Assembly (NCBI GenBank): GCA_030690945.1
Contig: JAUYFM010000011.1
Coordinates: 1 to 56,101 of the forward strand
Source of the DNA: Smithellaceae bacterium
GTDB lineage: Bacteria > Desulfobacterota > Syntrophia > Syntrophales > Smithellaceae
Direction: 5' to 3'
DNA length: 56,101 nt
Shown: one piece after another, positions 1 through 56,101 of the stretch
Numbering within the stretch: the stretch's first letter is position 1
Layout of the letters: each line of letters opens with the position of its first letter
Program-made: the position numbers and the translations under genes
The notes under the pieces: model-generated
Databases searched by the model: none
Told to the model about the DNA's origin: nothing
What the model saw: the letters and a program-made list of their open reading frames with translations, nothing else

Positions 1-593
<593 letters not shown>

Positions 594-686
594 TAATAAT
601 TATTTATATATATGGTCTCATTATTAAATCGTGCTCAATTTTCAACAAAGCGATATGCATTGTCATGCAATTTTATAAAGAGATAA

Positions 687-806
<120 letters not shown>

Positions 807-813
807 AAAACAG

Positions 814-847
814 AAAGCCCCTTTGATTTTTCAAAGGGGCTTTTTTA
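814..847 (+). terminator. Rho-independent terminator of the rRNA operon
   Basis: AAAGCCCCTTTGA, a short loop and TCAAAGGGGCTTTTTT form a GC-rich hairpin with a T tract, starting 8 nt after the 5S gene. It marks the end of the rRNA operon. Confidence 0.95.
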
Positions 848-848
848 T

Positions 849-1000
849 TGAGACACAACATAGCGATTCATGTAATTGAAGTCGCTACCGCAAGCAAACT
901 GCGGACAGGAATCATTTTTTGCAAGAGTTTGAAGAGATAACGTATGCCCTCAGAGAAGGCCAGCTTTCTCACAAAAAAGTATTTAAATTTTTTTCCTTCG
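849..1000. other. Short intergenic stretch with a possible decayed reading frame
   Basis: No intact gene is seen between the rRNA terminator and the regulator relic. A plus-strand frame is open from about 880 to a TGA at 1009-1011. It reads like a protein tail (…RNHFLQEFEEITYALR…), but it has no start codon or ribosome binding site and I do not recognise a family. It may be the remains of a gene displaced when the neighbouring module arrived. Confidence 0.25.
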
Positions 1001-1069
1001 ATGTTCCGTGACCTCAACACGCAGACAAAATTAATCCGTTCGGGCCAGATTCACCTGCTCGAGGTGTAA
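1001..1069 (+). pseudogene. Relic of a WYL-regulator N-terminus
   Basis: This 22-codon frame reads MFRDLNTQTKLIRSGQI… and then stops. The intact WYL regulator at 8953 begins MTRNRNAQTKLIRLGQI…. Over 46 nt the two DNA stretches match at 37 positions by my count, with several of the differences silent. It sits 5 nt beyond the stop codon of the convergent helicase gene, at the far end of the defence operon from the intact regulator. I infer the remains of a second regulator copy, or a recombination scar. It is too short to be a functional regulator. Confidence 0.6.
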
Positions 1070-1074
1070 AGTGA

Positions 1075-4000
1075 TCATGTGGTTTCGGAATAGTTTTTAA
1101 CCCAGCAGAGGGTGTTAACCAAAGCCATCTGCTCCGGTGTTGTGCAGCGGATCGACATCAGGGCTGTATTGGCGATCAGGATAGCGAGACATCTGGCCCT
1201 GGAAATGGCGACGTTCAGTCTGTTTCTGCTGTACAAAAATTCAATTACTCGAGGTAAATAATCACCGTTGGATGTGGCCATAGAAATGATGACCACTTCG
1301 GCCTCCTGTCCCTGAAATTTGTCCACTGTGCCTACGCGGGCACCTTTTGGCAGAATACGCTTGAGGAGATTCACTTGCATGTTGTAGGGTGCTACTACTA
1401 AAATGTTGTCTTCTGCTATCCGATGCGACTTCCCTTTTTTATCGGCAAATCTTTGTTTCAAGAGACTCCGATAGAGTTCTAAGACTATCCCAGCCTCTTC
1501 TTCACTCCTTTGTGAGCAAGCATCATGATCGGCAGCGACAAAAAGGATACCCGCCGGTTTGAGAAAAGGATGTGTATTCTTGTCAAGGATAAGTTGCTGC
1601 ACGCTGTTCACCATTTCCGGCAGCAGACGACTGTCATACACCGCATCGGAAATAAATCGGCACACATCTGGATGCATTCGCCAAGTTGTTTTGAGGAAGA
1701 TACCGCGTTCCGGAGGAATGGTCGCCATGCCGTTCAGAAGGTATTCCAAAGAGGATTCTCCCGATCGACCGGGGTGTATGCCTTGGATCGGTTGCGCAAG
1801 TTGCATCTGATCCCCGATAAGAACGATATTTTTAGTGCTGGTTGCCATAGCGACGAGATTCGCAACAGCAACTTGTCCGGCCTCATCTACAAATAGGTAA
1901 TCAAAAGCCTTATCCATTGGTTCTGTAGAAAACAGCCAAGCTGTCCCGGCAACAAGCTGCCAGCATTCATCACACATCTCCTTATTGCTGAATACATCCT
2001 CAATTATCTTGCCATTGAACAAACTGTCTTCCCTGTCAGACACAGACTTCTTCGCCCCGCAGAAAGTGACGCCCTTTTCTTCGGCAATCCTTTCAACACT
2101 TGCCAGCAGATTGTTGATGGCCTTATGGCTGTTTGATGATATGCCGATACGGAGCCCACGGCTCAGAAGCTCTACGATGACATGTGCGCCCGTCCATGTC
2201 TTCCCGGAACCGGGAGGTCCCTGGATGAAAAGGCAGCTTTGATCGAGGTTTGCCACGGCCTCTGTAATTTGGGAAAGGGGATCACCGATATCCATGATAA
2301 CGGAGGTTCCCGGAGAATGGCCCTTGATTCGAGGAAGTTCCTGCTTCAGCAGGGCCTCAATGGCCATATAACCATGCTGCTCCGCGATGACATCGTCGGC
2401 AAAGCGGTATAATGCTTCTCGAAGAGTTTTCGTTGGTATCGGCCCACCCGGGCCAATGCTCAATTTGTCAGGTAACGGGCTGTTGCGGGGAAAGGAAAGA
2501 AGTTTTACACAACGCTTATCCTCATCAATTTCTAAATTCTTGATTTTCTCCAGCGTATCAATGCGGATACAACTATCTCCTGTTTTGAGTTTCGTTTCCT
2601 GTTCAGGATAACGATACGCATACTCTAAAGCACCCCTGTCTGATTTTTTGGAATCGTCGGGAATTCTTGTCATGCCGCCAATCGATTCCACATCTTCCAT
2701 GAGTTCTTCATCGGTCATCTCCTGCCGGGAGAAATATGCCCACCAGACGGGCTTGTCGGCACGTCGGTGAAAATCGAGAAGCTGCCAGGTCAGCTCCTGA
2801 AAGTGTTCCTGTGAAGACCAGACACTCCGGTCCACAGGAAGGGAATCGACCAGCAATTCTCTGTAATGGGCCAGTCGTTGTTCAACCTCATTCAACTCGC
2901 CCATCTCAACAATGGTTGCATGAGATTCACTATTTGCCCAAGGTATTCCATCCGGCCTCAATGTCAGCAGCCATTGCCGAAGTTCGTGAGTCGATTTGAG
3001 ATCATCACGATTGTAGTCTTCTATTGCGTTGAGAAGTTCAGGATTACCCGTCTCCTTCCACCGTTCGTAATAGACAATACTTGCCCCGGCGTCTTTGACC
3101 TGCCCAACCCGTTTTTCGAGATAGAAATGCTCCACATTCTTGATCGAATAACGGGGTTCTGAAATCATCATACTTTCCCGGACAACCTTGAAAAGATCAA
3201 TGAGCTTGCCAAAGCGCAGCAGATTATCCACCTCCGCTTCCCGCGTCCCATGAAAGGACATGAGCCGTTTCAGGGCTGTCTCTTCGTAATGGGCATAGTG
3301 GTAGATGTGGGCATGGGGATGTTTTCGGAGATGTCCGGTGACAAAATCCATGAACCGCTCGAAGGCCTGTCGTTCTTCATGGCGGTCATGAGCCCAATAG
3401 CTCTGGAAAGACAGCTTTTCCCCTTTGAATGTCAGAACACCAAACAGGTATTCCAGGCCACCTTCTGCAAGCGGGTTTCCCTCCATATCGAAGAAGATAT
3501 CACCGGCGTCGGGTTCGGGCAGTCTGAAAAATCCCCTTTTTTCATCCGGATCCAGAGGCAGAAGATCGAAGCAGTCTGCTCCGGTCTCACGTTTTCGGAG
3601 TTGCAGTGAGGCCTGATGACGGAGTTTTTCCAGGGTCTCCGGGACCATTTTCGGGACATGTTCATTCTCTGGGAGCCTGGCTAGGGATTCCAGGGTCGCT
3701 ACGCCATGTTCGCTCAGTTTCCGGATCTGTGGGCGTGTGATATTGGCCACCTGGCTCAAGTGATCGTCCCGAAGACGGCGATCTTCACACAAGTTTCGCC
3801 ACCGGCAATAGCCACAGCGGTCACAAGGGTCGGGGTATGTTTCGCTTGCGGAAGTATGGACCCGGTTGACAAAGCGCTGTTTGAGAAATCCATAATACCG
3901 GGAATAGTCGGCATGGCGATAGCTCACCTCCCGGCGATCACCCAGGATGATATGCATCATGAGGGGATCCCGCCCTTGGATATGGGCGACCAGTTCGGAG

Positions 4001-4452
4001 TAGACGCACAGTTGGATGAGATATGCTGCCTTGGCAGAACGGGCCAGCTTGGTGTCGATGACTTCGTAGCTGAAGTTTCCCAGACGGGAGGGTGTGCATA
4101 CCCGTCTTAAAAAATCTGCATGGCCGATAAAACAGCCTTCCCGCAAAGCGGCCTGATAGATGATATCAGCCCCGGCCCGCATGGCGTCCTGAGTCGCCGA
4201 CACCGCCGCATCCAGGTCACCCTTGTACCCGGAAACATCCACGAGACATGACACACTGTTCCTGAGATGATCGACATACGCCCCTTCGTGGGCAATCCCC
4301 TTCTGCTGATAAAGGATGGCCTCATCGTCATCCTCCGCCTGGGGAAGCGGGGTTTCCAGGTTGATCAGATCCAGGGCGGTCAGGTGTTCACATTCGAGAA
4401 AGTTGACGATATCGGAAGCGGCGAAATAGATCGTGCCTTTAATTTTCTGCAT
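1075..4452 (-). CDS. TM0106-family RecB-like nuclease fused to an SF1 (Dna2-like) helicase
   Basis: This 1125-residue protein combines three parts. The N-terminal ~230 residues resemble the TM0106 RecB-like nuclease and end in a Cys cluster (CDRCGYCRWRNLC) that could hold a metal or Fe-S site. A middle segment has the FFDMEGNP motif of a DEDD/RNase H-like exonuclease (YprB-like). The C-terminal part is a superfamily 1 helicase with Walker A GPPGSGKT, Walker B VDEAGQ and a late motif VGTVDKFQGQEAEVV. Such proteins process DNA ends and recur in defence islands. It is the last gene of the operon, 6 nt after the nuclease gene, so co-expression is likely. Full length, with no damage seen. The family is clear, but the biological target is unknown. 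Confidence 0.85.
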   Translation of the reverse strand: MQKIKGTIYFAASDIVNFLECEHLTALDLINLETPLPQAEDDDEAILYQQKGIAHEGAYVDHLRNSVSCLVDVSGYKGDLDAAVSATQDAMRAGADIIYQAALREGCFIGHADFLRRVCTPSRLGNFSYEVIDTKLARSAKAAYLIQLCVYSELVAHIQGRDPLMMHIILGDRREVSYRHADYSRYYGFLKQRFVNRVHTSASETYPDPCDRCGYCRWRNLCEDRRLRDDHLSQVANITRPQIRKLSEHGVATLESLARLPENEHVPKMVPETLEKLRHQASLQLRKRETGADCFDLLPLDPDEKRGFFRLPEPDAGDIFFDMEGNPLAEGGLEYLFGVLTFKGEKLSFQSYWAHDRHEERQAFERFMDFVTGHLRKHPHAHIYHYAHYEETALKRLMSFHGTREAEVDNLLRFGKLIDLFKVVRESMMISEPRYSIKNVEHFYLEKRVGQVKDAGASIVYYERWKETGNPELLNAIEDYNRDDLKSTHELRQWLLTLRPDGIPWANSESHATIVEMGELNEVEQRLAHYRELLVDSLPVDRSVWSSQEHFQELTWQLLDFHRRADKPVWWAYFSRQEMTDEELMEDVESIGGMTRIPDDSKKSDRGALEYAYRYPEQETKLKTGDSCIRIDTLEKIKNLEIDEDKRCVKLLSFPRNSPLPDKLSIGPGGPIPTKTLREALYRFADDVIAEQHGYMAIEALLKQELPRIKGHSPGTSVIMDIGDPLSQITEAVANLDQSCLFIQGPPGSGKTWTGAHVIVELLSRGLRIGISSNSHKAINNLLASVERIAEEKGVTFCGAKKSVSDREDSLFNGKIIEDVFSNKEMCDECWQLVAGTAWLFSTEPMDKAFDYLFVDEAGQVAVANLVAMATSTKNIVLIGDQMQLAQPIQGIHPGRSGESSLEYLLNGMATIPPERGIFLKTTWRMHPDVCRFISDAVYDSRLLPEMVNSVQQLILDKNTHPFLKPAGILFVAADHDACSQRSEEEAGIVLELYRSLLKQRFADKKGKSHRIAEDNILVVAPYNMQVNLLKRILPKGARVGTVDKFQGQEAEVVIISMATSNGDYLPRVIEFLYSRNRLNVAISRARCLAILIANTALMSIRCTTPEQMALVNTLCWVKNYSETT

Positions 4453-4458
4453 GGGTTT

Positions 4459-6123
4459 TCAGGATTCCTTAGTGAATTCTCGGATGATCCGTTCGATATC
4501 CTCAAGATGCCGGCGCGCAGGGTGAGCCGAATTGTCGGGCTTCAGCGGCAGGGCGCCTACACCTTGATAACGTCCCGCTGCATTGTGCGCGGGATAAACC
4601 TTCGCCGCCTCTCCCGGATAGAGAATATAGGCACCGGAGACATTACGTATCGCCTCCCGGTAGGTATGCATCTTGTCGATATCTTCATCCTTCCAGGTAC
4701 CGATAGTTCCTTCCTCACCCTCGCCATAGAAACCGCCCCGCTGGCCTTTGAATTTGGCATCGAATATGAGTATGTTGTTGCCTCTCGAAATGATGATATC
4801 TGGTCGCAGGTTATGGGAGTAGCTTTCATTCGGGACAGTATTACCCGGATTTTCGAAAGGCATGAACCCGGGAGACCCGGGAGAGGTTCTATTGAACCAC
4901 AGGGAAATTCCGCCTTCATATTCGATGCAGATGCCCTGAATTATCTTTTGTTCAAGAGGATCGGTGGATACAACCGTCCTGCAGGACCGGATTTTGTTTA
5001 TTTTATCCAGAACATCCTTAACAACGAAAAAGGACCAGTATTCAAAAAGCGTCGGAGTATCTTTGGTTTCCAGAAGATTTTGAAAATCATCGTTATTGAA
5101 ATGGCAATGGGTGGCAAGCTGAAGCAAAGAATAAAGACGGAACAACTGGCGGTAGCCGTCGCGACGCTGCAAGACCTGCGACCCGGTCGGAATGAAGCGC
5201 ATGGTTCCCACATCGGACCAGAAGGGATCGGATAAAAAAAGCATAAGTCCCCTGTCCATTTTTTCCAGAGATGCTTCAATATCGGGATTGAGATAGCCAC
5301 CGCTTTTTCCCTTCAGGGCTTTCGCCAGACCTTGCAGACGGCGCTGAACCGATTGCAGAAAATGCTTCAGGAAACGGTTTTCATTCGTGTCCACCGTGTG
5401 ATGCTTACGTTCCTCCATGGCCTCGGAGGGAAACAAACACCGTCCGGTTCTGTTAAAGATGGCCCGTCCGCAGGCCGTTGACACCAGGGGATGATCGGGC
5501 TTTAGTACGGCGAAGCGATCGGGTGAACTGAACAGGTTGACCAACATTGCTGGTGGTATATGCGTCACCTGATCTATGGTGTTGTGTCGATATTCCCGGA
5601 ATAGTCTGCGATGGGGATTGGCCAGGATCAGAGCGGAAATGCCCTCCAGATTCGGAGATCCGTCCAAAAGGTATTTTTTGAGAAAAAGATATTCCACGTA
5701 GGCGATATCCTTCCCCGGCCTATCCTTACAGTATTGCTGTCCAAGCGGGTTAGAAAAGCTGAAAACTAGGTTAGCGTATTTCCCGGCGACATAATCCAGC
5801 ATCGCTTCGTAAACTGGGTCCGTGATTTTTCTGCTGACGACGCGGGCGGGGACTGGACCGATGCGTGTCCTTCCGACGGCGTTGCGAAAACTCACTTCAA
5901 AAAGCCGATCAGGAAATTCTCGTCGATTGTAGTAATTCCCCGTATCCGGAAAGAACGGAGGAACGTCTTCTCCGTAAAATTTGACAAAATAGGTCTGCCA
6001 TTCCTGTAAAGTAATTGGCGTACCATCATGGTTTATTGACAATAACGACGCCTCGTCTGTCGAAAACATCGGGCTATCGGCTATAGCCATGCGGAGTTCT
6101 GATGAATAAAGGATAATTGCCAT
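4459..6123 (-). CDS. DUF2357 / McrC-like PD-(D/E)XK nuclease
   Basis: This 554-residue protein has a C-terminal nuclease core: LFEYWSFFVVKDVL, then RPDIIISRGNNILIFDAKFK, the D…DAK pattern of PD-(D/E)XK enzymes. The N-terminal 300 residues resemble DUF2357, the domain usually found in McrC-like partners of McrB-type AAA+ proteins. It lies 1 nt downstream of the McrB-like gene, as expected for a motor-nuclease pair. In known McrBC systems the AAA+ ring loads on modified DNA and McrC cuts it. Here no separate DNA-recognition domain is obvious in the McrB-like partner, so the target is open. The family call is fairly sure and the substrate is not known. Confidence 0.75.
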   Translation of the reverse strand: MAIILYSSELRMAIADSPMFSTDEASLLSINHDGTPITLQEWQTYFVKFYGEDVPPFFPDTGNYYNRREFPDRLFEVSFRNAVGRTRIGPVPARVVSRKITDPVYEAMLDYVAGKYANLVFSFSNPLGQQYCKDRPGKDIAYVEYLFLKKYLLDGSPNLEGISALILANPHRRLFREYRHNTIDQVTHIPPAMLVNLFSSPDRFAVLKPDHPLVSTACGRAIFNRTGRCLFPSEAMEERKHHTVDTNENRFLKHFLQSVQRRLQGLAKALKGKSGGYLNPDIEASLEKMDRGLMLFLSDPFWSDVGTMRFIPTGSQVLQRRDGYRQLFRLYSLLQLATHCHFNNDDFQNLLETKDTPTLFEYWSFFVVKDVLDKINKIRSCRTVVSTDPLEQKIIQGICIEYEGGISLWFNRTSPGSPGFMPFENPGNTVPNESYSHNLRPDIIISRGNNILIFDAKFKGQRGGFYGEGEEGTIGTWKDEDIDKMHTYREAIRNVSGAYILYPGEAAKVYPAHNAAGRYQGVGALPLKPDNSAHPARRHLEDIERIIREFTKES

Positions 6124-6124
6124 A

Positions 6125-7318
6125 TTACTCGATAAAGCTCGTATAGCCTTGTATTTTCAAGTTTCGGATCATCCTGGCCAGTTTTTTTGCCGATCTGGGA
6201 AACGGGGCGTCTTCCGGTATCTCTTCAGACTCCGGGAGCGGAGATTCATAGTTATCTGTATCTACCCCACTACAAAAGGTGAAAAGTTTTCCCAGTGGTT
6301 CTTCTAGTTTTGCCTGTGTGCCGTGAAACTTGGGAAGAATCTTCTGGAGAATCTGGATATCCAGTGTCTCTTCGAGTTTGAAATCCTGAACCATTTCGCT
6401 GGCAAGAAGAATAAACCGGGCAATTTCATTGACGACGCGATAGCCGAAGTGGAGATGATGGGGATGAAGAATCTCCAGAATTCTTGAAAGAAGTTCGCCT
6501 GTATTGCGGTTCATTTCCTGGGCTCTGGTGTAATCGGTCTTGTTGCAGAAAGGCGTTTCACCCGGCTGCGGCAGCAGTTTTTCTCTGACATCCTGTGCCT
6601 TCAGGATACATCCATCAGCGGAAGCAACTCCTCTTTCGTAGTTAGCCAAATCCACATCGTTGAACTCGATGACATTCGCCCTATCCAGCACCTTCGGACT
6701 AAACATGTAGGTGGACTCATCCACATTAACGGTTCCGGTAAAATAAACATTCGGCGGGATCGTGATCTGTTGTGGAATAACTCGACCATCGGGGGTTTCT
6801 GCCTTTATGGCGGAATGCAGATAAAGCGGTTCACCGGAAAGATTTCCGGCAGTCCGGCTCTCCATAATGCTCAGAAAATCGGAAAAATACTGTTCCACTT
6901 TGGCCAGATTCATTTCATCGAGAATAATGAAATACGGTTTGTCCTGATGCTCTGACGCCTCAATCAGAATTTGCAGGACCGGTGTGGCATGATATTTTTC
7001 ATCAAGGAGATTGTAATATCCCAAGAGCCCCTTGTTGTCCATCCAGTCGGGACGTACCGGCACAAACGCAATGCGCTTTGCCATTTCCTCCAGGGTTAAG
7101 CCCTGGCACATGTATTCCGCGAAGACCTGGGCGATCTTCGTCTTCCCCGTCCCGGAAATTCCTGTCAGGATGACAAAGGGCTTGGTCTTCAGGGACAGGA
7201 AGTAACGGGTCAGGACTTCACGAGGGAAGAAATAACCTTCTTCTTCGAAATAGTCATAGATATATTCCATAGAACTCTCCATTCTTAAACCTTTCTCTTC
7301 GTGCCATTGAGGTTTCAT
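6125..7318 (-). CDS. McrB-like AAA+ NTPase
   Basis: This 397-residue AAA+ motor carries Walker A GISGTGKTK (residues 53-61), VRPDWMDNKGLLGYYN typical of McrB-like domains, Walker B FIILDEMNLAKVEQYFSDF and sensor region TGTVNVDESTYMFSPKVLDR. McrB proper uses an NxxD signature for GTP. Here the matching stretch is NVDE, so the nucleotide preference is uncertain. The N-terminus is only about 45 residues before the AAA+ domain, too short for the DNA-binding domain of E. coli McrB. An alternative start at 7282 has an AAGG about 8 nt upstream. It pairs with the DUF2357 nuclease just downstream. Confidence 0.85.
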   Translation of the reverse strand: MKPQWHEEKGLRMESSMEYIYDYFEEEGYFFPREVLTRYFLSLKTKPFVILTGISGTGKTKIAQVFAEYMCQGLTLEEMAKRIAFVPVRPDWMDNKGLLGYYNLLDEKYHATPVLQILIEASEHQDKPYFIILDEMNLAKVEQYFSDFLSIMESRTAGNLSGEPLYLHSAIKAETPDGRVIPQQITIPPNVYFTGTVNVDESTYMFSPKVLDRANVIEFNDVDLANYERGVASADGCILKAQDVREKLLPQPGETPFCNKTDYTRAQEMNRNTGELLSRILEILHPHHLHFGYRVVNEIARFILLASEMVQDFKLEETLDIQILQKILPKFHGTQAKLEEPLGKLFTFCSGVDTDNYESPLPESEEIPEDAPFPRSAKKLARMIRNLKIQGYTSFIE

Positions 7319-7378
7319 CGATCATCATTCCTTTTTGCGAAGTATTGTCTTGCCTTGCATTGTTTTATCAGGATGTCT

Positions 7379-7978
7379 CTATTTCCCGATTCGTCGAAGA
7401 ATTTTCAGTGTCTCTTCCCACCAGTTTGGACGCAATTTACGCTCTTGCTCCTGAAATAACTTTTCTATTAATTCTTTCAGTCGGTCTGGGGCAATCCTTT
7501 CCCCAGGTTTTGCATTCTCCTTGTAAATGGCCTGGATCTCATCCCATGTTGGTATTTCACATTGCGCAAGGGAATCTGCAACAGATCGAGTATTGTTTCT
7601 ATCAATCGAGTTCTTGTTGATGTAACCTTCCAGCATATTTCTGATCTTTGGCTGCCTTTGTATAAAACTATTCTGAGGATCTGTTTTATAATGACTAAGT
7701 GCCCGTTTTTCAACTGAACGATGATTTTTGAACTTACCTTTATGGTTAAGCAGTAAATGTGATAATTTTCTAATTTGGCCCATAACAGTGGTACTCAAAT
7801 TCGCAGACGACTTATCGCTTTGATTTGCAGCGTTTATCGCCCAGATAATGTCGCAAACTTCATTTTGTCCATCCACTTGATCCAGAATATCTTGTGTTAT
7901 TTCAAGCTTGGATGTTAATTTGACACCATGTTCATCCCACATTGCATGATAATTCTTGAAATTTTCATCATGAAACAT
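7379..7978 (-). CDS. Uncharacterised protein, first gene of the defence operon
   Basis: A 199-residue hydrophilic protein with no motif I recognise. The start is well supported: AAGGAG lies 7 nt before ATG. It is charged and probably largely helical, with no membrane segment or signal peptide. It precedes the McrB-like gene by 60 nt on the same strand and most likely heads that operon. McrB partners often supply target recognition or regulation, and this protein could fill such a role because the McrB-like protein lacks an obvious recognition domain. That is inference from position only. Confidence 0.7.
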   Translation of the reverse strand: MFHDENFKNYHAMWDEHGVKLTSKLEITQDILDQVDGQNEVCDIIWAINAANQSDKSSANLSTTVMGQIRKLSHLLLNHKGKFKNHRSVEKRALSHYKTDPQNSFIQRQPKIRNMLEGYINKNSIDRNNTRSVADSLAQCEIPTWDEIQAIYKENAKPGERIAPDRLKELIEKLFQEQERKLRPNWWEETLKILRRIGK

Positions 7979-7989
7979 TTCAATACTCC

Positions 7990-8183
7990 TTATAATAGAT
8001 AATATTTATCCGTAATACGGAAATGTTCTTTGTTTCCCAACATCCTAGCCTTTTGTCTGGCCCAATCAACATCTTTTTCTATCCATCTTCATCAATTTCC
8101 TTTACTTCTGAAGCTATCTCGCTAAGCATTGTTTTTATTGCTGCCTTTGTAAGGATTTTACGTATGGTTTTGTGGCTGATCAT
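7990..8183 (-). pseudogene. Possible small frameshifted gene upstream of the defence operon
   Basis: Reading on the minus strand, a frame starts MISHKTIRKILTKAAI… and meets TAG after 34 codons. A second frame then continues with protein-like sequence (EKDVDWARQKARMLGNKEHF…) to a TAA at 7992-7990, next to the ribosome binding site of the following gene. Together they look like one protein of about 64 residues broken by a frameshift. I do not recognise the family. The region is AT-rich, and chance cannot be excluded. Confidence 0.3.
8011..8021. promoter_or_regulatory. Candidate operator upstream of the defence operon
   Basis: CCGTAATACGG is a perfect palindrome with 5-bp arms, about 35 nt upstream of the start codon of the first gene of the minus-strand operon. 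It is a plausible binding site for the divergent WYL regulator, but I found no second copy in front of the regulator gene, so this is a weak inference. Confidence 0.25.
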
Positions 8184-8467
8184 ATCATTCTTGTAATATT
8201 GTTATATCATCAAAAGTACTAATATTGAAGCGTCACATACCATTTACTTACTTCACAAACAGAAATTCTACTCCGCGTTCCTTACGTGATCAACTTGTCT
8301 TTGTGTTCTTACCTGCGTTGTTTTAAAGTTTCTTTTTGATATTCCTTTACTAATCAAGACCAGTGTTCTTTTTTTCATTGCAGCAAATAAGAGCATCTCA
8401 TCTATCCATTTTTTTGTTGCCATCCATGCGAAACTAGTTTTTCAGTTAGCCACAACCCTTTTCTTGA
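8184..8467. other. AT-rich stretch without a recognisable gene
   Basis: About 280 nt of low-GC sequence with only short frames on either strand. Nothing here could be assigned to a gene, RNA or repeat. Confidence 0.4.
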
Positions 8468-8710
8468 TCAGTTTTCAGCTATCCCTTCTTGCTTGTTTTC
8501 TTTTCTTTCTGTAAAAGAATCCACAAAGTCAATGCAATCCATCTTGTTTCCTTTGAATAGTCGGACGGCACCATGGAAAAATCCAAAAGCGTCAACGCAA
8601 TATTCAGATTTTTCATCGCTGCTTTCTCTGACAATATTATATTCTCTGATTTCCTTGATTTTTACTTTTTTATTATGATCGATATTCCAAATAAATATGA
8701 GTTTACTCAT
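8468..8710 (-). CDS. Small uncharacterised protein
   Basis: An 80-residue protein starting MSKLIFIWNIDHNKKV, with GGAG 6 nt upstream of this ATG. The longer frame to 8788 lacks comparable support. It contains YCVDAFGFFHGAVRLFKG, an ordered globular-looking stretch, but I know no family for it. The codons are much more AT-rich than those of neighbouring housekeeping genes, as in the rest of this accessory segment. It lies between the defence operon and the divergent WYL regulator and may belong to the module. Confidence 0.5.
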   Translation of the reverse strand: MSKLIFIWNIDHNKKVKIKEIREYNIVRESSDEKSEYCVDAFGFFHGAVRLFKGNKMDCIDFVDSFTERKENKQEGIAEN

Positions 8711-8952
8711 GCGCGACTCCAATTTGCTTCTGCCGATTAACTGCTTTCTGGAAAACTTAAACTCAATGTTTCGTCTGGTGTTTGGCAAGTGGGTTTTATC
8801 TATAAAATTTCACTAACGATTTGTCAATAATTCTTCTTTTTTAAGTTGACCATAATCGATAATCTCTGATAGTTCAATGTCACAACGACAACTGTAGGTC
8901 GCATTATTATTGTCAGAATAATATTATTTCTTTAAGGGAAGGGAGAAAATCC

Positions 8953-9900
8953 ATGACCCGTAACCGCAACGCGCAGACAAAACTGATCCGTCTGGGACAA
9001 ATTCTTCGGATCTTCATGGAAAAGGAGAAGGTCTCCAGCACCTGGCTCAGTAAAAACTTTCAGACCACTCCACGGACTATACAGCGTGATCTCCTACTGC
9101 TTAAAGAATCCGGTTTTCCTATCTATGAAATTCAGAAAGGCAACTATCTGTTGAGTAAAGACCTGGTAAAGAACCTTGAGGTCTTTGACGACACGGAGCT
9201 GGCCCTGGTGGTAGCCTTAAAGAACATTGTCGGGCAGTTGGGGCAACCTTTCCAGAATGCTGCCGATTCTGTCCTGAACAGTCTGTATGACTGTGTCACC
9301 AATATGCCGGTTTTCGTAAAGATTAATGATGCTGTCCACTTGGACAGTGCCCTGCTGAACCGGATTGTGAAGGCCATCAGGGAGAAAAGACAGGTCAGCT
9401 TCCAGTATGCTGCAAAGCAAGGTGCACATCCCGTAAACCTTGAGCCCTACCGTGTTGCTTACTTCAGCGGTTTCTGGTACCTCATCGGCAATGAGCCGGA
9501 TTCCGGGAAACACAAGCGCTATGCCATGGACAAGATCGGTGATTTGAGATTGTTAAAGGCGAGCTTTAAATCTGTTCCTGAAAATCTCGATGCCATACTG
9601 CTATCAAGCGCCAATATTTGGTTTGAAGAGGAGAGTAATCTGGAAGTTGTCGTTCTCGTGGACAAAGCCGTCAGCGATTACTTTAGACGGCGGAAGATGT
9701 ACCCGACTCAGGAGATCAGGAAAGTCAAGCCTGATGGATCACTTGTCGTCATCTTCCGAGTAGGCAACTACGAGTCTATCCGCGATATCCTCAAATCCTG
9801 GATTCCGCATATCGTGATTTTGGAGCCGGATGAATTCAGAAAAGCTTTATTAAAAGACGTGAAGACGTGGGTAAAGCAGCAGGAAAATGTAGTATATTGA
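8953..9900 (+). CDS. WYL-domain transcriptional regulator with N-terminal HTH
   Basis: A 315-residue regulator. Residues 1-65 form a DeoR-type winged helix (TPRTIQRDLLLLKESGFPI), followed by a linker, a WYL domain around residues 145-200 (YFSGFWYLIGNE) and a C-terminal WCX-like segment. WYL regulators usually repress phage-defence loci and sense nucleic acid or nucleotide ligands (BrxR, CapW). The divergent position relative to the 1075-7978 operon fits control of that operon. Start: GGGAAGGGAGAAAATCC precedes ATG. A sequence matching its first codons occurs at 1001, at the other end of the operon. Confidence 0.85.
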   Translation: MTRNRNAQTKLIRLGQILRIFMEKEKVSSTWLSKNFQTTPRTIQRDLLLLKESGFPIYEIQKGNYLLSKDLVKNLEVFDDTELALVVALKNIVGQLGQPFQNAADSVLNSLYDCVTNMPVFVKINDAVHLDSALLNRIVKAIREKRQVSFQYAAKQGAHPVNLEPYRVAYFSGFWYLIGNEPDSGKHKRYAMDKIGDLRLLKASFKSVPENLDAILLSSANIWFEEESNLEVVVLVDKAVSDYFRRRKMYPTQEIRKVKPDGSLVVIFRVGNYESIRDILKSWIPHIVILEPDEFRKALLKDVKTWVKQQENVVY

Positions 9901-9917
9901 AATCATCTACATGGTTT

Positions 9918-10610
9918 TCATAACCTTTTGCCAAAGATCGCCCGGCCGACGCGGATGATAGTTGTGCCTTCTTCAATGGCGACTTCAAAATCGTCAGTCA
10001 TGCCCATGGAAAGTTCGTCCATGCGAATGTTGGGAACAGCAGCGGCGCTGATTTCGTCGCGCAGTTTGCGCAGCGCTTGAAAATAAGGGCGGGAATTTTC
10101 CGGGTTATCGGAATAGGGCGGCATGGTCATCAATCCGCGCACGCTTATATTGGGTAAAAGGGAAACTTGCCTGACAAGTTCCAACGCAGCGTCGGGCTCC
10201 ATGCCGTTTTTGGATTCCTCTCCGCTGACATTGACTTCAATCAGAACGTTTAATCTACGGTTGTTTTGCCCAGCTCTTTTGTCCAGTTCACGGGCCAGTT
10301 CTAAGCGGTCAACGGAATGAATCCAGTCAAACAAGTTGACGACGTATTTAACCTTGTTGGTTTGCAGATGACCGATCATATGCCATTCGGCAGCGTGACC
10401 GATGGCGGGAATCTTTTCCCGGGCTTCCTGAACGTAATTTTCACCCAGTAATGTGATGCCCGCTTCCAGAGCCTCTCGGATCCGCTCCGGTGCAACGGTT
10501 TTGCTCACCGCCATCAGCCGGACGCTTCGGGGATCGCGTCCCGAGCGCGCTGAGGCGGCTTCAATTCTTTGCCGTATTAAACTGATGTTGGAGCTGATGT
10601 CTGTTTCCAT
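9918..10610 (-). CDS. YggS-family pyridoxal phosphate homeostasis protein
   Basis: A 230-residue PLP-binding alanine-racemase-fold protein that buffers free pyridoxal phosphate in the cytosol and has no known catalytic turnover. The PLP lysine sits in LMAVSKTV (residues 32-39). Other family motifs are GENYVQEAREK, WHMIGHLQTNK, LNVLIEVNVSGEESKNG, GLMTMPP and ELSMGMTDDFEVAI. The length is normal for the family. It lies 6 nt downstream of maf on the same strand, so the two are probably co-transcribed. Confidence 0.95.
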   Translation of the reverse strand: METDISSNISLIRQRIEAASARSGRDPRSVRLMAVSKTVAPERIREALEAGITLLGENYVQEAREKIPAIGHAAEWHMIGHLQTNKVKYVVNLFDWIHSVDRLELARELDKRAGQNNRRLNVLIEVNVSGEESKNGMEPDAALELVRQVSLLPNISVRGLMTMPPYSDNPENSRPYFQALRKLRDEISAAAVPNIRMDELSMGMTDDFEVAIEEGTTIIRVGRAIFGKRL

Positions 10611-10616
10611 GATGAT

Positions 10617-11210
10617 TTACCTGAAATGAACCGCATCAATTCGTTTTAATTCTTCCAAAACTTCACAAAGCGGCAAACCGATGACATTGGTGTAGGAGCC
10701 GCGGATCGCCTTGATGAAATACGCGCCCATCCCCTGCGCGGCATACCCGCCGGCCTTGTCGTAAGGCTCATCGCAGTTGACATACCAGTCCACTTCCTCG
10801 GGACTGATTTTTTTAAATTGCACGGCTGATCGGACAACTTTTGTTTTTGATATCCCGGAACCGGCTGAAACAATTGTAAAGCCGGTGAAGACGGTATGCT
10901 GGCGGTTGCTTAATCGCTCCAGCATTGCCCGCGCCTGGCTTTTGTTTCTGGGTTTGCCCAAAATCAGGCCGTCGATCACAACGATCGTATCCGCGCCCAG
11001 CACCAGGGCTTTCGGATGTTGATCGGCGATGACCGTCGCTTTGTCACTCGAAAGCCTTCGGACGTGAGTTTGCGGGCTTTCGCCGTTGATATGTGTTTCG
11101 TCAACATGAGCCGGAATAATTTTCAACTTTAATCCCACGGAACGTAAAAGTTCTTTGCGGCGCGGCGAGGCAGAAGCTAAAATAAAGGGGGACGATAAGG
11201 CAATAGTCAT
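10617..11210 (-). CDS. maf: Maf-family nucleoside triphosphate pyrophosphatase
   Basis: A 197-residue house-cleaning enzyme that hydrolyses non-canonical or surplus nucleoside triphosphates to monophosphates. Motifs: SASPRRKELL (residues 14-23), the catalytic-base region VLGADTIVVIDG, the KPRNKSQARAML segment, and YDKAGGYAAQGMGAYFI near residues 149-165. The length matches the family. It is upstream of yggS in the same operon. Whether it is the dTTP/UTP or the other subtype is not decided from the sequence. Confidence 0.93.
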   Translation of the reverse strand: MTIALSSPFILASASPRRKELLRSVGLKLKIIPAHVDETHINGESPQTHVRRLSSDKATVIADQHPKALVLGADTIVVIDGLILGKPRNKSQARAMLERLSNRQHTVFTGFTIVSAGSGISKTKVVRSAVQFKKISPEEVDWYVNCDEPYDKAGGYAAQGMGAYFIKAIRGSYTNVIGLPLCEVLEELKRIDAVHFR

Positions 11211-11352
11211 AATTTTTTCTTTCTCTTTTTGTTGAGGTTTTTATTCCAGATAAAAGATACCCTGTCAATTGTAAATTGCCGTTGCAACTTATGGCGACTT
11301 GGCGTAATTAAAAACGAATAGCGACGAGACAATGGTTCCAAGTGGAGAGATT

Positions 11353-11676
11353 ATGAAAAAAATATCGAGTATCTTCCTGGTGTTTATTTTTCTGGTGTTT
11401 TTGGCCGGTGGCGTCCAGGCGGCGGAAAGTGTCGTGCAATTGACCGTGCCCGGGTGCTTTTCCTGAGGGGCAAGCAAGAGGATAGGTTCTATCCTGAACA
11501 AAATCGAAGGTGTCAGAAAACATCAAACCAGACAGCCGAACATTCTGATTATCGCTTTTGATGATGAACGAACGAGCCTTGACGTCATCATTAAAGCGTT
11601 AGAAGAAGGGACTTTTCCTGTGAAGGGCAAGCCGGTATATCTGAAAGTCTTTCCGGTTGAAGATCAGAGAAGCTGA
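11353..11676 (+). CDS. MerP/HMA-like thioredox selenoprotein with CxxU motif (UGA read as selenocysteine)
   Basis: A single frame runs from ATG 11353 (GGAGAG upstream) to TGA 11674, interrupted only by an in-frame TGA at codon 38. Translating that codon as Sec gives 107 residues: a signal peptide or membrane anchor (MKKISSIFLVFIFLVFLAGG…), then VVQLTVPGCFSUGASKRI. The Sec falls in C-F-S-U, just where heavy-metal-associated (MerP-like) domains carry CxxC. The part after the UGA stays protein-like and in frame (IGSILNKIEGV…, FDDERTSLDVIIKALEEG), as in HMA proteins. A hairpin with a loop G lies 12 nt beyond the UGA. The frame ends inside the convergent manC-like gene by 13 nt. I infer a periplasmic or membrane-anchored selenoprotein. 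A plain nonsense mutation is less likely because the downstream half is intact. Confidence 0.8.
11464..11495 (+). promoter_or_regulatory. Bacterial SECIS-like element
   Basis: The UGA at 11464-11466 is followed after 12 nt by a perfect 7-bp stem, AGGATAG / CTATCCT, closing a GTT loop. Bacterial SECIS elements lie just downstream of the Sec codon, with the apical loop roughly 16-37 nt away and a G among the first loop bases. Here the loop begins 19 nt after the UGA with a G. No folding program was run. Confidence 0.7.
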
Positions 11677-12740
11677 GTTTGTCCGAGGGCTTCCAGCGCG
11701 TCCACGATTTTCTTGACGTCCTGAGATTGTCCTCTCTTGCAGACCAGAAGTGCGTCTTTCGTTTCGACCACGATGACGTCTTTCATGCCCACCAACGCCA
11801 CCAGTTTGCCCGGACTGTAAACCAGGGAGCCTTCCGTGTCTTCAAATAAGACCATGCCGCTTCCGGTTCGCGCGTTCTTCTTTTTGTCTTTATCCGAGAT
11901 ATCCCAAAGCGCATCCCAACTGCCCACATCGCTCCAGCCGAAATCGGCCGGAATGACGAAAACGTTTTTAGACTTTTCCATCACGCCATAATCGATGGAG
12001 ATAGATTTCTGCCGCAGATAAACCCTGGATACGGTTTTGGCTTCGGAATCCGTACCCAGCGAATCTTTGATCGTCATCAAACCTGAATACAGATCCGGCA
12101 AATATTGTTCGATTTCCCGCAGAATGGTTGACGCCTTCCAGACAAACATGCCGCTGTTCCAGTAAAATCTACCGCTTTTGACGAATTTGCGGGCCAGAGC
12201 AAGATCCGGCTTTTCCCGGATTGACTTTACGCGCAGCACCTCATCGCCTCCAATGCTTCCGACCGCTTTGCCCCCTTCGAGATAGCCGAAGCCGGTGTGC
12301 GGTCCAGTGGGTTGAATGCCGATGGTGACCAGAGCGTCTTCGCTTTCGGCCGCCCGGGCCGCCGTGGCGATCACAGATCGATATTTATCAGGGTTGCCGA
12401 TTGCGTGATCGGAAGGCAGCACGACCATGATATCATCTTTCATTTTCTTTTGAATATGCAGCGCTGCCAGGCCGATGCAGGCGGCTGTATTGCGGCCGAC
12501 GGGTTCAATGATGATATTTTTCACGGGGATTTCCGGCAGTTGTTTCATCAGTTCACGCGCATGTTTTCTACCCGTGACGATCAGAATATTTTTGGGTTTG
12601 ATCAGCTCTCTGATGCGGTCAACCGTCTCTTGAATAATAGTCCGATCGCTGACAATATCCAGCAGGTGTTTTGGTTTTTTCTCCCGACTCCTGGGCCAGA
12701 ATCTTGTGCCACGTCCGCCGGCCATGATGACTGCATGCAT
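11664..12740 (-). CDS. Mannose-1-phosphate guanylyltransferase
   Basis: A 358-residue nucleotidyltransferase that makes GDP-mannose from mannose-1-phosphate and GTP for surface polysaccharide. Signature: MAGGRGTRFWPRSREKKPKH at residues 7-26, then IIEPVGRNTAACIGLAA, VLPSDHAI, GFGYLEGG, IREKPD and FGWSDVGSWDAL. This is the short form without the C-terminal cupin phosphomannose isomerase domain. It overlaps the selenoprotein gene tail-to-tail by 13 nt. No sugar-pathway partners are adjacent. Confidence 0.92.
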   Translation of the reverse strand: MHAVIMAGGRGTRFWPRSREKKPKHLLDIVSDRTIIQETVDRIRELIKPKNILIVTGRKHARELMKQLPEIPVKNIIIEPVGRNTAACIGLAALHIQKKMKDDIMVVLPSDHAIGNPDKYRSVIATAARAAESEDALVTIGIQPTGPHTGFGYLEGGKAVGSIGGDEVLRVKSIREKPDLALARKFVKSGRFYWNSGMFVWKASTILREIEQYLPDLYSGLMTIKDSLGTDSEAKTVSRVYLRQKSISIDYGVMEKSKNVFVIPADFGWSDVGSWDALWDISDKDKKKNARTGSGMVLFEDTEGSLVYSPGKLVALVGMKDVIVVETKDALLVCKRGQSQDVKKIVDALEALGQTQLL

Positions 12741-12810
12741 GTGTTTTCTCCTAAAGCGTTGTTATTCTTTTTACGGCGATTCATGACAAAATGCTATGCC
12801 GCAAGAAATT

Positions 12811-13152
12811 TTATTTATAGACAGAGAGCAGTTTCGTCAGTTGTCCGATCAGAACGGGAAGATCCTGTTTGACGGTGCTTTCAACAAGAGCATAGTCAAT
12901 ATCGAAATAGGCGTGAATAATTCTGTTACGCATGCCGATAATTTGTGCCCAAGGCAATTCGGGATTATTCTCCTTGTATTCTTTGGATAATTGAGATGCG
13001 GCTTCACCGACTATTTCGATTGATCGGACAATAGCCTGTGAGACAAGGCGATTATGCTCAAGAGTGCCATGTTTTAGTGTGTCAAGAAAGGAAACAGCTT
13101 CCTGTGCGGCGTCCAGCATATGCTGCAGGCGCATTTTATCATTGAACTTCAT
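12811..13152 (-). CDS. HepT-type ribonuclease toxin (DUF86)
   Basis: A 113-residue helical protein with the HepT signature [12 protein letters not shown] (residues 84-95), matching the RX4-6HXY active motif. HepT toxins cleave tRNA or other RNA ends and are silenced by AMPylation of the tyrosine by MntA. The MntA partner lies upstream, overlapping by 14 nt, so the pair is translationally coupled. The length is normal for the family. Confidence 0.9.
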
Positions 13153-13447
13153 ATTTTACCTCGGCCAGTCGGAGAACCTCCTCACGGAAATATCTGCTCA
13201 AGTCTCCGGGGGTGCGCAGGTCCACTTTTCTGCCCAGCTTGTCGGTTAATTCAATCTCCAGCCCGGCCAGAGTGATTAACCCGGGGACATGATCTTCTTC
13301 AAATTCCACAAGGAGATCTATGTCGCTGTCAGATCGCAACTCGCCTTTGAGCGCCGAACCGAATAGGGCCAGCCTTTTAATATGATTGCGACGGCAAAAT
13401 GCCGCAATTTCTTTTTTTGAAATATGTTGTTCCATTTGAAATTTCAT
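13139..13447 (-). CDS. MntA-type antitoxin nucleotidyltransferase
   Basis: A 102-residue minimal nucleotidyltransferase with the motif [20 protein letters not shown] (residues 30-49), i.e. GSx10DxD. MntA antitoxins transfer AMP onto the HepT toxin. It is the first gene of the pair and overlaps hepT. An ATG 12 nt further in is possible, but the first one has the better upstream sequence (CAGGATTGTAA). A second MntA-like gene without a HepT lies at 40736. Confidence 0.9.
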
Positions 13448-13549
13448 TTACAATCCTGATTGTTAAATGAATATTAAATTTTTTAATCCATGACTTGTAT
13501 AATACAATCCGGCTTGCAAATTCAAGCTCGAAAAGCTAAATAGGCCGTC

Positions 13550-14740
13550 ATGATGAAAATAAATTATCCTGAAATCATATTAAAAAGCGGACGGGAAGCG
13601 GCTCTCTTACGTGGCCATCCGTGGGTGTTTTCCGGCGCGATTGCCGGGATTCAGGGTCAACCGTCTGATGGCGATGTGGTGTTGGCAAAAGATTCCAGAG
13701 GCCAGATGTTGGCGTTGGGATTTTTCAATAGCCGGACGGACATATCCTTTCGTGTTTTAAGCCGGGATTGCGACAAGGCTGTTGACGCGACTTTCTGGAA
13801 TGAACGCGTGCATCAGGCATTCCGGCTGCGTCAGAGGCTCATCAACGCAAAGACCAACGCCTATCGCCTCATCAATGCCGAAGGCGACGGATGTCCCGGC
13901 CTGATTGTGGATGTTTATAAGGATACGCTGGCCGTCTCCATCACCACCGCCGGCATGGAAAAGCAAAAACAAAATATTATGGATGCCTTGATTCCCCATT
14001 TGAAACCAGCGAGAATTTACGAGCAGAGCGCCGGGCGTTCGCGCGGGCTGGAAGGGCTCGAAGAGCGCAAAGGGTTTATTTACGGCGAAGATCAGAGAGG
14101 CGCCGTGCGGGTGCTGGAAAATGGTTATTTGTTTGACGTGGACTTTATCGGCGGGCAGAAAACGGGTTTCTTTTTGGATCAGCGCGGCAATAGAGAAAAG
14201 CTGGGCGCGCTGTCTCAGGACGCAACCGTTTTAAACTGTTTTTGCTATACCGGCGCGTTTTCAGTTTACTCGGCGGCGGGAGGGGCAAAAAAAGTTGTTT
14301 CTCTGGATATTTCCAAATCCGCCTGTGCCGCCGCTGCGGAACATATGCGTCTCAATGGCTTTTCGGTTTCGAATCATCCGGTTATCGACGCAGACGTGTT
14401 TCAGTATCTGCGCGATTTGCAGGAGAGTTTCGATCTGATCATTCTCGATCCGCCGGCGTTTGCCAAAACCAAACGCGATGTGACTAAAGCTTCCCGCGGC
14501 TATAAGGAAATCAACATGCAGGCGATGAAGCATCTGGTCCGAGGCGGGATGCTGGCGACATTTTCCTGCTCCAATTTTATCGAAGAAGATTTATTTTACA
14601 AAATTGTGCAGGGGGCGGCGCGCGATGCGCAAGCCGACTTGCAGTTACTGGCAACACTTACAGCCGGGCCGGATCATCCGTTGGGTCTGGGACATCCCGA
14701 AGGCCGCTACCTTAAAGGATTGCTGGTGCGAAAGATTTAA
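13550..14740 (+). CDS. rlmI: RlmI-like 23S rRNA (cytosine-5) methyltransferase
   Basis: A 396-residue SAM-dependent methyltransferase. It has an N-terminal PUA domain (HPWVFSGAIAGI), a central region with GQKTGFFLDQRGNRE, a Rossmann core (VLNCFCYTGAFSVYSAAGG) and the catalytic motif LDPPAFAKTK, plus TFSCSNFIEEDLF. This layout and length match RlmI, which methylates C1962 of 23S rRNA. The start is one of two adjacent ATGs with only a weak ribosome binding site. It forms a single-gene unit divergent from the MntA/HepT pair. Confidence 0.9.
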   Translation: MMKINYPEIILKSGREAALLRGHPWVFSGAIAGIQGQPSDGDVVLAKDSRGQMLALGFFNSRTDISFRVLSRDCDKAVDATFWNERVHQAFRLRQRLINAKTNAYRLINAEGDGCPGLIVDVYKDTLAVSITTAGMEKQKQNIMDALIPHLKPARIYEQSAGRSRGLEGLEERKGFIYGEDQRGAVRVLENGYLFDVDFIGGQKTGFFLDQRGNREKLGALSQDATVLNCFCYTGAFSVYSAAGGAKKVVSLDISKSACAAAAEHMRLNGFSVSNHPVIDADVFQYLRDLQESFDLIILDPPAFAKTKRDVTKASRGYKEINMQAMKHLVRGGMLATFSCSNFIEEDLFYKIVQGAARDAQADLQLLATLTAGPDHPLGLGHPEGRYLKGLLVRKI

Positions 14741-14743
14741 ATG

Positions 14744-14822
14744 TAGGGGCACGCCGCTGCGTGCCCCTAAGGATGGAGTTTTGTGAAGGTCACACGAGGT
14801 CAAATGCTGCGTGCCCCTACGG
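14744..14822. repeat. TAGGGGCACGC palindrome and partial second arm
   Basis: TAGGGGCACGC, the loop CGCT and GCGTGCCCCTA form a perfect 11-bp stem just after the rlmI stop. A further half copy (GCTGCGTGCCCCTA) follows at about 14807-14820. The same palindrome recurs at 47507 and a related one at 25794. It could act as a terminator-like stem, but it has no T tract. Confidence 0.85.
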
Positions 14823-14864
14823 AACGTATGGTTTGGTAAATCAGGATCTTTGATCTGTCCATAT

Positions 14865-15707
14865 TTACGCCATAAATTTAGTGTAGATCGAAGAGCCAAT
14901 CGCCCAGATTAAAACGCCGGCGGTGATTAATATGCAGGCGTAAGCCAGAATTTTACTCCAGGCGCTTTCCGGCTTCCGGTCGTTGTAACCCATCAGATAT
15001 GCCATAAGCAGCCCCGACAGAAGCCCGCCGCCATGCGCCCAGTTATTGATGCCGCTGAAGATGAATCCGAAGATGATCAGGCCGACCACCCAGCCCAACG
15101 CTTGTTTGAAGATGGCTTCTCCGTAAGATCCGCCGCGGCTTTTCCCAAAATAAATAATTGCGCCGATCAGCCCGCAAATGGAGGCTGACGCGCCAATCGT
15201 AAAACGGACGCCGGCCAGCACGGAAACGGCAAAACCGACAACGCCGGTTAGAATGTAAATGTTCATGAAACGATGGAGGCCGAATTCGCGCAGAACAAAC
15301 GGTCCAAGCTGGTAAAGCGCCATCATGTTAAAAACAATATGCAGAATTCCGCCGTGCAGAAACGAAGCGGCAAAGAGGCTCCAGTAATTATGATATAGAA
15401 AGAAAGGGATGACGCCGCTTGCCCCTAAACTCAAGAGGCTTTGATTGGAAGGGGACAGGAAACTAAAAGGACTGCCTCCTGCAAAAATTCCGCCCAGATC
15501 CAAAAGCAAAGACAGGACAAAAAAAGCGATATTGACAGTGATGATTGTTTTAACCGGTTCAAAGGCGAAAAGGATATTGCGAAGTTTTCCCGCGGTATCA
15601 TGCAAGCCGGGTCGGATCAACCCGCAATAGGGACAGGTCGGTTCGTCCAGACTGATCAATTTGCGGCAGTTGGGGCATAAGATGGAGTTTCTTTGAGCGC
15701 ACATCAT
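14865..15707 (-). CDS. Rhomboid-family intramembrane serine protease with zinc-ribbon N-terminus
   Basis: A membrane protease of about 280 residues. The N-terminus has a zinc-ribbon pattern CPNCRK…CPYCG. Six or so hydrophobic segments follow. The catalytic serine is in GASASICG and the catalytic histidine in NNWAHGGGLLSG, and the structural motif HGGILHIVFNMMALY is present. I chose the tandem ATG at 15704-15707 because AAGGA lies 4-6 nt upstream. The longer frame to 15854 reads through repeat-like sequence. Substrates are unknown. Confidence 0.88.
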   Translation of the reverse strand: MMCAQRNSILCPNCRKLISLDEPTCPYCGLIRPGLHDTAGKLRNILFAFEPVKTIITVNIAFFVLSLLLDLGGIFAGGSPFSFLSPSNQSLLSLGASGVIPFFLYHNYWSLFAASFLHGGILHIVFNMMALYQLGPFVLREFGLHRFMNIYILTGVVGFAVSVLAGVRFTIGASASICGLIGAIIYFGKSRGGSYGEAIFKQALGWVVGLIIFGFIFSGINNWAHGGGLLSGLLMAYLMGYNDRKPESAWSKILAYACILITAGVLIWAIGSSIYTKFMA

Positions 15708-15803
15708 GAATTCCTTATGATTTTTTAGTGGGGATTTAATTAACAACAATAGATCGCGTTGTAAAGAAAAATACGACCTTTCTTGACTCCGGCGTTTGAA
15801 TAT

Positions 15804-15968
15804 AATACCAATTCGCTTTCTTTGGCTAACTTTGTTGGCCGCGCGCGCCCCCAAGCGTGGGGGTCGTCGGCTTCCTCAGCGCATAGCCTAAAGGCCACAC
15901 GTTAATAATACGCTTGCGGAGCCTTCTCCTTGCCGCCGCGTTATCCTTTGAAATCGAAATGGTATACG
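15804..15968. repeat. Inverted-repeat element of the ATACCAA family
   Basis: The ends TACCAATTCGCTTTC and GAAATCGAAATGGTA are imperfect inverted repeats about 165 bp apart. Between them is a second hairpin-rich sequence (GCCCCCAAGCGTGGGGG). Ends of the same type (ATACCAAGT…) flank elements at 41266 and 43163. It carries no gene and fills the divergent gap between the rhomboid gene and the RumA-like gene. Confidence 0.5.
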
Positions 15969-15991
15969 ATATGGGATGAGACAGGATGATT

Positions 15992-17149
15992 ATGCAGATT
16001 AAAGATCGTTTCACTCTGAAAATTGAATCCGTTGCTTTTGGCGGTCACGGTGTCGGGCGTGTGGATGGTTTTGTTGTTTTTGTGCCTTTCGCTGCGCCTG
16101 AGGATGTCGTGGAGGTTGAAATCGTTCAGTGCAAGAAAAAATTTGCCCGGGGACGGTTGCTGAAAATCATCGAGCCGTCACCACAAAGGACGGAGCCGCT
16201 TTGCCGTTATTATGGCCGGTGCGGCGGCTGTTCCTATCAGCATATCGATTATGAATATCAACTGAAAATCAAGCAAAGGCAGGTTGCGGAAGCCTTTTCA
16301 AGAATCGGTGGGATGTTACACCCGCAGGTCGGCGATGTCATTCCTTCCCCTCGGATTTATGGCTATCGGGGTAAGGCTCAGCTTCATGCCGCAAAAACGG
16401 CCGGAGGTTTCCAGTTGGGTTTTATGGATGTTTCCGGCGGTAGAATCGTGGATATTGAACGCTGCGATATTATGGATGAAACCATCAATGAACAGATTAA
16501 ACAGACAAGGATAAAAGGCGATGTTTCATTCGATAACGATGATTTGATATTTTGGTCTGGACCGCCGGGCTATCCCGATGAGGCCATCGTGCGTGTGGTA
16601 AAGGGCCGGGAATTTCTTGTCCCCCGTACGGGCTTTTTTCAGGCCAATTTATATCTGACAGACTGGATGGTGGCAGAGGTTTGCAGTCTCGTCGGCGAAA
16701 AAAAGAGAGGAACCATTATTGACGCCTGCTGTGGTTCCGGTCTTTTCTCGATTTTTCTGGCGCCTTATGCCCAGCGGATGGTTGGCATCGAAATCAATGA
16801 AAAATCTGTCAAGTTTGCGCGCATCAATGCCGAAAGACACGCGATACTAAACGCAGAGTTTATCTGCGGTGATATTGAAGAGGTGCTGAAAGACCAGATA
16901 GGTAAGAAGGATGCAGTCGATTTAATCATTCTTGATCCGCCGCGCACCGGTTTGAGCCCGGAGACGCTTACCGCAATTTCCAGCTTGGAATCACAGGATA
17001 TTATTTATGTTTCCTGTAATCCGGCCACGCAGGCGCGGGATGTAAAGTTTCTAAACGAGCATGGCTACGATCTGCAAAGCCTTCAACCTTTTGATATGTT
17101 TGCACAAACTGATCATATTGAAACAATCGGTTTGTTGCGGCTAAGATGA
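15992..17149 (+). CDS. RumA/TrmA-family RNA (uracil-5) methyltransferase
   Basis: A class I SAM methyltransferase of about 385 residues. It has an N-terminal TRAM domain (SVAFGGHGVGRVDGFVVFV), a [4Fe-4S] cysteine set CRYYGRCGGC with a later Cys (ERCDIMD), the SAM site IIDACCGSGLFSIFLA, and the catalytic motifs ILDPPRTGL and YVSCNPATQARD. The family adds the 5-methyl group to uracils in 23S rRNA or tRNA, and the exact target cannot be fixed here. I prefer the ATG at 15992, since AGGA lies 5 nt upstream; the ATG at 15986 overlaps that site. Confidence 0.9.
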   Translation: MQIKDRFTLKIESVAFGGHGVGRVDGFVVFVPFAAPEDVVEVEIVQCKKKFARGRLLKIIEPSPQRTEPLCRYYGRCGGCSYQHIDYEYQLKIKQRQVAEAFSRIGGMLHPQVGDVIPSPRIYGYRGKAQLHAAKTAGGFQLGFMDVSGGRIVDIERCDIMDETINEQIKQTRIKGDVSFDNDDLIFWSGPPGYPDEAIVRVVKGREFLVPRTGFFQANLYLTDWMVAEVCSLVGEKKRGTIIDACCGSGLFSIFLAPYAQRMVGIEINEKSVKFARINAERHAILNAEFICGDIEEVLKDQIGKKDAVDLIILDPPRTGLSPETLTAISSLESQDIIYVSCNPATQARDVKFLNEHGYDLQSLQPFDMFAQTDHIETIGLLRLR

Positions 17150-17224
17150 ATTACCAGGCGCAAGGACGGCAATCGCGGCAATGATTGGCGGTTGTTTCTT
17201 TGTTTACACAGGCATTAACATAAA

Positions 17225-17246
17225 GGGCTCCATCATCGTGGAGCCG
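17225..17246. terminator. Possible hairpin terminator after the RumA-like gene
   Basis: GGCTCCA, a six-base loop and TGGAGCC form a 7-bp stem, followed by GGTTTGT. The T tract is poor, so termination is only possible. Confidence 0.3.
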
Positions 17247-17420
17247 GTTTGTCGGGAATTTATGCCCAACCCGTTTCTGTTGAAAGCCCTGTCCGTCAAA
17301 GTCAGGGAAGTTTTAGATTCTCCAAATACGATTTCTGAAAATATTTATGGCTTTCCAATGAAAATATTGCTATTTTCCCGTGCAATTCAATTTTATTTTT
17401 AAAATTTCAGGGAGGATAAA

Positions 17421-17825
17421 ATGGCATCAAAAAATAAGGACGTGCGACTCGAGCAACGCCGAGTATTAGAAAAGAAACTGGAACTGCGGCTCTCGAAACT
17501 AGCCGGACAAGGGGTCGCGAGCGAAAAAACAAAGAGTGATCCTCTTGTGAAAAATCTGAAATCGCAAATCAGGGAAACGAATGTTCGCATTGCCGCTTTT
17601 GATAAGAAAACGGTAAAGATCGAAGAATTGAAGCAGGCCAAAGAAAAGAAACTGGCGGAAAAATCTTTGCCGAAGGAAGCCAAGGTCGCGCCGGAAAAAG
17701 AATCCAAGCCGAAGAAGAAAGCAGCGGCAGGTGAAAAAGAGCCCAAAAAGAAACCCGCTGAAGCAGCCGCAGGGGATGCTCCGAAGAAGCCCCGCAAAAA
17801 GAAAGAAGAAGCCCCGGCGGAATAA
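17421..17825 (+). CDS. Lysine/alanine-rich small basic protein
   Basis: A 134-residue protein. The first ~75 residues look like a coiled coil (EQRRVLEKKLELRLSKLAG), and the tail is a low-complexity Lys/Ala/Pro/Glu stretch (PKKKAAAGEKEPKKK). The start is supported by GGGAGGATAAA before ATG, and a strong terminator follows 9 nt after the stop. The composition resembles histone H1-like or nucleoid-associated proteins, but no specific family can be named. The mirror frame on the other strand is an artefact of the biased composition. Confidence 0.75.
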   Translation: MASKNKDVRLEQRRVLEKKLELRLSKLAGQGVASEKTKSDPLVKNLKSQIRETNVRIAAFDKKTVKIEELKQAKEKKLAEKSLPKEAKVAPEKESKPKKKAAAGEKEPKKKPAEAAAGDAPKKPRKKKEEAPAE

Positions 17826-17834
17826 TCTCCCAAT

Positions 17835-17872
17835 AAAAAAGGCAAACTGAACTTTTCAGTTTGCCTTTTTTA
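17835..17872. terminator. Strong bidirectional terminator
   Basis: AAAAAAGGCAAACTGA, a loop and TCAGTTTGCCTTTTTT form a stem with A and T tracts on either side. It can end both the Lys-rich gene on the plus strand and the tRNA-Glu transcript on the minus strand. Confidence 0.92.
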
Positions 17873-17879
17873 ATATTAT

Positions 17880-17955
17880 TGGCGTCCCCACGGGGAGTCG
17901 AACCCCGGTTACAGGCGTGAAAGGCCCGTGTCCTAGGCCACTAGACGATGGGGAC
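17880..17955 (-). tRNA. tRNA-Glu (anticodon TTC)
   Basis: Read on the minus strand, GTCCCCA…TGGGGAC form the acceptor stem, with D arm TCTAGTGGCCTAGGA, anticodon loop CTTTCAC (anticodon TTC) and T arm GGGGTTCGACTCCCC. An encoded CCA closes the 76-nt gene. Confidence 0.95.
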
Positions 17956-18039
17956 GTCGTTGGCCGTTTAAGTAAGTTGAGCTTTATATAGTTTTCAAAC
18001 CAGAATGTCAAGCACCGCCTCAATTATTTTTAAAAGTCC

Positions 18040-18150
18040 ATGATCATGAAAGAAAAAGTCGTCAGAATGCTCGAAGATATTGCCGCGCTGCTGGAACCGA
18101 CCGGATGAAATCCATTTAAAATCAAGCAGCTATGAAAAAATATTTAGATA
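18040..18150 (+). pseudogene. Relic of a PolX-like DNA polymerase N-terminus
   Basis: The frame reads KEKVVRMLEDIAALLEPTG, then a TGA, then NPFKIK and, after a one-base shift, YEKIFR. Family X polymerases of bacteria begin with a helix-hairpin-helix segment of the form …[27 protein letters not shown]. The match spans the stop codon, which replaces an expected Glu. Nothing of the remaining ~550 residues is present. I infer a small leftover of a deleted gene. Confidence 0.5.
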
Positions 18151-18180
18151 ACAGAGACCCATGAAAAAAAGAGGTGATTT

Positions 18181-18765
18181 ATGAACATTCATGACTTTAG
18201 GAAACGGGAAAATGATGTTGATGAACTCTTTATCAGCCGTTGGTCTCCCCGGGCGATGTCCGGCGAGGAAATCGATGAGGCGACGCTCCTGTCGCTCTTT
18301 GAAGCGGCGCGCTGGGCGCCATCAGCCAACAATAATCAGCCCTGGCGTTTTATTTATGCACGCAGAAATACTCCGCACTGGGAAACTTTCTTCAATTTAC
18401 TGGCTGAAGGTAATCAAGTCTGGGCAAAAAACGCTGCTGCGCTGATCGTCGTCATTTCCAAAACCACATTTGATTCCGGCAAACCCGCACGCACTCATAC
18501 ATATGATGCAGGCGCTGCCTGGGTCAGTCTTGCCTTGCAGGGATCGTTGAAAGGCTTGGTGGTTCATGGTATGCAGGGATTTGATTACGACAAGGCAAAA
18601 GAAGTCTTGCAAGTGCCGGATGATTATTCGGTAGAGGCCATGATCGCAGTGGGCAAAAAAGGCAAAAAAGAAGATTTGCCCGGATATCTCCAGGAACGGG
18701 AATTTCCTTCATCGAGAAAAAGCATCGCCGAAATTGCCATGGAAGGGATATTCAAGACAGGTTAG
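18181..18765 (+). CDS. Nitroreductase-family FMN protein
   Basis: A 194-residue NAD(P)H-dependent flavoprotein of the nitroreductase fold. Visible motifs are FISRWSPRAMSGEEID at the FMN-contact N-terminus, EAARWAPSANNNQPWRFIY (residues 39-57), the central DAGAAWVSLALQG helix and an IAVGKKGKKEDLP segment near the end. AGAGGTGATTT precedes the ATG. Substrates of this family are diverse (quinones, nitro compounds, flavin) and are not predicted here. Confidence 0.9.
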   Translation: MNIHDFRKRENDVDELFISRWSPRAMSGEEIDEATLLSLFEAARWAPSANNNQPWRFIYARRNTPHWETFFNLLAEGNQVWAKNAAALIVVISKTTFDSGKPARTHTYDAGAAWVSLALQGSLKGLVVHGMQGFDYDKAKEVLQVPDDYSVEAMIAVGKKGKKEDLPGYLQEREFPSSRKSIAEIAMEGIFKTG

Positions 18766-18861
18766 GATCACAATCTCTGAAGACAAGTAATGCATAACAT
18801 TGTCTCCACCGGGTGAAGCGAAGGTGAACGTTTTTTATATAGAGAAAGCGAGCAGATTGTT

Positions 18862-19515
18862 TTGAAAATTTTTGTGGTTGTCATGTCGGGGCTTTTGGTC
18901 TTGTTGACGGCAGGGGTGTTGTGGGCTGGTCAGGAAAAGGGGGATGCCCCGCCAACCGGGTTTTACCTCTCGTTCACCCCGTCCGCCGTGTACCCTTTTT
19001 CTGTGGAAACTACCTCACCGGGCCTAACACCTGCCGAGACCCGGTCGAAATGGGGTGTTGGAATCGGCGGAGCCCTGGGGTATCGATACAGTGATTTCCG
19101 GGTCGAAGCAGAGGTCATGTACGGCCGGAACGATGTGAAAGACATCCGTTTCGTCGGAGGTGGCGGCGATATGTCGGGTTACTATGACCTGTGGGGAGCG
19201 ACGATGAATTTATTTTATGACATTCCCACCGGTATCCGATTCAGACCGTATGTGGGGGCAGGACTGGGCGTCATCCTTTTCGAGGCCCATGATATCACTC
19301 TGGCCGGTTTCCCTCCGACCAATGGCAGCAATAAGCTTTTTACCTACAAACTCATGGCCGGCGTTTCTTATGCCCTTTCGGACGCATGGCGACTGCTTCT
19401 GGGATACCGTTTCATGGGAATGAGCGGCCCGGATTTTGAAACAGGCGGGGTACCCCTCCATGGGGATCCCATTCAAACCCATGCTGTTCAGGCGGGTGTG
19501 CAATTCTATTTCTAA
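18862..19515 (+). CDS. Outer-membrane beta-barrel protein (small porin-like)
   Basis: A 217-residue exported protein. It begins with TTG and a clear signal peptide (VVVMSGLLVLLTAGVLWAG), followed by alternating hydrophobic/polar strands. Examples are WGVGIGGALGYRYSDFRVEA, RFRPYVGAGLGVILFEA and WRLLLGYRFMGM. The final strand ends in aromatic residues (AVQAGVQFYF), the usual signature for outer-membrane insertion. This is the 8-stranded opacity/OmpA-like barrel type. No function is assigned. Confidence 0.82.
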   Translation: MKIFVVVMSGLLVLLTAGVLWAGQEKGDAPPTGFYLSFTPSAVYPFSVETTSPGLTPAETRSKWGVGIGGALGYRYSDFRVEAEVMYGRNDVKDIRFVGGGGDMSGYYDLWGATMNLFYDIPTGIRFRPYVGAGLGVILFEAHDITLAGFPPTNGSNKLFTYKLMAGVSYALSDAWRLLLGYRFMGMSGPDFETGGVPLHGDPIQTHAVQAGVQFYF

Positions 19516-19563
19516 ATCCCTGAACAACTTCAAATAACAGAGGTGGTTGGAAGAATCTCCCTG

Positions 19564-22500
19564 ATGGAAATTATTGACAACATAAATAATCTTTTAGGCG
19601 ACGATCTTAAGAAAATACTTCAGCCCAATGTGAAGCTAAAGATTGCCGCCTCTTGTTTTTCCATTTATGCCTACGAAGCCCTGAAGGCAGAACTGGAGCA
19701 GATTGATTCCCTGAATTTTATTTTTACATCACCGACATTTATACCTGACCAGATCACCGACAAACTCAATAAAGAAAAAAGGGAATTCCATATTCCAAAG
19801 CTCAACCGGGAGAGCAGCTTATATGGCTCCGAGTTTGAAATTCGGTTAAAGAATGAGCTCACGCAACGGGCCATAGCCAAAGAGTGCGCCGATTGGATTC
19901 GGCATAAAGTTCAATTCCGGTCAAATCGTACCAATGCCCCGATGCAACAATTCGCTTGCGTAGAAGATGATCAAACCAAAATCGCTTATCTTCCCTTAAG
20001 TGGTTTTACTGCGGTGGATCTAGGTTATCAAAGGGGTGATGCGGTATCCAATTTTGTCAACAAGCTCAGCGATCCCGCTATGACAGCAAAGTACCTGCGC
20101 TTGTTTGAACAGATATGGGATGATCCCGATAAAGTGGACGACATAACAGATCGTGTTTGTGAACACATCGCCGCTGTTTATACTGAAAATTCCCCCGAAT
20201 CCATCTACTTTATGATTCTCTTCAATATATTCAATGAATTTCTCGAAGATATTTCCGAGGATGTCATGCCCAATGATCTTACGGGCTATAAAGATAGCCT
20301 GATCTGGAATAAGCTATTCAACTTCCAACGGGATGCCGCCATCGGTATCATTAACAAGCTGGAAAGTTATAACGGTTGCATCCTGGCTGATAGTGTCGGA
20401 CTGGGTAAAACCTTTACTGCCCTGGCCGTAGTCAAATACTATGAACTGCGCAACAAGTCCGTGCTGGTTTTGTGCCCCAAGAAAATAGCGGATAACTGGC
20501 AAAATTATAATCAGAATCTGGTAACAAATATTTTCGTCAAAGACCGTTTCAACTATACCGTACTGTGTCATACCGATTTGCAGCGAGACAGTGGTTCTTC
20601 ACTAGGCGTCAGGCTCGATCGGATAAACTGGGGCAATTTCGATCTGGTTGTCATTGATGAATCGCATAATTTCCGCAACAACGAAGCATTCAAAGACAGG
20701 GAAACCCGCTATCAAAAATTGATGAACAAAGTTATCAAGGCCGGAGTAAAAACAAAGGTGCTGATGCTTTCAGCCACCCCGGTCAATAACCGGTTCAACG
20801 ATCTGCGCAATCAACTTGCGCTTGCCTACGAAGGTGAATCCGACAACCTGGACAAGAAACTACGTACGGGAAGGAATATAAACGAAATATTCCGTCGGGC
20901 TCAAGGGGTATTCAACGTCTGGGCAAAATTGCCGGTTGAGGAGAGAACACCAGCGGCTATTCTGAATGCGCTGGATTTTGATTTTTTTGAGATGCTCGAT
21001 AGCGTCACCATTGCCCGCTCCCGCAAACACATTCAAAAATTTTACGACACCAAGGACATCGGACCTTTTCCACAGCGGCTCAAGCCCATATCCTTTCACA
21101 GTCCGCTGACCAATCGCACAGACGTCATTAACTTCAATGAGATATTCAATCGTCTGATTATTCTGAATATGGCGGTCTATGCGCCATTTAGGTACATTCT
21201 GGCCAGTCGTCTCGGTCAATATGAAGCGTTATATGACACCGCGGTAAAGGGTGGGCTTTCACGCTTAAAACAGAGCGACCGGGAAAAGAGTCTTCAGGCT
21301 TTGATGACGGTCAATCTGCTGAAACGTCTGGAAAGTTCGGTGGCTGCATTCCGGCTAACGTTGCAGATGTTGCAGGACAAGCATGAAAAGACATTGGCCA
21401 ATATTGAAGGATTCAAGAAAACTGGTGTTGCCGATAACTTCGGTGATCTTTCTGCTGCTTTTGAAGATGCCGAAGAAGATGAAATGGACCTGCCGGAGGA
21501 TGATGCCACCATCGGCGGGAAAGTGCAGATCAGTCTGGCTGACATGGATCTTGATTCATGGGCGTTCGATCTGAGTAATGATCTGAAAGTTTTATCTGAA
21601 CTGCTCGCCGAAATGCAGAAAATCACCCCGCCAGATGATGCAAAGCTGCAATGCCTGAAAGAATTGATTGCCCGTAAACAGAAAGAACCTATCAATCCGG
21701 GTAACAGAAAGATACTGATTTTCACCGCCTTTTCCGACACAGCCGGTTATCTCTACGACAATCTGGCGCCCTATATCAAGAAACAGTTCAACCTGCATAC
21801 AGCCAAAGTCACCGGCAGTGATCGCTGCAAGTCAACACTCCAGCGCAACTACGATTTCCAATCGCTGCTCACTCTCTTTTCTCCGGTTGCCAAGGAAAAG
21901 GCTTTGATCATGCCGCAAGAGCAAGCGGAAATTGATATCCTGATCGGCACCGATTGTATCTCCGAAGGGCAAAACCTTCAGGATTGCGATTTTGTGGTGA
22001 ATTACGACATTCATTGGAATCCGGTCCGCATCATTCAGCGCTTCGGGCGAATTGATCGGATTGGCTCGAAAAATACGCAGATTCAGCTTGTTAATTTCTG
22101 GCCGGATATCTCCCTTGATGACTATATCAACCTGAAGGCGCGCGTTGAAAGCCGCATGATCATTGCCGACGTTACTGCTACCGGCGATGACAACGTTCTC
22201 AGTGCCGAGGCCAACGATCTGGCCTTTCGCAAGGAACAGCTAAAGCGGCTTCAGGAGGAAGTCATTGATCTGGAAGATGTAAAAACCGGAGTGTCTATCA
22301 CCGACCTGGGTTTGAATGATTTTCGCATGGATCTGGTAAATTATGTAAAAGCCAACGGCAGTATGGACGGCACACCTAAGGGCATGCATGCAGTCATTGG
22401 TGCCGATCCGGAAAAGGGACTTCATCCCGGCGTAATTTTCGTATTACGCAACACCAACCATGGCGTGAATATCAATCAACAGAACCGCCTGCACCCCTAC

Positions 22501-22833
22501 TATCTTATTTTCATCAACATCAACGGTGAGATACTGATTAACCACACGGAGGTTAAAAAGATTCTCGACAGCCTCCGTAGTGCCTGTAAGGATCGCTCCG
22601 AGCCCATTGGCTCGCTTTATGAGCCGTTCAACCGTGAAACACATGATGGCCGTAAAATGGCGGCCTATTCCCGACTACTGAAGCAGTCCATTCACTCTAT
22701 GATCGATCTCAAAGAAGAGAAAGATATAGACAGTCTTTTCACCGGCGGCGGCACCACCGCCTTGCTTAACACCATCAGCGGCCTGGACGACTTTGAACTT
22801 ATCGCCTTCCTGGTTGTGCGGGGAGCAGCCTGA
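19564..22833 (+). CDS. Helicase with N-terminal PLD-like domain and SNF2-type motor
   Basis: A protein of about 1089 residues. The N-terminal ~170 residues (KLKIAASCFSIYAYEAL, FIFTSPTF) resemble a phospholipase D-like nuclease domain, but without a clear HxK…D. The motor follows, with Walker A ADSVGLGKTFTALAV near residue 280, DEAH-type box VVIDESHNFRNN near 365, motif III LSATPVNN, and helicase C motifs TDCISEGQNLQ and IIQRFGRIDRIGS. It opens a five-gene cluster with DUF4391, Mod, AlbA-2 ATPase and Res genes. A GTG 21 nt upstream is an alternative start, but related proteins begin ME…IDN, as chosen here. Probably a DNA translocase supporting restriction. Confidence 0.85.
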   Translation: MEIIDNINNLLGDDLKKILQPNVKLKIAASCFSIYAYEALKAELEQIDSLNFIFTSPTFIPDQITDKLNKEKREFHIPKLNRESSLYGSEFEIRLKNELTQRAIAKECADWIRHKVQFRSNRTNAPMQQFACVEDDQTKIAYLPLSGFTAVDLGYQRGDAVSNFVNKLSDPAMTAKYLRLFEQIWDDPDKVDDITDRVCEHIAAVYTENSPESIYFMILFNIFNEFLEDISEDVMPNDLTGYKDSLIWNKLFNFQRDAAIGIINKLESYNGCILADSVGLGKTFTALAVVKYYELRNKSVLVLCPKKIADNWQNYNQNLVTNIFVKDRFNYTVLCHTDLQRDSGSSLGVRLDRINWGNFDLVVIDESHNFRNNEAFKDRETRYQKLMNKVIKAGVKTKVLMLSATPVNNRFNDLRNQLALAYEGESDNLDKKLRTGRNINEIFRRAQGVFNVWAKLPVEERTPAAILNALDFDFFEMLDSVTIARSRKHIQKFYDTKDIGPFPQRLKPISFHSPLTNRTDVINFNEIFNRLIILNMAVYAPFRYILASRLGQYEALYDTAVKGGLSRLKQSDREKSLQALMTVNLLKRLESSVAAFRLTLQMLQDKHEKTLANIEGFKKTGVADNFGDLSAAFEDAEEDEMDLPEDDATIGGKVQISLADMDLDSWAFDLSNDLKVLSELLAEMQKITPPDDAKLQCLKELIARKQKEPINPGNRKILIFTAFSDTAGYLYDNLAPYIKKQFNLHTAKVTGSDRCKSTLQRNYDFQSLLTLFSPVAKEKALIMPQEQAEIDILIGTDCISEGQNLQDCDFVVNYDIHWNPVRIIQRFGRIDRIGSKNTQIQLVNFWPDISLDDYINLKARVESRMIIADVTATGDDNVLSAEANDLAFRKEQLKRLQEEVIDLEDVKTGVSITDLGLNDFRMDLVNYVKANGSMDGTPKGMHAVIGADPEKGLHPGVIFVLRNTNHGVNINQQNRLHPYYLIFININGEILINHTEVKKILDSLRSACKDRSEPIGSLYEPFNRETHDGRKMAAYSRLLKQSIHSMIDLKEEKDIDSLFTGGGTTALLNTISGLDDFELIAFLVVRGAA

Positions 22834-22835
22834 CC

Positions 22836-23486
22836 ATGTTTATCTATCCCGCAAAGGCTGAATTCAATCGGATCATACCCAAGGTAAAGATATATACCAA
22901 CGCCAAGCCCGCAAAGTCGGTCAAGGCCAAGTTCGTGTCGCAGGTAAGCGAGATTGTCTGGAAATATAAATTGTCTCCCGAGACCACCAATCTGGCAGCG
23001 CGAGGCGGATACTCCGAGATTCAGGTGTTTGAGATCACCCTCAAGGAACAGGAACTGGACACAGAGGTTCTCATGGCGATTGATAAGGCGATTCCCTATC
23101 CCATCCTCTATCGGTTGTTGCATGAAGGGCGCGTAAAAAAAGTGGCGGCCTACAAGCGACCGGCGGCGGATAGTTCCGGTAAATGGTTGACGGGCACCTA
23201 TTTTGAAACCGCGTGGATGGATGCCACCGCACCGGCAATGCCCCTGCCCGTGGCGCTGAATCTGAAAGCTCTTTACGAGCAGATGCTTTTAGCCTGCATA
23301 GAACTACCGCCACGAGCCGGTGAAAAATTGGATGTATTGGTGGAGCGTGTAAGAATGATTCGAAAATGCCGGCGTGACCTTGCCGCGCTTGCAGCAAAGA
23401 TGAACAGTGAAAAGCAGTTTAACCGGAAGGTGGAATTAAATGCCCAGAAGCGAAAAACGCATAAAATATTGAAATCGTTGACTTAG
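22836..23486 (+). CDS. DUF4391 domain protein
   Basis: A 216-residue protein starting MFIYPAKAEFNRIIPKVKIY. The pattern (SQVSEIVWKYKLSPETTNL, IPYPILYRLLHEG, AAYKRP) is that of DUF4391, a family of unknown function found almost always between an SNF2-type helicase and a type III-like methyltransferase. It starts 2 nt after the helicase stop, so the two are coupled. No catalytic motif is visible. Confidence 0.8.
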   Translation: MFIYPAKAEFNRIIPKVKIYTNAKPAKSVKAKFVSQVSEIVWKYKLSPETTNLAARGGYSEIQVFEITLKEQELDTEVLMAIDKAIPYPILYRLLHEGRVKKVAAYKRPAADSSGKWLTGTYFETAWMDATAPAMPLPVALNLKALYEQMLLACIELPPRAGEKLDVLVERVRMIRKCRRDLAALAAKMNSEKQFNRKVELNAQKRKTHKILKSLT

Positions 23487-23489
23487 CAC

Positions 23490-23665
23490 CCTCCCCCAGC
23501 CCCTCCCATCGAAGGGAGGGGAGCTTATGGGGGTTCCCTCTCCCCTGGTGGGAGAGGCTAGAGAGAGCTCTGTATCCCCTCTCTCCCAGCAGGTAGTGGT
23601 TAGGGCGAACACCGTATTCCCTCTCCCTTGGTGGGAGAGGGTTAGGGAGAGGGGGAACAGTATTG
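23490..23665. repeat. Cluster of GC-rich palindromic repeats inside the restriction operon
   Basis: Several copies of CCCTCTCCC..TGGTGGGAGAGG and related CCCTCCC/GGGAGGG arms lie in about 175 bp between the DUF4391 and mod genes. They can fold into multiple hairpins. This is a typical intergenic repeat cluster with no gene. It may stabilise the upstream mRNA or lower expression of the distal genes. Confidence 0.75.
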
Positions 23666-23693
23666 AACTTCAAACATCAACAAAGGAATGGAA

Positions 23694-25796
23694 ATGGATA
23701 AACTGAAAATGCAGAGCCCCAATCTGGTGGATGCCAACATTGAAAAAATCGCCGAAATGTTTCCCAATTGCATCACCGAAGCAAAGGATGAAAACGGCAT
23801 ACTTCGCCGGGTAGTGGATTTTGACCTGCTGCGCCAGGAGCTTTCGGCCAACTTGGTAGAAGGGCCGCGTGAGCGTTACACCTTGAGCTGGCCCGGCAAG
23901 AATGAAGCAATTCTGACGGCCAATGCACCCATCGCCAAGACCCTGCGCCCCTGCGAAGAGGAGAGTGTTGATTTTGAGAACACCAAGAATCTCTATATCG
24001 AAGGGGATAATCTGGATGCGCTTAAGCTGCTTCAGGAAACTTATCTGAACAAAATTAAAATGTTTTATCTCGATCCACCGTACAACACTGGCAAGGATTT
24101 TATCTACGAGGATGATTTTGCTGAAGATACTGAGATGTTTCTTAAACGCTCTAATCAGGCAGATGAGGAAGGCAACCGCTTAGTTACTAATACAGATTCT
24201 AATGGTCGCTTCCACTCTGACTGGATGAGTATGATTTATCCGCGCCTAAAATTGGCTCGGAATCTTCTTAGTGAAGATGGTGTAATCGCTGTCTCAATAA
24301 ATGATGTGGAGGTTGAAAACTTACGGTTATTGCTCAATGAATTATTTGGGGCAAAGAACTACGTCAATACCATTAGCGTTCTTTCCAAAGTTGCAGCGGG
24401 GGCATCTGGTGGTGGCGAGGACAAACGGCTTAAGAAGAATATCGAATACATCCTTATTTATGCGAGAAATCTAGAGAGTTTCAATACATTGGCACATCTT
24501 TATACGAATCGACCGTTGATGGAAGTCATCAATGGAATGAGTGAGGAAGGAGAGAGCTGGAAATACACCAGCATTCTTTTATCCGCAGGCCCCAGAAAAC
24601 ATCTGTGTACAATCAAAGATGGGGATGGCAACCCTATAGATATATACCAAAGGGAAGGGGTAGAGCGGTCGACAATCAACAAAGTAAGTAAAGATGAAAG
24701 TATTGATGAAAAGGAAGCATATAAAAAGTACTTTTCGAAAATATTTTCCGATACTAATGCACAAAGTAGTATTCGAACACGTGTGATTGATGCTGTTGGC
24801 AACCTTGGAAATAATGAGATTCTGGAAGTCGAGTATGTACCACGATCCGGCCGAGATAAAGGTCAACGCGTAACTCACACTTATATTAGCAACACTGTTA
24901 GGCGCGTAATTTGGCTTTCAGAAGTCGCAGAACTTAGTGATGGGCAGATCATAAAGAAAGAAAAATTGGGGACACTATGGTCAAATTTTGATTACAATAA
25001 TGTTGGAAAAGAAGGAGACATTCCATTCCCTGACGGTAAGAAACCGATAGATCTTATTGCCACATGTATCCATCTTTATAATGGCAGCGATGGAGTATTT
25101 ATGGACTTCTTTGCCGGATCGTGCTCCCTTGCCCATGCGGTTATTAGAGAAAATGTGATGGATGGTGGCTCAAGGAAATTTGTTGTTGTTCAACTTCCAG
25201 AGATAATCGACGAAAAAAACAAAAAGTATGAAGCTGCTATCCGGTACTACAAAGAAAATCAAATCCCGTTGAATGTTTCCGAAATCGGCAAGGAACGCAT
25301 CCGTCGGGCAGGCAAAAAGATCAAGGCCGAGTGGGAGGCCAAGCATCGGCAAGCGGTACTCGGTGAAGGGGAACCGGCGAACGCCCTCGACATTGGCTTC
25401 CGCGTTTTTAAGGTAGACACCTCCAATATGAAGGATGTTTATTATACGCCGGATGAACTGAAACAGAACAATCTGGAGCTTTTCAAAGACCATATAAAAC
25501 CGGACCGCCGTCCTGAAGACTTGCTGTTTCAGGTTTTCCTGGATTGGGGCCTTGACCTCACCCTGCCTATTGCCAAAGAAACAATCGACGGTAAGACGGT
25601 CTTTGTTGTGGACACCAATGTCCTGCTTGCCTGCTTTGATTCCGGCATCACAGAGGAACTGGTCAAGAAGCTGGCCAAACACAAGCCCCTGCGGGCGGTC
25701 TTCCGTGATGACGCCTTCGGCAGTGACAGCGTCAAGATTAATGTGGAACAGATATTCAAATTATTATCACCGGGAACAGATGTAAAGACCCTGTAG
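23694..25796 (+). CDS. Type III restriction-modification methyltransferase (Mod)
   Basis: A DNA adenine-N6 methyltransferase of about 700 residues, beta class. The catalytic DPPYNTGKDF lies near residue 127, then the variable target-recognition region (about 150-400), then the SAM-binding motif. That motif reads MDFFAGSCSLAHAV where FAGSGSTGHAV-like sequence is usual; the Gly-to-Cys change is odd. A C-terminal domain follows with VFKVDTSNMKDVYYTPDELK, typical of Mod proteins. AAAGGA sits 6 nt before the ATG at 23694; the ATG at 23688 overlaps it. It is the specificity and modification subunit for the Res protein at 27906. Its stop codon forms part of a palindrome. Confidence 0.9.
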   Translation: MDKLKMQSPNLVDANIEKIAEMFPNCITEAKDENGILRRVVDFDLLRQELSANLVEGPRERYTLSWPGKNEAILTANAPIAKTLRPCEEESVDFENTKNLYIEGDNLDALKLLQETYLNKIKMFYLDPPYNTGKDFIYEDDFAEDTEMFLKRSNQADEEGNRLVTNTDSNGRFHSDWMSMIYPRLKLARNLLSEDGVIAVSINDVEVENLRLLLNELFGAKNYVNTISVLSKVAAGASGGGEDKRLKKNIEYILIYARNLESFNTLAHLYTNRPLMEVINGMSEEGESWKYTSILLSAGPRKHLCTIKDGDGNPIDIYQREGVERSTINKVSKDESIDEKEAYKKYFSKIFSDTNAQSSIRTRVIDAVGNLGNNEILEVEYVPRSGRDKGQRVTHTYISNTVRRVIWLSEVAELSDGQIIKKEKLGTLWSNFDYNNVGKEGDIPFPDGKKPIDLIATCIHLYNGSDGVFMDFFAGSCSLAHAVIRENVMDGGSRKFVVVQLPEIIDEKNKKYEAAIRYYKENQIPLNVSEIGKERIRRAGKKIKAEWEAKHRQAVLGEGEPANALDIGFRVFKVDTSNMKDVYYTPDELKQNNLELFKDHIKPDRRPEDLLFQVFLDWGLDLTLPIAKETIDGKTVFVVDTNVLLACFDSGITEELVKKLAKHKPLRAVFRDDAFGSDSVKINVEQIFKLLSPGTDVKTL

Positions 25797-25820
25797 GGGC
25801 GGGTTTCAAACCCGCCCCTA
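25794..25820. repeat. Perfect TAGGGGCGGGTTT palindrome containing the mod stop codon
   Basis: TAGGGGCGGGTTT, a single C, and AAACCCGCCCCTA give a 13-bp perfect stem. The TAG is the stop codon of mod. It is related to the TAGGGGCACGC palindromes at 14744 and 47507. Confidence 0.85.
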
Positions 25821-25864
25821 ACCCATCCACAACGGGGCGCACAATGAAAACAGGAGGTAAGCCG

Positions 25865-27862
25865 ATGCGCGAAGAGCTGACGCTCGAAGACATAGCCGTT
25901 ATGGCCGAGTCAGTCGATCTGGAATGTAAGGCGGCACAGGGGCGGGATAGCTATGGTGAACTACCGCAGGATGTCTGGAAATCCTACTGCGCTATGGCCA
26001 ATACCGATGGCGGAACGATTTTACTGGGCGTTCAGGAAAAGCCAATCGGTGTCTTCAAAGCCCTAGGTATCACCAACGTGGAGAAGGTGCGTAAGGCGCT
26101 TTGGGATAATCTCCATAACCGCCAGGTAGTCAGCCTTAATCTGCTTTCAGAAAACAACGTCCAACCTGTCGGGGTTGATGGCAAGACCCTGCTGCGCATT
26201 GAAGTGCCACGGGCCAGGCGACAGCAAAGACCCGTGTATCTGGGCGCAAACCCTTTTGGCGGCACTTATGTGCGGCGGCATGAGAGTGATTATCTGGTGG
26301 ATGATGATGCCGTGCGCCGGATGATAGCGGAGCAGGTAGAGGACTCACGTGATGACCGGGTCTTAAAGGGCTTTGAATTTAAAGACTTGGATATGGAATC
26401 CGTCACCGCCTACCGGCATCGCTTTTCGGCGGTGAAGCCTGGTCATGTTTGGTTGGATTTGCCTTTACGGGAGTTTCTTGAATCCGTCGGAGCCTTTGGC
26501 CGCAATCGTGATGAGGGGTATTCGGGTTTGCGATTGGCGGGGTTGTTGATGTTTGGTCGGGCAGAGGTGATCCGTGATGCGGTGCCAAATTACATGTTGG
26601 ATTATCAGGAACGGCCGGAAGCCAAGGCAGAAAAGCGCTGGGTGGACCGCCTGGTGCCTGATGGCACATGGTCAGGAAATATATACGATTTTTACCGTAA
26701 AGTTTATCAGAAATTAACGGCGGACCTGAAGGTGCCGTTTCAACTGCAGGAAGGACAGCGCATTGACGATACGCCCGTGCATGAGGCGTTGCGGGAAGCC
26801 CTGGTCAATACCCTGATTCATGCGGATTACTCCGGCCGGGTTTCCGTGCTGGTCGTAAAGCGGCCCGATATGTTCGGCTTCCGTAACCCCGGGCGGATGC
26901 GTATACCACCCGACATCGCCATATTGGGTAGCAATAGCGATTGCCGCAACCGGCGTTTGCAGACATTGTTTCAGTTGGTGGGCTATGGGGATCACGCCGG
27001 TTCCGGTTTACCAAAGATTTATCGCAACTGGCAGGGTCAACACTGGCGTCGCCCTTTACTTTACGAGCAGACAGACCCGGAACAAACGCTGATAGAGCTG
27101 CGTATGACAAGTTTGATACCGGCTGAGGCTCTTACAGAGCTGGAATCTCATTTGGGTGATGACTTTCGGCAGTTGCCTGAACTGGGGCGGCTGGCTTTGG
27201 TCATGGCAGTCAGTGAAGGTATGGTGAACCATGCGCGTTTGCGGGAGATATCAACGGTTCACCCGGCGGATATTACCAAAATGCTGGGTCGCCTGGTTAA
27301 GGACCATTTCCTCGTGCCTGATGGTGTCGGGAGAGGTATGGTGTATTCTGCGCCTTGGATGCCTCGTCCGGCAACACGCGAGGCGTTTTCCGCCGATTTG
27401 GTTGCTTTACCCGTTGCCAAAATTACAGTCCCTGAACTCAAAGGACAGGAGCTTGAAGGTCAAAGTCAGGAGCTTGCCCTCAAACGTCAGGAGCTTGTCC
27501 CCAAACGTCAGGAGCTCGTTTCCACACGTCAGGTCTCTGGGTTACCTATATGGACTAATCGTGACCAAATTAGCGATGACGAGTGGATATCATTAGAAAC
27601 CATTGCCTTGCCAGTAAAAGGGAGTGGTAAAGTTCCGATTAAAACCATGCAGGACGTCATCCGCCAATTATGCCAGAATCGTTACATGGGACTGAGCTTA
27701 CTTGCTGAATTACTCGGACGTAACGAGGAACATTTGCGCAACCGGCATTTAAATAAGATGGTCAATGCAAATCTTTTGGGGCATGCCTTTCCTCGCCCAA
27801 ATGACCCACGTCAGGCGTATACCAGCCTGCCGAGACTGGGCGAAAAGGAACTCAAAACATGA
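25865..27862 (+). CDS. AlbA-2 (Schlafen-like) domain ATP-binding protein
   Basis: A protein of about 665 residues. The N-terminal AlbA-2/Schlafen-like domain (ESVDLECKAAQG, AMANTDGGTILLGV, GTYVRRHESDYLV) is followed by a GHKL-type ATPase region (VHEALREALVNTLIHADYSG, RNPGRMRIPP, LQLVGYGDHAGSGLPKIYRN-like). A winged-helix C-terminal part comes next. An AGGAGGT 6 nt before ATG 25865 fixes the start. Near residues 525-555 lies a seven-residue tandem repeat (ELALKRQ ELVPKRQ ELVSTRQ). The gene sits between mod and res, where such proteins are common passengers. The role is unknown and may be regulatory or an added defence effector. Confidence 0.8.
   Translation: MREELTLEDIAVMAESVDLECKAAQGRDSYGELPQDVWKSYCAMANTDGGTILLGVQEKPIGVFKALGITNVEKVRKALWDNLHNRQVVSLNLLSENNVQPVGVDGKTLLRIEVPRARRQQRPVYLGANPFGGTYVRRHESDYLVDDDAVRRMIAEQVEDSRDDRVLKGFEFKDLDMESVTAYRHRFSAVKPGHVWLDLPLREFLESVGAFGRNRDEGYSGLRLAGLLMFGRAEVIRDAVPNYMLDYQERPEAKAEKRWVDRLVPDGTWSGNIYDFYRKVYQKLTADLKVPFQLQEGQRIDDTPVHEALREALVNTLIHADYSGRVSVLVVKRPDMFGFRNPGRMRIPPDIAILGSNSDCRNRRLQTLFQLVGYGDHAGSGLPKIYRNWQGQHWRRPLLYEQTDPEQTLIELRMTSLIPAEALTELESHLGDDFRQLPELGRLALVMAVSEGMVNHARLREISTVHPADITKMLGRLVKDHFLVPDGVGRGMVYSAPWMPRPATREAFSADLVALPVAKITVPELKGQELEGQSQELALKRQELVPKRQELVSTRQVSGLPIWTNRDQISDDEWISLETIALPVKGSGKVPIKTMQDVIRQLCQNRYMGLSLLAELLGRNEEHLRNRHLNKMVNANLLGHAFPRPNDPRQAYTSLPRLGEKELKT
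27437..27540 (+). repeat. 21-bp tandem repeat inside the AlbA-2 protein gene
   Basis: Units of about 21 bp built around AAACGTCAGGAGCTTG recur about four to five times, with degenerate copies at both ends. Each unit encodes seven residues of the type ELxxKRQ, so copy-number change keeps the frame. It lies in a linker between the ATPase region and the last winged-helix segment. Confidence 0.75.
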
Positions 27863-27905
27863 CCCGCCAACACAAGCTTGATGGATTAATAAAGGATTGT
27901 TCTTC

Positions 27906-30900
27906 ATGAAACTGAAATTCAAGAAACAAGCATTCCAGACCGACGCCGTTAATGCGGTGGCGGACTGTTTCGCCGGGCAACCGAAAAGCGAAAGCGTAAC
28001 CTATCGGATAGATCCTGGCAAGACTGGAATTGCCAGTAATAGCGGTCCAACCCAGTCTGGATTTGATTATTCTCAATCCGGCTTTAAAAACCGTGAACTT
28101 GTTCTGACGAAGGATCAGCTCCTGGCGAACATCCAAGCCGTACAGCAGCGGCAGAATCTTCCTCAATCGACATCGCTTTACAGCGACAAGGTCTGCGCGG
28201 TGAATCTCGATACCGAGATGGAAACCGGCACCGGAAAAACCTATTGCTATATCAAAACCATGTTCGAGCTGAACTATCGCTATGGCTGGTCCAAGTTTAT
28301 CGTTGTAGTGCCGTCCATAGCAATTCGCGAAGGCATTTATAAATCCTTCGAGATTACCGCCGAACACTTTATGGAGCAATACAACAGACGCACCCGCTTC
28401 TTTATCTACAATTCAAAACAGCTTCATCATCTGGAGCAGTTCTCTTCTGATGGCGGTATTAACGTCATGATCATCAATGTCCAGGCGTTCAATGCTACTG
28501 GCAAGGATGCCCGCCGCATTTATGAAGAACTGGATGATTTCCAGTCGCGAAAACCGATCGACGTTATAAGTAGTAACCGTCCGATAATGATCCTCGATGA
28601 GCCACAAAAACTGGAGGGCGCCAAGACCTTTGAGTCGATGGCAAAATTTTTACCGCTGGCAATCCTGCGTTACTCCGCCACCCACAGAACGGAACACAAC
28701 AAAATCCATAGACTCGATGCGTTGGACGCCTACAATCAAAAATTAGTCAAAAAGATTGCGGTGCGCGGTATCACTGTAAGAGGATTGACCGGCACCAATG
28801 CCTATCTCTATCTGGAGTCCATCCAGATTTCCGCTACCAGCCCGCCTGTTGCCCGCATTGAGTATGAGGTTAAACAACTAAACGGCATCAAGCGGATAGT
28901 GCGCAAATTCGGCAGGAATGACAATCTCTTTGATCTTTCCGGGGGACTTTCCCAATACAAGGGATTTGTTATCGCCGATATTAACGCGGTGAACGATACG
29001 GTCACCTTTACCAATGGAGAGGTTCTGGAAGCAGGAGAAGCCACTGGCGACGTCAATGAGTCCACGCTGCGCCGGATTCAGATCCGTGAAGCGGTAAAGG
29101 CGCATCTGGAAAAAGAGCAATCCCTTTTCCCCCAGGGAATCAAAGTGCTTTCACTTTTCTTTATCGATGAGGTGGCAAAGTACCGCCGTTATGAAGATGG
29201 GATTGAACAGGCGGGTGAATACGCACAAATATTCGAAGAGGAGTATAAGGATGCCGTAAATGAAATGCCGCTCTTGCTGGATAAAGCTTATCGTCAATAC
29301 CTTGAAAATATAAAGGCCGAGAATACACATAATGGCTACTTTTCCATCGACAAGAAAAGCAAGCATCTGGTTGATCCGGCGGTGGGCGCACGAAGCACGG
29401 AATCGGACGATGTGGATGCCTATGACTTGATATTAAAAGACAAAGAATCTTTATTGTTGTTTCCGTCAGGAACAGACAACGAAGAAACGCGACGTAAAAA
29501 AGATGTACGCTTTATCTTTTCCCATTCAGCGCTGAGCGAAGGATGGGATAACCCCAATGTCTTTGTAATCTGTACGCTCAAGCACAGCGACAGCAGCATT
29601 CGCAAACGCCAGGAAGTCGGGCGTGGACTGCGCATCTGTGTCAACCAGAATGGTGATCGCGTGGATAGTGGGTCTAATATCCACGACATCAACCTCCTGA
29701 CAGTAGTTGCCAGTGAGAGTTATAAAGACTTTACTGCAGGACTTCAGAAAGAAATATCAGATTCCCTCTCTGCCCGACCGCGTAAAGCCGATGAAGAATA
29801 TTTCACCGGAAAAATTCTCAGGATGCCGGAAGGCGATGTAATAGTCACGCCACAGATTGCCAAACAGATTTACAAATACCTGCTGAAAAATGATTATACC
29901 GACGACAACGACGCCATTACCGCTACCTACCATGAGGCCAAAAAGAACAACACACTGGTTGCTTTACCCCCGGAACTTGCACCCTATGCGCCACAGATAG
30001 CCCAGTTGATCGATAGCGTCTTCAGTGATGCAGCACTGCCTGCGATTGACGATGGTCGCAAGGCAAAACCTAATCCCCTGAATGCAAACCTTGAAAAAGC
30101 AGAATTCAAAGCACTTTGGGAAAAGATCAACCGCAAAGCAGCTTATACGGTTCACTTTGACACTGCTGAATTGATTAAGAAATGCGTGACGACTCTTGAT
30201 AAGGAATTAAGGGTTACTAAGTTGCAGTATACCGTTGAGCGCGGCGAACAAAATGATGACGTCACTTACGATGAATTACGAGATGGACAGGGCTTTCACA
30301 TTAAAGAAAATGAAACAGGATATTTTTCTCATTCAGTACATTCTGCTGTAAAATACGATCTCATTGGCAAAGTGGCCGAAGATACCCAACTGACCCGCAG
30401 CACTGTTGCCGAAATTTTGAAAGGTATGAGCGGGGTGATATTCTCGCAATACCGACAGAATCCGGAAGATTTCATGCAAAAAGCCTCCAGCCTTATCAAT
30501 GAACAGAAGGCAACAGCGGTAGTGGAGCACCTGACCTACAGCCCGGTTGAAGAGAAGCATAAACTTCATGAGATATTTACCGTAGATAAAAAGCCGGATT
30601 TCAGCAGGGCGATAAAAACTGAACATCATGTTTATGACTATGTCTTTACCGATTCCAAAAATGAAAAAGCATTCGTGACCGAGCTGGACAAGAGCGTCGA
30701 GGTGGTGGTTTATGCCAAGCTTCCCAGAGGTTTCTTCATCCCAACGCCGGTTGGCAATTATAATCCGGACTGGGCCATCGCCTTTAAGGAAGGAGCCGTC
30801 AAACACATTTATTTTGTCGCCGAAACCAAAGGCTCCATGTCGTCAATGGAATTAAGAAAGATTGAAGAATACAAAATCGATTGCGCACGTAAATTCTTCA

Positions 30901-30974
30901 CCGGCATAACCACAGATCAGGTCAAATATGACATCGTCAGTGACTATGCAAAACTGATGAACCTAGTAAAGTAA
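27906..30974 (+). CDS. Type III restriction enzyme, Res subunit
   Basis: A protein of about 1022 residues, the ATP-dependent motor and nuclease of a type III system. Walker [15 protein letters not shown] is near residue 107, the DEAD-like box [11 protein letters not shown] near 228, and [12 protein letters not shown] follows. Helicase C has [15 protein letters not shown] and [11 protein letters not shown]-terminal endonuclease has NPDWAIAF…FVAETKGSM, the PD…ExK pattern. AAAGGA lies 9 nt before ATG 27906; the upstream TTG is unlikely. With the Mod protein it would cut DNA lacking methylation at inversely oriented sites. All motifs are intact, so the system looks functional. Confidence 0.92.
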
Positions 30975-31082
30975 GGCGCTGATTTTTTGAAAAGGCAGTG
31001 TCCGCTTTCTTGAATCATTCCTGTGCATTACCAAGTTGTCAATCAAACCGGGCCTGTACAAATTCAACAGCAGGGCGGATCG

Positions 31083-31928
31083 CTAGAAATTGACAACCGC
31101 TTCCAGAGGCACCGGCGGGTAAATCTGTCCGTGATTGGGCGGCATGGAATTATAGACCCAGTCCATATCCAGCGTGCCCAGCTTGACGCCCCGATAACGG
31201 TCATAGCCGTTAAAGACGCCTCGCACCAGCACATCCTCCATCTGCATGGTCAGACCAAAAACAGCTACCGTCATCCCCGGTTCGAGCCCGCTCAGTTCGC
31301 TGGAAAATGCACCCGGATGAAAGGCCAGCCGACTCGAGTCGGACGCCTGGCATTGAATGACGGGGATGATGATCGGAAAACCGTCCCGGTCGATATAGGA
31401 AAGGAAACTGAGGGAATCAAGTCTGTTGAATAAAGCTTCTCCAAAAAACGACAGAACTCTTTCCGTGTGGTCTTTTGCGGCGGCGCTTTTCGATATTTTG
31501 GTGAGAAGCGCCGACGGGATGATGGAGGCAAGCGGCAGGGGCGCACCGGCTGTGGTTTCCTTCAGATCGAGGTAATGCACGGTATTGATACCGAAGTAAG
31601 TATTATATCGAAACATGGGCTGTTGATTATAGATTTCATATTCCCGGCCTTCTTTTTTTAAATGCGTCCAGAGGGCTTTTCCCCGCCAGAGTTTTTTGTC
31701 CAGCGTCAGAATGGCAAAACCGATTTTCCCTGTTTGGCGCATGTATGCTTTGCTTAGGCCCTGGCAAAATTCACCAACGGTCAGTTGTGTTGGTGTGGAC
31801 GCCATCACCGACGTCAGTAAAGACAGATGCGGCAAGCCTTCCTTGGTCACGGTCGCAATAATGCCGACCTTCTCTGCCGGCGCGAAGGCCTTCATGTCCG
31901 ATTCGGAAAAACTATTTTTGATGGTCAT
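31083..31928 (-). CDS. Flavin split-barrel-like (pyridoxamine 5'-phosphate oxidase-type) protein
   Basis: A protein of about 281 residues. The opening AFAPAEKVGIIATVTKEGLPHLSLLTSV is the strand pattern of the FMN-binding split barrel, and a second similar half occurs later (LSFLSYIDRDGFPIIIPVIQ). AAAGGAAAC precedes the ATG at 31928; the long upstream extension of this frame is only overlap with the activase gene. It is the third gene of the glycyl-radical operon, 23 nt after the activase. A flavin or haem cofactor and a link to the glycyl-radical pathway are inferred from position. The substrate is unknown. Confidence 0.65.
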   Translation of the reverse strand: MTIKNSFSESDMKAFAPAEKVGIIATVTKEGLPHLSLLTSVMASTPTQLTVGEFCQGLSKAYMRQTGKIGFAILTLDKKLWRGKALWTHLKKEGREYEIYNQQPMFRYNTYFGINTVHYLDLKETTAGAPLPLASIIPSALLTKISKSAAAKDHTERVLSFFGEALFNRLDSLSFLSYIDRDGFPIIIPVIQCQASDSSRLAFHPGAFSSELSGLEPGMTVAVFGLTMQMEDVLVRGVFNGYDRYRGVKLGTLDMDWVYNSMPPNHGQIYPPVPLEAVVNF

Positions 31929-31951
31929 GTTTTGTTTCCTTTCAGTTTTGA

Positions 31952-32980
31952 TCAGCAGCCGTGCGCCGGATTGCTTTTGTCTTGTGTTTGCCGCGGTGAT
32001 TTTTGATCCCCACCTTTTTCCAGTTTTGTCGATCCGCTCCAGCAGACAATCGATGACGATACCCGGCTTTCGGCGATCCGGGTCAGTTCCTCCATCCGTG
32101 ACCTTTCCGGGAGGTCTTTTCCGGCAAATGACCAGTCCATGCCCAACCGCTGATACTTGTCCCGGCATAGATTGTTAAAGGCGCATAGTTCCCAGCGGTC
32201 AACGGCTCCTTCGAGGTTGGTATGGATGAAATCGGCGATGCCCCGAATGTTTTCGACCGTGTCCGTGGTGCCCGGAATCACCGGTGTGCGGATCCAGAGT
32301 GTTTTGGGATAGGGATGCGTTTTTTTAAAGTGCGCCGCAAACACGGCATTGGCCAGAATTTTATCGTTGCCTGCGCCCATAAATATTTTGTGCTTATCCG
32401 GATCGATTTCCTTGAGATCATAAAGCAGAATATCAACGTAAGGCAACAGGCCGGCGAGCACGGTTTGCGATACCTGCCCGCACGTATCCAGGGCCGTCTG
32501 GATACCTCTGCCCCTCAGCTCCTTTAAAAGGGCCAGACAGAAATCATGTTGCAGGGCCGCCTCTCCACCGGACAGGGTGACGCCGCCGCCGGACTGTTCA
32601 AAATAAACACGGTCTTTAGCAAGTTCATAGGCCAGATCCTGAACGTTCCATTTTTTACCTAAAAGCTCCATGGCGGTGGTCGGGCATTCCTCCGTGCATA
32701 GACCGCAGCCGGTGCAGAGCAGGCGGTTGATCGTGATCCCCTCGGGGGTCTTTGCCAGCGCTTTTTCCGGGCAGGTTTCCACGCAAATGCCGCATCCGAT
32801 GCAGCCGGTTTTCATCCACTGAATCTGCGGTTTTGAACTGATGCTCTCGGGATTGTGGCACCACCCGCAGCTAAGCGAACAGCCCTTAAAGAAAACAGTT
32901 GTACGGATGCCGGGGCCGTCCTCGGTGGACATGCGGATGATTTCCAGAATGATGCCCTTTGGGGCTTGGTGTCGTGTCAT
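31952..32980 (-). CDS. Glycyl-radical enzyme activating protein (radical SAM)
   Basis: A 342-residue radical SAM activase that installs the glycyl radical on its partner. It has the CX3CX2C motif GCSLSCGWCHNP (Cys 34, 38, 41). Then come two ferredoxin-like [4Fe-4S] sets, CIGCGICVETCP (residues 60-71) and CTGCGLCTEECP (89-100). SGGEAALQ and ALDTCG follow, as in PflA relatives. The ferredoxin insert is typical of activases for non-PFL glycyl-radical enzymes. It starts 12 nt after the enzyme gene, so the two are co-transcribed. The family is certain; the substrate follows the partner. Confidence 0.93.
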   Translation of the reverse strand: MTRHQAPKGIILEIIRMSTEDGPGIRTTVFFKGCSLSCGWCHNPESISSKPQIQWMKTGCIGCGICVETCPEKALAKTPEGITINRLLCTGCGLCTEECPTTAMELLGKKWNVQDLAYELAKDRVYFEQSGGGVTLSGGEAALQHDFCLALLKELRGRGIQTALDTCGQVSQTVLAGLLPYVDILLYDLKEIDPDKHKIFMGAGNDKILANAVFAAHFKKTHPYPKTLWIRTPVIPGTTDTVENIRGIADFIHTNLEGAVDRWELCAFNNLCRDKYQRLGMDWSFAGKDLPERSRMEELTRIAESRVSSSIVCWSGSTKLEKGGDQKSPRQTQDKSNPAHGC

Positions 32981-32992
32981 CGATCGTGAACC

Positions 32993-35503
32993 TTAAAATT
33001 TATTATGACTGATCCGCTCAATCACTTCGTTTTGAAGTTCCCGTCCCACGGTTGTAAAGTAGGCATTGTAGCCGGTAATGCGCACCAGGAGATGTCGATA
33101 GTCCTGAGGATGAGCCTGCGCATCTTTCAGCATGTCGGGGTCCAGCATATTGATTTGCAAGGCGGTGCCTCCGTTTAGCGTGTAGCCTTTCAGAAACGCC
33201 TTGAACTTATCCTTGTGTATAGGATCGCGCAGTATGGAAGGATTGAACGTTATCGTATGGCTGGCGCCGTTTGGAAGTATATTGAGGTAATCCAGCCAGT
33301 CTCCCTGGCCGTCTGCGGCTTTTCCGCCCAGCACAATGCCTACGGAGTTCGTATTCGCGGTCGGGCCTTTGATATCCGCTCCGTTGGACGGGCAGATCGC
33401 GTTGGACAGAAATTGGCCCTTTGCCCTTCCATCGGCGCTGGCCGCCATGACATAGCCGTCGCCGGCCCAGTAGTTCCAACTGAGCATTCCCGGCCGGAAT
33501 TGGCGCCCGGTGACTTTTGTTTTGTGCCGCCAGGTTTCGTCGCACCACAGTTGCATGACAAGATGGGCAAGACTGTCCGCTTCATCGTCGTCGCGGCCGT
33601 ATTTGGGAGCGCGATTTTTGGCGAGGGCCTGAAGCACTTCATGGCCTTGCCAGTTAGCTTTCAAAGCGGCAATCAATTCTTCCATCGTGCATGCTTTTCT
33701 GTCGAAGACCAGATATTTAACGGCCAGGAGTGAATCTACCGTGGTTGCATAGGTCACGGCTTCGAGTGTGGTTAAACTGATTTGAGCCCCGCCCTGCGTA
33801 ATATCCTTTCCCTCTCTTGCGCAACCCGTGACCAGGCAGGAAAGGTAGGGTGTGGGAAAGAAACGGGCGCGGATCGAATCGGATGTTTCATACAAGTCAA
33901 CGCATTTTTTAATAATATACTTGGTCTGAACCGCATACGCTTTCCAGAAGTCCTCCCAGGTTTTAAACGAGGAAGCACCGGGGGTGAGGGGACCATCCTG
34001 TTTGATGGGTTCGGTTTTTCCCGTCATGGGGTCGCAAAAAGGCAGAAGGTCTTTCCCGCCGGTCAGCGTCAGTTCCACGGCTTTGAGCAGATTGAGGTTG
34101 TTGTCCACCGTGCCGGAACGGTCATTGCCAACCATGGTGTTCTCCAGACATCCGACGGGCGCGTATTCGTGAACGTTGTCTTTGTGAATCAGGTGCGAGA
34201 GGTCGGCGATCCTGGCTTCCAGCATCATACCGGCCATGGAGCGTTCATCAAAATTCAAGAGGAATGGCGCGCCCTGACTGGATTCAATCATATCCACGAT
34301 TTTGTCCAACAAGGCTTCGGGACTGTTCTGATGCAGCCGCACATTGGGCTTGGGTTCCAGGATGGGCGACATTTCGTCAATCACTTCGAGAATGATGTAG
34401 GTCAGATCGTTGGTCATGTCCCGGCCTTTTGCCCCGAGGCCGGACAGGGTGACAAGCTGGCCGAACCCGGCGGTGATTCCCTGGTTGCCGTTGCGGATCA
34501 TGGCGTCGTAAGCCGTGTTGGCATGAATCCAGAAGCATTTCAGAATTTCCTTGGCCCATTCCCGCGGCATGCCGTCGCGGATTGATTTTTCGTAATAGGG
34601 GTAAAGATACTGATCGGCCCTGCCGAAAGAAACGCCTGCGCCGGGATAGTTTTCATCCGTCATGACGAGCATGTGGTTGATCCAGAGCGTCTGGACGGCC
34701 TCCCAGAATGTTGTCGCAGGCTCCCAGGGTACGTGACTTAAGTTGGCGGCCATGGTCCGAAGCTCGGCTTTGCGCTGCGCGTCCGGTTCCTTCTGGGCGA
34801 GGTTTTCACATAAGATTTTGTATTTGGAAGCCAGATCGCGCGCCATGGTGGAGGCGGTGATCACGGCCCGCAGTTGATCCCCCTTTGATCCGTTGCGTTC
34901 CTGGTTGCTAAGGGCGTTATAGATAGACATCAGTTCCGCATGGACGCCCTTCCAGCCGATGGTCAGCAGTCGCTCATGGCCGGGGATCAGATGGCCGCTC
35001 GTAGCGCCGGCGTTTCCGTAACCATGATCATGAAACCATTTCATCTGCGCTCTCGCGCCTTTTTTGCCTTTCACCAGTTTTTGCCAGGCCTTACTTTCAT
35101 CTTTTGTAAAGCACAGGGAGGTCTGAACATTAAACCTTGCGCCGGCCACGAGATCGCCCGGCAGGATTTCCTGAGGCACATAGTTTACGATCACTTCCCG
35201 GACAAACCACGCGCGCCTTTCGGGAAGCGACCAATTCCAGAAATCCGGATGAAGCTCTACAGGTCTTGCGGCCTGAAGATAAGATGCGCCCAACGTGTTG
35301 AGCAGCGGATAGGTTTCCGGGACGATATAAAAGGTCAGTTCATTATAGATGATGTCCCAGGGCGTTTGTGTCGTCCAGGACGTGTATTCATTGTTCCAGG
35401 CCCGCTCGGTTCCGCGAAAATAATAATCCCTCAGCCATTGGATACGGTCGGATAATCCTGAGGGTTCTTTGATGACATGTTCGGATTTTAAAGAGTTTAG
35501 CAT
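32993..35503 (-). CDS. Glycyl-radical enzyme of the PFL/diol-dehydratase superfamily, substrate unknown
   Basis: An 836-residue oxygen-sensitive radical enzyme. The active-site Cys is C452 in APVGCLENTMVG, with a Glu two residues later. The glycyl radical residue is G811 in VRITGYNAYF near the C-terminus. A Cys-x-Glu site occurs in eliminase and decarboxylase members (choline lyase, hydroxyproline dehydratase, 4-hydroxyphenylacetate decarboxylase) and not in PFL, which has Cys-Cys. I therefore favour a dehydratase, lyase or decarboxylase. AGGAGAGG precedes the ATG. No microcompartment shell genes or HPAD small subunit are adjacent, which argues against a choline or 4-hydroxyphenylacetate role. 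The operon is enzyme, activase, flavin-barrel protein. Confidence 0.88.
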   Translation of the reverse strand: MLNSLKSEHVIKEPSGLSDRIQWLRDYYFRGTERAWNNEYTSWTTQTPWDIIYNELTFYIVPETYPLLNTLGASYLQAARPVELHPDFWNWSLPERRAWFVREVIVNYVPQEILPGDLVAGARFNVQTSLCFTKDESKAWQKLVKGKKGARAQMKWFHDHGYGNAGATSGHLIPGHERLLTIGWKGVHAELMSIYNALSNQERNGSKGDQLRAVITASTMARDLASKYKILCENLAQKEPDAQRKAELRTMAANLSHVPWEPATTFWEAVQTLWINHMLVMTDENYPGAGVSFGRADQYLYPYYEKSIRDGMPREWAKEILKCFWIHANTAYDAMIRNGNQGITAGFGQLVTLSGLGAKGRDMTNDLTYIILEVIDEMSPILEPKPNVRLHQNSPEALLDKIVDMIESSQGAPFLLNFDERSMAGMMLEARIADLSHLIHKDNVHEYAPVGCLENTMVGNDRSGTVDNNLNLLKAVELTLTGGKDLLPFCDPMTGKTEPIKQDGPLTPGASSFKTWEDFWKAYAVQTKYIIKKCVDLYETSDSIRARFFPTPYLSCLVTGCAREGKDITQGGAQISLTTLEAVTYATTVDSLLAVKYLVFDRKACTMEELIAALKANWQGHEVLQALAKNRAPKYGRDDDEADSLAHLVMQLWCDETWRHKTKVTGRQFRPGMLSWNYWAGDGYVMAASADGRAKGQFLSNAICPSNGADIKGPTANTNSVGIVLGGKAADGQGDWLDYLNILPNGASHTITFNPSILRDPIHKDKFKAFLKGYTLNGGTALQINMLDPDMLKDAQAHPQDYRHLLVRITGYNAYFTTVGRELQNEVIERISHNKF

Positions 35504-35820
35504 AGAGACCTCTCCTGTGAGGAAGGCGCCGTAAAGCGGCTATTCTTCCTGTCCTTTTTTGCTCGTGTGGCTGGTGGTATTACCAGTTGCAAAATAAGCT
35601 TTCAAAAAAATTTTGTCAATATATCAATCCGTGCCTTTTCTGGGACGCGGCTTGATATATTAACAAAAACAGGCTATAGAAATGACCAATTAATCAACCA
35701 CCTCGCGAGCTCGCTGTCGAGGTATGAAATGAACGTCATTATATCGCAGCAAGTTGCGGAGAATTGACGCTCGTCCCGCAACAGCGGGATTAATAATTCC
35801 CAAGATCATTAAGGTTGAAC
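35504..35820. other. Divergent intergenic region between the glycyl-radical operon and prmA
   Basis: It holds a fragment akin to the ATACCAAG repeats (TATTACCAGTTGC…AAGCTTTCAAAAA near 35578-35610) and a small hairpin TCCCGC-AACA-GCGGGA at 35774-35789 upstream of prmA. The promoters of both directions must lie here, but I could not single out convincing boxes. A 66-codon plus-strand frame within it lacks a ribosome binding site and is not called. Confidence 0.5.
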
Positions 35821-36768
35821 ATGACTTCAAAAGAACCGGAAAAATGGCTGAAAATTGAAATAACAGCGCCTGTGGAGCTGATCGATGCTCTAAGTAACTT
35901 TCTGGAGGAAACCGGCGCGCAGGGTGTGTTTTCCGAATCGCTATTGCCGCCCGGTGCGACTGATTTTCCAGAGGCTACGGACGTTGAAGTGATTCAAGCT
36001 TTTTTCCCCGCTGATGTCCGCAGCGAGAAGCGGATTTACAATGTGCGCAAATATTTGAAAAGTCTTGAAGAGATTTTTCCTGATGTCAGCGCGCCTTCAC
36101 TTTCGACCGAGATCATTGCCGATCCGGACTGGGGCGAGCAGTGGAAAAAGTATTTCAAGCCGATTCGCGTCTGCAAAAATATCGTTGTCAAGCCAACCTG
36201 GGAAAGATATACGCCCGACAGTCGCGATATTGTGGTGGAAATTGATCCGGGCATGGCTTTCGGCACCGGTCAGCATGCTTCCACACGCATGTGCATGGAA
36301 GCCATTGAAAATGTTATTTTGAAGGATCGTTCCATTACGGAATGGAAAGTGCTCGATGTCGGTTGCGGCACGGGCATCCTGGGCATTACCGCCGCTAAGA
36401 TGGGTGCCGAGGATGTGGTGTGCGTGGACAACGATCCCAAGGCGACGGAAATTGCGGCCGAAAACGCGGTTATCAACGCGGTGGGTGATCGCTTACGGAT
36501 ATTGAATGAAGACGCGGCGCAAATCAGCCAACCGCGCAATCTGATCATTGCCAATCTGACAGCTAAACTGCTGTTGAAACTGCATACGCATCTGGTTCGG
36601 CTGCTAATGCCTGGCGGCTATCTAATTATTTCCGGGATCATCGAGCCTGATGTCCCCGCAATCGAGGAGTATTTCATTGTCGTGCCGCTTGTGGTGCACA
36701 ATAAACTCACCGAAAAAGAATGGGTCTGTTATGTGCTGAAAAAAAATCCGGCGGATATAAAATCCTGA
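35821..36768 (+). CDS. prmA: Ribosomal protein L11 methyltransferase
   Basis: A protein of about 315 residues. The N-terminal L11-recognition domain (WLKIEITAPVELIDALSNFLE) is followed by the SAM domain with GTGQHASTRMCMEA, VLDVGCGTGILGITAAKMG and the catalytic-loop signature IIANLTAKLLLKL. It trimethylates ribosomal protein L11. I chose the ATG at 35821, with AAGG 6 nt upstream, over a TTG two codons earlier. It is followed closely by rsmE and likely shares a transcript. Confidence 0.95.
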   Translation: MTSKEPEKWLKIEITAPVELIDALSNFLEETGAQGVFSESLLPPGATDFPEATDVEVIQAFFPADVRSEKRIYNVRKYLKSLEEIFPDVSAPSLSTEIIADPDWGEQWKKYFKPIRVCKNIVVKPTWERYTPDSRDIVVEIDPGMAFGTGQHASTRMCMEAIENVILKDRSITEWKVLDVGCGTGILGITAAKMGAEDVVCVDNDPKATEIAAENAVINAVGDRLRILNEDAAQISQPRNLIIANLTAKLLLKLHTHLVRLLMPGGYLIISGIIEPDVPAIEEYFIVVPLVVHNKLTEKEWVCYVLKKNPADIKS

Positions 36769-36804
36769 TTGTTTCCAGTCAGTAAAATCTTTCAAGGAAA
36801 GTGT

Positions 36805-37584
36805 TTGGCTTTGACTCTGCCCCGAATATACAGTTCCGAAACGCTGCAAAATGCGACAACCTGTCTGCTGGGCACGGATAATCTCCGGTATTTAAAAACG
36901 GTTCTGCGCCTCAAATCCGGCGACAAGATCATTATCTTCGACGGCTTTGGACATGAGTTTGAAGCGCGAATTGAAGATTTCAGCGCTTCCGGCGTGAATG
37001 TTTGCCTGGGAGCGCAAATTCCGCAGGCGGATAAAAAAATCAGCATTACGCTGGCCCAGGCGATTCCGAAAGCGGGGAAAATGGATCTGATCGTCAAAAC
37101 TGCCGCTGAATTGGGTGCGGACGTCATTATCCCTTTTACAGCCGCCCGTTCGGTCAGCCGGATCGAAGGAGAAAAAGCGGGAGCTAAAGTCACCCGCTGG
37201 CAAAAAATTGTCCGGGAAGCGGCTCGCTGCTCGCGCAGTCCTCAGTTGGCCGCCATAGAGCCGGTTTTATCTTTTGCCGATATGCTACTGAGGGCAACAG
37301 CCGACACCCGGAAATTAATTTTTTGGGAAGAAGAAGATCAACAAAACATCAGGGATGTGTTAAATGATCAAAGGTTTGAAAGGGTTGTGCGTTATTTTAT
37401 CGTCGTGGGCCCCGAAGGCGGGTTGTCCCGCAATGAAGTTGCCAAGGCCAAGGAGTCAGGTTTTATTTCGGTGAGTCTCGGCAAGCGAATCTTAAAGGTG
37501 GAAACAGCGGCAGCGGCGATTTTGTCCATTATCCAGTATGAAAAAGGCATATTCAGCCAAGGAGCAGGAGAGGAAGAAAAATGA
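36805..37584 (+). CDS. rsmE: 16S rRNA (uracil-1498-N3) methyltransferase RsmE
   Basis: A SPOUT-class methyltransferase of about 259 residues. It has an N-terminal PUA-like region (MALTLPRIYSS, TVLRLKSGDKIIIFDG) and the knot with QAIPKAGKMDLIVKTAAELG, IVREAARCSRS, VVGPEGGLSRNEV and LGKRILKVETAAAAIL. The best start is TTG 36805, with AAGGA 6 nt upstream, which gives the normal family length. A TTG at 36769 would add 12 residues. It overlaps the next gene by 4 nt. Confidence 0.93.
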   Translation: MALTLPRIYSSETLQNATTCLLGTDNLRYLKTVLRLKSGDKIIIFDGFGHEFEARIEDFSASGVNVCLGAQIPQADKKISITLAQAIPKAGKMDLIVKTAAELGADVIIPFTAARSVSRIEGEKAGAKVTRWQKIVREAARCSRSPQLAAIEPVLSFADMLLRATADTRKLIFWEEEDQQNIRDVLNDQRFERVVRYFIVVGPEGGLSRNEVAKAKESGFISVSLGKRILKVETAAAAILSIIQYEKGIFSQGAGEEEK

Positions 37585-38219
37585 CGACATACCAATTCGC
37601 GGGTTTCTGGCGGCGCCTGGTGGCCTATTCCATTGACGGAGTCATCGTCGGTGTTGTTTTTATTGTTCTGGCGATTGTGGCCGGTCTTGCCTATTTTTCC
37701 GGAGTGATGTCCAGTGACAGTCAGATCTGGATGGCCAAACTGACTAACCTTGAACGTTTTGGTTCAATTGGAATTGTCGTCTCGGCATTATACGCTTTGC
37801 TCTTTATTACTTATTTTACATATTTTCATGGTCTGAATGGCCGGACGCCTGGCAAAAAGTTACTAGGCCTGCAGGTTGTATCCGCCGACGGCAGTCCGAT
37901 TTCTTTCGGCATCGCTTTTTTAAGATCGGTGGGCTATCTGGTTTCCAGTTTATTATTTACAGTGCCTCTTGGTTATATCTGGGCTGCTTTTGATAAAAAG
38001 AAGCAGGGATGGCATGACAAAATCGCCGGCACAGTGGTTATTATCCGCGACCCGCAGGGGAGTGCCGCGGGAATTTTCATCCCCGATTCCAGGATTGCGG
38101 CGCAAAGTCCGGTTCAGTTTGGCGACATGTCCGGGAACTTTTCACGTCCGGAAGTGAAAAAGCCGGAAACGCCGCCTCCTGAAGATGCGGCGGGGGCGGA
38201 CGGCCAAAAAATACCTTGA
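37581..38219 (+). CDS. RDD-family membrane protein
   Basis: A 212-residue protein with the RDD signature AGFWRRLVAYSIDGVIVG at the N-terminus. Three hydrophobic segments follow (GVVFIVLAIVAGLAYF, ALLFITYFTYF, VSSLLFTVPLGYIWAAF). The family motifs GRTPGKKLLGLQVV and KKQGWHDKIAGTVVI and a Pro/Glu-rich soluble tail complete it. Its start overlaps the rsmE stop by 4 nt. The function of RDD proteins is poorly known, though transport has been proposed for some. Confidence 0.88.
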   Translation: MTTYQFAGFWRRLVAYSIDGVIVGVVFIVLAIVAGLAYFSGVMSSDSQIWMAKLTNLERFGSIGIVVSALYALLFITYFTYFHGLNGRTPGKKLLGLQVVSADGSPISFGIAFLRSVGYLVSSLLFTVPLGYIWAAFDKKKQGWHDKIAGTVVIIRDPQGSAAGIFIPDSRIAAQSPVQFGDMSGNFSRPEVKKPETPPPEDAAGADGQKIP

Positions 38220-38277
38220 CAAAAGAAACCTTATTTTATAGACGTTTCCTGCCTTTCACAGGTTTAATCAACAAGGC

Positions 38278-38353
38278 GGGCCGGTAGCTCAGTCGGTAGA
38301 GCATCGGACTGAAAATCCGAGTGTCGGCAGTTCAATTCTGCCCTGGCCCACCA
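38278..38353 (+). tRNA. tRNA-Phe (anticodon GAA)
   Basis: A 76-nt cloverleaf: acceptor GGGCCGG with CTGGCCC, D arm GCTCAGTCGGTAGAGC, anticodon arm CGGACTGAAAATCCG with GAA, T arm GGCAGTTCAATTCTGCC, and an encoded CCA. The minus-strand frame reading across it is spurious. Accessory genes follow directly, and tRNA genes are frequent integration sites. Confidence 0.96.
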
Positions 38354-38364
38354 GCTGAATCAAG

Positions 38365-38405
38365 GGGTTACAAACTGTAAAAACGGTTTGTAACCCTCTT
38401 TTTTT
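38365..38405 (+). terminator. Rho-independent terminator after tRNA-Phe
   Basis: GGGTTACAAAC, a 9-base loop and GTTTGTAACCC form an 11-bp stem, followed by TCTTTTTTT. It is 11 nt beyond the tRNA CCA. Confidence 0.93.
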
Positions 38406-38582
38406 GGGTACTGTGATAAATTTGTGATAAACGCCTTTTTGATCCCATCCATTACTTCTATCGAAGGCCTGATACTCTTTTAGGCCTGCCGATGGCTTTT
38501 GTCTGGTTTTTAAATGGTTTTTTGATGACCCCAATAGATGAAAAAATGGTCTTTATGGCTCGGCATGTTGTTAAATAATACT

Positions 38583-38616
38583 TGACCAATATTTAACTAT
38601 TAGTTAATATTGAACC
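38583..38616 (+). promoter_or_regulatory. Leaderless-type promoter with palindromic operator for the toxin-antitoxin operon
   Basis: A -35-like TTGACC (38583-38588) and a -10-like TAATAT (38605-38610), 16 nt apart, stand just before ATG 38617. Transcription would start at or next to the ATG, and there is no ribosome binding site. Between the boxes lies TTAACTA-T-TAGTTAA, a 7-bp palindrome well placed for autorepression by the XRE antitoxin. Inferred from sequence only. Confidence 0.55.
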
Positions 38617-38874
38617 ATGTTTACGATAAAATACAGTAAGAAGGCCCTCAAAATTAAGATAAAAATGGCCGGAGATATTTCCGGAAAGATTGATAAGGAG
38701 TTGGAGGCTATTGCCGCAAATCCAAAAAGTTATGCGGGAGACTGGAAAAAATTAAAAGGTTCATCATTCTGGCGTTTACGCGTTGGAGCTTGGCGGGTAA
38801 TCTGTGAAATAGCCAAAAAAGAACTTATCATCTGCGTCCTTAAAATAGGAGCGAGAGGAGACATATATAAATGA
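38617..38874 (+). CDS. RelE/ParE-superfamily toxin
   Basis: An 85-residue protein with the RelE-fold pattern KLKGSSFWRLRVGAWRVICEI followed by a C-terminal strand (ICVLKIGARGDIY). Such toxins are mostly ribosome-dependent mRNA interferases. The gene lies first, overlapping an XRE-type antitoxin gene by 4 nt, which is the HigBA-like order. The start codon directly follows a -10-like box, suggesting a leaderless mRNA. Confidence 0.88.
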   Translation: MFTIKYSKKALKIKIKMAGDISGKIDKELEAIAANPKSYAGDWKKLKGSSFWRLRVGAWRVICEIAKKELIICVLKIGARGDIYK

Positions 38875-39239
38875 ATATTCAGATCATCAAACAAAACGGG
38901 GCTCCGGAATACGCAATCATTCCCTTTGATAAATGGGAAAAAATGGTCAGCCGTATGGAAGAATTGGAAGACACTCGCGATGCGCGCAACATTTCCGCCG
39001 CTATTGCCGATGGCGAAGAAACCTTTCCTGATGATTTCGTCAAGCGTTTATCGTCCGGCGAAAGTCGTCTTAAGGTCTGGCGTGAATACAGAAAGATGAC
39101 TTTGGCCAAACTGGCAAAGGATTGCGGGGTCACCGTTTCGGCCATTTCGCAGATTGAAAACCGTAAACGAACGCCCAGCGTTGACCTGTTGGTTAAGCTT
39201 TCCAGAACTCTCGATTGTGACATGGAAGATCTTATTTGA
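38871..39239 (+). CDS. XRE-family HTH antitoxin
   Basis: A 122-residue protein. The N-terminal half is a Phd/RelB-like segment (QIIKQNGAPEYAIIPFDKWE), and the C-terminal half is a helix-turn-helix (MTLAKLAKDCGVTVSAISQI…, residues 78-120). It would neutralise the adjacent RelE-type toxin and repress the shared promoter. The 4-nt overlap with the toxin gene gives coupled translation. Confidence 0.88.
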   Translation: MNIQIIKQNGAPEYAIIPFDKWEKMVSRMEELEDTRDARNISAAIADGEETFPDDFVKRLSSGESRLKVWREYRKMTLAKLAKDCGVTVSAISQIENRKRTPSVDLLVKLSRTLDCDMEDLI

Positions 39240-39340
39240 CCTTCATGTAACCGTTAAAGACTACCCTTGAAGCGGATGGCCGCAAAGTGGGCTGGTTGAT
39301 GATCTGAAAGGCGCGGTCACTCCGGATTCAATATAGATCA

Positions 39341-39381
39341 TTGAAATTCCGGATTGACAATCCGGAATTTCAATGTATAAG
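39341..39381 (+). promoter_or_regulatory. Perfect 15-bp palindrome overlapping the promoter of the DUF4143 ATPase gene
   Basis: TTGAAATTCCGGATT, GAC, AATCCGGAATTTCAA is a perfect inverted repeat (39341-39373). TTGACA in its centre (39354-39359) and TATAAG at 39376-39381, 16 nt apart with an upstream TG, form a good promoter. A regulator on the palindrome would block polymerase. The ATG at 39389 lies about 7 nt after the -10 box. Confidence 0.65.
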
Positions 39382-39388
39382 GATCGAC

Positions 39389-40552
39389 ATGATTAAACGG
39401 CCATCCTCTATTGAACAATTATCCAATGCCTTGCGGCGCTCGCCGGTGACAGCCCTGCTGGGCCCTCGGCAATGCGGCAAAACCACGCTGGCGCGGATGT
39501 TTGGTCAAAACCGCGTTGCGACCTATTTCGATCTCGAATCCCGGCCTGACCAGACGCGGCTGCAAAATCCCGAGCTTGCCCTGAGCAGCCTGAAAGGCAT
39601 GGTTATCCTGGATGAAATACAGAGCATGCCGGAACTCTTCAATGTTTTAAGGGTGCTCGTTGACCGGCCTGAAAATCAGACCCGTTTTTTAATTTTAGGC
39701 AGCGCATCGCCGGAACTGATGAAGAAATCTTCGGAAACGCTTGCCGGACGTGTTGAATTTGTGGAATTGACGGGGTTTACGCTTGCGGAGATCAAACCAA
39801 AAGACGAGCGGAAACTCTGGCTGCGGGGCGGATTCCCCCGTTCTTTTCTTGCGTCTTCCGACATAGACAGCGCGTCCTGGCGGGAGGGATTCATCCGGAC
39901 TTTTCTGGAGCGCGATATCCCTCAACTGGGTATTTCAATTCCGGCCGCCGCCATGAGGCGTTTCTGGACCATGCTGGCTCATTATCACGGGCAGATCTGG
40001 AATGCTTCAGAACTGGGGCGGGCCATGGGATTTTCCGACAAGACCATGCGTGGCTATCTCGATATTCTTTCGGGGACCTTCATGATTCGCCAGTTAATGC
40101 CCTGGCACGAGAATCTGAGCAAACGCCAGGTGAAGGCACCCAAAATCTACTTTCGTGACTCGGGGATTCTCCATCAATTACTGAGTCTTTCGGATTTTCA
40201 GTCGCTTACCGGCCACCCGCGCGTCGGGGCGTCGTGGGAAGGTTTTGCCCTGGAACAAACGCTGGGCGTTCTTGATACGCGGCAGATTTATTTCTGGTCA
40301 ACATACAGCGGTGCGGAGCTTGATCTGTTTTTCCTTCATGATGGGCGGCGCTATGGCGTGGAATTTAAGTACAGCGAAGCTCCCGTTGCGACAAAATCAA
40401 TCCATTCGGTTCTGGAAACATTGAATCTGGAGCATATATGGATTATTTACCCCGGTGTGGAACAGTATCCGGTTCATGAAAAAATTACGGTGCTTCCACT
40501 GCAAAATATTGGCGACTTGAAGTTTTCTAAAAAGACAAAAGAGAAAGCATGA
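39389..40552 (+). CDS. AAA+ ATPase with DUF4143 domain
   Basis: A 387-residue protein. It has Walker A LLGPRQCGKTTLARMF near residue 30, Walker B GMVILDEIQSMPELFNVL, sensor LILGSASPELM, ELTGFTLAEI, and then the DUF4143 region with FIRTFLERDIPQLGI. A PD-(D/E)XK-like end has SGAELDLFF…YGVEFKYSEAP. AAGGA lies 5 nt before the ATG; the longer frame to 39341 runs through the operator. This family is common in accessory regions of anaerobes, and its function is not established. A remnant nuclease-type site (ELD…EFKYS) could be active. Confidence 0.85.
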   Translation: MIKRPSSIEQLSNALRRSPVTALLGPRQCGKTTLARMFGQNRVATYFDLESRPDQTRLQNPELALSSLKGMVILDEIQSMPELFNVLRVLVDRPENQTRFLILGSASPELMKKSSETLAGRVEFVELTGFTLAEIKPKDERKLWLRGGFPRSFLASSDIDSASWREGFIRTFLERDIPQLGISIPAAAMRRFWTMLAHYHGQIWNASELGRAMGFSDKTMRGYLDILSGTFMIRQLMPWHENLSKRQVKAPKIYFRDSGILHQLLSLSDFQSLTGHPRVGASWEGFALEQTLGVLDTRQIYFWSTYSGAELDLFFLHDGRRYGVEFKYSEAPVATKSIHSVLETLNLEHIWIIYPGVEQYPVHEKITVLPLQNIGDLKFSKKTKEKA

Positions 40553-40631
40553 TGCGCAAACCCTCTGTGCCAATATAAGTGAGACACTTCCCCACCAATA
40601 GCTTAGTGTAGGGCGGGGAGGAGAAAAACAG

Positions 40632-40790
40632 ATGGAAAAGAAAGAAGTTATGGTTATGAATCTTATGCCAGGCGTTGATGAAATGGAAGGAGCCCGTAGG
40701 GCGGCTGCCTCTATTCTCTATTCTGCTGTGTTGACTTATACAAGGAGCTTCTGGCCGGTTTTTTCGACCATTTCCGCAAAACCGGATTGA
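40632..40790 (+). pseudogene. Truncated small gene upstream of the orphan nucleotidyltransferase
   Basis: A frame with an excellent ribosome binding site (GGAGGAG 9 nt upstream) begins MEKKEVMVMNLMPGVDEMEG and continues ARRAAASILYSAVLTY. It then runs into sequence belonging to the convergent gene and stops at 40790. The 5' end looks genuine and the 3' end lost. I do not recognise the family. Upstream AAGTGAGACACTTCCCCACC resembles insertion-sequence ends, so a mobile origin is possible. Confidence 0.35.
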
Positions 40791-41071
40791 TCTTCATCAC
40801 GGATGAAAAGATGTGGTTCGATACGGGCGTTGATCTGCGCGGCCAGGTGATAAAGCTGAGACATCAAGTCCAGATAATCAATGTTCTTATCAAGGCTTTC
40901 CACAAACAGTCCGATATCGACATCGCTGTCCGCATCGTACTTACCCGTTAAATAGGAACCGAATAAAACGGCCTTATCAAAGGCTATTTTTTCCCGCGTA
41001 ACTTTAATATATTGCAGGGCTGTCATCTCAGCTTCTCTTTTATCCATTTGAATAACTCCCGAGGTTTGCAT
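40736..41071 (-). CDS. MntA-like nucleotidyltransferase, orphan
   Basis: A 111-residue minimal nucleotidyltransferase with GSYLTGKYDADSDVDIGLFV (residues 38-57), the GSx10DxD motif. No HepT-like partner lies on either side, in contrast to the pair at 12811-13447. An internal ATG at 41047 is an alternative start. The 3' end overlaps a truncated plus-strand gene. It may be what remains of a toxin-antitoxin pair. Confidence 0.8.
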   Translation of the reverse strand: MQTSGVIQMDKREAEMTALQYIKVTREKIAFDKAVLFGSYLTGKYDADSDVDIGLFVESLDKNIDYLDLMSQLYHLAAQINARIEPHLFIRDEDQSGFAEMVEKTGQKLLV

Positions 41072-41265
41072 AGCTATTTCCCGATAATAATTAGCTTTTA
41101 ATGCGTTTGATTATAGGTAAAACAACATTGTGTGTCAATTAAAAATAAAATAAAACGGAGAAACTTGTTAACATTTGACAGCCAAAGATGCTACATAAGT
41201 CACTAAATAAAAGATATATAGGGATATGCCATGACTTCTGAAAACAAACCCCTTGCCGTCTCCTT

Positions 41266-41379
41266 ATACCAAGTTGCATTCAAAGGGTAACAAACCAATG
41301 TAGTCCGAACCTTTAGGTTCGCGTGTTTAACGGGTCTAAAGACCCATACTACTGTTGACTTTTGACGGCGACTTGGTAT
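41266..41379. repeat. ATACCAAGT-ended hairpin element
   Basis: A 114-bp element with ends ATACCAAGTTGC and CGACTTGGTAT (inverted). Inside are two perfect hairpins, CGAAC-CTTTAG-GTTCG at 41306-41321 and GGGTC-TAAA-GACCC at 41332-41345. It carries no coding capacity. Its right end abuts a gene fragment (41380-41477), so it probably inserted into or deleted the front of that gene. Confidence 0.7.
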
Positions 41380-41477
41380 TAAAAGAAGCCGTTGATGCGA
41401 TGGATACAATGAGTGATCAAATCCATTCGTATCTCAATCTAAAAACGGGGGAATGGTTTACAATAAAAATCCCATGA
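41380..41477 (+). pseudogene. UPF0158-like gene stub
   Basis: The frame LKEAVDAMDTMSDQIHSYLN continues LKTGEWFTIKIP and stops. It resembles the N-terminal segment of UPF0158 proteins (…VDAME..SDE..SYLD..TGE…). Its start is lost at the palindromic element. An internal ATG at 41400 could allow a 25-residue peptide. The stop overlaps the start of the next gene as ATGA (41474-41477), so the stub may still couple translation into that gene. Confidence 0.5.
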
Positions 41478-42607
41478 AAGACAAATTATCCGGTAAAATT
41501 CTCGACGACGGCCTGTGTCTGTGCGACGTTTGCGGCAAGAAATCAAAATTGGGCGGATTTCTCAATCCCATATCGCCTGATCCGCAGGTGGCCTGCTACG
41601 ACTGCATGATTCGCATGTCCGCCGAAGAAAAAGGCATCAGCATCGCGGCGGCTGAAAAACAGCGTAACGACGCCTTGCGTGTTTCAAGACTTTTCACTGA
41701 CTGCAAAATGAAGGAATATCTCGCGGCCGCTCAGAAAAGTGATTTCAGCGACATCGATGAAGCCAATAAAATTCTCCAATACGTGACGACTGTCTGGAAC
41801 ACTTTCGATAAAAAAGAAAAAGACAAGATGGCCCGGAAAAAAGACGACGCGCTTATCCCCCTGTTTGAAAACGTCAAAATGAGCTGGGGGCATTTGACAG
41901 AAAAACCGCCGCAAAAACGAAACGACATTTGCGCTTGCGGAAGCGGCAGGAAATATAAGGCCTGCTGCCTGATTTGCCAAGAGCAGGAGAAAGCGGAAAT
42001 TGAAAAATGGAAGCGGTTTGACGCCTGGGTGATTCGCAAAGGCATGATTCTGCTTACGGAAAGCAAAGACCTTGACATCGCTTCATTGATCAAGTTCTAT
42101 TTTGGAAAAAAACGCGAAGCCGAGGCTAAAAGGTACGGCATAACTGAGCAAGATATGGAAGAGCTCAATGAATGGCTAATGAATGATTACTTTGCCCCGG
42201 ATGAACCGACGCCTTATGCGCTGGGAAGATTGCTGGCTCAAGACACGTTATCCATAGACGAAAGAAAGCTCGTGGAAGCGCGAATTGAAGCGCCGAAATC
42301 CGTCTATCTGGTGACGTTCATCAAAAAAGGAACAGGCGCGCTTTTGCGGAATATTTTCGATCAAACGGAAGTGTTTGTTCACGACACCATGATGTCCCAA
42401 TCCACACAGCCGGGCTATGCTGTTTTTTTGAGAGTTTTTCCAGCCGGTCCATATTACCTGATATCCGGCGGCCATATGTCCTATCCGCCCATTTATCTGG
42501 ACGAAAAGCTCAAGGAAATCGAAAAAGCATACAAAAAAAGCGGGCAAAAAGACGGCGTCAACCCTTTTCTACGTCGTAATGGTCATGTTTTCGGTAGGCT
42601 CTTTTAG
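41474..42607 (+). CDS. SEC-C motif protein
   Basis: A protein of about 377 residues. The N-terminal Cys set (CLCDVCGKKSKLGG … CYDC) probably binds zinc. A SEC-C zinc motif (ICACGSGRKYKACC) lies near residue 155. The rest is charged and helical with no enzyme motif. The start at 41474 overlaps the upstream stop as ATGA; an ATG at 41453 in the same frame is possible. SEC-C modules occur in SecA and in many proteins of unknown role. No function is assigned. Confidence 0.7.
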   Translation: MKDKLSGKILDDGLCLCDVCGKKSKLGGFLNPISPDPQVACYDCMIRMSAEEKGISIAAAEKQRNDALRVSRLFTDCKMKEYLAAAQKSDFSDIDEANKILQYVTTVWNTFDKKEKDKMARKKDDALIPLFENVKMSWGHLTEKPPQKRNDICACGSGRKYKACCLICQEQEKAEIEKWKRFDAWVIRKGMILLTESKDLDIASLIKFYFGKKREAEAKRYGITEQDMEELNEWLMNDYFAPDEPTPYALGRLLAQDTLSIDERKLVEARIEAPKSVYLVTFIKKGTGALLRNIFDQTEVFVHDTMMSQSTQPGYAVFLRVFPAGPYYLISGGHMSYPPIYLDEKLKEIEKAYKKSGQKDGVNPFLRRNGHVFGRLF

Positions 42608-42623
42608 CGTAATAAATCAAAAC

Positions 42624-42952
42624 ATGAGATATCCCTGCACCAGCAGAAACTGCCCTGGCGATCCGCAGGACAATGACATTCTTTACAACCTCGGCATGTG
42701 CTACAGCGAGATTAGCGAGCCCGAAAAGGCCGTGAAGACCCTGTCCGAATGCGTGAAGCATTATCCCAGCATAGTTCGTCTCCTTACATCAACAAGGGGA
42801 AAGAATTGGCCGCTTTAACGGAAAAAAAATATACCGACAGCCACCGGGACGATAACCTGATGATTGACAAATGGACCGCTTTCTTAAATCTATCAGACTG
42901 GTTCAAATGGCGAGGCTTTGAGGATGTGCCGGCAGGTTATGGAAAAATGTAA
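42624..42952 (+). pseudogene. Broken TPR-type gene
   Basis: The first frame carries a tetratricopeptide-like unit (DILYNLGMCYSEISEPEKAV) and runs to KTLSECVKHYPS. Coding sequence then jumps to another frame (KGKELAALTEKKYTDSH … MIDKWTAFLNLSDWF) and ends at 42950-42952. At least one frameshift separates them, and the usual run of further TPR units is missing. I infer a shortened, inactivated TPR gene. Confidence 0.55.
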
Positions 42953-42983
42953 CTGATGATCGAATTGATAAGGAGAACAAAAC

Positions 42984-43163
42984 ATGAAGAACGTAGAGAT
43001 GAAAGTGGAAGACAATATCCTGACGATTAAAGTTGATCTTACAAAAGAGTTTGGCCCGTCGGCATCGGGTAAAACCATTATCATCGCATCAACGGAAGGG
43101 AATATTTCCATTCCTGAAAAAGATGAGATAAAGATAGGATTGAACGTTTACAAGAAGAAGTAA
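42984..43163 (+). CDS. Conserved small protein of 59 residues
   Basis: A 59-residue protein, MKNVEMKVEDNILTIKVDLT, continuing with KEFGPSASGKTIIIASTEGN and ending IGLNVYKKK. AAGGAG lies 8 nt before the ATG. I recognise this as a small conserved hypothetical type found in many bacteria and archaea; no function is known. The KEFGPSASGKT stretch is the conserved core. It is too short for usual ORF cut-offs. Its stop codon touches the following palindromic element. Confidence 0.8.
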   Translation: MKNVEMKVEDNILTIKVDLTKEFGPSASGKTIIIASTEGNISIPEKDEIKIGLNVYKKK

Positions 43164-43263
43164 TACCAAGTTGCTATCAAACATTAAAATGTTGATTTAC
43201 CGGGCATAATACCAAGTAAGCTTTCAAAAATTCATAGTTTATTTTTTGAAAGCAACTTGGTAT
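43163..43263. repeat. ATACCAAG-family palindromic elements, tandem
   Basis: ATACCAAGTTGC starts at 43163. A second unit (43209-43263) is a near-perfect palindrome: ATACCAAGTAAGCTTTCAAA on the left and TTTGAAAGCAACTTGGTAT on the right, around an AT loop. The ends match those at 41266 and, more loosely, 15804 and 35578. Confidence 0.8.
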
Positions 43264-43306
43264 AATATTGCATGTTCATGGTGTCCTTTTGTGTGGAATA
43301 AACTAA

Positions 43307-43552
43307 ATGTCGATCCATATCATTCCGGTAAATAAACTCAGCGCTAAGGCCTTACAAGGTGTCATAGACGAATTCATTTCCAGAAATGGGACTGATTATG
43401 GAGAAATTGAGGCGTCACAGGAAACAAATTTCAAGCAGGTAAAATCAAAACTTAAAGACGGATCGGCAGTTCTTGTTTTTGATGATGAGACTGAAACCAC
43501 GAATATATTCCTGGCTGATGACCCTGTTTTGAAGAAGCTTGATGCAGTATAA
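43307..43552 (+). CDS. UPF0270 (YheU-like) protein
   Basis: An 81-residue protein. The sequence IIPVNKLSAKALQGVIDEF, RNGTDYGEIE, VKSKLKDGSAVLVFDDETET and NIFLAD follows the UPF0270/YheU pattern closely (…L…L…I..FV.REGTDYG…V…L..G.AVLV.D…ET.NI). The function is unknown. It stands alone, with a terminator about 155 nt downstream. Confidence 0.8.
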   Translation: MSIHIIPVNKLSAKALQGVIDEFISRNGTDYGEIEASQETNFKQVKSKLKDGSAVLVFDDETETTNIFLADDPVLKKLDAV

Positions 43553-43707
43553 GAAGTGATGAAGAAAATATAGCACGACTTTGCTGAGATAAATGTTCTC
43601 GTCCCATTAATCTGATATGGTTAATGGGATAAAATTGTGATAGAAAGCTCAGAAAAGAAGCGCAGCAGATAGAATAGGTAGAAATAGATAGAATTACTTT
43701 TTAATAT

Positions 43708-43734
43708 GCCCTCCCTAAAATGAGGGCTTTTTTA
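43708..43734 (+). terminator. Rho-independent terminator
   Basis: GCCCTC, CCTAAAAT loop, GAGGGC then TTTTTT. It lies about 30 nt before the start codon of the radical SAM gene. It could end upstream transcription or act as an attenuator in the leader of that operon. Confidence 0.75.
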
Positions 43735-43764
43735 TTAATTTTTGGTTATGTCGAAGAAGAAAAA

Positions 43765-45069
43765 ATGAAAATCCTGCTAATGAATCCTCCCAACTGCGGC
43801 CGCAGTATCCCGGAGGAAGAATACGGCATTACGTCTCTCAAACAGATATTCAAAGGCGAGCCGTTTAATCTGGAAGTTCTGGCCGGACCTCTATCCGGGC
43901 ACGATGTTCAGATATTTGATGGGAAGTGTGAAAATGAGGACGCTTTCTGGAAAATTTTCGATCAATTCCAGCCGGATGTTGTCGGGTTTACCTCGCTGAC
44001 GTGCGAGGCCAACACCGTTATCCGTTATGCGGCGAAGATTCGTAAGCAATGCAAGGCGTTCATTGTCGTCGGTGGCAACCATGCGACGTATAATCCGCAT
44101 GATTTCAACCGCGCCGAGTTTGATTACATCGTTATGGGTTTGGGCAAAAAGAGCTTTTCGGAATTGATCGACCGTCTGGCCGCAGGTGAGAACGGCTGCG
44201 GCATTGCCGGAATTGCCCGCACGTCGCCGGGAAAACGCTTATCGTATTCGCCGCGGCAATTCAGTAAAGCCGATTTAATGGACGATATCGCGCCCCGTTA
44301 TGATCTGGTTGCCAAATACCGCAGCCAGTATTATCTGGAACAGTTGGGGCTGGCGATGGGCTTTGTCATTACGGCATACGGTTGCACCCATAACTGCTCT
44401 TTCTGCACCATTCCGGGGATCACCGGCGGAAAATATCTGACGCATGGGTCCGATGCCGTCCTTCGCGATATCCAGACGCTCGGTGATATTCCTTTCATCC
44501 GGATGGTGGATGCCAACACATTTGGCAATGCGGCGCAGGCATCCGAACTTTGCGGGAAAATTCTGAAAGCCGGTATCCGTAAAAAATTCTTTGCCGACGT
44601 CCGCGCCGACACCATCGTCAAACATCCGGATTTGCTTGCAAAATGGAAAGAGGCGGGCCTCTATGCCGTGGTCGTGGGCTTTGAGGATGTTCAAGATGAG
44701 CGCCTGCAAGCCTACAACAAGAAATACCAGGGTCACGTTATCCGTCAGGCCATTGAGATTCTGCACGATCTGGGCATTGTCATCGTTGGTGATTTTATCG
44801 CGGCGCCCCAATATTCGGAAAGTGATTTTGAAAAATTGGAGAATTTCATTGTAACCCATAAAATTGAAATTCCCGTCCTGTCCATTCTCACGCCGATACC
44901 GGGGACGATGCTCTTTGATGAGATGAAAAAAGACATTGTTATTTTCGATTTGGATTATTATACATTCACCAATGCCGTGACGAAAACAAAAATGCCGGAG
45001 GCTTTATTTTACAAGGCGTATGCCGATTTAGTCAAAAGACTGCATGAAAAACCGCACAGGCCACAATAA
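43765..45069 (+). CDS. B12-binding-domain radical SAM protein
   Basis: A protein of about 434 residues. Residues 1-145 resemble a cobalamin-binding Rossmann domain (ILLMNPPNCG, VVGFTSLTCEANTVIRYAA, VVGGNHATYNP). The radical SAM core follows with CTHNCSFC (Cys 207, 211, 214) and DVRADTIVKHPDLL. Such enzymes run methylations, ring closures or rearrangements. The ATG at 43765 was chosen because AGAAGAAAAA precedes it and the family begins MKILLMNPP. It is 13 nt upstream of a FabH-like gene, so the two form an operon. The product is unknown. Confidence 0.88.
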   Translation: MKILLMNPPNCGRSIPEEEYGITSLKQIFKGEPFNLEVLAGPLSGHDVQIFDGKCENEDAFWKIFDQFQPDVVGFTSLTCEANTVIRYAAKIRKQCKAFIVVGGNHATYNPHDFNRAEFDYIVMGLGKKSFSELIDRLAAGENGCGIAGIARTSPGKRLSYSPRQFSKADLMDDIAPRYDLVAKYRSQYYLEQLGLAMGFVITAYGCTHNCSFCTIPGITGGKYLTHGSDAVLRDIQTLGDIPFIRMVDANTFGNAAQASELCGKILKAGIRKKFFADVRADTIVKHPDLLAKWKEAGLYAVVVGFEDVQDERLQAYNKKYQGHVIRQAIEILHDLGIVIVGDFIAAPQYSESDFEKLENFIVTHKIEIPVLSILTPIPGTMLFDEMKKDIVIFDLDYYTFTNAVTKTKMPEALFYKAYADLVKRLHEKPHRPQ

Positions 45070-45082
45070 TTGAAGGAGAATT

Positions 45083-46228
45083 ATGGAAGTTTACATCAAC
45101 GACATCGCCGCTTTCTTGCCCAATGAACCGGTCACCAATGATCAACTGGAAGAGGTGCTGGGCAATATCCACAATATTCCCTCCCGGATCAAGAATCGTG
45201 TCCTTAAAAACAACGGGATTAATACCCGCTACTATGCCATTGACCGCAAAACCGGCAAAATAAATTACACCAACGCGCAATTAACGGCTGAGGCTGTGCG
45301 GTGTTTGAAACCGTATGATAATTTTTCAATCAATGACATTCAATGTCTTTGCTGCGGCACATCCACGCCGGATCTGATCTTGCCCGGTCACGGCCTGATG
45401 GTGCATGGTGAATTAAAAACACCTCCCTGCGAAGTCATTACCACTCTGGGTATCTGCCTGTCCGGCATTACGTCCTTTAAAGCGGCGTATGCCAACGTAG
45501 CCTTGCAGTTGAGCGATAATGCCGTGGCGACCGGTTCAGATCTGGCTTCATCGCTCATTAAGTCCAACTTCTTTGAACATTTAAAAGGCGATCCTGATTT
45601 TAAAAGGCATCCCATTTTAAACTTTGAATCGGACTTTCTGCGCTGGATGCTCTCCGATGCCGCCGGAGCCGTCTTTATGTCGCCGAAAAAAAACGAGAGC
45701 AAAAAGTCTTTGCGTGTGGACTGGATTGAGCATGTTTCCTATGCGGGACAAATGGAAGTCTGCATGTTTGCCGGCGGGGTCAAAGACGATGACACAAAAG
45801 CAGTTACCGGTTGGCGCCAGCTGGATTCGATGGAAGAAGTTTTGGCCAAAAATTTCCTGGCGCTGAAGCAGGACACCGGTATCCTCAATGAAGAAATTGT
45901 GAAAGTTAGCATTGATATGGCCTTGGCGCGTGCCATCGAAAGAAGAAAAATCAAAGCCGAAGAGATCGACTGGTTTTTGCCTCACTATTCCTCCGAGTAT
46001 TTCCGCGACAAAATTCATGACGCGATGGTCGGCATCGGCTTCCATGTTCCCTACGAGAAATGGTTTACCAATCTCACCTATAAAGGAAACACGGGCGCGG
46101 CTTCCATCTACGTCATGATGGAAGAGCTTTTCCACTCCGATAAACTGAAAGAAGGCGACAAAATTCTCTGCTACATTCCGGAGAGCGGCCGCTTTTCCAT
46201 TGCCTATATGCTGCTCACCGTTGTCTAG
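45083..46228 (+). CDS. FabH-like 3-oxoacyl-ACP synthase III family protein
   Basis: A 381-residue thiolase-fold condensing enzyme. A Cys-His-Asn triad is visible: C125 in LGICLSGITSF, H301 in WFLPHYSSEYF and N336 in YKGNTGAAS. AAGGAGAATT precedes the ATG. It is longer and more divergent than housekeeping FabH (about 320 residues), and there are no fatty-acid genes around. With the upstream radical SAM gene it suggests a small specialised lipid or natural-product pathway. That is inference; the acyl substrate cannot be told. Confidence 0.85.
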   Translation: MEVYINDIAAFLPNEPVTNDQLEEVLGNIHNIPSRIKNRVLKNNGINTRYYAIDRKTGKINYTNAQLTAEAVRCLKPYDNFSINDIQCLCCGTSTPDLILPGHGLMVHGELKTPPCEVITTLGICLSGITSFKAAYANVALQLSDNAVATGSDLASSLIKSNFFEHLKGDPDFKRHPILNFESDFLRWMLSDAAGAVFMSPKKNESKKSLRVDWIEHVSYAGQMEVCMFAGGVKDDDTKAVTGWRQLDSMEEVLAKNFLALKQDTGILNEEIVKVSIDMALARAIERRKIKAEEIDWFLPHYSSEYFRDKIHDAMVGIGFHVPYEKWFTNLTYKGNTGAASIYVMMEELFHSDKLKEGDKILCYIPESGRFSIAYMLLTVV

Positions 46229-46233
46229 CGTTA

Positions 46234-47382
46234 TCAGCGCTGGATGTTCTTAACCACCGGTCGATAAAGGAAAAGATTTTTGCGAAGGAAGCTATTCTGA
46301 TTGCTGATATCCTCCGAGGAGTTGCAGACGTAAGTAACGACTAGGTTTCTGTCTTGAGCGAATTGGCGATGTTCCTTGCCGGCGTAACAAAATGTATGTT
46401 GATCGTAAATAGGACTTCGGGGATCTACTTCGGCAACGGCTTCAATAAGAGCCGAAGGAGGACTCCAGGGACCTTCGGGGTTTGCGGCGGTTGAATACAA
46501 AAGCTGATGCCCCTTTTTTTCCGGAGACAAATAAACAACCATCCATTGCTGATCCTGAATGTGATAACGAACGCTCAATTCGGAAACGCCGGCGGGGAAA
46601 ATAATCTTCACCTCGTTTGGTTTCAACTTCTTTTGCCATGCACCATCGCGAGTCCAATACTCCCAATAGTTTGCCGGGTTGTCTAAATGATCAGTGGAAA
46701 TCCGCGCCAGAATATTGCCGGAGATACTGACATTATCTTTCGCATAACGGTAGAGGGGATAAAAATAAACGTAATTGTGATGAATGACGGATGTTGTGGC
46801 CAGCGCTTCAACGCCTGTGGCCAGCGCGTGAGTCCAATCCAGATAGTCAACTGGCCATTGATGGGGATCGTCCGCCTTGAAATCTTTTATACGGGCGATT
46901 TTATGCCCGGCGACTTTGAAATTGAAGGGCGGCGGGGCGTCAGGCAAGCCCTGAATAACAAGCAGGGGAATATACAGGGTGCCCCTGGCGATAAATGGGT
47001 CCTGCGGCCAGAGCCATTCGTCCTGGCCAAATGAAGACACAAATTTGCCGTTTTTCTTTTTCAGAAAGTACTGAATGGAAAATTTCTGATCGGTGGAGCA
47101 TGTGGAGACGGCCAGCGTGGTTCCCAGGACGACATCCATGCCGATCCGGTCTTTCCTGCCCTTGTCTTCTGAGACAAACGTGTCGCCGAAGATCCAGAGG
47201 GTGCGCCGTTCATCCAGAGCGATGGAATAGGCGCCATCCCCGCCATACCATCCGTCTTGATAGGGAAAATCGGGAAGACATTGAGCAGGCTGTTGGAGCG
47301 GGATAAACGTTGAGCAGGAGACAAGCAGTACGCTCAGGCAAAATAGGCTGAATGCTGATCGAATATTTTTCATGGCTACCAT
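46234..47382 (-). CDS. Lipoprotein with DUF4185/DUF5005-like beta-propeller
   Basis: A 382-residue protein with a lipoprotein signal (FSLFCLSVLLVSCS; lipidation Cys in LVSC). The body starts with YGGDGAYSIALDERRTLWIF and GDTFVSED, the repeating pattern of DUF4185/DUF5005-type propellers related to glycoside hydrolase families. Further repeats include WLWPQDPFIARGTLYIP. It is probably attached to the outer membrane or periplasm. The substrate is unknown. It converges on the FabH-like gene with a 5-nt gap. Confidence 0.7.
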   Translation of the reverse strand: MVAMKNIRSAFSLFCLSVLLVSCSTFIPLQQPAQCLPDFPYQDGWYGGDGAYSIALDERRTLWIFGDTFVSEDKGRKDRIGMDVVLGTTLAVSTCSTDQKFSIQYFLKKKNGKFVSSFGQDEWLWPQDPFIARGTLYIPLLVIQGLPDAPPPFNFKVAGHKIARIKDFKADDPHQWPVDYLDWTHALATGVEALATTSVIHHNYVYFYPLYRYAKDNVSISGNILARISTDHLDNPANYWEYWTRDGAWQKKLKPNEVKIIFPAGVSELSVRYHIQDQQWMVVYLSPEKKGHQLLYSTAANPEGPWSPPSALIEAVAEVDPRSPIYDQHTFCYAGKEHRQFAQDRNLVVTYVCNSSEDISNQNSFLRKNLFLYRPVVKNIQR

Positions 47383-47399
47383 TTCTGGTTATTTGAGTG

Positions 47400-47509
47400 C
47401 TAGTGTCTCGTCAATCAAGAAATGTCATTTCGACCGCAGGGAGAAATCTAAGATTTCTCAGTCGTTATGACTCCTTCGAAATGACAGCGTATCGTTGACA
47501 GGACACTAG
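47400..47509. mobile_element. Small MITE-like element
   Basis: A 110-bp stretch with terminal inverted repeats CTAGTGTCTCGTCAA and TTGACAGGACACTAG, matching at 13 of 15 positions. Subterminal TGTCATTTCGACCGCAGGGAG and GAAATGACA arms are also present. It has no coding capacity. A related core occurs at 50859. The right end abuts a TAGGGGC palindrome. Confidence 0.6.
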
Positions 47510-47532
47510 GGGCACGCCGCAGCGTGCCCCTA
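47507..47532. repeat. TAGGGGCACGC palindrome
   Basis: TAGGGGCACGC, CGCA, GCGTGCCCCTA: a perfect 11-bp stem matching the copy at 14744 except in the loop. It lies 7 nt beyond the 3' end of the DUF748 gene (minus strand). Confidence 0.85.
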
Positions 47533-47539
47533 TCATTTC

Positions 47540-50488
47540 TTATTTCAATTTAAAACCTACCCGACTGTCCTTCACGTTTTCTTTTTTCTCGGGGGCAAGC
47601 GATGGGGCTTTGACTAAAAATATCCGCGCCGGCTCGACTTTACCCTTCTCCAGCAACTGCTCGCGAACGGTCTGGGCGCGTCTGGCCGAAAGCTCCGTCA
47701 AATCGCTGTCCATGATGATAATGTTGTCATTGATCAGTTTTTCCATTTCCGGCGGCGGTAATGCTTTGGCGATGCCCAGCGCTGTGCGCGGTTTGGGGAA
47801 CTTAGCCGATTTATAGGCCATGATCAGATATTTTTCATATTCAGCCTGAGCAACCGTAATATTCGTGAGTGGCACAGGCGTCAGACCCTTATCGATCATT
47901 TCCTTGAGCTTTTGCGTTTTGATCTGACGGTCGAACTCGACTTTTTTCAAAGCTTCTTTATCCTGTGTGGGATCAACATAGGCTTCAATCTCCAGCTTCA
48001 GATTGGGTCGGTCGTAAAGCGCTTTGGCCAGGGCGCCGATTTTTTTAAGTCCCGCCTCCGGCAACTCGGCGCTGCCATAGTCAAATTCGACAAAGCTCAT
48101 TTCCTCTCCACCTCCGGTCAGAGAGGACAAAAGCGAGAAGGGGGCCGTGACGGCTTTGGTAATCAGGTTAACCAGAATCTGCCAGACAATCGGCCAGATT
48201 TTAAATTTCGGGTCGTCGAGGCTTCCGGACACCGGAATGTCCAGATTGATCTGACCGTTGCGGTCGGTTAAAAGGGAGACCGCCAGTGTCACCGGGGCTT
48301 TGATGGCGTCGGGACTTTCCACTTTATCGCCGAAGGTCAACTGGTCAAAGAAAACCTTGTTTTCGGCTTTCAGGATTCTTTTGTCGATCAGGTAGGACAC
48401 TTCGAAATTGAGCTTGCCTTTGATGATGGGATAACCCAGAAATTTGCTTGTATAGGGTGTGACCTGACTCATCTCAAGGTTTTTAAAACTGATTTTAATG
48501 TCGGCGAAAAGGTCTTTCTTAAGCGGATTGATGGCGCCTGCGATTTCGAGGGGAGATCCGTAGCCGACATTTCCCTTTAAGTCCACCTTGGCGCGGGAGA
48601 CTTCCTGCGATGATAATCCCGTGACGCTGCCTTTGAGATTGAGCATGGTTACCGCGTAGTTCGGTTTGATGTTGCGGTCGGCAAAATCAACCGTGCCGTC
48701 CTGAAAAATGATTTTGCCGATTTTAATATCCGGCGGCGCCTGAGCCGGTTTCGCGCTTTGGACTGGTTGGGGAGGCTGCTTCTCCTGTGCCGTTTTGGGC
48801 TTATCGGTTTCTGTTTGCGGCGCGCCGGTGATATCCTGGATATTGGTGCTTCCGCCCTCGTTGATCACGATTTTGGCAAAGAAATCATTAACCGAGATTT
48901 CCCTGATGTTCACAAATAGTGGATTGTAGCCTGCCGCGAGAGATTGGAAATTCAGTTGCTTCCATTTCAGAAAATCATGCGCGTGAGCCTTGTCAATGGT
49001 TGCCAAATTGGAAACGGAAAGATTGCCCGTATATTTGATGCTGGGTTCATTTTTCGCATCCAGATTCAGAGAGACTTTCCCGGCAGTCGAGATTGAACCG
49101 TGTGTGACATCCAGTTGAACGGACTCGGCAAAATAGGGTTGGAACGGGCGGATGGCCAGGTTTTTTACCTCTATGGCCAGATTGGCGGCAAGCGGTTCGA
49201 TGCCGACCGGGCCTTTCGCGGCGATGCTGCTTTTTTTATCAATAACCAAAGCCAGGTCAACATCGGCTAAGTCACCCTTCTTCAGGGAAAGCTTGGACAC
49301 GCTCAGGCGCAAGGGATTGATCTCTATTTTCACCGGCTTTGTCGGTTGTGCGTCAATAAATGTTATATCGGCTTTGTCGATCACAAAACTGTCGATGAGA
49401 AGGATCAGTTCATTTTTCTTTTTGGTGTGATCACCGGGCTTATCCTTGGCGGCAGCTGGTTTGGCTTGCTCATCTGTTTTGTCTGGCCCGACAAGATTAA
49501 GCAGATTGATATTGCCCTTTTTATCTCGCCGGATCACCAGTTGAGGGGCATCGAGCGCAATTTGGGCCAGATGAACTCTGGGAACAAACGGTTCGACGGA
49601 GGCGAGATTCACGGTCAGAGCGGGAAGTCGCAGGATCTTATTCCCCTGCAAATCGTCCAGAGTCACTTTTCTCAACGCGGCCTGGCCGGTCAGTTTCAAC
49701 TCAGGCGATTTATCCTTGTGCATGATGAAGTTCAGTTGAATCTTGGTGTCCAACCGCGCCTCAGTGAGTTTAAAGTTCATCTTCACCGGCACATATTGCA
49801 AATAAAAGGGGACATCAATATCCTTTATCTCAATATCAAAAAGGGTTTCCCGCGACGTCAGAAAGGGCTGAGTTTTTCCGGCGACAGCAAAGGTATGGCC
49901 ATTCACAATGGCCGAAAATTTAGGTTCGACATAATTTTTCATGTAGTAATCGATATTGGAAACAAAAGGAACCGAGATATTAAGCTCCCGTATCGTATGA
50001 TCGGTTTGATTGGGCATGTCGCGGAAATCAATGTTTCCGCCCACAATCTGAATATTGTTGAGTGAAAAAAGAAAAGGTTTGGCCGGCTCTTCTTTTTTGG
50101 TTTCCGTTTTCGGAATCAGGTCGGAAAAATTATAGGACCCGTCTTTCTTTCGTGTGATGCCAACGTAAGGTTTATGAAGACGTATTTCTTCCAGGAGTAA
50201 AGCCCGCCTGAAGATGGACGTCATGACATTGACGTTGACGTAGAGCTCATCAAAGGTGATAAACGGCCCATTCTTTCCGGGATCGGCCAGTTTAAATCCC
50301 TTAATCGTTGCGGAAAGAGCAAAGGGGTTGATTTTAATCTGATCGATAGACGTTTCCCGGTGCAAGGCCTCGGAAATCTTCTTGGTCAGGACAGGTTTAA
50401 GAACGGCGGGAAGAATAAGGAAGCCGGCGATGCCGATAAAGACCGCTAAAGCGATGATGACAATCAGGATTTTTTTTAAAATATTCAT
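47540..50488 (-). CDS. DUF748 (AsmA-like) envelope protein
   Basis: A 982-residue protein. It has one N-terminal membrane anchor (KKILIVIIALAVFIGIAGFL) and then a long periplasmic part of AsmA/DUF748 repeats (TSIDQIKINPFALSATIKGF, VDLALVIDKKSSIAAKGPVG). A C-terminal region follows with YVDPTQDKEALKKVEFDRQ and RRAQTVREQLLEKGKVEPAR, which is typical of DUF748 proteins and OmpA-like in flavour. AsmA-like proteins are linked to lipid transport and outer-membrane homeostasis. It stands alone in transcription. Membership is sure; the precise role is unknown. Confidence 0.9.
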   Translation of the reverse strand: MNILKKILIVIIALAVFIGIAGFLILPAVLKPVLTKKISEALHRETSIDQIKINPFALSATIKGFKLADPGKNGPFITFDELYVNVNVMTSIFRRALLLEEIRLHKPYVGITRKKDGSYNFSDLIPKTETKKEEPAKPFLFSLNNIQIVGGNIDFRDMPNQTDHTIRELNISVPFVSNIDYYMKNYVEPKFSAIVNGHTFAVAGKTQPFLTSRETLFDIEIKDIDVPFYLQYVPVKMNFKLTEARLDTKIQLNFIMHKDKSPELKLTGQAALRKVTLDDLQGNKILRLPALTVNLASVEPFVPRVHLAQIALDAPQLVIRRDKKGNINLLNLVGPDKTDEQAKPAAAKDKPGDHTKKKNELILLIDSFVIDKADITFIDAQPTKPVKIEINPLRLSVSKLSLKKGDLADVDLALVIDKKSSIAAKGPVGIEPLAANLAIEVKNLAIRPFQPYFAESVQLDVTHGSISTAGKVSLNLDAKNEPSIKYTGNLSVSNLATIDKAHAHDFLKWKQLNFQSLAAGYNPLFVNIREISVNDFFAKIVINEGGSTNIQDITGAPQTETDKPKTAQEKQPPQPVQSAKPAQAPPDIKIGKIIFQDGTVDFADRNIKPNYAVTMLNLKGSVTGLSSQEVSRAKVDLKGNVGYGSPLEIAGAINPLKKDLFADIKISFKNLEMSQVTPYTSKFLGYPIIKGKLNFEVSYLIDKRILKAENKVFFDQLTFGDKVESPDAIKAPVTLAVSLLTDRNGQINLDIPVSGSLDDPKFKIWPIVWQILVNLITKAVTAPFSLLSSLTGGGEEMSFVEFDYGSAELPEAGLKKIGALAKALYDRPNLKLEIEAYVDPTQDKEALKKVEFDRQIKTQKLKEMIDKGLTPVPLTNITVAQAEYEKYLIMAYKSAKFPKPRTALGIAKALPPPEMEKLINDNIIIMDSDLTELSARRAQTVREQLLEKGKVEPARIFLVKAPSLAPEKKENVKDSRVGFKLK

Positions 50489-51146
50489 GTCGGTCAGCTC
50501 CTTTCCTTTTATTGACTTTTAGCGACAAAAGGGAAAATCCCCCGTCAAGCCTTATAGACTGCATTTTCCTTCGGTGACAGGGGTTTGTTGACTGCAAAAT
50601 AAGCTGACAAAAGATTAATCATCAGTCATCCATAGGCCGCCTTTGCATGATAATTAATAATGTGAAATTAATATTTCATTTCAGGGTGAGAATCAATTAA
50701 AAAGAGTGGTTAGTGAAACTTCGATTCCAATGTCAAAGCACATAACCTGCCCCAGGACGAATTTTTCTTTACATAAGGTGTAAAGAAATGTGACTTTCTT
50801 CCTGCTGAACGGGTCTGCGACAAATTTATGGGCGAGAGCTTTGAATAATCGCCAATTCTGTCATTTCGACCGTAGGGAGAAATCTTTAACAGTGCATAAT
50901 ATCTGAGATTTCTCGTCGCTCTCGCTCCTCGAAACGCGTGACCTGAAAGGTTATGACAATTTTCAAAGGTCTCTGGGCGCCTTATTCCCTGCAGAGACGT
51001 ATTCCCCCCTTTGGAAGGAGACTGTGTCGCAATTAAGGGAGAGCAGCGATCTTTGACAACAGAATATTAGAAAAAGGTTAAAAAGCAAGAGAAAACTTTT
51101 TGTATCATAGTGCTGATATGATAGAGTGTTTTCAAGGAGAAATACT
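50489..51146. other. Long intergenic region with a repeat copy
   Basis: No gene is visible in about 650 nt. It includes a copy of the TGTCATTTCGACCGTAGGGAG repeat at about 50859-50900 with a partial reverse arm, and TTGCTTTTAACC-like AT-rich sequence before the transposase fragment. The segment GTGTCGCAATTAAGGGAG near 51024 may be the left end of the insertion sequence. The promoter of the DUF748 gene must lie at its left edge. Confidence 0.5.
50859..50905. repeat. TGTCATTTCGACCG repeat copy
   Basis: TGTCATTTCGACCGTAGGGAG followed by AAATCT repeats the left interior of the MITE-like element at 47400 with one base changed. The opposite arm is degraded (GAGATTTCTCGTCG near 50911). Confidence 0.6.
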
Positions 51147-51350
51147 ATGGCATATCGATGCGGCAATCGTTATCAGATGGACTTAATGCCCCTGAGCATA
51201 GAAGAATATGTAGGTTCTGACAACCCAGTACGAGCCTATGATATTTTTGTGGAAGCGCTAAATTTTCGTGAACTGGGCATAGAGATTAATCCTGATAAAG
51301 TAGGCAACTCTGAATACGAAACACGATCCATGTTCAAGACAGCTTCCTGA
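51147..51350 (+). pseudogene. IS1182-type transposase, N-terminal fragment
   Basis: The 67 residues MAYRCGNRYQMDLMPLSIEE through VGNSEYETRSMFK match the beginning of IS1182-family DDE transposases, with the ribosome binding site AAGGAGA 6-7 nt upstream of the ATG. The frame then stops at 51350, and the catalytic domain is absent. The element has lost everything but its front. It is not active. Confidence 0.8.
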
Positions 51351-51512
51351 AGTCCACGCACCCCTGCCATTGTAAAACATCCAAGATTACGAAGTGGTAA
51401 TATAAACATATAGTCCATAATGACCAGCATTGCCTTGACTTGCAAGGCAGTTCTTTTTATAATCCCTTCCATAATGAGCAACGTCTTATCAAGTTAGAAT
51501 AAGGAGGAAGTC

Positions 51513-53537
51513 ATGTTAAAAAATAGAATTGCAGGCGTATTTTGTCTTTGCTGCATGTTGGTTACAACACTTGCATTGGACGCTGCAGCAAGCAAGAAAA
51601 ATCCCTATGAAAGCGCTATTTCCAAAGTCCGCAGCGAAATCTGGCAGGATATAAACAGCGGCAAATGTGGAAGTGCAGCTGCTGCCATAATGGTCGATGG
51701 CAAGGTCGTTTATACCGAAGGCTTTGGTATGGCCAACAGAGAGAAGAGCATACCTGTTACTACAACTACGCTCTTTAATATTGGCTCTATCAGCAAGGTG
51801 TATGTAGCAGCTGCAATCATGCTGCTCGTTGATGACGGCAAGGTTTTGCTCGATAAGCCGGTCACAGACTATCTTCCGGAATTCAAGATGGCTGACAATA
51901 GATATAAGAAGATCACTGTAAGAATGCTACTGAACCATGTATCGGGCTTACCGGGGACAGAGGTTTCTAATTCCTTTGGGTTCAAATACGATGACAAAGT
52001 GAAGCAGGAAACCATCAATACGTTGGCCCGCGCGCATCTCAAGCATGACCCGGGAGCAATGGCTGTGTATTGCAATGACGGGTTTACGTTGGCAGAAATG
52101 ATTGTGGAGCGGGTAAGTAAACGGAAATACATGGACTTTCTGGAAAAAAGGATATTCAAGCCGCTGGGCCTGAAAAACACCGGCATCGGCGTTGGTGAAA
52201 TCAAGGGCAAGCCGGTGGCATTGTATTACGACCCGAAAACAGGGACAATGCATCCGACTGAAACGCTCTCGGTATTGGGGGCTGGCGGGCTTTCTTCAAC
52301 TGCCGAGGAGCTTTGCCGTTTTGCCGATGCCTTTTCAGCGGCTGGAAAACTCCTAAATAAGGAATCTCGTGCCGAGATGAGAAAAGCTCAGCCTTCCGCG
52401 TTTCGGGGCAAACTGAGGAATCCGGAGGTTTCTATCGGGCTGGGCTGGGATATGACAGGCCTTCCACGGTATGATGCGGCCGGAATTCAGTTGTTGGGCA
52501 AGAGCGGCGGCACGGGGAATTACTCTTCTATGGTTTTCACGGTTCCCGATAGGAGAATATCGGTTGCCGTCCTCGCTGCCGGAAGGGGAAGTAATGCAAT
52601 GAAAATAGCATTAGCAGGAATGGATGCTGTTTTGGTTGAGAAGAAGCTTGTCCCCAGAGAAGGAAAAACCATACTGATTCCACCAAAAGCGCAGAAATTA
52701 CCGCAGGATTATGCGTCCTTCAGCGGTTATTATGCCAGCAACACAAAAATAGGCCAGGTCGTGTTTGATGAGGAAAAGAACAGCGCTACCCTGTTCATGT
52801 TCAAGGAAAAGGAAAAAGTGCCGGCAATGACACTCGTTTATAACAATGGCTACTATTACGATGCCGAAGGCAACCGTTCATATTTTACCAGTACGGGCGG
52901 AGAGACTTATTACGTGAGCTCGCTAGCTACGCTCGGGATCGATGTGATCGGCATGCAAAAAGTAAAGCCAATAGAAAAACCGCAAAGCCTCCGTATCAAT
53001 ATGGATGGAATGGTCTGGCTGCGTCGTAACGTCTCTCCCCTGGAAGGGATTATTGCCGTGGATTCGCATTTTGTTAAGTCATTGCTTTACAAGGAACTGC
53101 CGGGATACGTGGCTTTTATGGGCACCAAAAGGATCGATTCCCCTGAATTCGCGGGCATGCCCTTTGACGTCATCCGCGACCAGACGGAGCTTACCCTTTT
53201 GGAAAAGAATGGGGGCACATGGGCATGGATTTCTGATATGTTGTATAGTCCGGCCCAGAGCGCCGCCTCCTTAAAAGCCGGAGGAAATTCTGTGAAAATT
53301 GAGGGCGATGGATATAATAAGTGGATGGTAGCAGATGAAGACATGGTTGTAAGTTTTACAAAACCGAAACAAGGAAGAATAATCATGTTCTCTTCCGGCG
53401 GTACCGTGATCTATGATAGTGCGGTCAATACAGGTGACGCCTATACCGCCAAGGGCAATTATATTGAATGTGCTGGTTTTGCAAATGATGTCTTTACAGT
53501 CATAGCCAAGCCCATCGTGTCAGATAAAAAGAAGTAA
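51513..53537 (+). CDS. Exported serine hydrolase, class C beta-lactamase/penicillin-binding family
   Basis: A 674-residue protein with a signal peptide (GVFCLCCMLVTTLALDAAAS). The catalytic fold has S-x-x-K in FNIGSISKVYVAAA, the Tyr-x-Asn motif in AVYCNDGFTLAEMI, and LLGKSGGTGNYSS in place of the KTG box. Residues beyond about 400 form an extra C-terminal region with no clear family. AAGGAGG precedes the ATG. Such proteins are esterases, peptidases or cell-wall enzymes; true beta-lactamase activity is doubtful. It stands alone. Confidence 0.85.
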   Translation: MLKNRIAGVFCLCCMLVTTLALDAAASKKNPYESAISKVRSEIWQDINSGKCGSAAAAIMVDGKVVYTEGFGMANREKSIPVTTTTLFNIGSISKVYVAAAIMLLVDDGKVLLDKPVTDYLPEFKMADNRYKKITVRMLLNHVSGLPGTEVSNSFGFKYDDKVKQETINTLARAHLKHDPGAMAVYCNDGFTLAEMIVERVSKRKYMDFLEKRIFKPLGLKNTGIGVGEIKGKPVALYYDPKTGTMHPTETLSVLGAGGLSSTAEELCRFADAFSAAGKLLNKESRAEMRKAQPSAFRGKLRNPEVSIGLGWDMTGLPRYDAAGIQLLGKSGGTGNYSSMVFTVPDRRISVAVLAAGRGSNAMKIALAGMDAVLVEKKLVPREGKTILIPPKAQKLPQDYASFSGYYASNTKIGQVVFDEEKNSATLFMFKEKEKVPAMTLVYNNGYYYDAEGNRSYFTSTGGETYYVSSLATLGIDVIGMQKVKPIEKPQSLRINMDGMVWLRRNVSPLEGIIAVDSHFVKSLLYKELPGYVAFMGTKRIDSPEFAGMPFDVIRDQTELTLLEKNGGTWAWISDMLYSPAQSAASLKAGGNSVKIEGDGYNKWMVADEDMVVSFTKPKQGRIIMFSSGGTVIYDSAVNTGDAYTAKGNYIECAGFANDVFTVIAKPIVSDKKK

Positions 53538-53549
53538 AAAATTCTAACC

Positions 53550-53589
53550 ATTGCTTCGCCCTATCAAGTATGAGCCAGGGCGAAGCAAT
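53550..53589. terminator. Hairpin after the serine hydrolase gene
   Basis: ATTGCTTCGCCCT and AGGGCGAAGCAAT form a perfect 13-bp stem with a 14-nt loop, 12 nt after the stop codon. No T tract follows on the plus strand. On the minus strand the AAAAAATT before it would give one. Probable transcript end or stabiliser. Confidence 0.6.
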
Positions 53590-54014
53590 CTCAAATATAA
53601 GGGTTCATACTGAACTGCGAGGTTACAGTACTGCGAACAGGTCACGGAATTGACAGTTACTCACTTTCGATCCGTAATCCTCAGCACTGACGAAGGCCCA
53701 ACACTGAATAGTAGGTAGGTGGATGGTGCAAGATTTGCGGCTGAAAATAAAAATATTGAAGATGGCTTTTCCCGTGATGTTCTTCCGGAACTGTTGCTTT
53801 CCTATTTTTCCAATTTATGCACCATTTCAATCAATAATATACAGACTTTATGCCCGACGCTAAATATAGGCATTTTATTTTGATAAAGTCATTGACATAT
53901 AAAACTGTTCTTCTTATAATTCTCCAATATACAAGACCACGTTTCTTATACTCCCTCTCACAAAAAGGAAGTTCTTATCAATCTTAAAAATACCTATACT
54001 CCGGAGAAACTTTT
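53590..54014. other. AT-rich intergenic region without a visible gene
   Basis: About 425 nt with only short frames. It presumably contains the promoter of the carboxylesterase gene. CCGGAGAAACTTTT precedes its ATG. No repeat or RNA motif was recognised. Confidence 0.4.
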
Positions 54015-55796
54015 ATGAAGAATGACAGTAAACTCCTTTCAGGATTTGGAGCCACAATCGGTTTTTCTGATTTACTGATTAACCCCCTGAAGCGACTCGT
54101 TGCAAGCAGACTGGCGGTTGCGGTTGCCCTGCTGGTGCTGGTCTCTGTTTCGGCCGGGTGCCGCAGCGACAGTAAAAACCTGCGCCAAGTTGGTCCAGTG
54201 GTGACTCCATCCGGCACTTTCTCCGGCGTCCAGCAGCAAGCTTCGACTGCGGCCAAGACGGTGAATGCGTTTCTTGGAATTCCCTTTGCCGAGTCCGCCT
54301 CCGGGGAGCTGCGATGGACGAACCCCGTCGCCAAGGCCCCCCTGGGCGATTTTGCCGCCACCTCATTCGGCCCGGCCTGTCCGCAAGATACAAGCTGGGG
54401 AGGGCGCATCAAGGGCCTGCGGCAAGACGAGGACTGTCTGACGATCAACGTCTGGACGCCAACGGACCCCGCGCCGGCGGGTGGCTTCCCGGTCATGTTT
54501 TGGATTTACGGAGGCGCCTACCTTCACGGCGCCACGGCAGATCCGCTATTCAGCGGCGCGTCGCTTGCGGCGAGTCAGTCCGTCGTGGTGGTAACAGCCA
54601 ATTACCGGATCGGAGCGCTGGGATTTCTCGCCGGCAATGTCGGGAATGCCACCTTCACTGGCAATTACGCCCTTCTCGACCAGCAGCTGGCGCTCAAGTG
54701 GACCCAAACCAACATCGCATCGTTCGGCGGGAACCCGAACAACGTGACGCTGTTTGGGGAGAGCGCCGGCGCCATCTCGACGGGGGTGCACCTCTTGTCG
54801 GTACCCTCGAGCGAACCGCTGTTTCATGCGGCGATTATCGAGAGCGATCCGCTGGGGATATCCCTAAAGACCGCCGCGGAGCAGAGCATAACCGGCAACG
54901 CCTTCGCGAAAGCACTCAACTGCGGCACCAGCTCTGACGCCGCTAAGTGTCTGCGCGGGATCCCCATCGGGAGCCTGATTGCGGCGCAACAGGGCGCCGA
55001 CGTGATGCTCGCCGTGAGCTCGGCGACCGGTATCGGGAGATTCACGCCCTGGGGACCTTACCTAGATGGAACATTCATTACCCAACAGCCGATCGACGGA
55101 GCGAAGAAAGGTGCGCTGAACAAGCCGACCATTTTGGGCACGGTGCGAAATGAAGCCGCAGTCTTCATTTCTGCGCTTCCTCTTTCCTACTTTGAGAAAG
55201 ATAGCTACAGCCAGTTAATCAATGGCGATTTCGGCGCCAACGGCGCAGCAATTCTGGCAAAAGCGGCCTACGCAACCACGAGCACGGCAGCGACGAACAA
55301 GGCGAAGTACATCGAGCTTACCACCTCTCGTCTGTTGACGTGCCCGACTCAGGCGGCGATGCAGTTTGCTGTCGCCTCGTCCTCAATACCGGTATATGCC
55401 TTCTGGTTCACCCATAATTCGAAGTGGCAAGCCAACACCCTTTTCCTCGGCATCCCCGAGTGCGGCGAGCCCAACACGGCCTGTCATGAGGCCGAGCTTC
55501 CCTACGTTTTCAACACACCGGCCGCGTTCGTCGATCCGGCCGGCGTGCCGAGCACATTTACTGCCGACGAAGCTGCGCTCTCCAGCGCAATGCAGACGTA
55601 CTGGGGTAACTTCGCCAAGAACCACGATCCCAACATCGGCGGTTCAACCCCTGTCGTTTGGCCGAGGTTCTCCGTCAATCCCAAGGTCAGCAATTACATG
55701 GTACTCGACACGTCGCTAACGACAGTTAACGCTTTGCCCGACACATACGAGTGCTCCTTCTGGGATGGACTCGGATACGATGCACCCAAGCGTTGA
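54015..55796 (+). CDS. Type B carboxylesterase (lipoprotein)
   Basis: A 593-residue alpha/beta hydrolase of the carboxylesterase/cholinesterase family. It has a lipoprotein-like signal (AVALLVLVSVSAGC, Cys 49), the oxyanion region WIYGGAYLHG, the nucleophile S250 in FGESAGAIS, EDCLTINVW, and the catalytic His in ACHEAELPYVF. The N-terminal signal is unusually long, preceded by about 30 residues. From about 54150 on the gene is clearly more GC-rich than its surroundings, with GC-ending codons, which suggests recent transfer. The ester substrate is unknown. Confidence 0.9.
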   Translation: MKNDSKLLSGFGATIGFSDLLINPLKRLVASRLAVAVALLVLVSVSAGCRSDSKNLRQVGPVVTPSGTFSGVQQQASTAAKTVNAFLGIPFAESASGELRWTNPVAKAPLGDFAATSFGPACPQDTSWGGRIKGLRQDEDCLTINVWTPTDPAPAGGFPVMFWIYGGAYLHGATADPLFSGASLAASQSVVVVTANYRIGALGFLAGNVGNATFTGNYALLDQQLALKWTQTNIASFGGNPNNVTLFGESAGAISTGVHLLSVPSSEPLFHAAIIESDPLGISLKTAAEQSITGNAFAKALNCGTSSDAAKCLRGIPIGSLIAAQQGADVMLAVSSATGIGRFTPWGPYLDGTFITQQPIDGAKKGALNKPTILGTVRNEAAVFISALPLSYFEKDSYSQLINGDFGANGAAILAKAAYATTSTAATNKAKYIELTTSRLLTCPTQAAMQFAVASSSIPVYAFWFTHNSKWQANTLFLGIPECGEPNTACHEAELPYVFNTPAAFVDPAGVPSTFTADEAALSSAMQTYWGNFAKNHDPNIGGSTPVVWPRFSVNPKVSNYMVLDTSLTTVNALPDTYECSFWDGLGYDAPKR

Positions 55797-56059
55797 GTGG
55801 CGGGCGAAGGAGGGGGATATGTTTCGCTCCATAGACTGCATATCCCTTCACGACCTCAAGTGACGGAAGGCAGCAGTAAATAAAGCATACTCCAATTTTT
55901 ACGGCATACTTTGTTTCGATTGGTAATAAACAATTTTGTAACGCCTTAATTCTGTTTAGTAGTAGGTGCTATACGTAACAAAATGATGATTGCAACTTAG
56001 GCAACACAGGTTCATCATCTATCGGTATTTCCTATTGATTTACAGGAAAGGAGATAGTG

Positions 56060-56101
56060 ATGGACCAAATAGCCGCAGAAAAGCACATTATCAAATCCAC
56101 A
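56060..56101 (+). CDS. Start of an unidentified gene (cut by window end)
   Basis: ATG at 56060 with AAAGGAG 6 nt upstream opens a frame MDQIAAEKHIIKST that runs off the window. It is too short to identify. The 263 nt between it and the esterase gene show nothing else. Confidence 0.5.
   Translation, partial: MDQIAAEKHIIKST

Follow-up and report, generated by a model that had tools for sequence, protein, structure and literature searches.

A predicted secreted selenoprotein family pairing Cys and Sec on an HMA-type fold in the Syntrophales

In the window analysed here, the whole 56,101-nucleotide stretch of contig JAUYFM010000011.1 from a Smithellaceae bacterium, a gene bearing an in-frame stop very probably reads its UGA as selenocysteine (Sec) and thereby makes a small secreted protein. 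Its structural relatives classically carry metals, whereas this protein probably takes part in thiol redox chemistry instead. In the proposed mechanism, a 107-residue selenoprotein would be secreted to the periplasm, with Sec inserted at residue 38 by SelB and a hairpin after the UGA. The mature protein would consist of one HMA-type domain without the usual GMxCxxC metal motif, and the loop joining strand 1 to helix 1, where that motif would lie, holds one Cys and one Sec (GCxxU) in its stead. As in CxxU redox selenoproteins, Cys35 and Sec38 would form a reversible selenenylsulfide and pass electrons to or from periplasmic thiols and disulfides or some small oxidised compound. We infer the redox role, its substrate and partner, the secretion and the Cys35–Sec38 pair. 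Taking Sec insertion and the redox mechanism together, a periplasmic Cys–Sec redox protein on an HMA scaffold is moderately likely. The features on which the analysis rests are as follows.

10617–11210, minus strand: maf-like gene, divergent neighbour (ORF; named by sequence recognition).
11344–11349, plus strand: Shine-Dalgarno-like GGAGAG (from sequence reading).
11353–11676, plus strand: predicted selenoprotein gene, 107 residues with Sec at 38, translated with the TGA read; ATG at 11353, terminal stop TGA at 11674–11676.
11353–11421, plus strand: probable signal peptide (MKK, hydrophobic core, VQA before AES), recognised by eye; in the structural model a helix at residues 3–18 precedes the first strand.
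11425–11646, plus strand: ferredoxin-like beta-alpha-beta-beta-alpha-beta (HMA-type) domain, residues 25–98, from AlphaFold2, Foldseek and VIA-align.
11455–11466, plus strand: C-F-S-U motif (Cys35, Sec38), with the Sec codon UGA at 11464–11466.
11479–11495, plus strand: bSECIS-type hairpin of 7 bp, stem 11479–11485 with 11489–11495, loop GUU at 11486–11488.
11664–12740, minus strand: manC-like (mannose-1-phosphate guanylyltransferase-like) gene, convergent, overlapping the end of the selenoprotein gene by 13 nt (ORF; named by sequence recognition).

The frame 11353–11676 is interrupted only by the UGA at 11464–11466, within GCFSU, and 69 codons follow it. The hairpin reads AGGAUAG-GUU-CUAUCCU with G as the first loop base, 12 nt from the UGA to the stem and 19 nt to the loop. 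A first-pass annotation of this DNA had described the same frame, UGA and hairpin, and its coordinates proved exact when the window sequence was read again. It had also placed the protein at the cell surface; secretion agrees with the signal peptide recognised by eye, and the location is better read as the periplasm. Taken alone, the hairpin of the window gene is modestly unusual and not strong evidence. The 50-nt fold after the UGA gave a z of −0.33, with 69 of 200 shuffles as good, and the 21-nt hairpin alone gave −1.89, with 8 of 200 as good. Using our own score for G-in-loop hairpins, with the 2160 TGAs of the window on both strands as background, a score at least that of the window gene was reached by 54 of the 2160 at any spacing of 13–37 and by 12 at spacing 18–21. 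Because the 50-nt fold was no better than shuffles, hairpin energy was dropped as proof of Sec. A search of the window at Rfam gathering cut-offs gave no match near 11.4 kb.

To place the gene among its relatives, we read the aligned codon throughout the order. The homology search found a homologue in 50 of the 51 genomes of the Smithellaceae and in 104 of the 155 genomes of the Syntrophales (117 places), and all but two of the 104 (G141 and G148), that is 102, hold the TGA form. The class consists of the same 155 genomes; profile A1 matches 107 of them at 1e-5, some of these matches being HMA domains of long proteins. All 117 places were read in two batches, and TGA stands at the aligned codon in 83 of 90 and 27 of 27, or 110 in total, comprising 94 CxxU, 15 CxU and one YxxU (L098), where one gene may be counted twice as two partial places at contig ends in G040. 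The seven places without TGA are two with CxxC (L080, L088), two with CxC (L110, L111), one with neither (L108), L109, and L112, which is a weak match (18.5 bits). The genomes of the four Cys homologues also carry Sec copies. The first-pass annotation had let its reading depend on Cys or Sec at this position in relatives, and the 110 TGA and four Cys places bear it out. As a separate observation, the frame of L109 (G148:C83) is lost before the Sec site, through a frameshift either in the gene or in the assembly.

The hairpin, in turn, accompanies the TGA across the order. At every one of the 110 TGA places, a G-in-loop hairpin scoring at least 12.5 follows at spacing 18–22, compared with 57 of the 2160 window TGAs, and 86 of the 110 (68/83 and 18/27) reach 17, which is at least the score of the window gene. 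Among 77 aligned sequences, 96.5% of stem cells are paired, against 93.8% with shuffled letters and 35–47% in slid controls (maximum 46.9%). For five of the seven stem pairs, at least one sequence has both partners changed; there are 16 such cells, versus 2.2 in shuffles. Four of five covariation measures beat all 500 shuffles, and the fifth, further pair types, was reached by 16 of them. The outermost stem pair hardly varies and the innermost is open in 16 of 77 sequences, and both are weaker evidence. Additionally, codon usage in the hairpin is uneven, as 74 of the 77 sequences encode the Arg by AGG and 56 of them all have ATA as the codon after it. The four Cys homologues have weak hairpins (score 6–8). 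In CxU members the UGA lies one codon earlier, and the hairpin still lies over the same codons as in CxxU members.

These data bear on two readings in which Sec is not inserted. If the UGA were a plain stop, the product would be a peptide of 37 residues, or else the gene would be a pseudogene or the result of a sequencing error; the unremarkable hairpin energy would suit this, as would the three closest pairs (L018, L019 and L020), which hold too few changes after the UGA, with few or no synonymous ones (L019 has 0 synonymous and 8 non-synonymous). Against it stand the conserved TGA, the frame kept beyond it and the covarying hairpin, and we judge a plain stop very improbable. In five further pairs (L021, L022, L024, L026 and L027), dN after the UGA is below dS (0.15–0.26 against a dS of 1.2–2.5, which is near saturation), in favour of Sec insertion. 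Reassignment of UGA in this lineage to another amino acid, such as Trp, is close to negligible: our analysis found no support for it, the substitutes at the site are Cys and not Trp, SelB is present in the genome, and TGA also serves as a true end codon in the same family, in 29 of 83 proteins. Among 32 proteins of 98 residues, the end codon is TGA in three and, at the same place, TAA or TAG in the remaining 29. Collectively, because the UGA and the hairpin are conserved across the order, we regard the Sec reading as settled; the UGA-bearing gene is, as judged from sequence, a real selenoprotein family, and the CxxU selenoprotein with a bacterial SECIS proposed in the first-pass annotation is backed by the conserved TGA and the covarying hairpin.

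The machinery for Sec insertion is present in the genome that contains the window (3.15 Mb in 69 contigs, listed as 100% complete and 2.98% contaminated). The four components that the first-pass annotation had proposed to look for, SelB and tRNA-Sec being those on which its reading depended, are all found over curated cut-offs: tRNA-Sec at 73.5 bits (cut-off 47), called tRNA-SeC with anticodon tca by ARAGORN; SelB at 362 bits (242); SelA at 610 bits (268); and SelD at 372 bits (125). The selD gene (G000:C8:50037-50963, L051) has one in-frame TGA of its own, so SelD is probably a selenoprotein too. Weak tRNA-Sec matches are unspecific, since 14 of 14 control genomes match and five of these lie over the cut-off; a second place in the genome itself scores 47.4 bits, barely over the cut-off. 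Across the order, SelB was found in 141 of 155 genomes and in 91 of the 92 most complete. With SelB this widespread, its co-occurrence with the family is a test of low power. SelB was not matched in the remaining 14 genomes, and the TGA gene is present in nine of these (G009, G035, G036, G042, G069, G105, G122, G136 and G152); all nine are drafts with a listed completeness of 67–92%, and they count against the Sec reading unless SelB sits in the missing parts of these drafts. The sole near-complete genome without SelB (G145, 97%) has no homologue at 1e-5. Judged from conservation and machinery, SelB and the hairpin almost certainly insert Sec at residue 38.

The fold of the protein was then compared with known structures and sequence models. 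The AlphaFold2 model, built from 55 sequences, has a mean pLDDT of 84.9 and the order beta-alpha-beta-beta-alpha-beta. The best Foldseek match is oxidised MerP, 1osd (E 1.1e-4, TM 0.86 on the target). VIA-align, in which rows within 1 in Z are tied, gave Z 11.2 for 3dxs (rmsd 1.6, 73 aligned) and Z 10.3 for 1osd (rmsd 1.9, 71 aligned, model 24–95 against chain 1–72). In the PDB sequence search, copper ATPase domains came first (9.3e-17), with MerP 1afi at 2.6e-10, and the best NCBIfam match is MerP, TIGR02052 (E 1.3e-7). The Pfam scan of the window protein returned nothing at E<=1, the HMA model PF00403 included, and the protein lies under every Pfam and NCBIfam cut-off. Two relatives exceed the PF00403 cut-off of 24.8 bits, L089 with 39.0 and L105 with 26.7. 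Searching the genome of the window with PF00403 gave two matches on contig C20, neither of which is the selenoprotein gene. The MerP/HMA type suggested by the first-pass annotation is thus borne out as a fold by the model, Foldseek and VIA-align, and the distant sequence matches agree.

The position of Sec in this fold differs from that of the metal ligands of MerP. Similar to MerP (TIGR02052; 1osd, 1afi), the window protein would be a secreted single HMA-type domain, and the VPG...EGV spacing is identical. In contrast to MerP, it has Sec and no Cys at the metal positions, its genome gave no MerT match, and it scores 32.1 bits against the TIGR02052 cut-off of 92.55. The profile alignment to MerP is gapless from residue 24 across helix 1 and up to the next strand; its offset is 23, and the ends of the VIA-align range give the same value. 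In this alignment Cys35 faces MerP Met12 and Sec38 faces Ala15, between Cys14 and Cys17, and residues 37 and 40 of the window protein lie opposite the two metal cysteines, 14 and 17. The GMxCxxC metal motif of HMA domains is absent from the window protein, both metal positions being without Cys, and none of the 94 CxxU places (77 + 17) has Cys at either one. In CxU members Sec sits one residue earlier and faces MerP Cys14. The mature part contains one Cys and one Sec in 92 of the 94 CxxU places, and the other two have a second Cys. The first-pass annotation had taken Sec to replace the second metal-binding Cys; as the canonical metal pair is absent in the MerP alignment, this reading is unsupported. 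A local loop shift invisible to the alignment is possible.

In the main rival to the redox reading, the protein would work in the periplasm in the manner of MerP, binding or relaying soft metals (Hg, Cu or other), and its two ligands would be Cys and Sec. A Cys–Sec pair is expected from general chemistry to bind soft metals tightly. The closest models and folds are all those of metal binders, namely TIGR02052 MerP, 1osd and copper ATPase domains. Sec-containing metal proteins of the HMA fold have also been modelled. The first, NF041115, is by its name and description a UxxU metal-binding (seleno)protein, which resembles the window protein in having an HMA-like domain with Sec; unlike it, the window protein has one Sec and one Cys (CxxU, CFSU) and reaches only 14.9 bits against a cut-off of 95. 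The second, NF045683, a MerT/CopZ fusion-like heavy metal transport selenoprotein, is similar in its CopZ/MerP-like domain within a selenoprotein; the window protein differs in having no match at E<=1 and no MerT part, and L105, L111, L148 and L158 match weakly. Against a metal relay, the canonical Cys positions are empty throughout the CxxU places, and lone-Sec relatives, described below, offer just one chalcogen ligand close to the loop. Moreover, MerT (PF02411, E<=1e-5) is found in 2 of the 155 genomes of the order, with no match in the genome of the window. Because the order is nearly without MerT, a role in MerT-type mercury uptake is unlikely, and that specific reading is weakened by both the near absence of MerT and the empty metal positions. 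We prefer redox over metal relay, which we consider somewhat unlikely.

The genomic surroundings give limited guidance. A maf homologue is present in 60 of 90 loci and a manC homologue also in 60 of 90, within the fetched flanks; 50 loci have both, 10 manC only, 10 maf only and 20 neither. These counts refer to flanks of 1.5–2 kb, with some contigs ending early, and to neighbours grouped by similarity, most of which are unnamed. The maf/manC surroundings look like an inherited position and say little of function. Among the 90 loci we found no conserved operon partner, and no transporter or mer gene was recognised as a regular neighbour, most neighbour groups being unnamed; the latter result speaks against metal relay. 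Links to thiol–disulfide chemistry occur in a few cases. In L078, a DsbC-like gene (1142–1927) lies 37 nt upstream on the same strand and has its own in-frame UGA at the first active-site position (TDPD-U-PYC). L089 has a dihydrolipoyl-dehydrogenase/MerA-like flavoprotein upstream, and so does L095, where it is in two frames. Furthermore, five loci (L105 and L156–L159) encode a fusion of the CxU form with a thioredoxin-like domain; this domain scores 24.8 bits for Thioredoxin_9, against a cut-off of 25, and in L158 the Cys of the WCxxS motif is lost. The redox reading accordingly draws on the single Cys and single Sec, the Cys-free metal positions, these few neighbours and fusions and the near absence of MerT. 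Counting against it, the usual neighbours maf and manC do not point to a redox link, the flavoprotein and DsbC links occur in one or two genomes each, and known HMA relatives bind metals.

Relatives that keep Sec without the Cys partner set a further limit on the proposed mechanism. A phylum sample, with at most 12 candidates scored per genome, gave matches at 1e-12 in 18 of 395 genomes; seven of these lie outside the order, six of them with TGA. Outside the order, L149 is CxU, L148 has U followed by C, and L153 is an ordinary GMTCxxC domain, while L150, L151, L152 and L154 have Sec and the hairpin and no Cys near Sec. Within the order, L098 has Tyr at the Cys-partner position. Because the Cys partner is lost in these five, a Cys–Sec pair is not the whole story, and the strongest argument against a simple pair comes from the lone-Sec relatives. 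They would fit a protein in which Sec itself binds or carries selenium, arsenic or organometal species, as a sensor, scavenger or store, with Cys optional; a review suggests Sec as a ligand in other families (PMC13188914). Such relatives are few, however, and 109 of the 110 Sec places of the order (94 CxxU, 15 CxU) have the Cys–Sec pair, which makes this reading improbable. On plasmids, tblastn matched 35 of 72,556 records, all from Pseudomonas and none covering 80% of the query; nine of the best 10 of these 35 matches carry the annotation merP, with 34.7% identity across 64%.

Two thirds of the searched genomes of the order hold the family, yet the window protein falls below all Pfam and NCBIfam cut-offs; a standard gene caller would presumably end the gene at 37 residues or miss it. 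A picture that we hold tentatively, as a possibility somewhat short of probable, is that of an order-wide, overlooked periplasmic selenoprotein family: an HMA metal-chaperone fold would have given up its metal site and turned into a Sec-dependent redox protein, with Sec moving by one residue (CxxU, CxU) or standing alone in relatives, and with the SECIS of CxxU and CxU members keeping its place over the same codons of the helix. If true, syntrophic anaerobes would have an extra periplasmic selenoprotein, and the HMA fold would be in use without its metal motif. Passages from PMC13188914, PMC9312934, PMC2398784, PMC1794560, PMC12013277 and PMC8318568 contain no match to a CxxU HMA family, yet a Sec-containing 'MerP' is already on record, as Table 2 of the GOS survey lists 'Mercuric transport protein MerP' with 2 Sec sequences, 0 Cys homologues and no motif (PMC2398784); going by its name, that protein may be akin to the present family. 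Table 1 of a 2026 review includes MerT-type and UxxU metal-binding selenoprotein families (PMC13188914), and a 2006 table gives 19 selenoproteins of Syntrophus aciditrophicus, none of the CxxU HMA kind (PMC1794560).

Elsewhere in the window, positions 1–804 carry the 3' end of a 23S rRNA gene and, after it, 5S rRNA (Rfam). Two ORFs on the minus strand at 4459–7318 resemble a McrBC-type restriction pair by eye, and two small adjacent ORFs on the minus strand at 12811–13447 resemble, also by eye, a HepT/MntA toxin–antitoxin pair.
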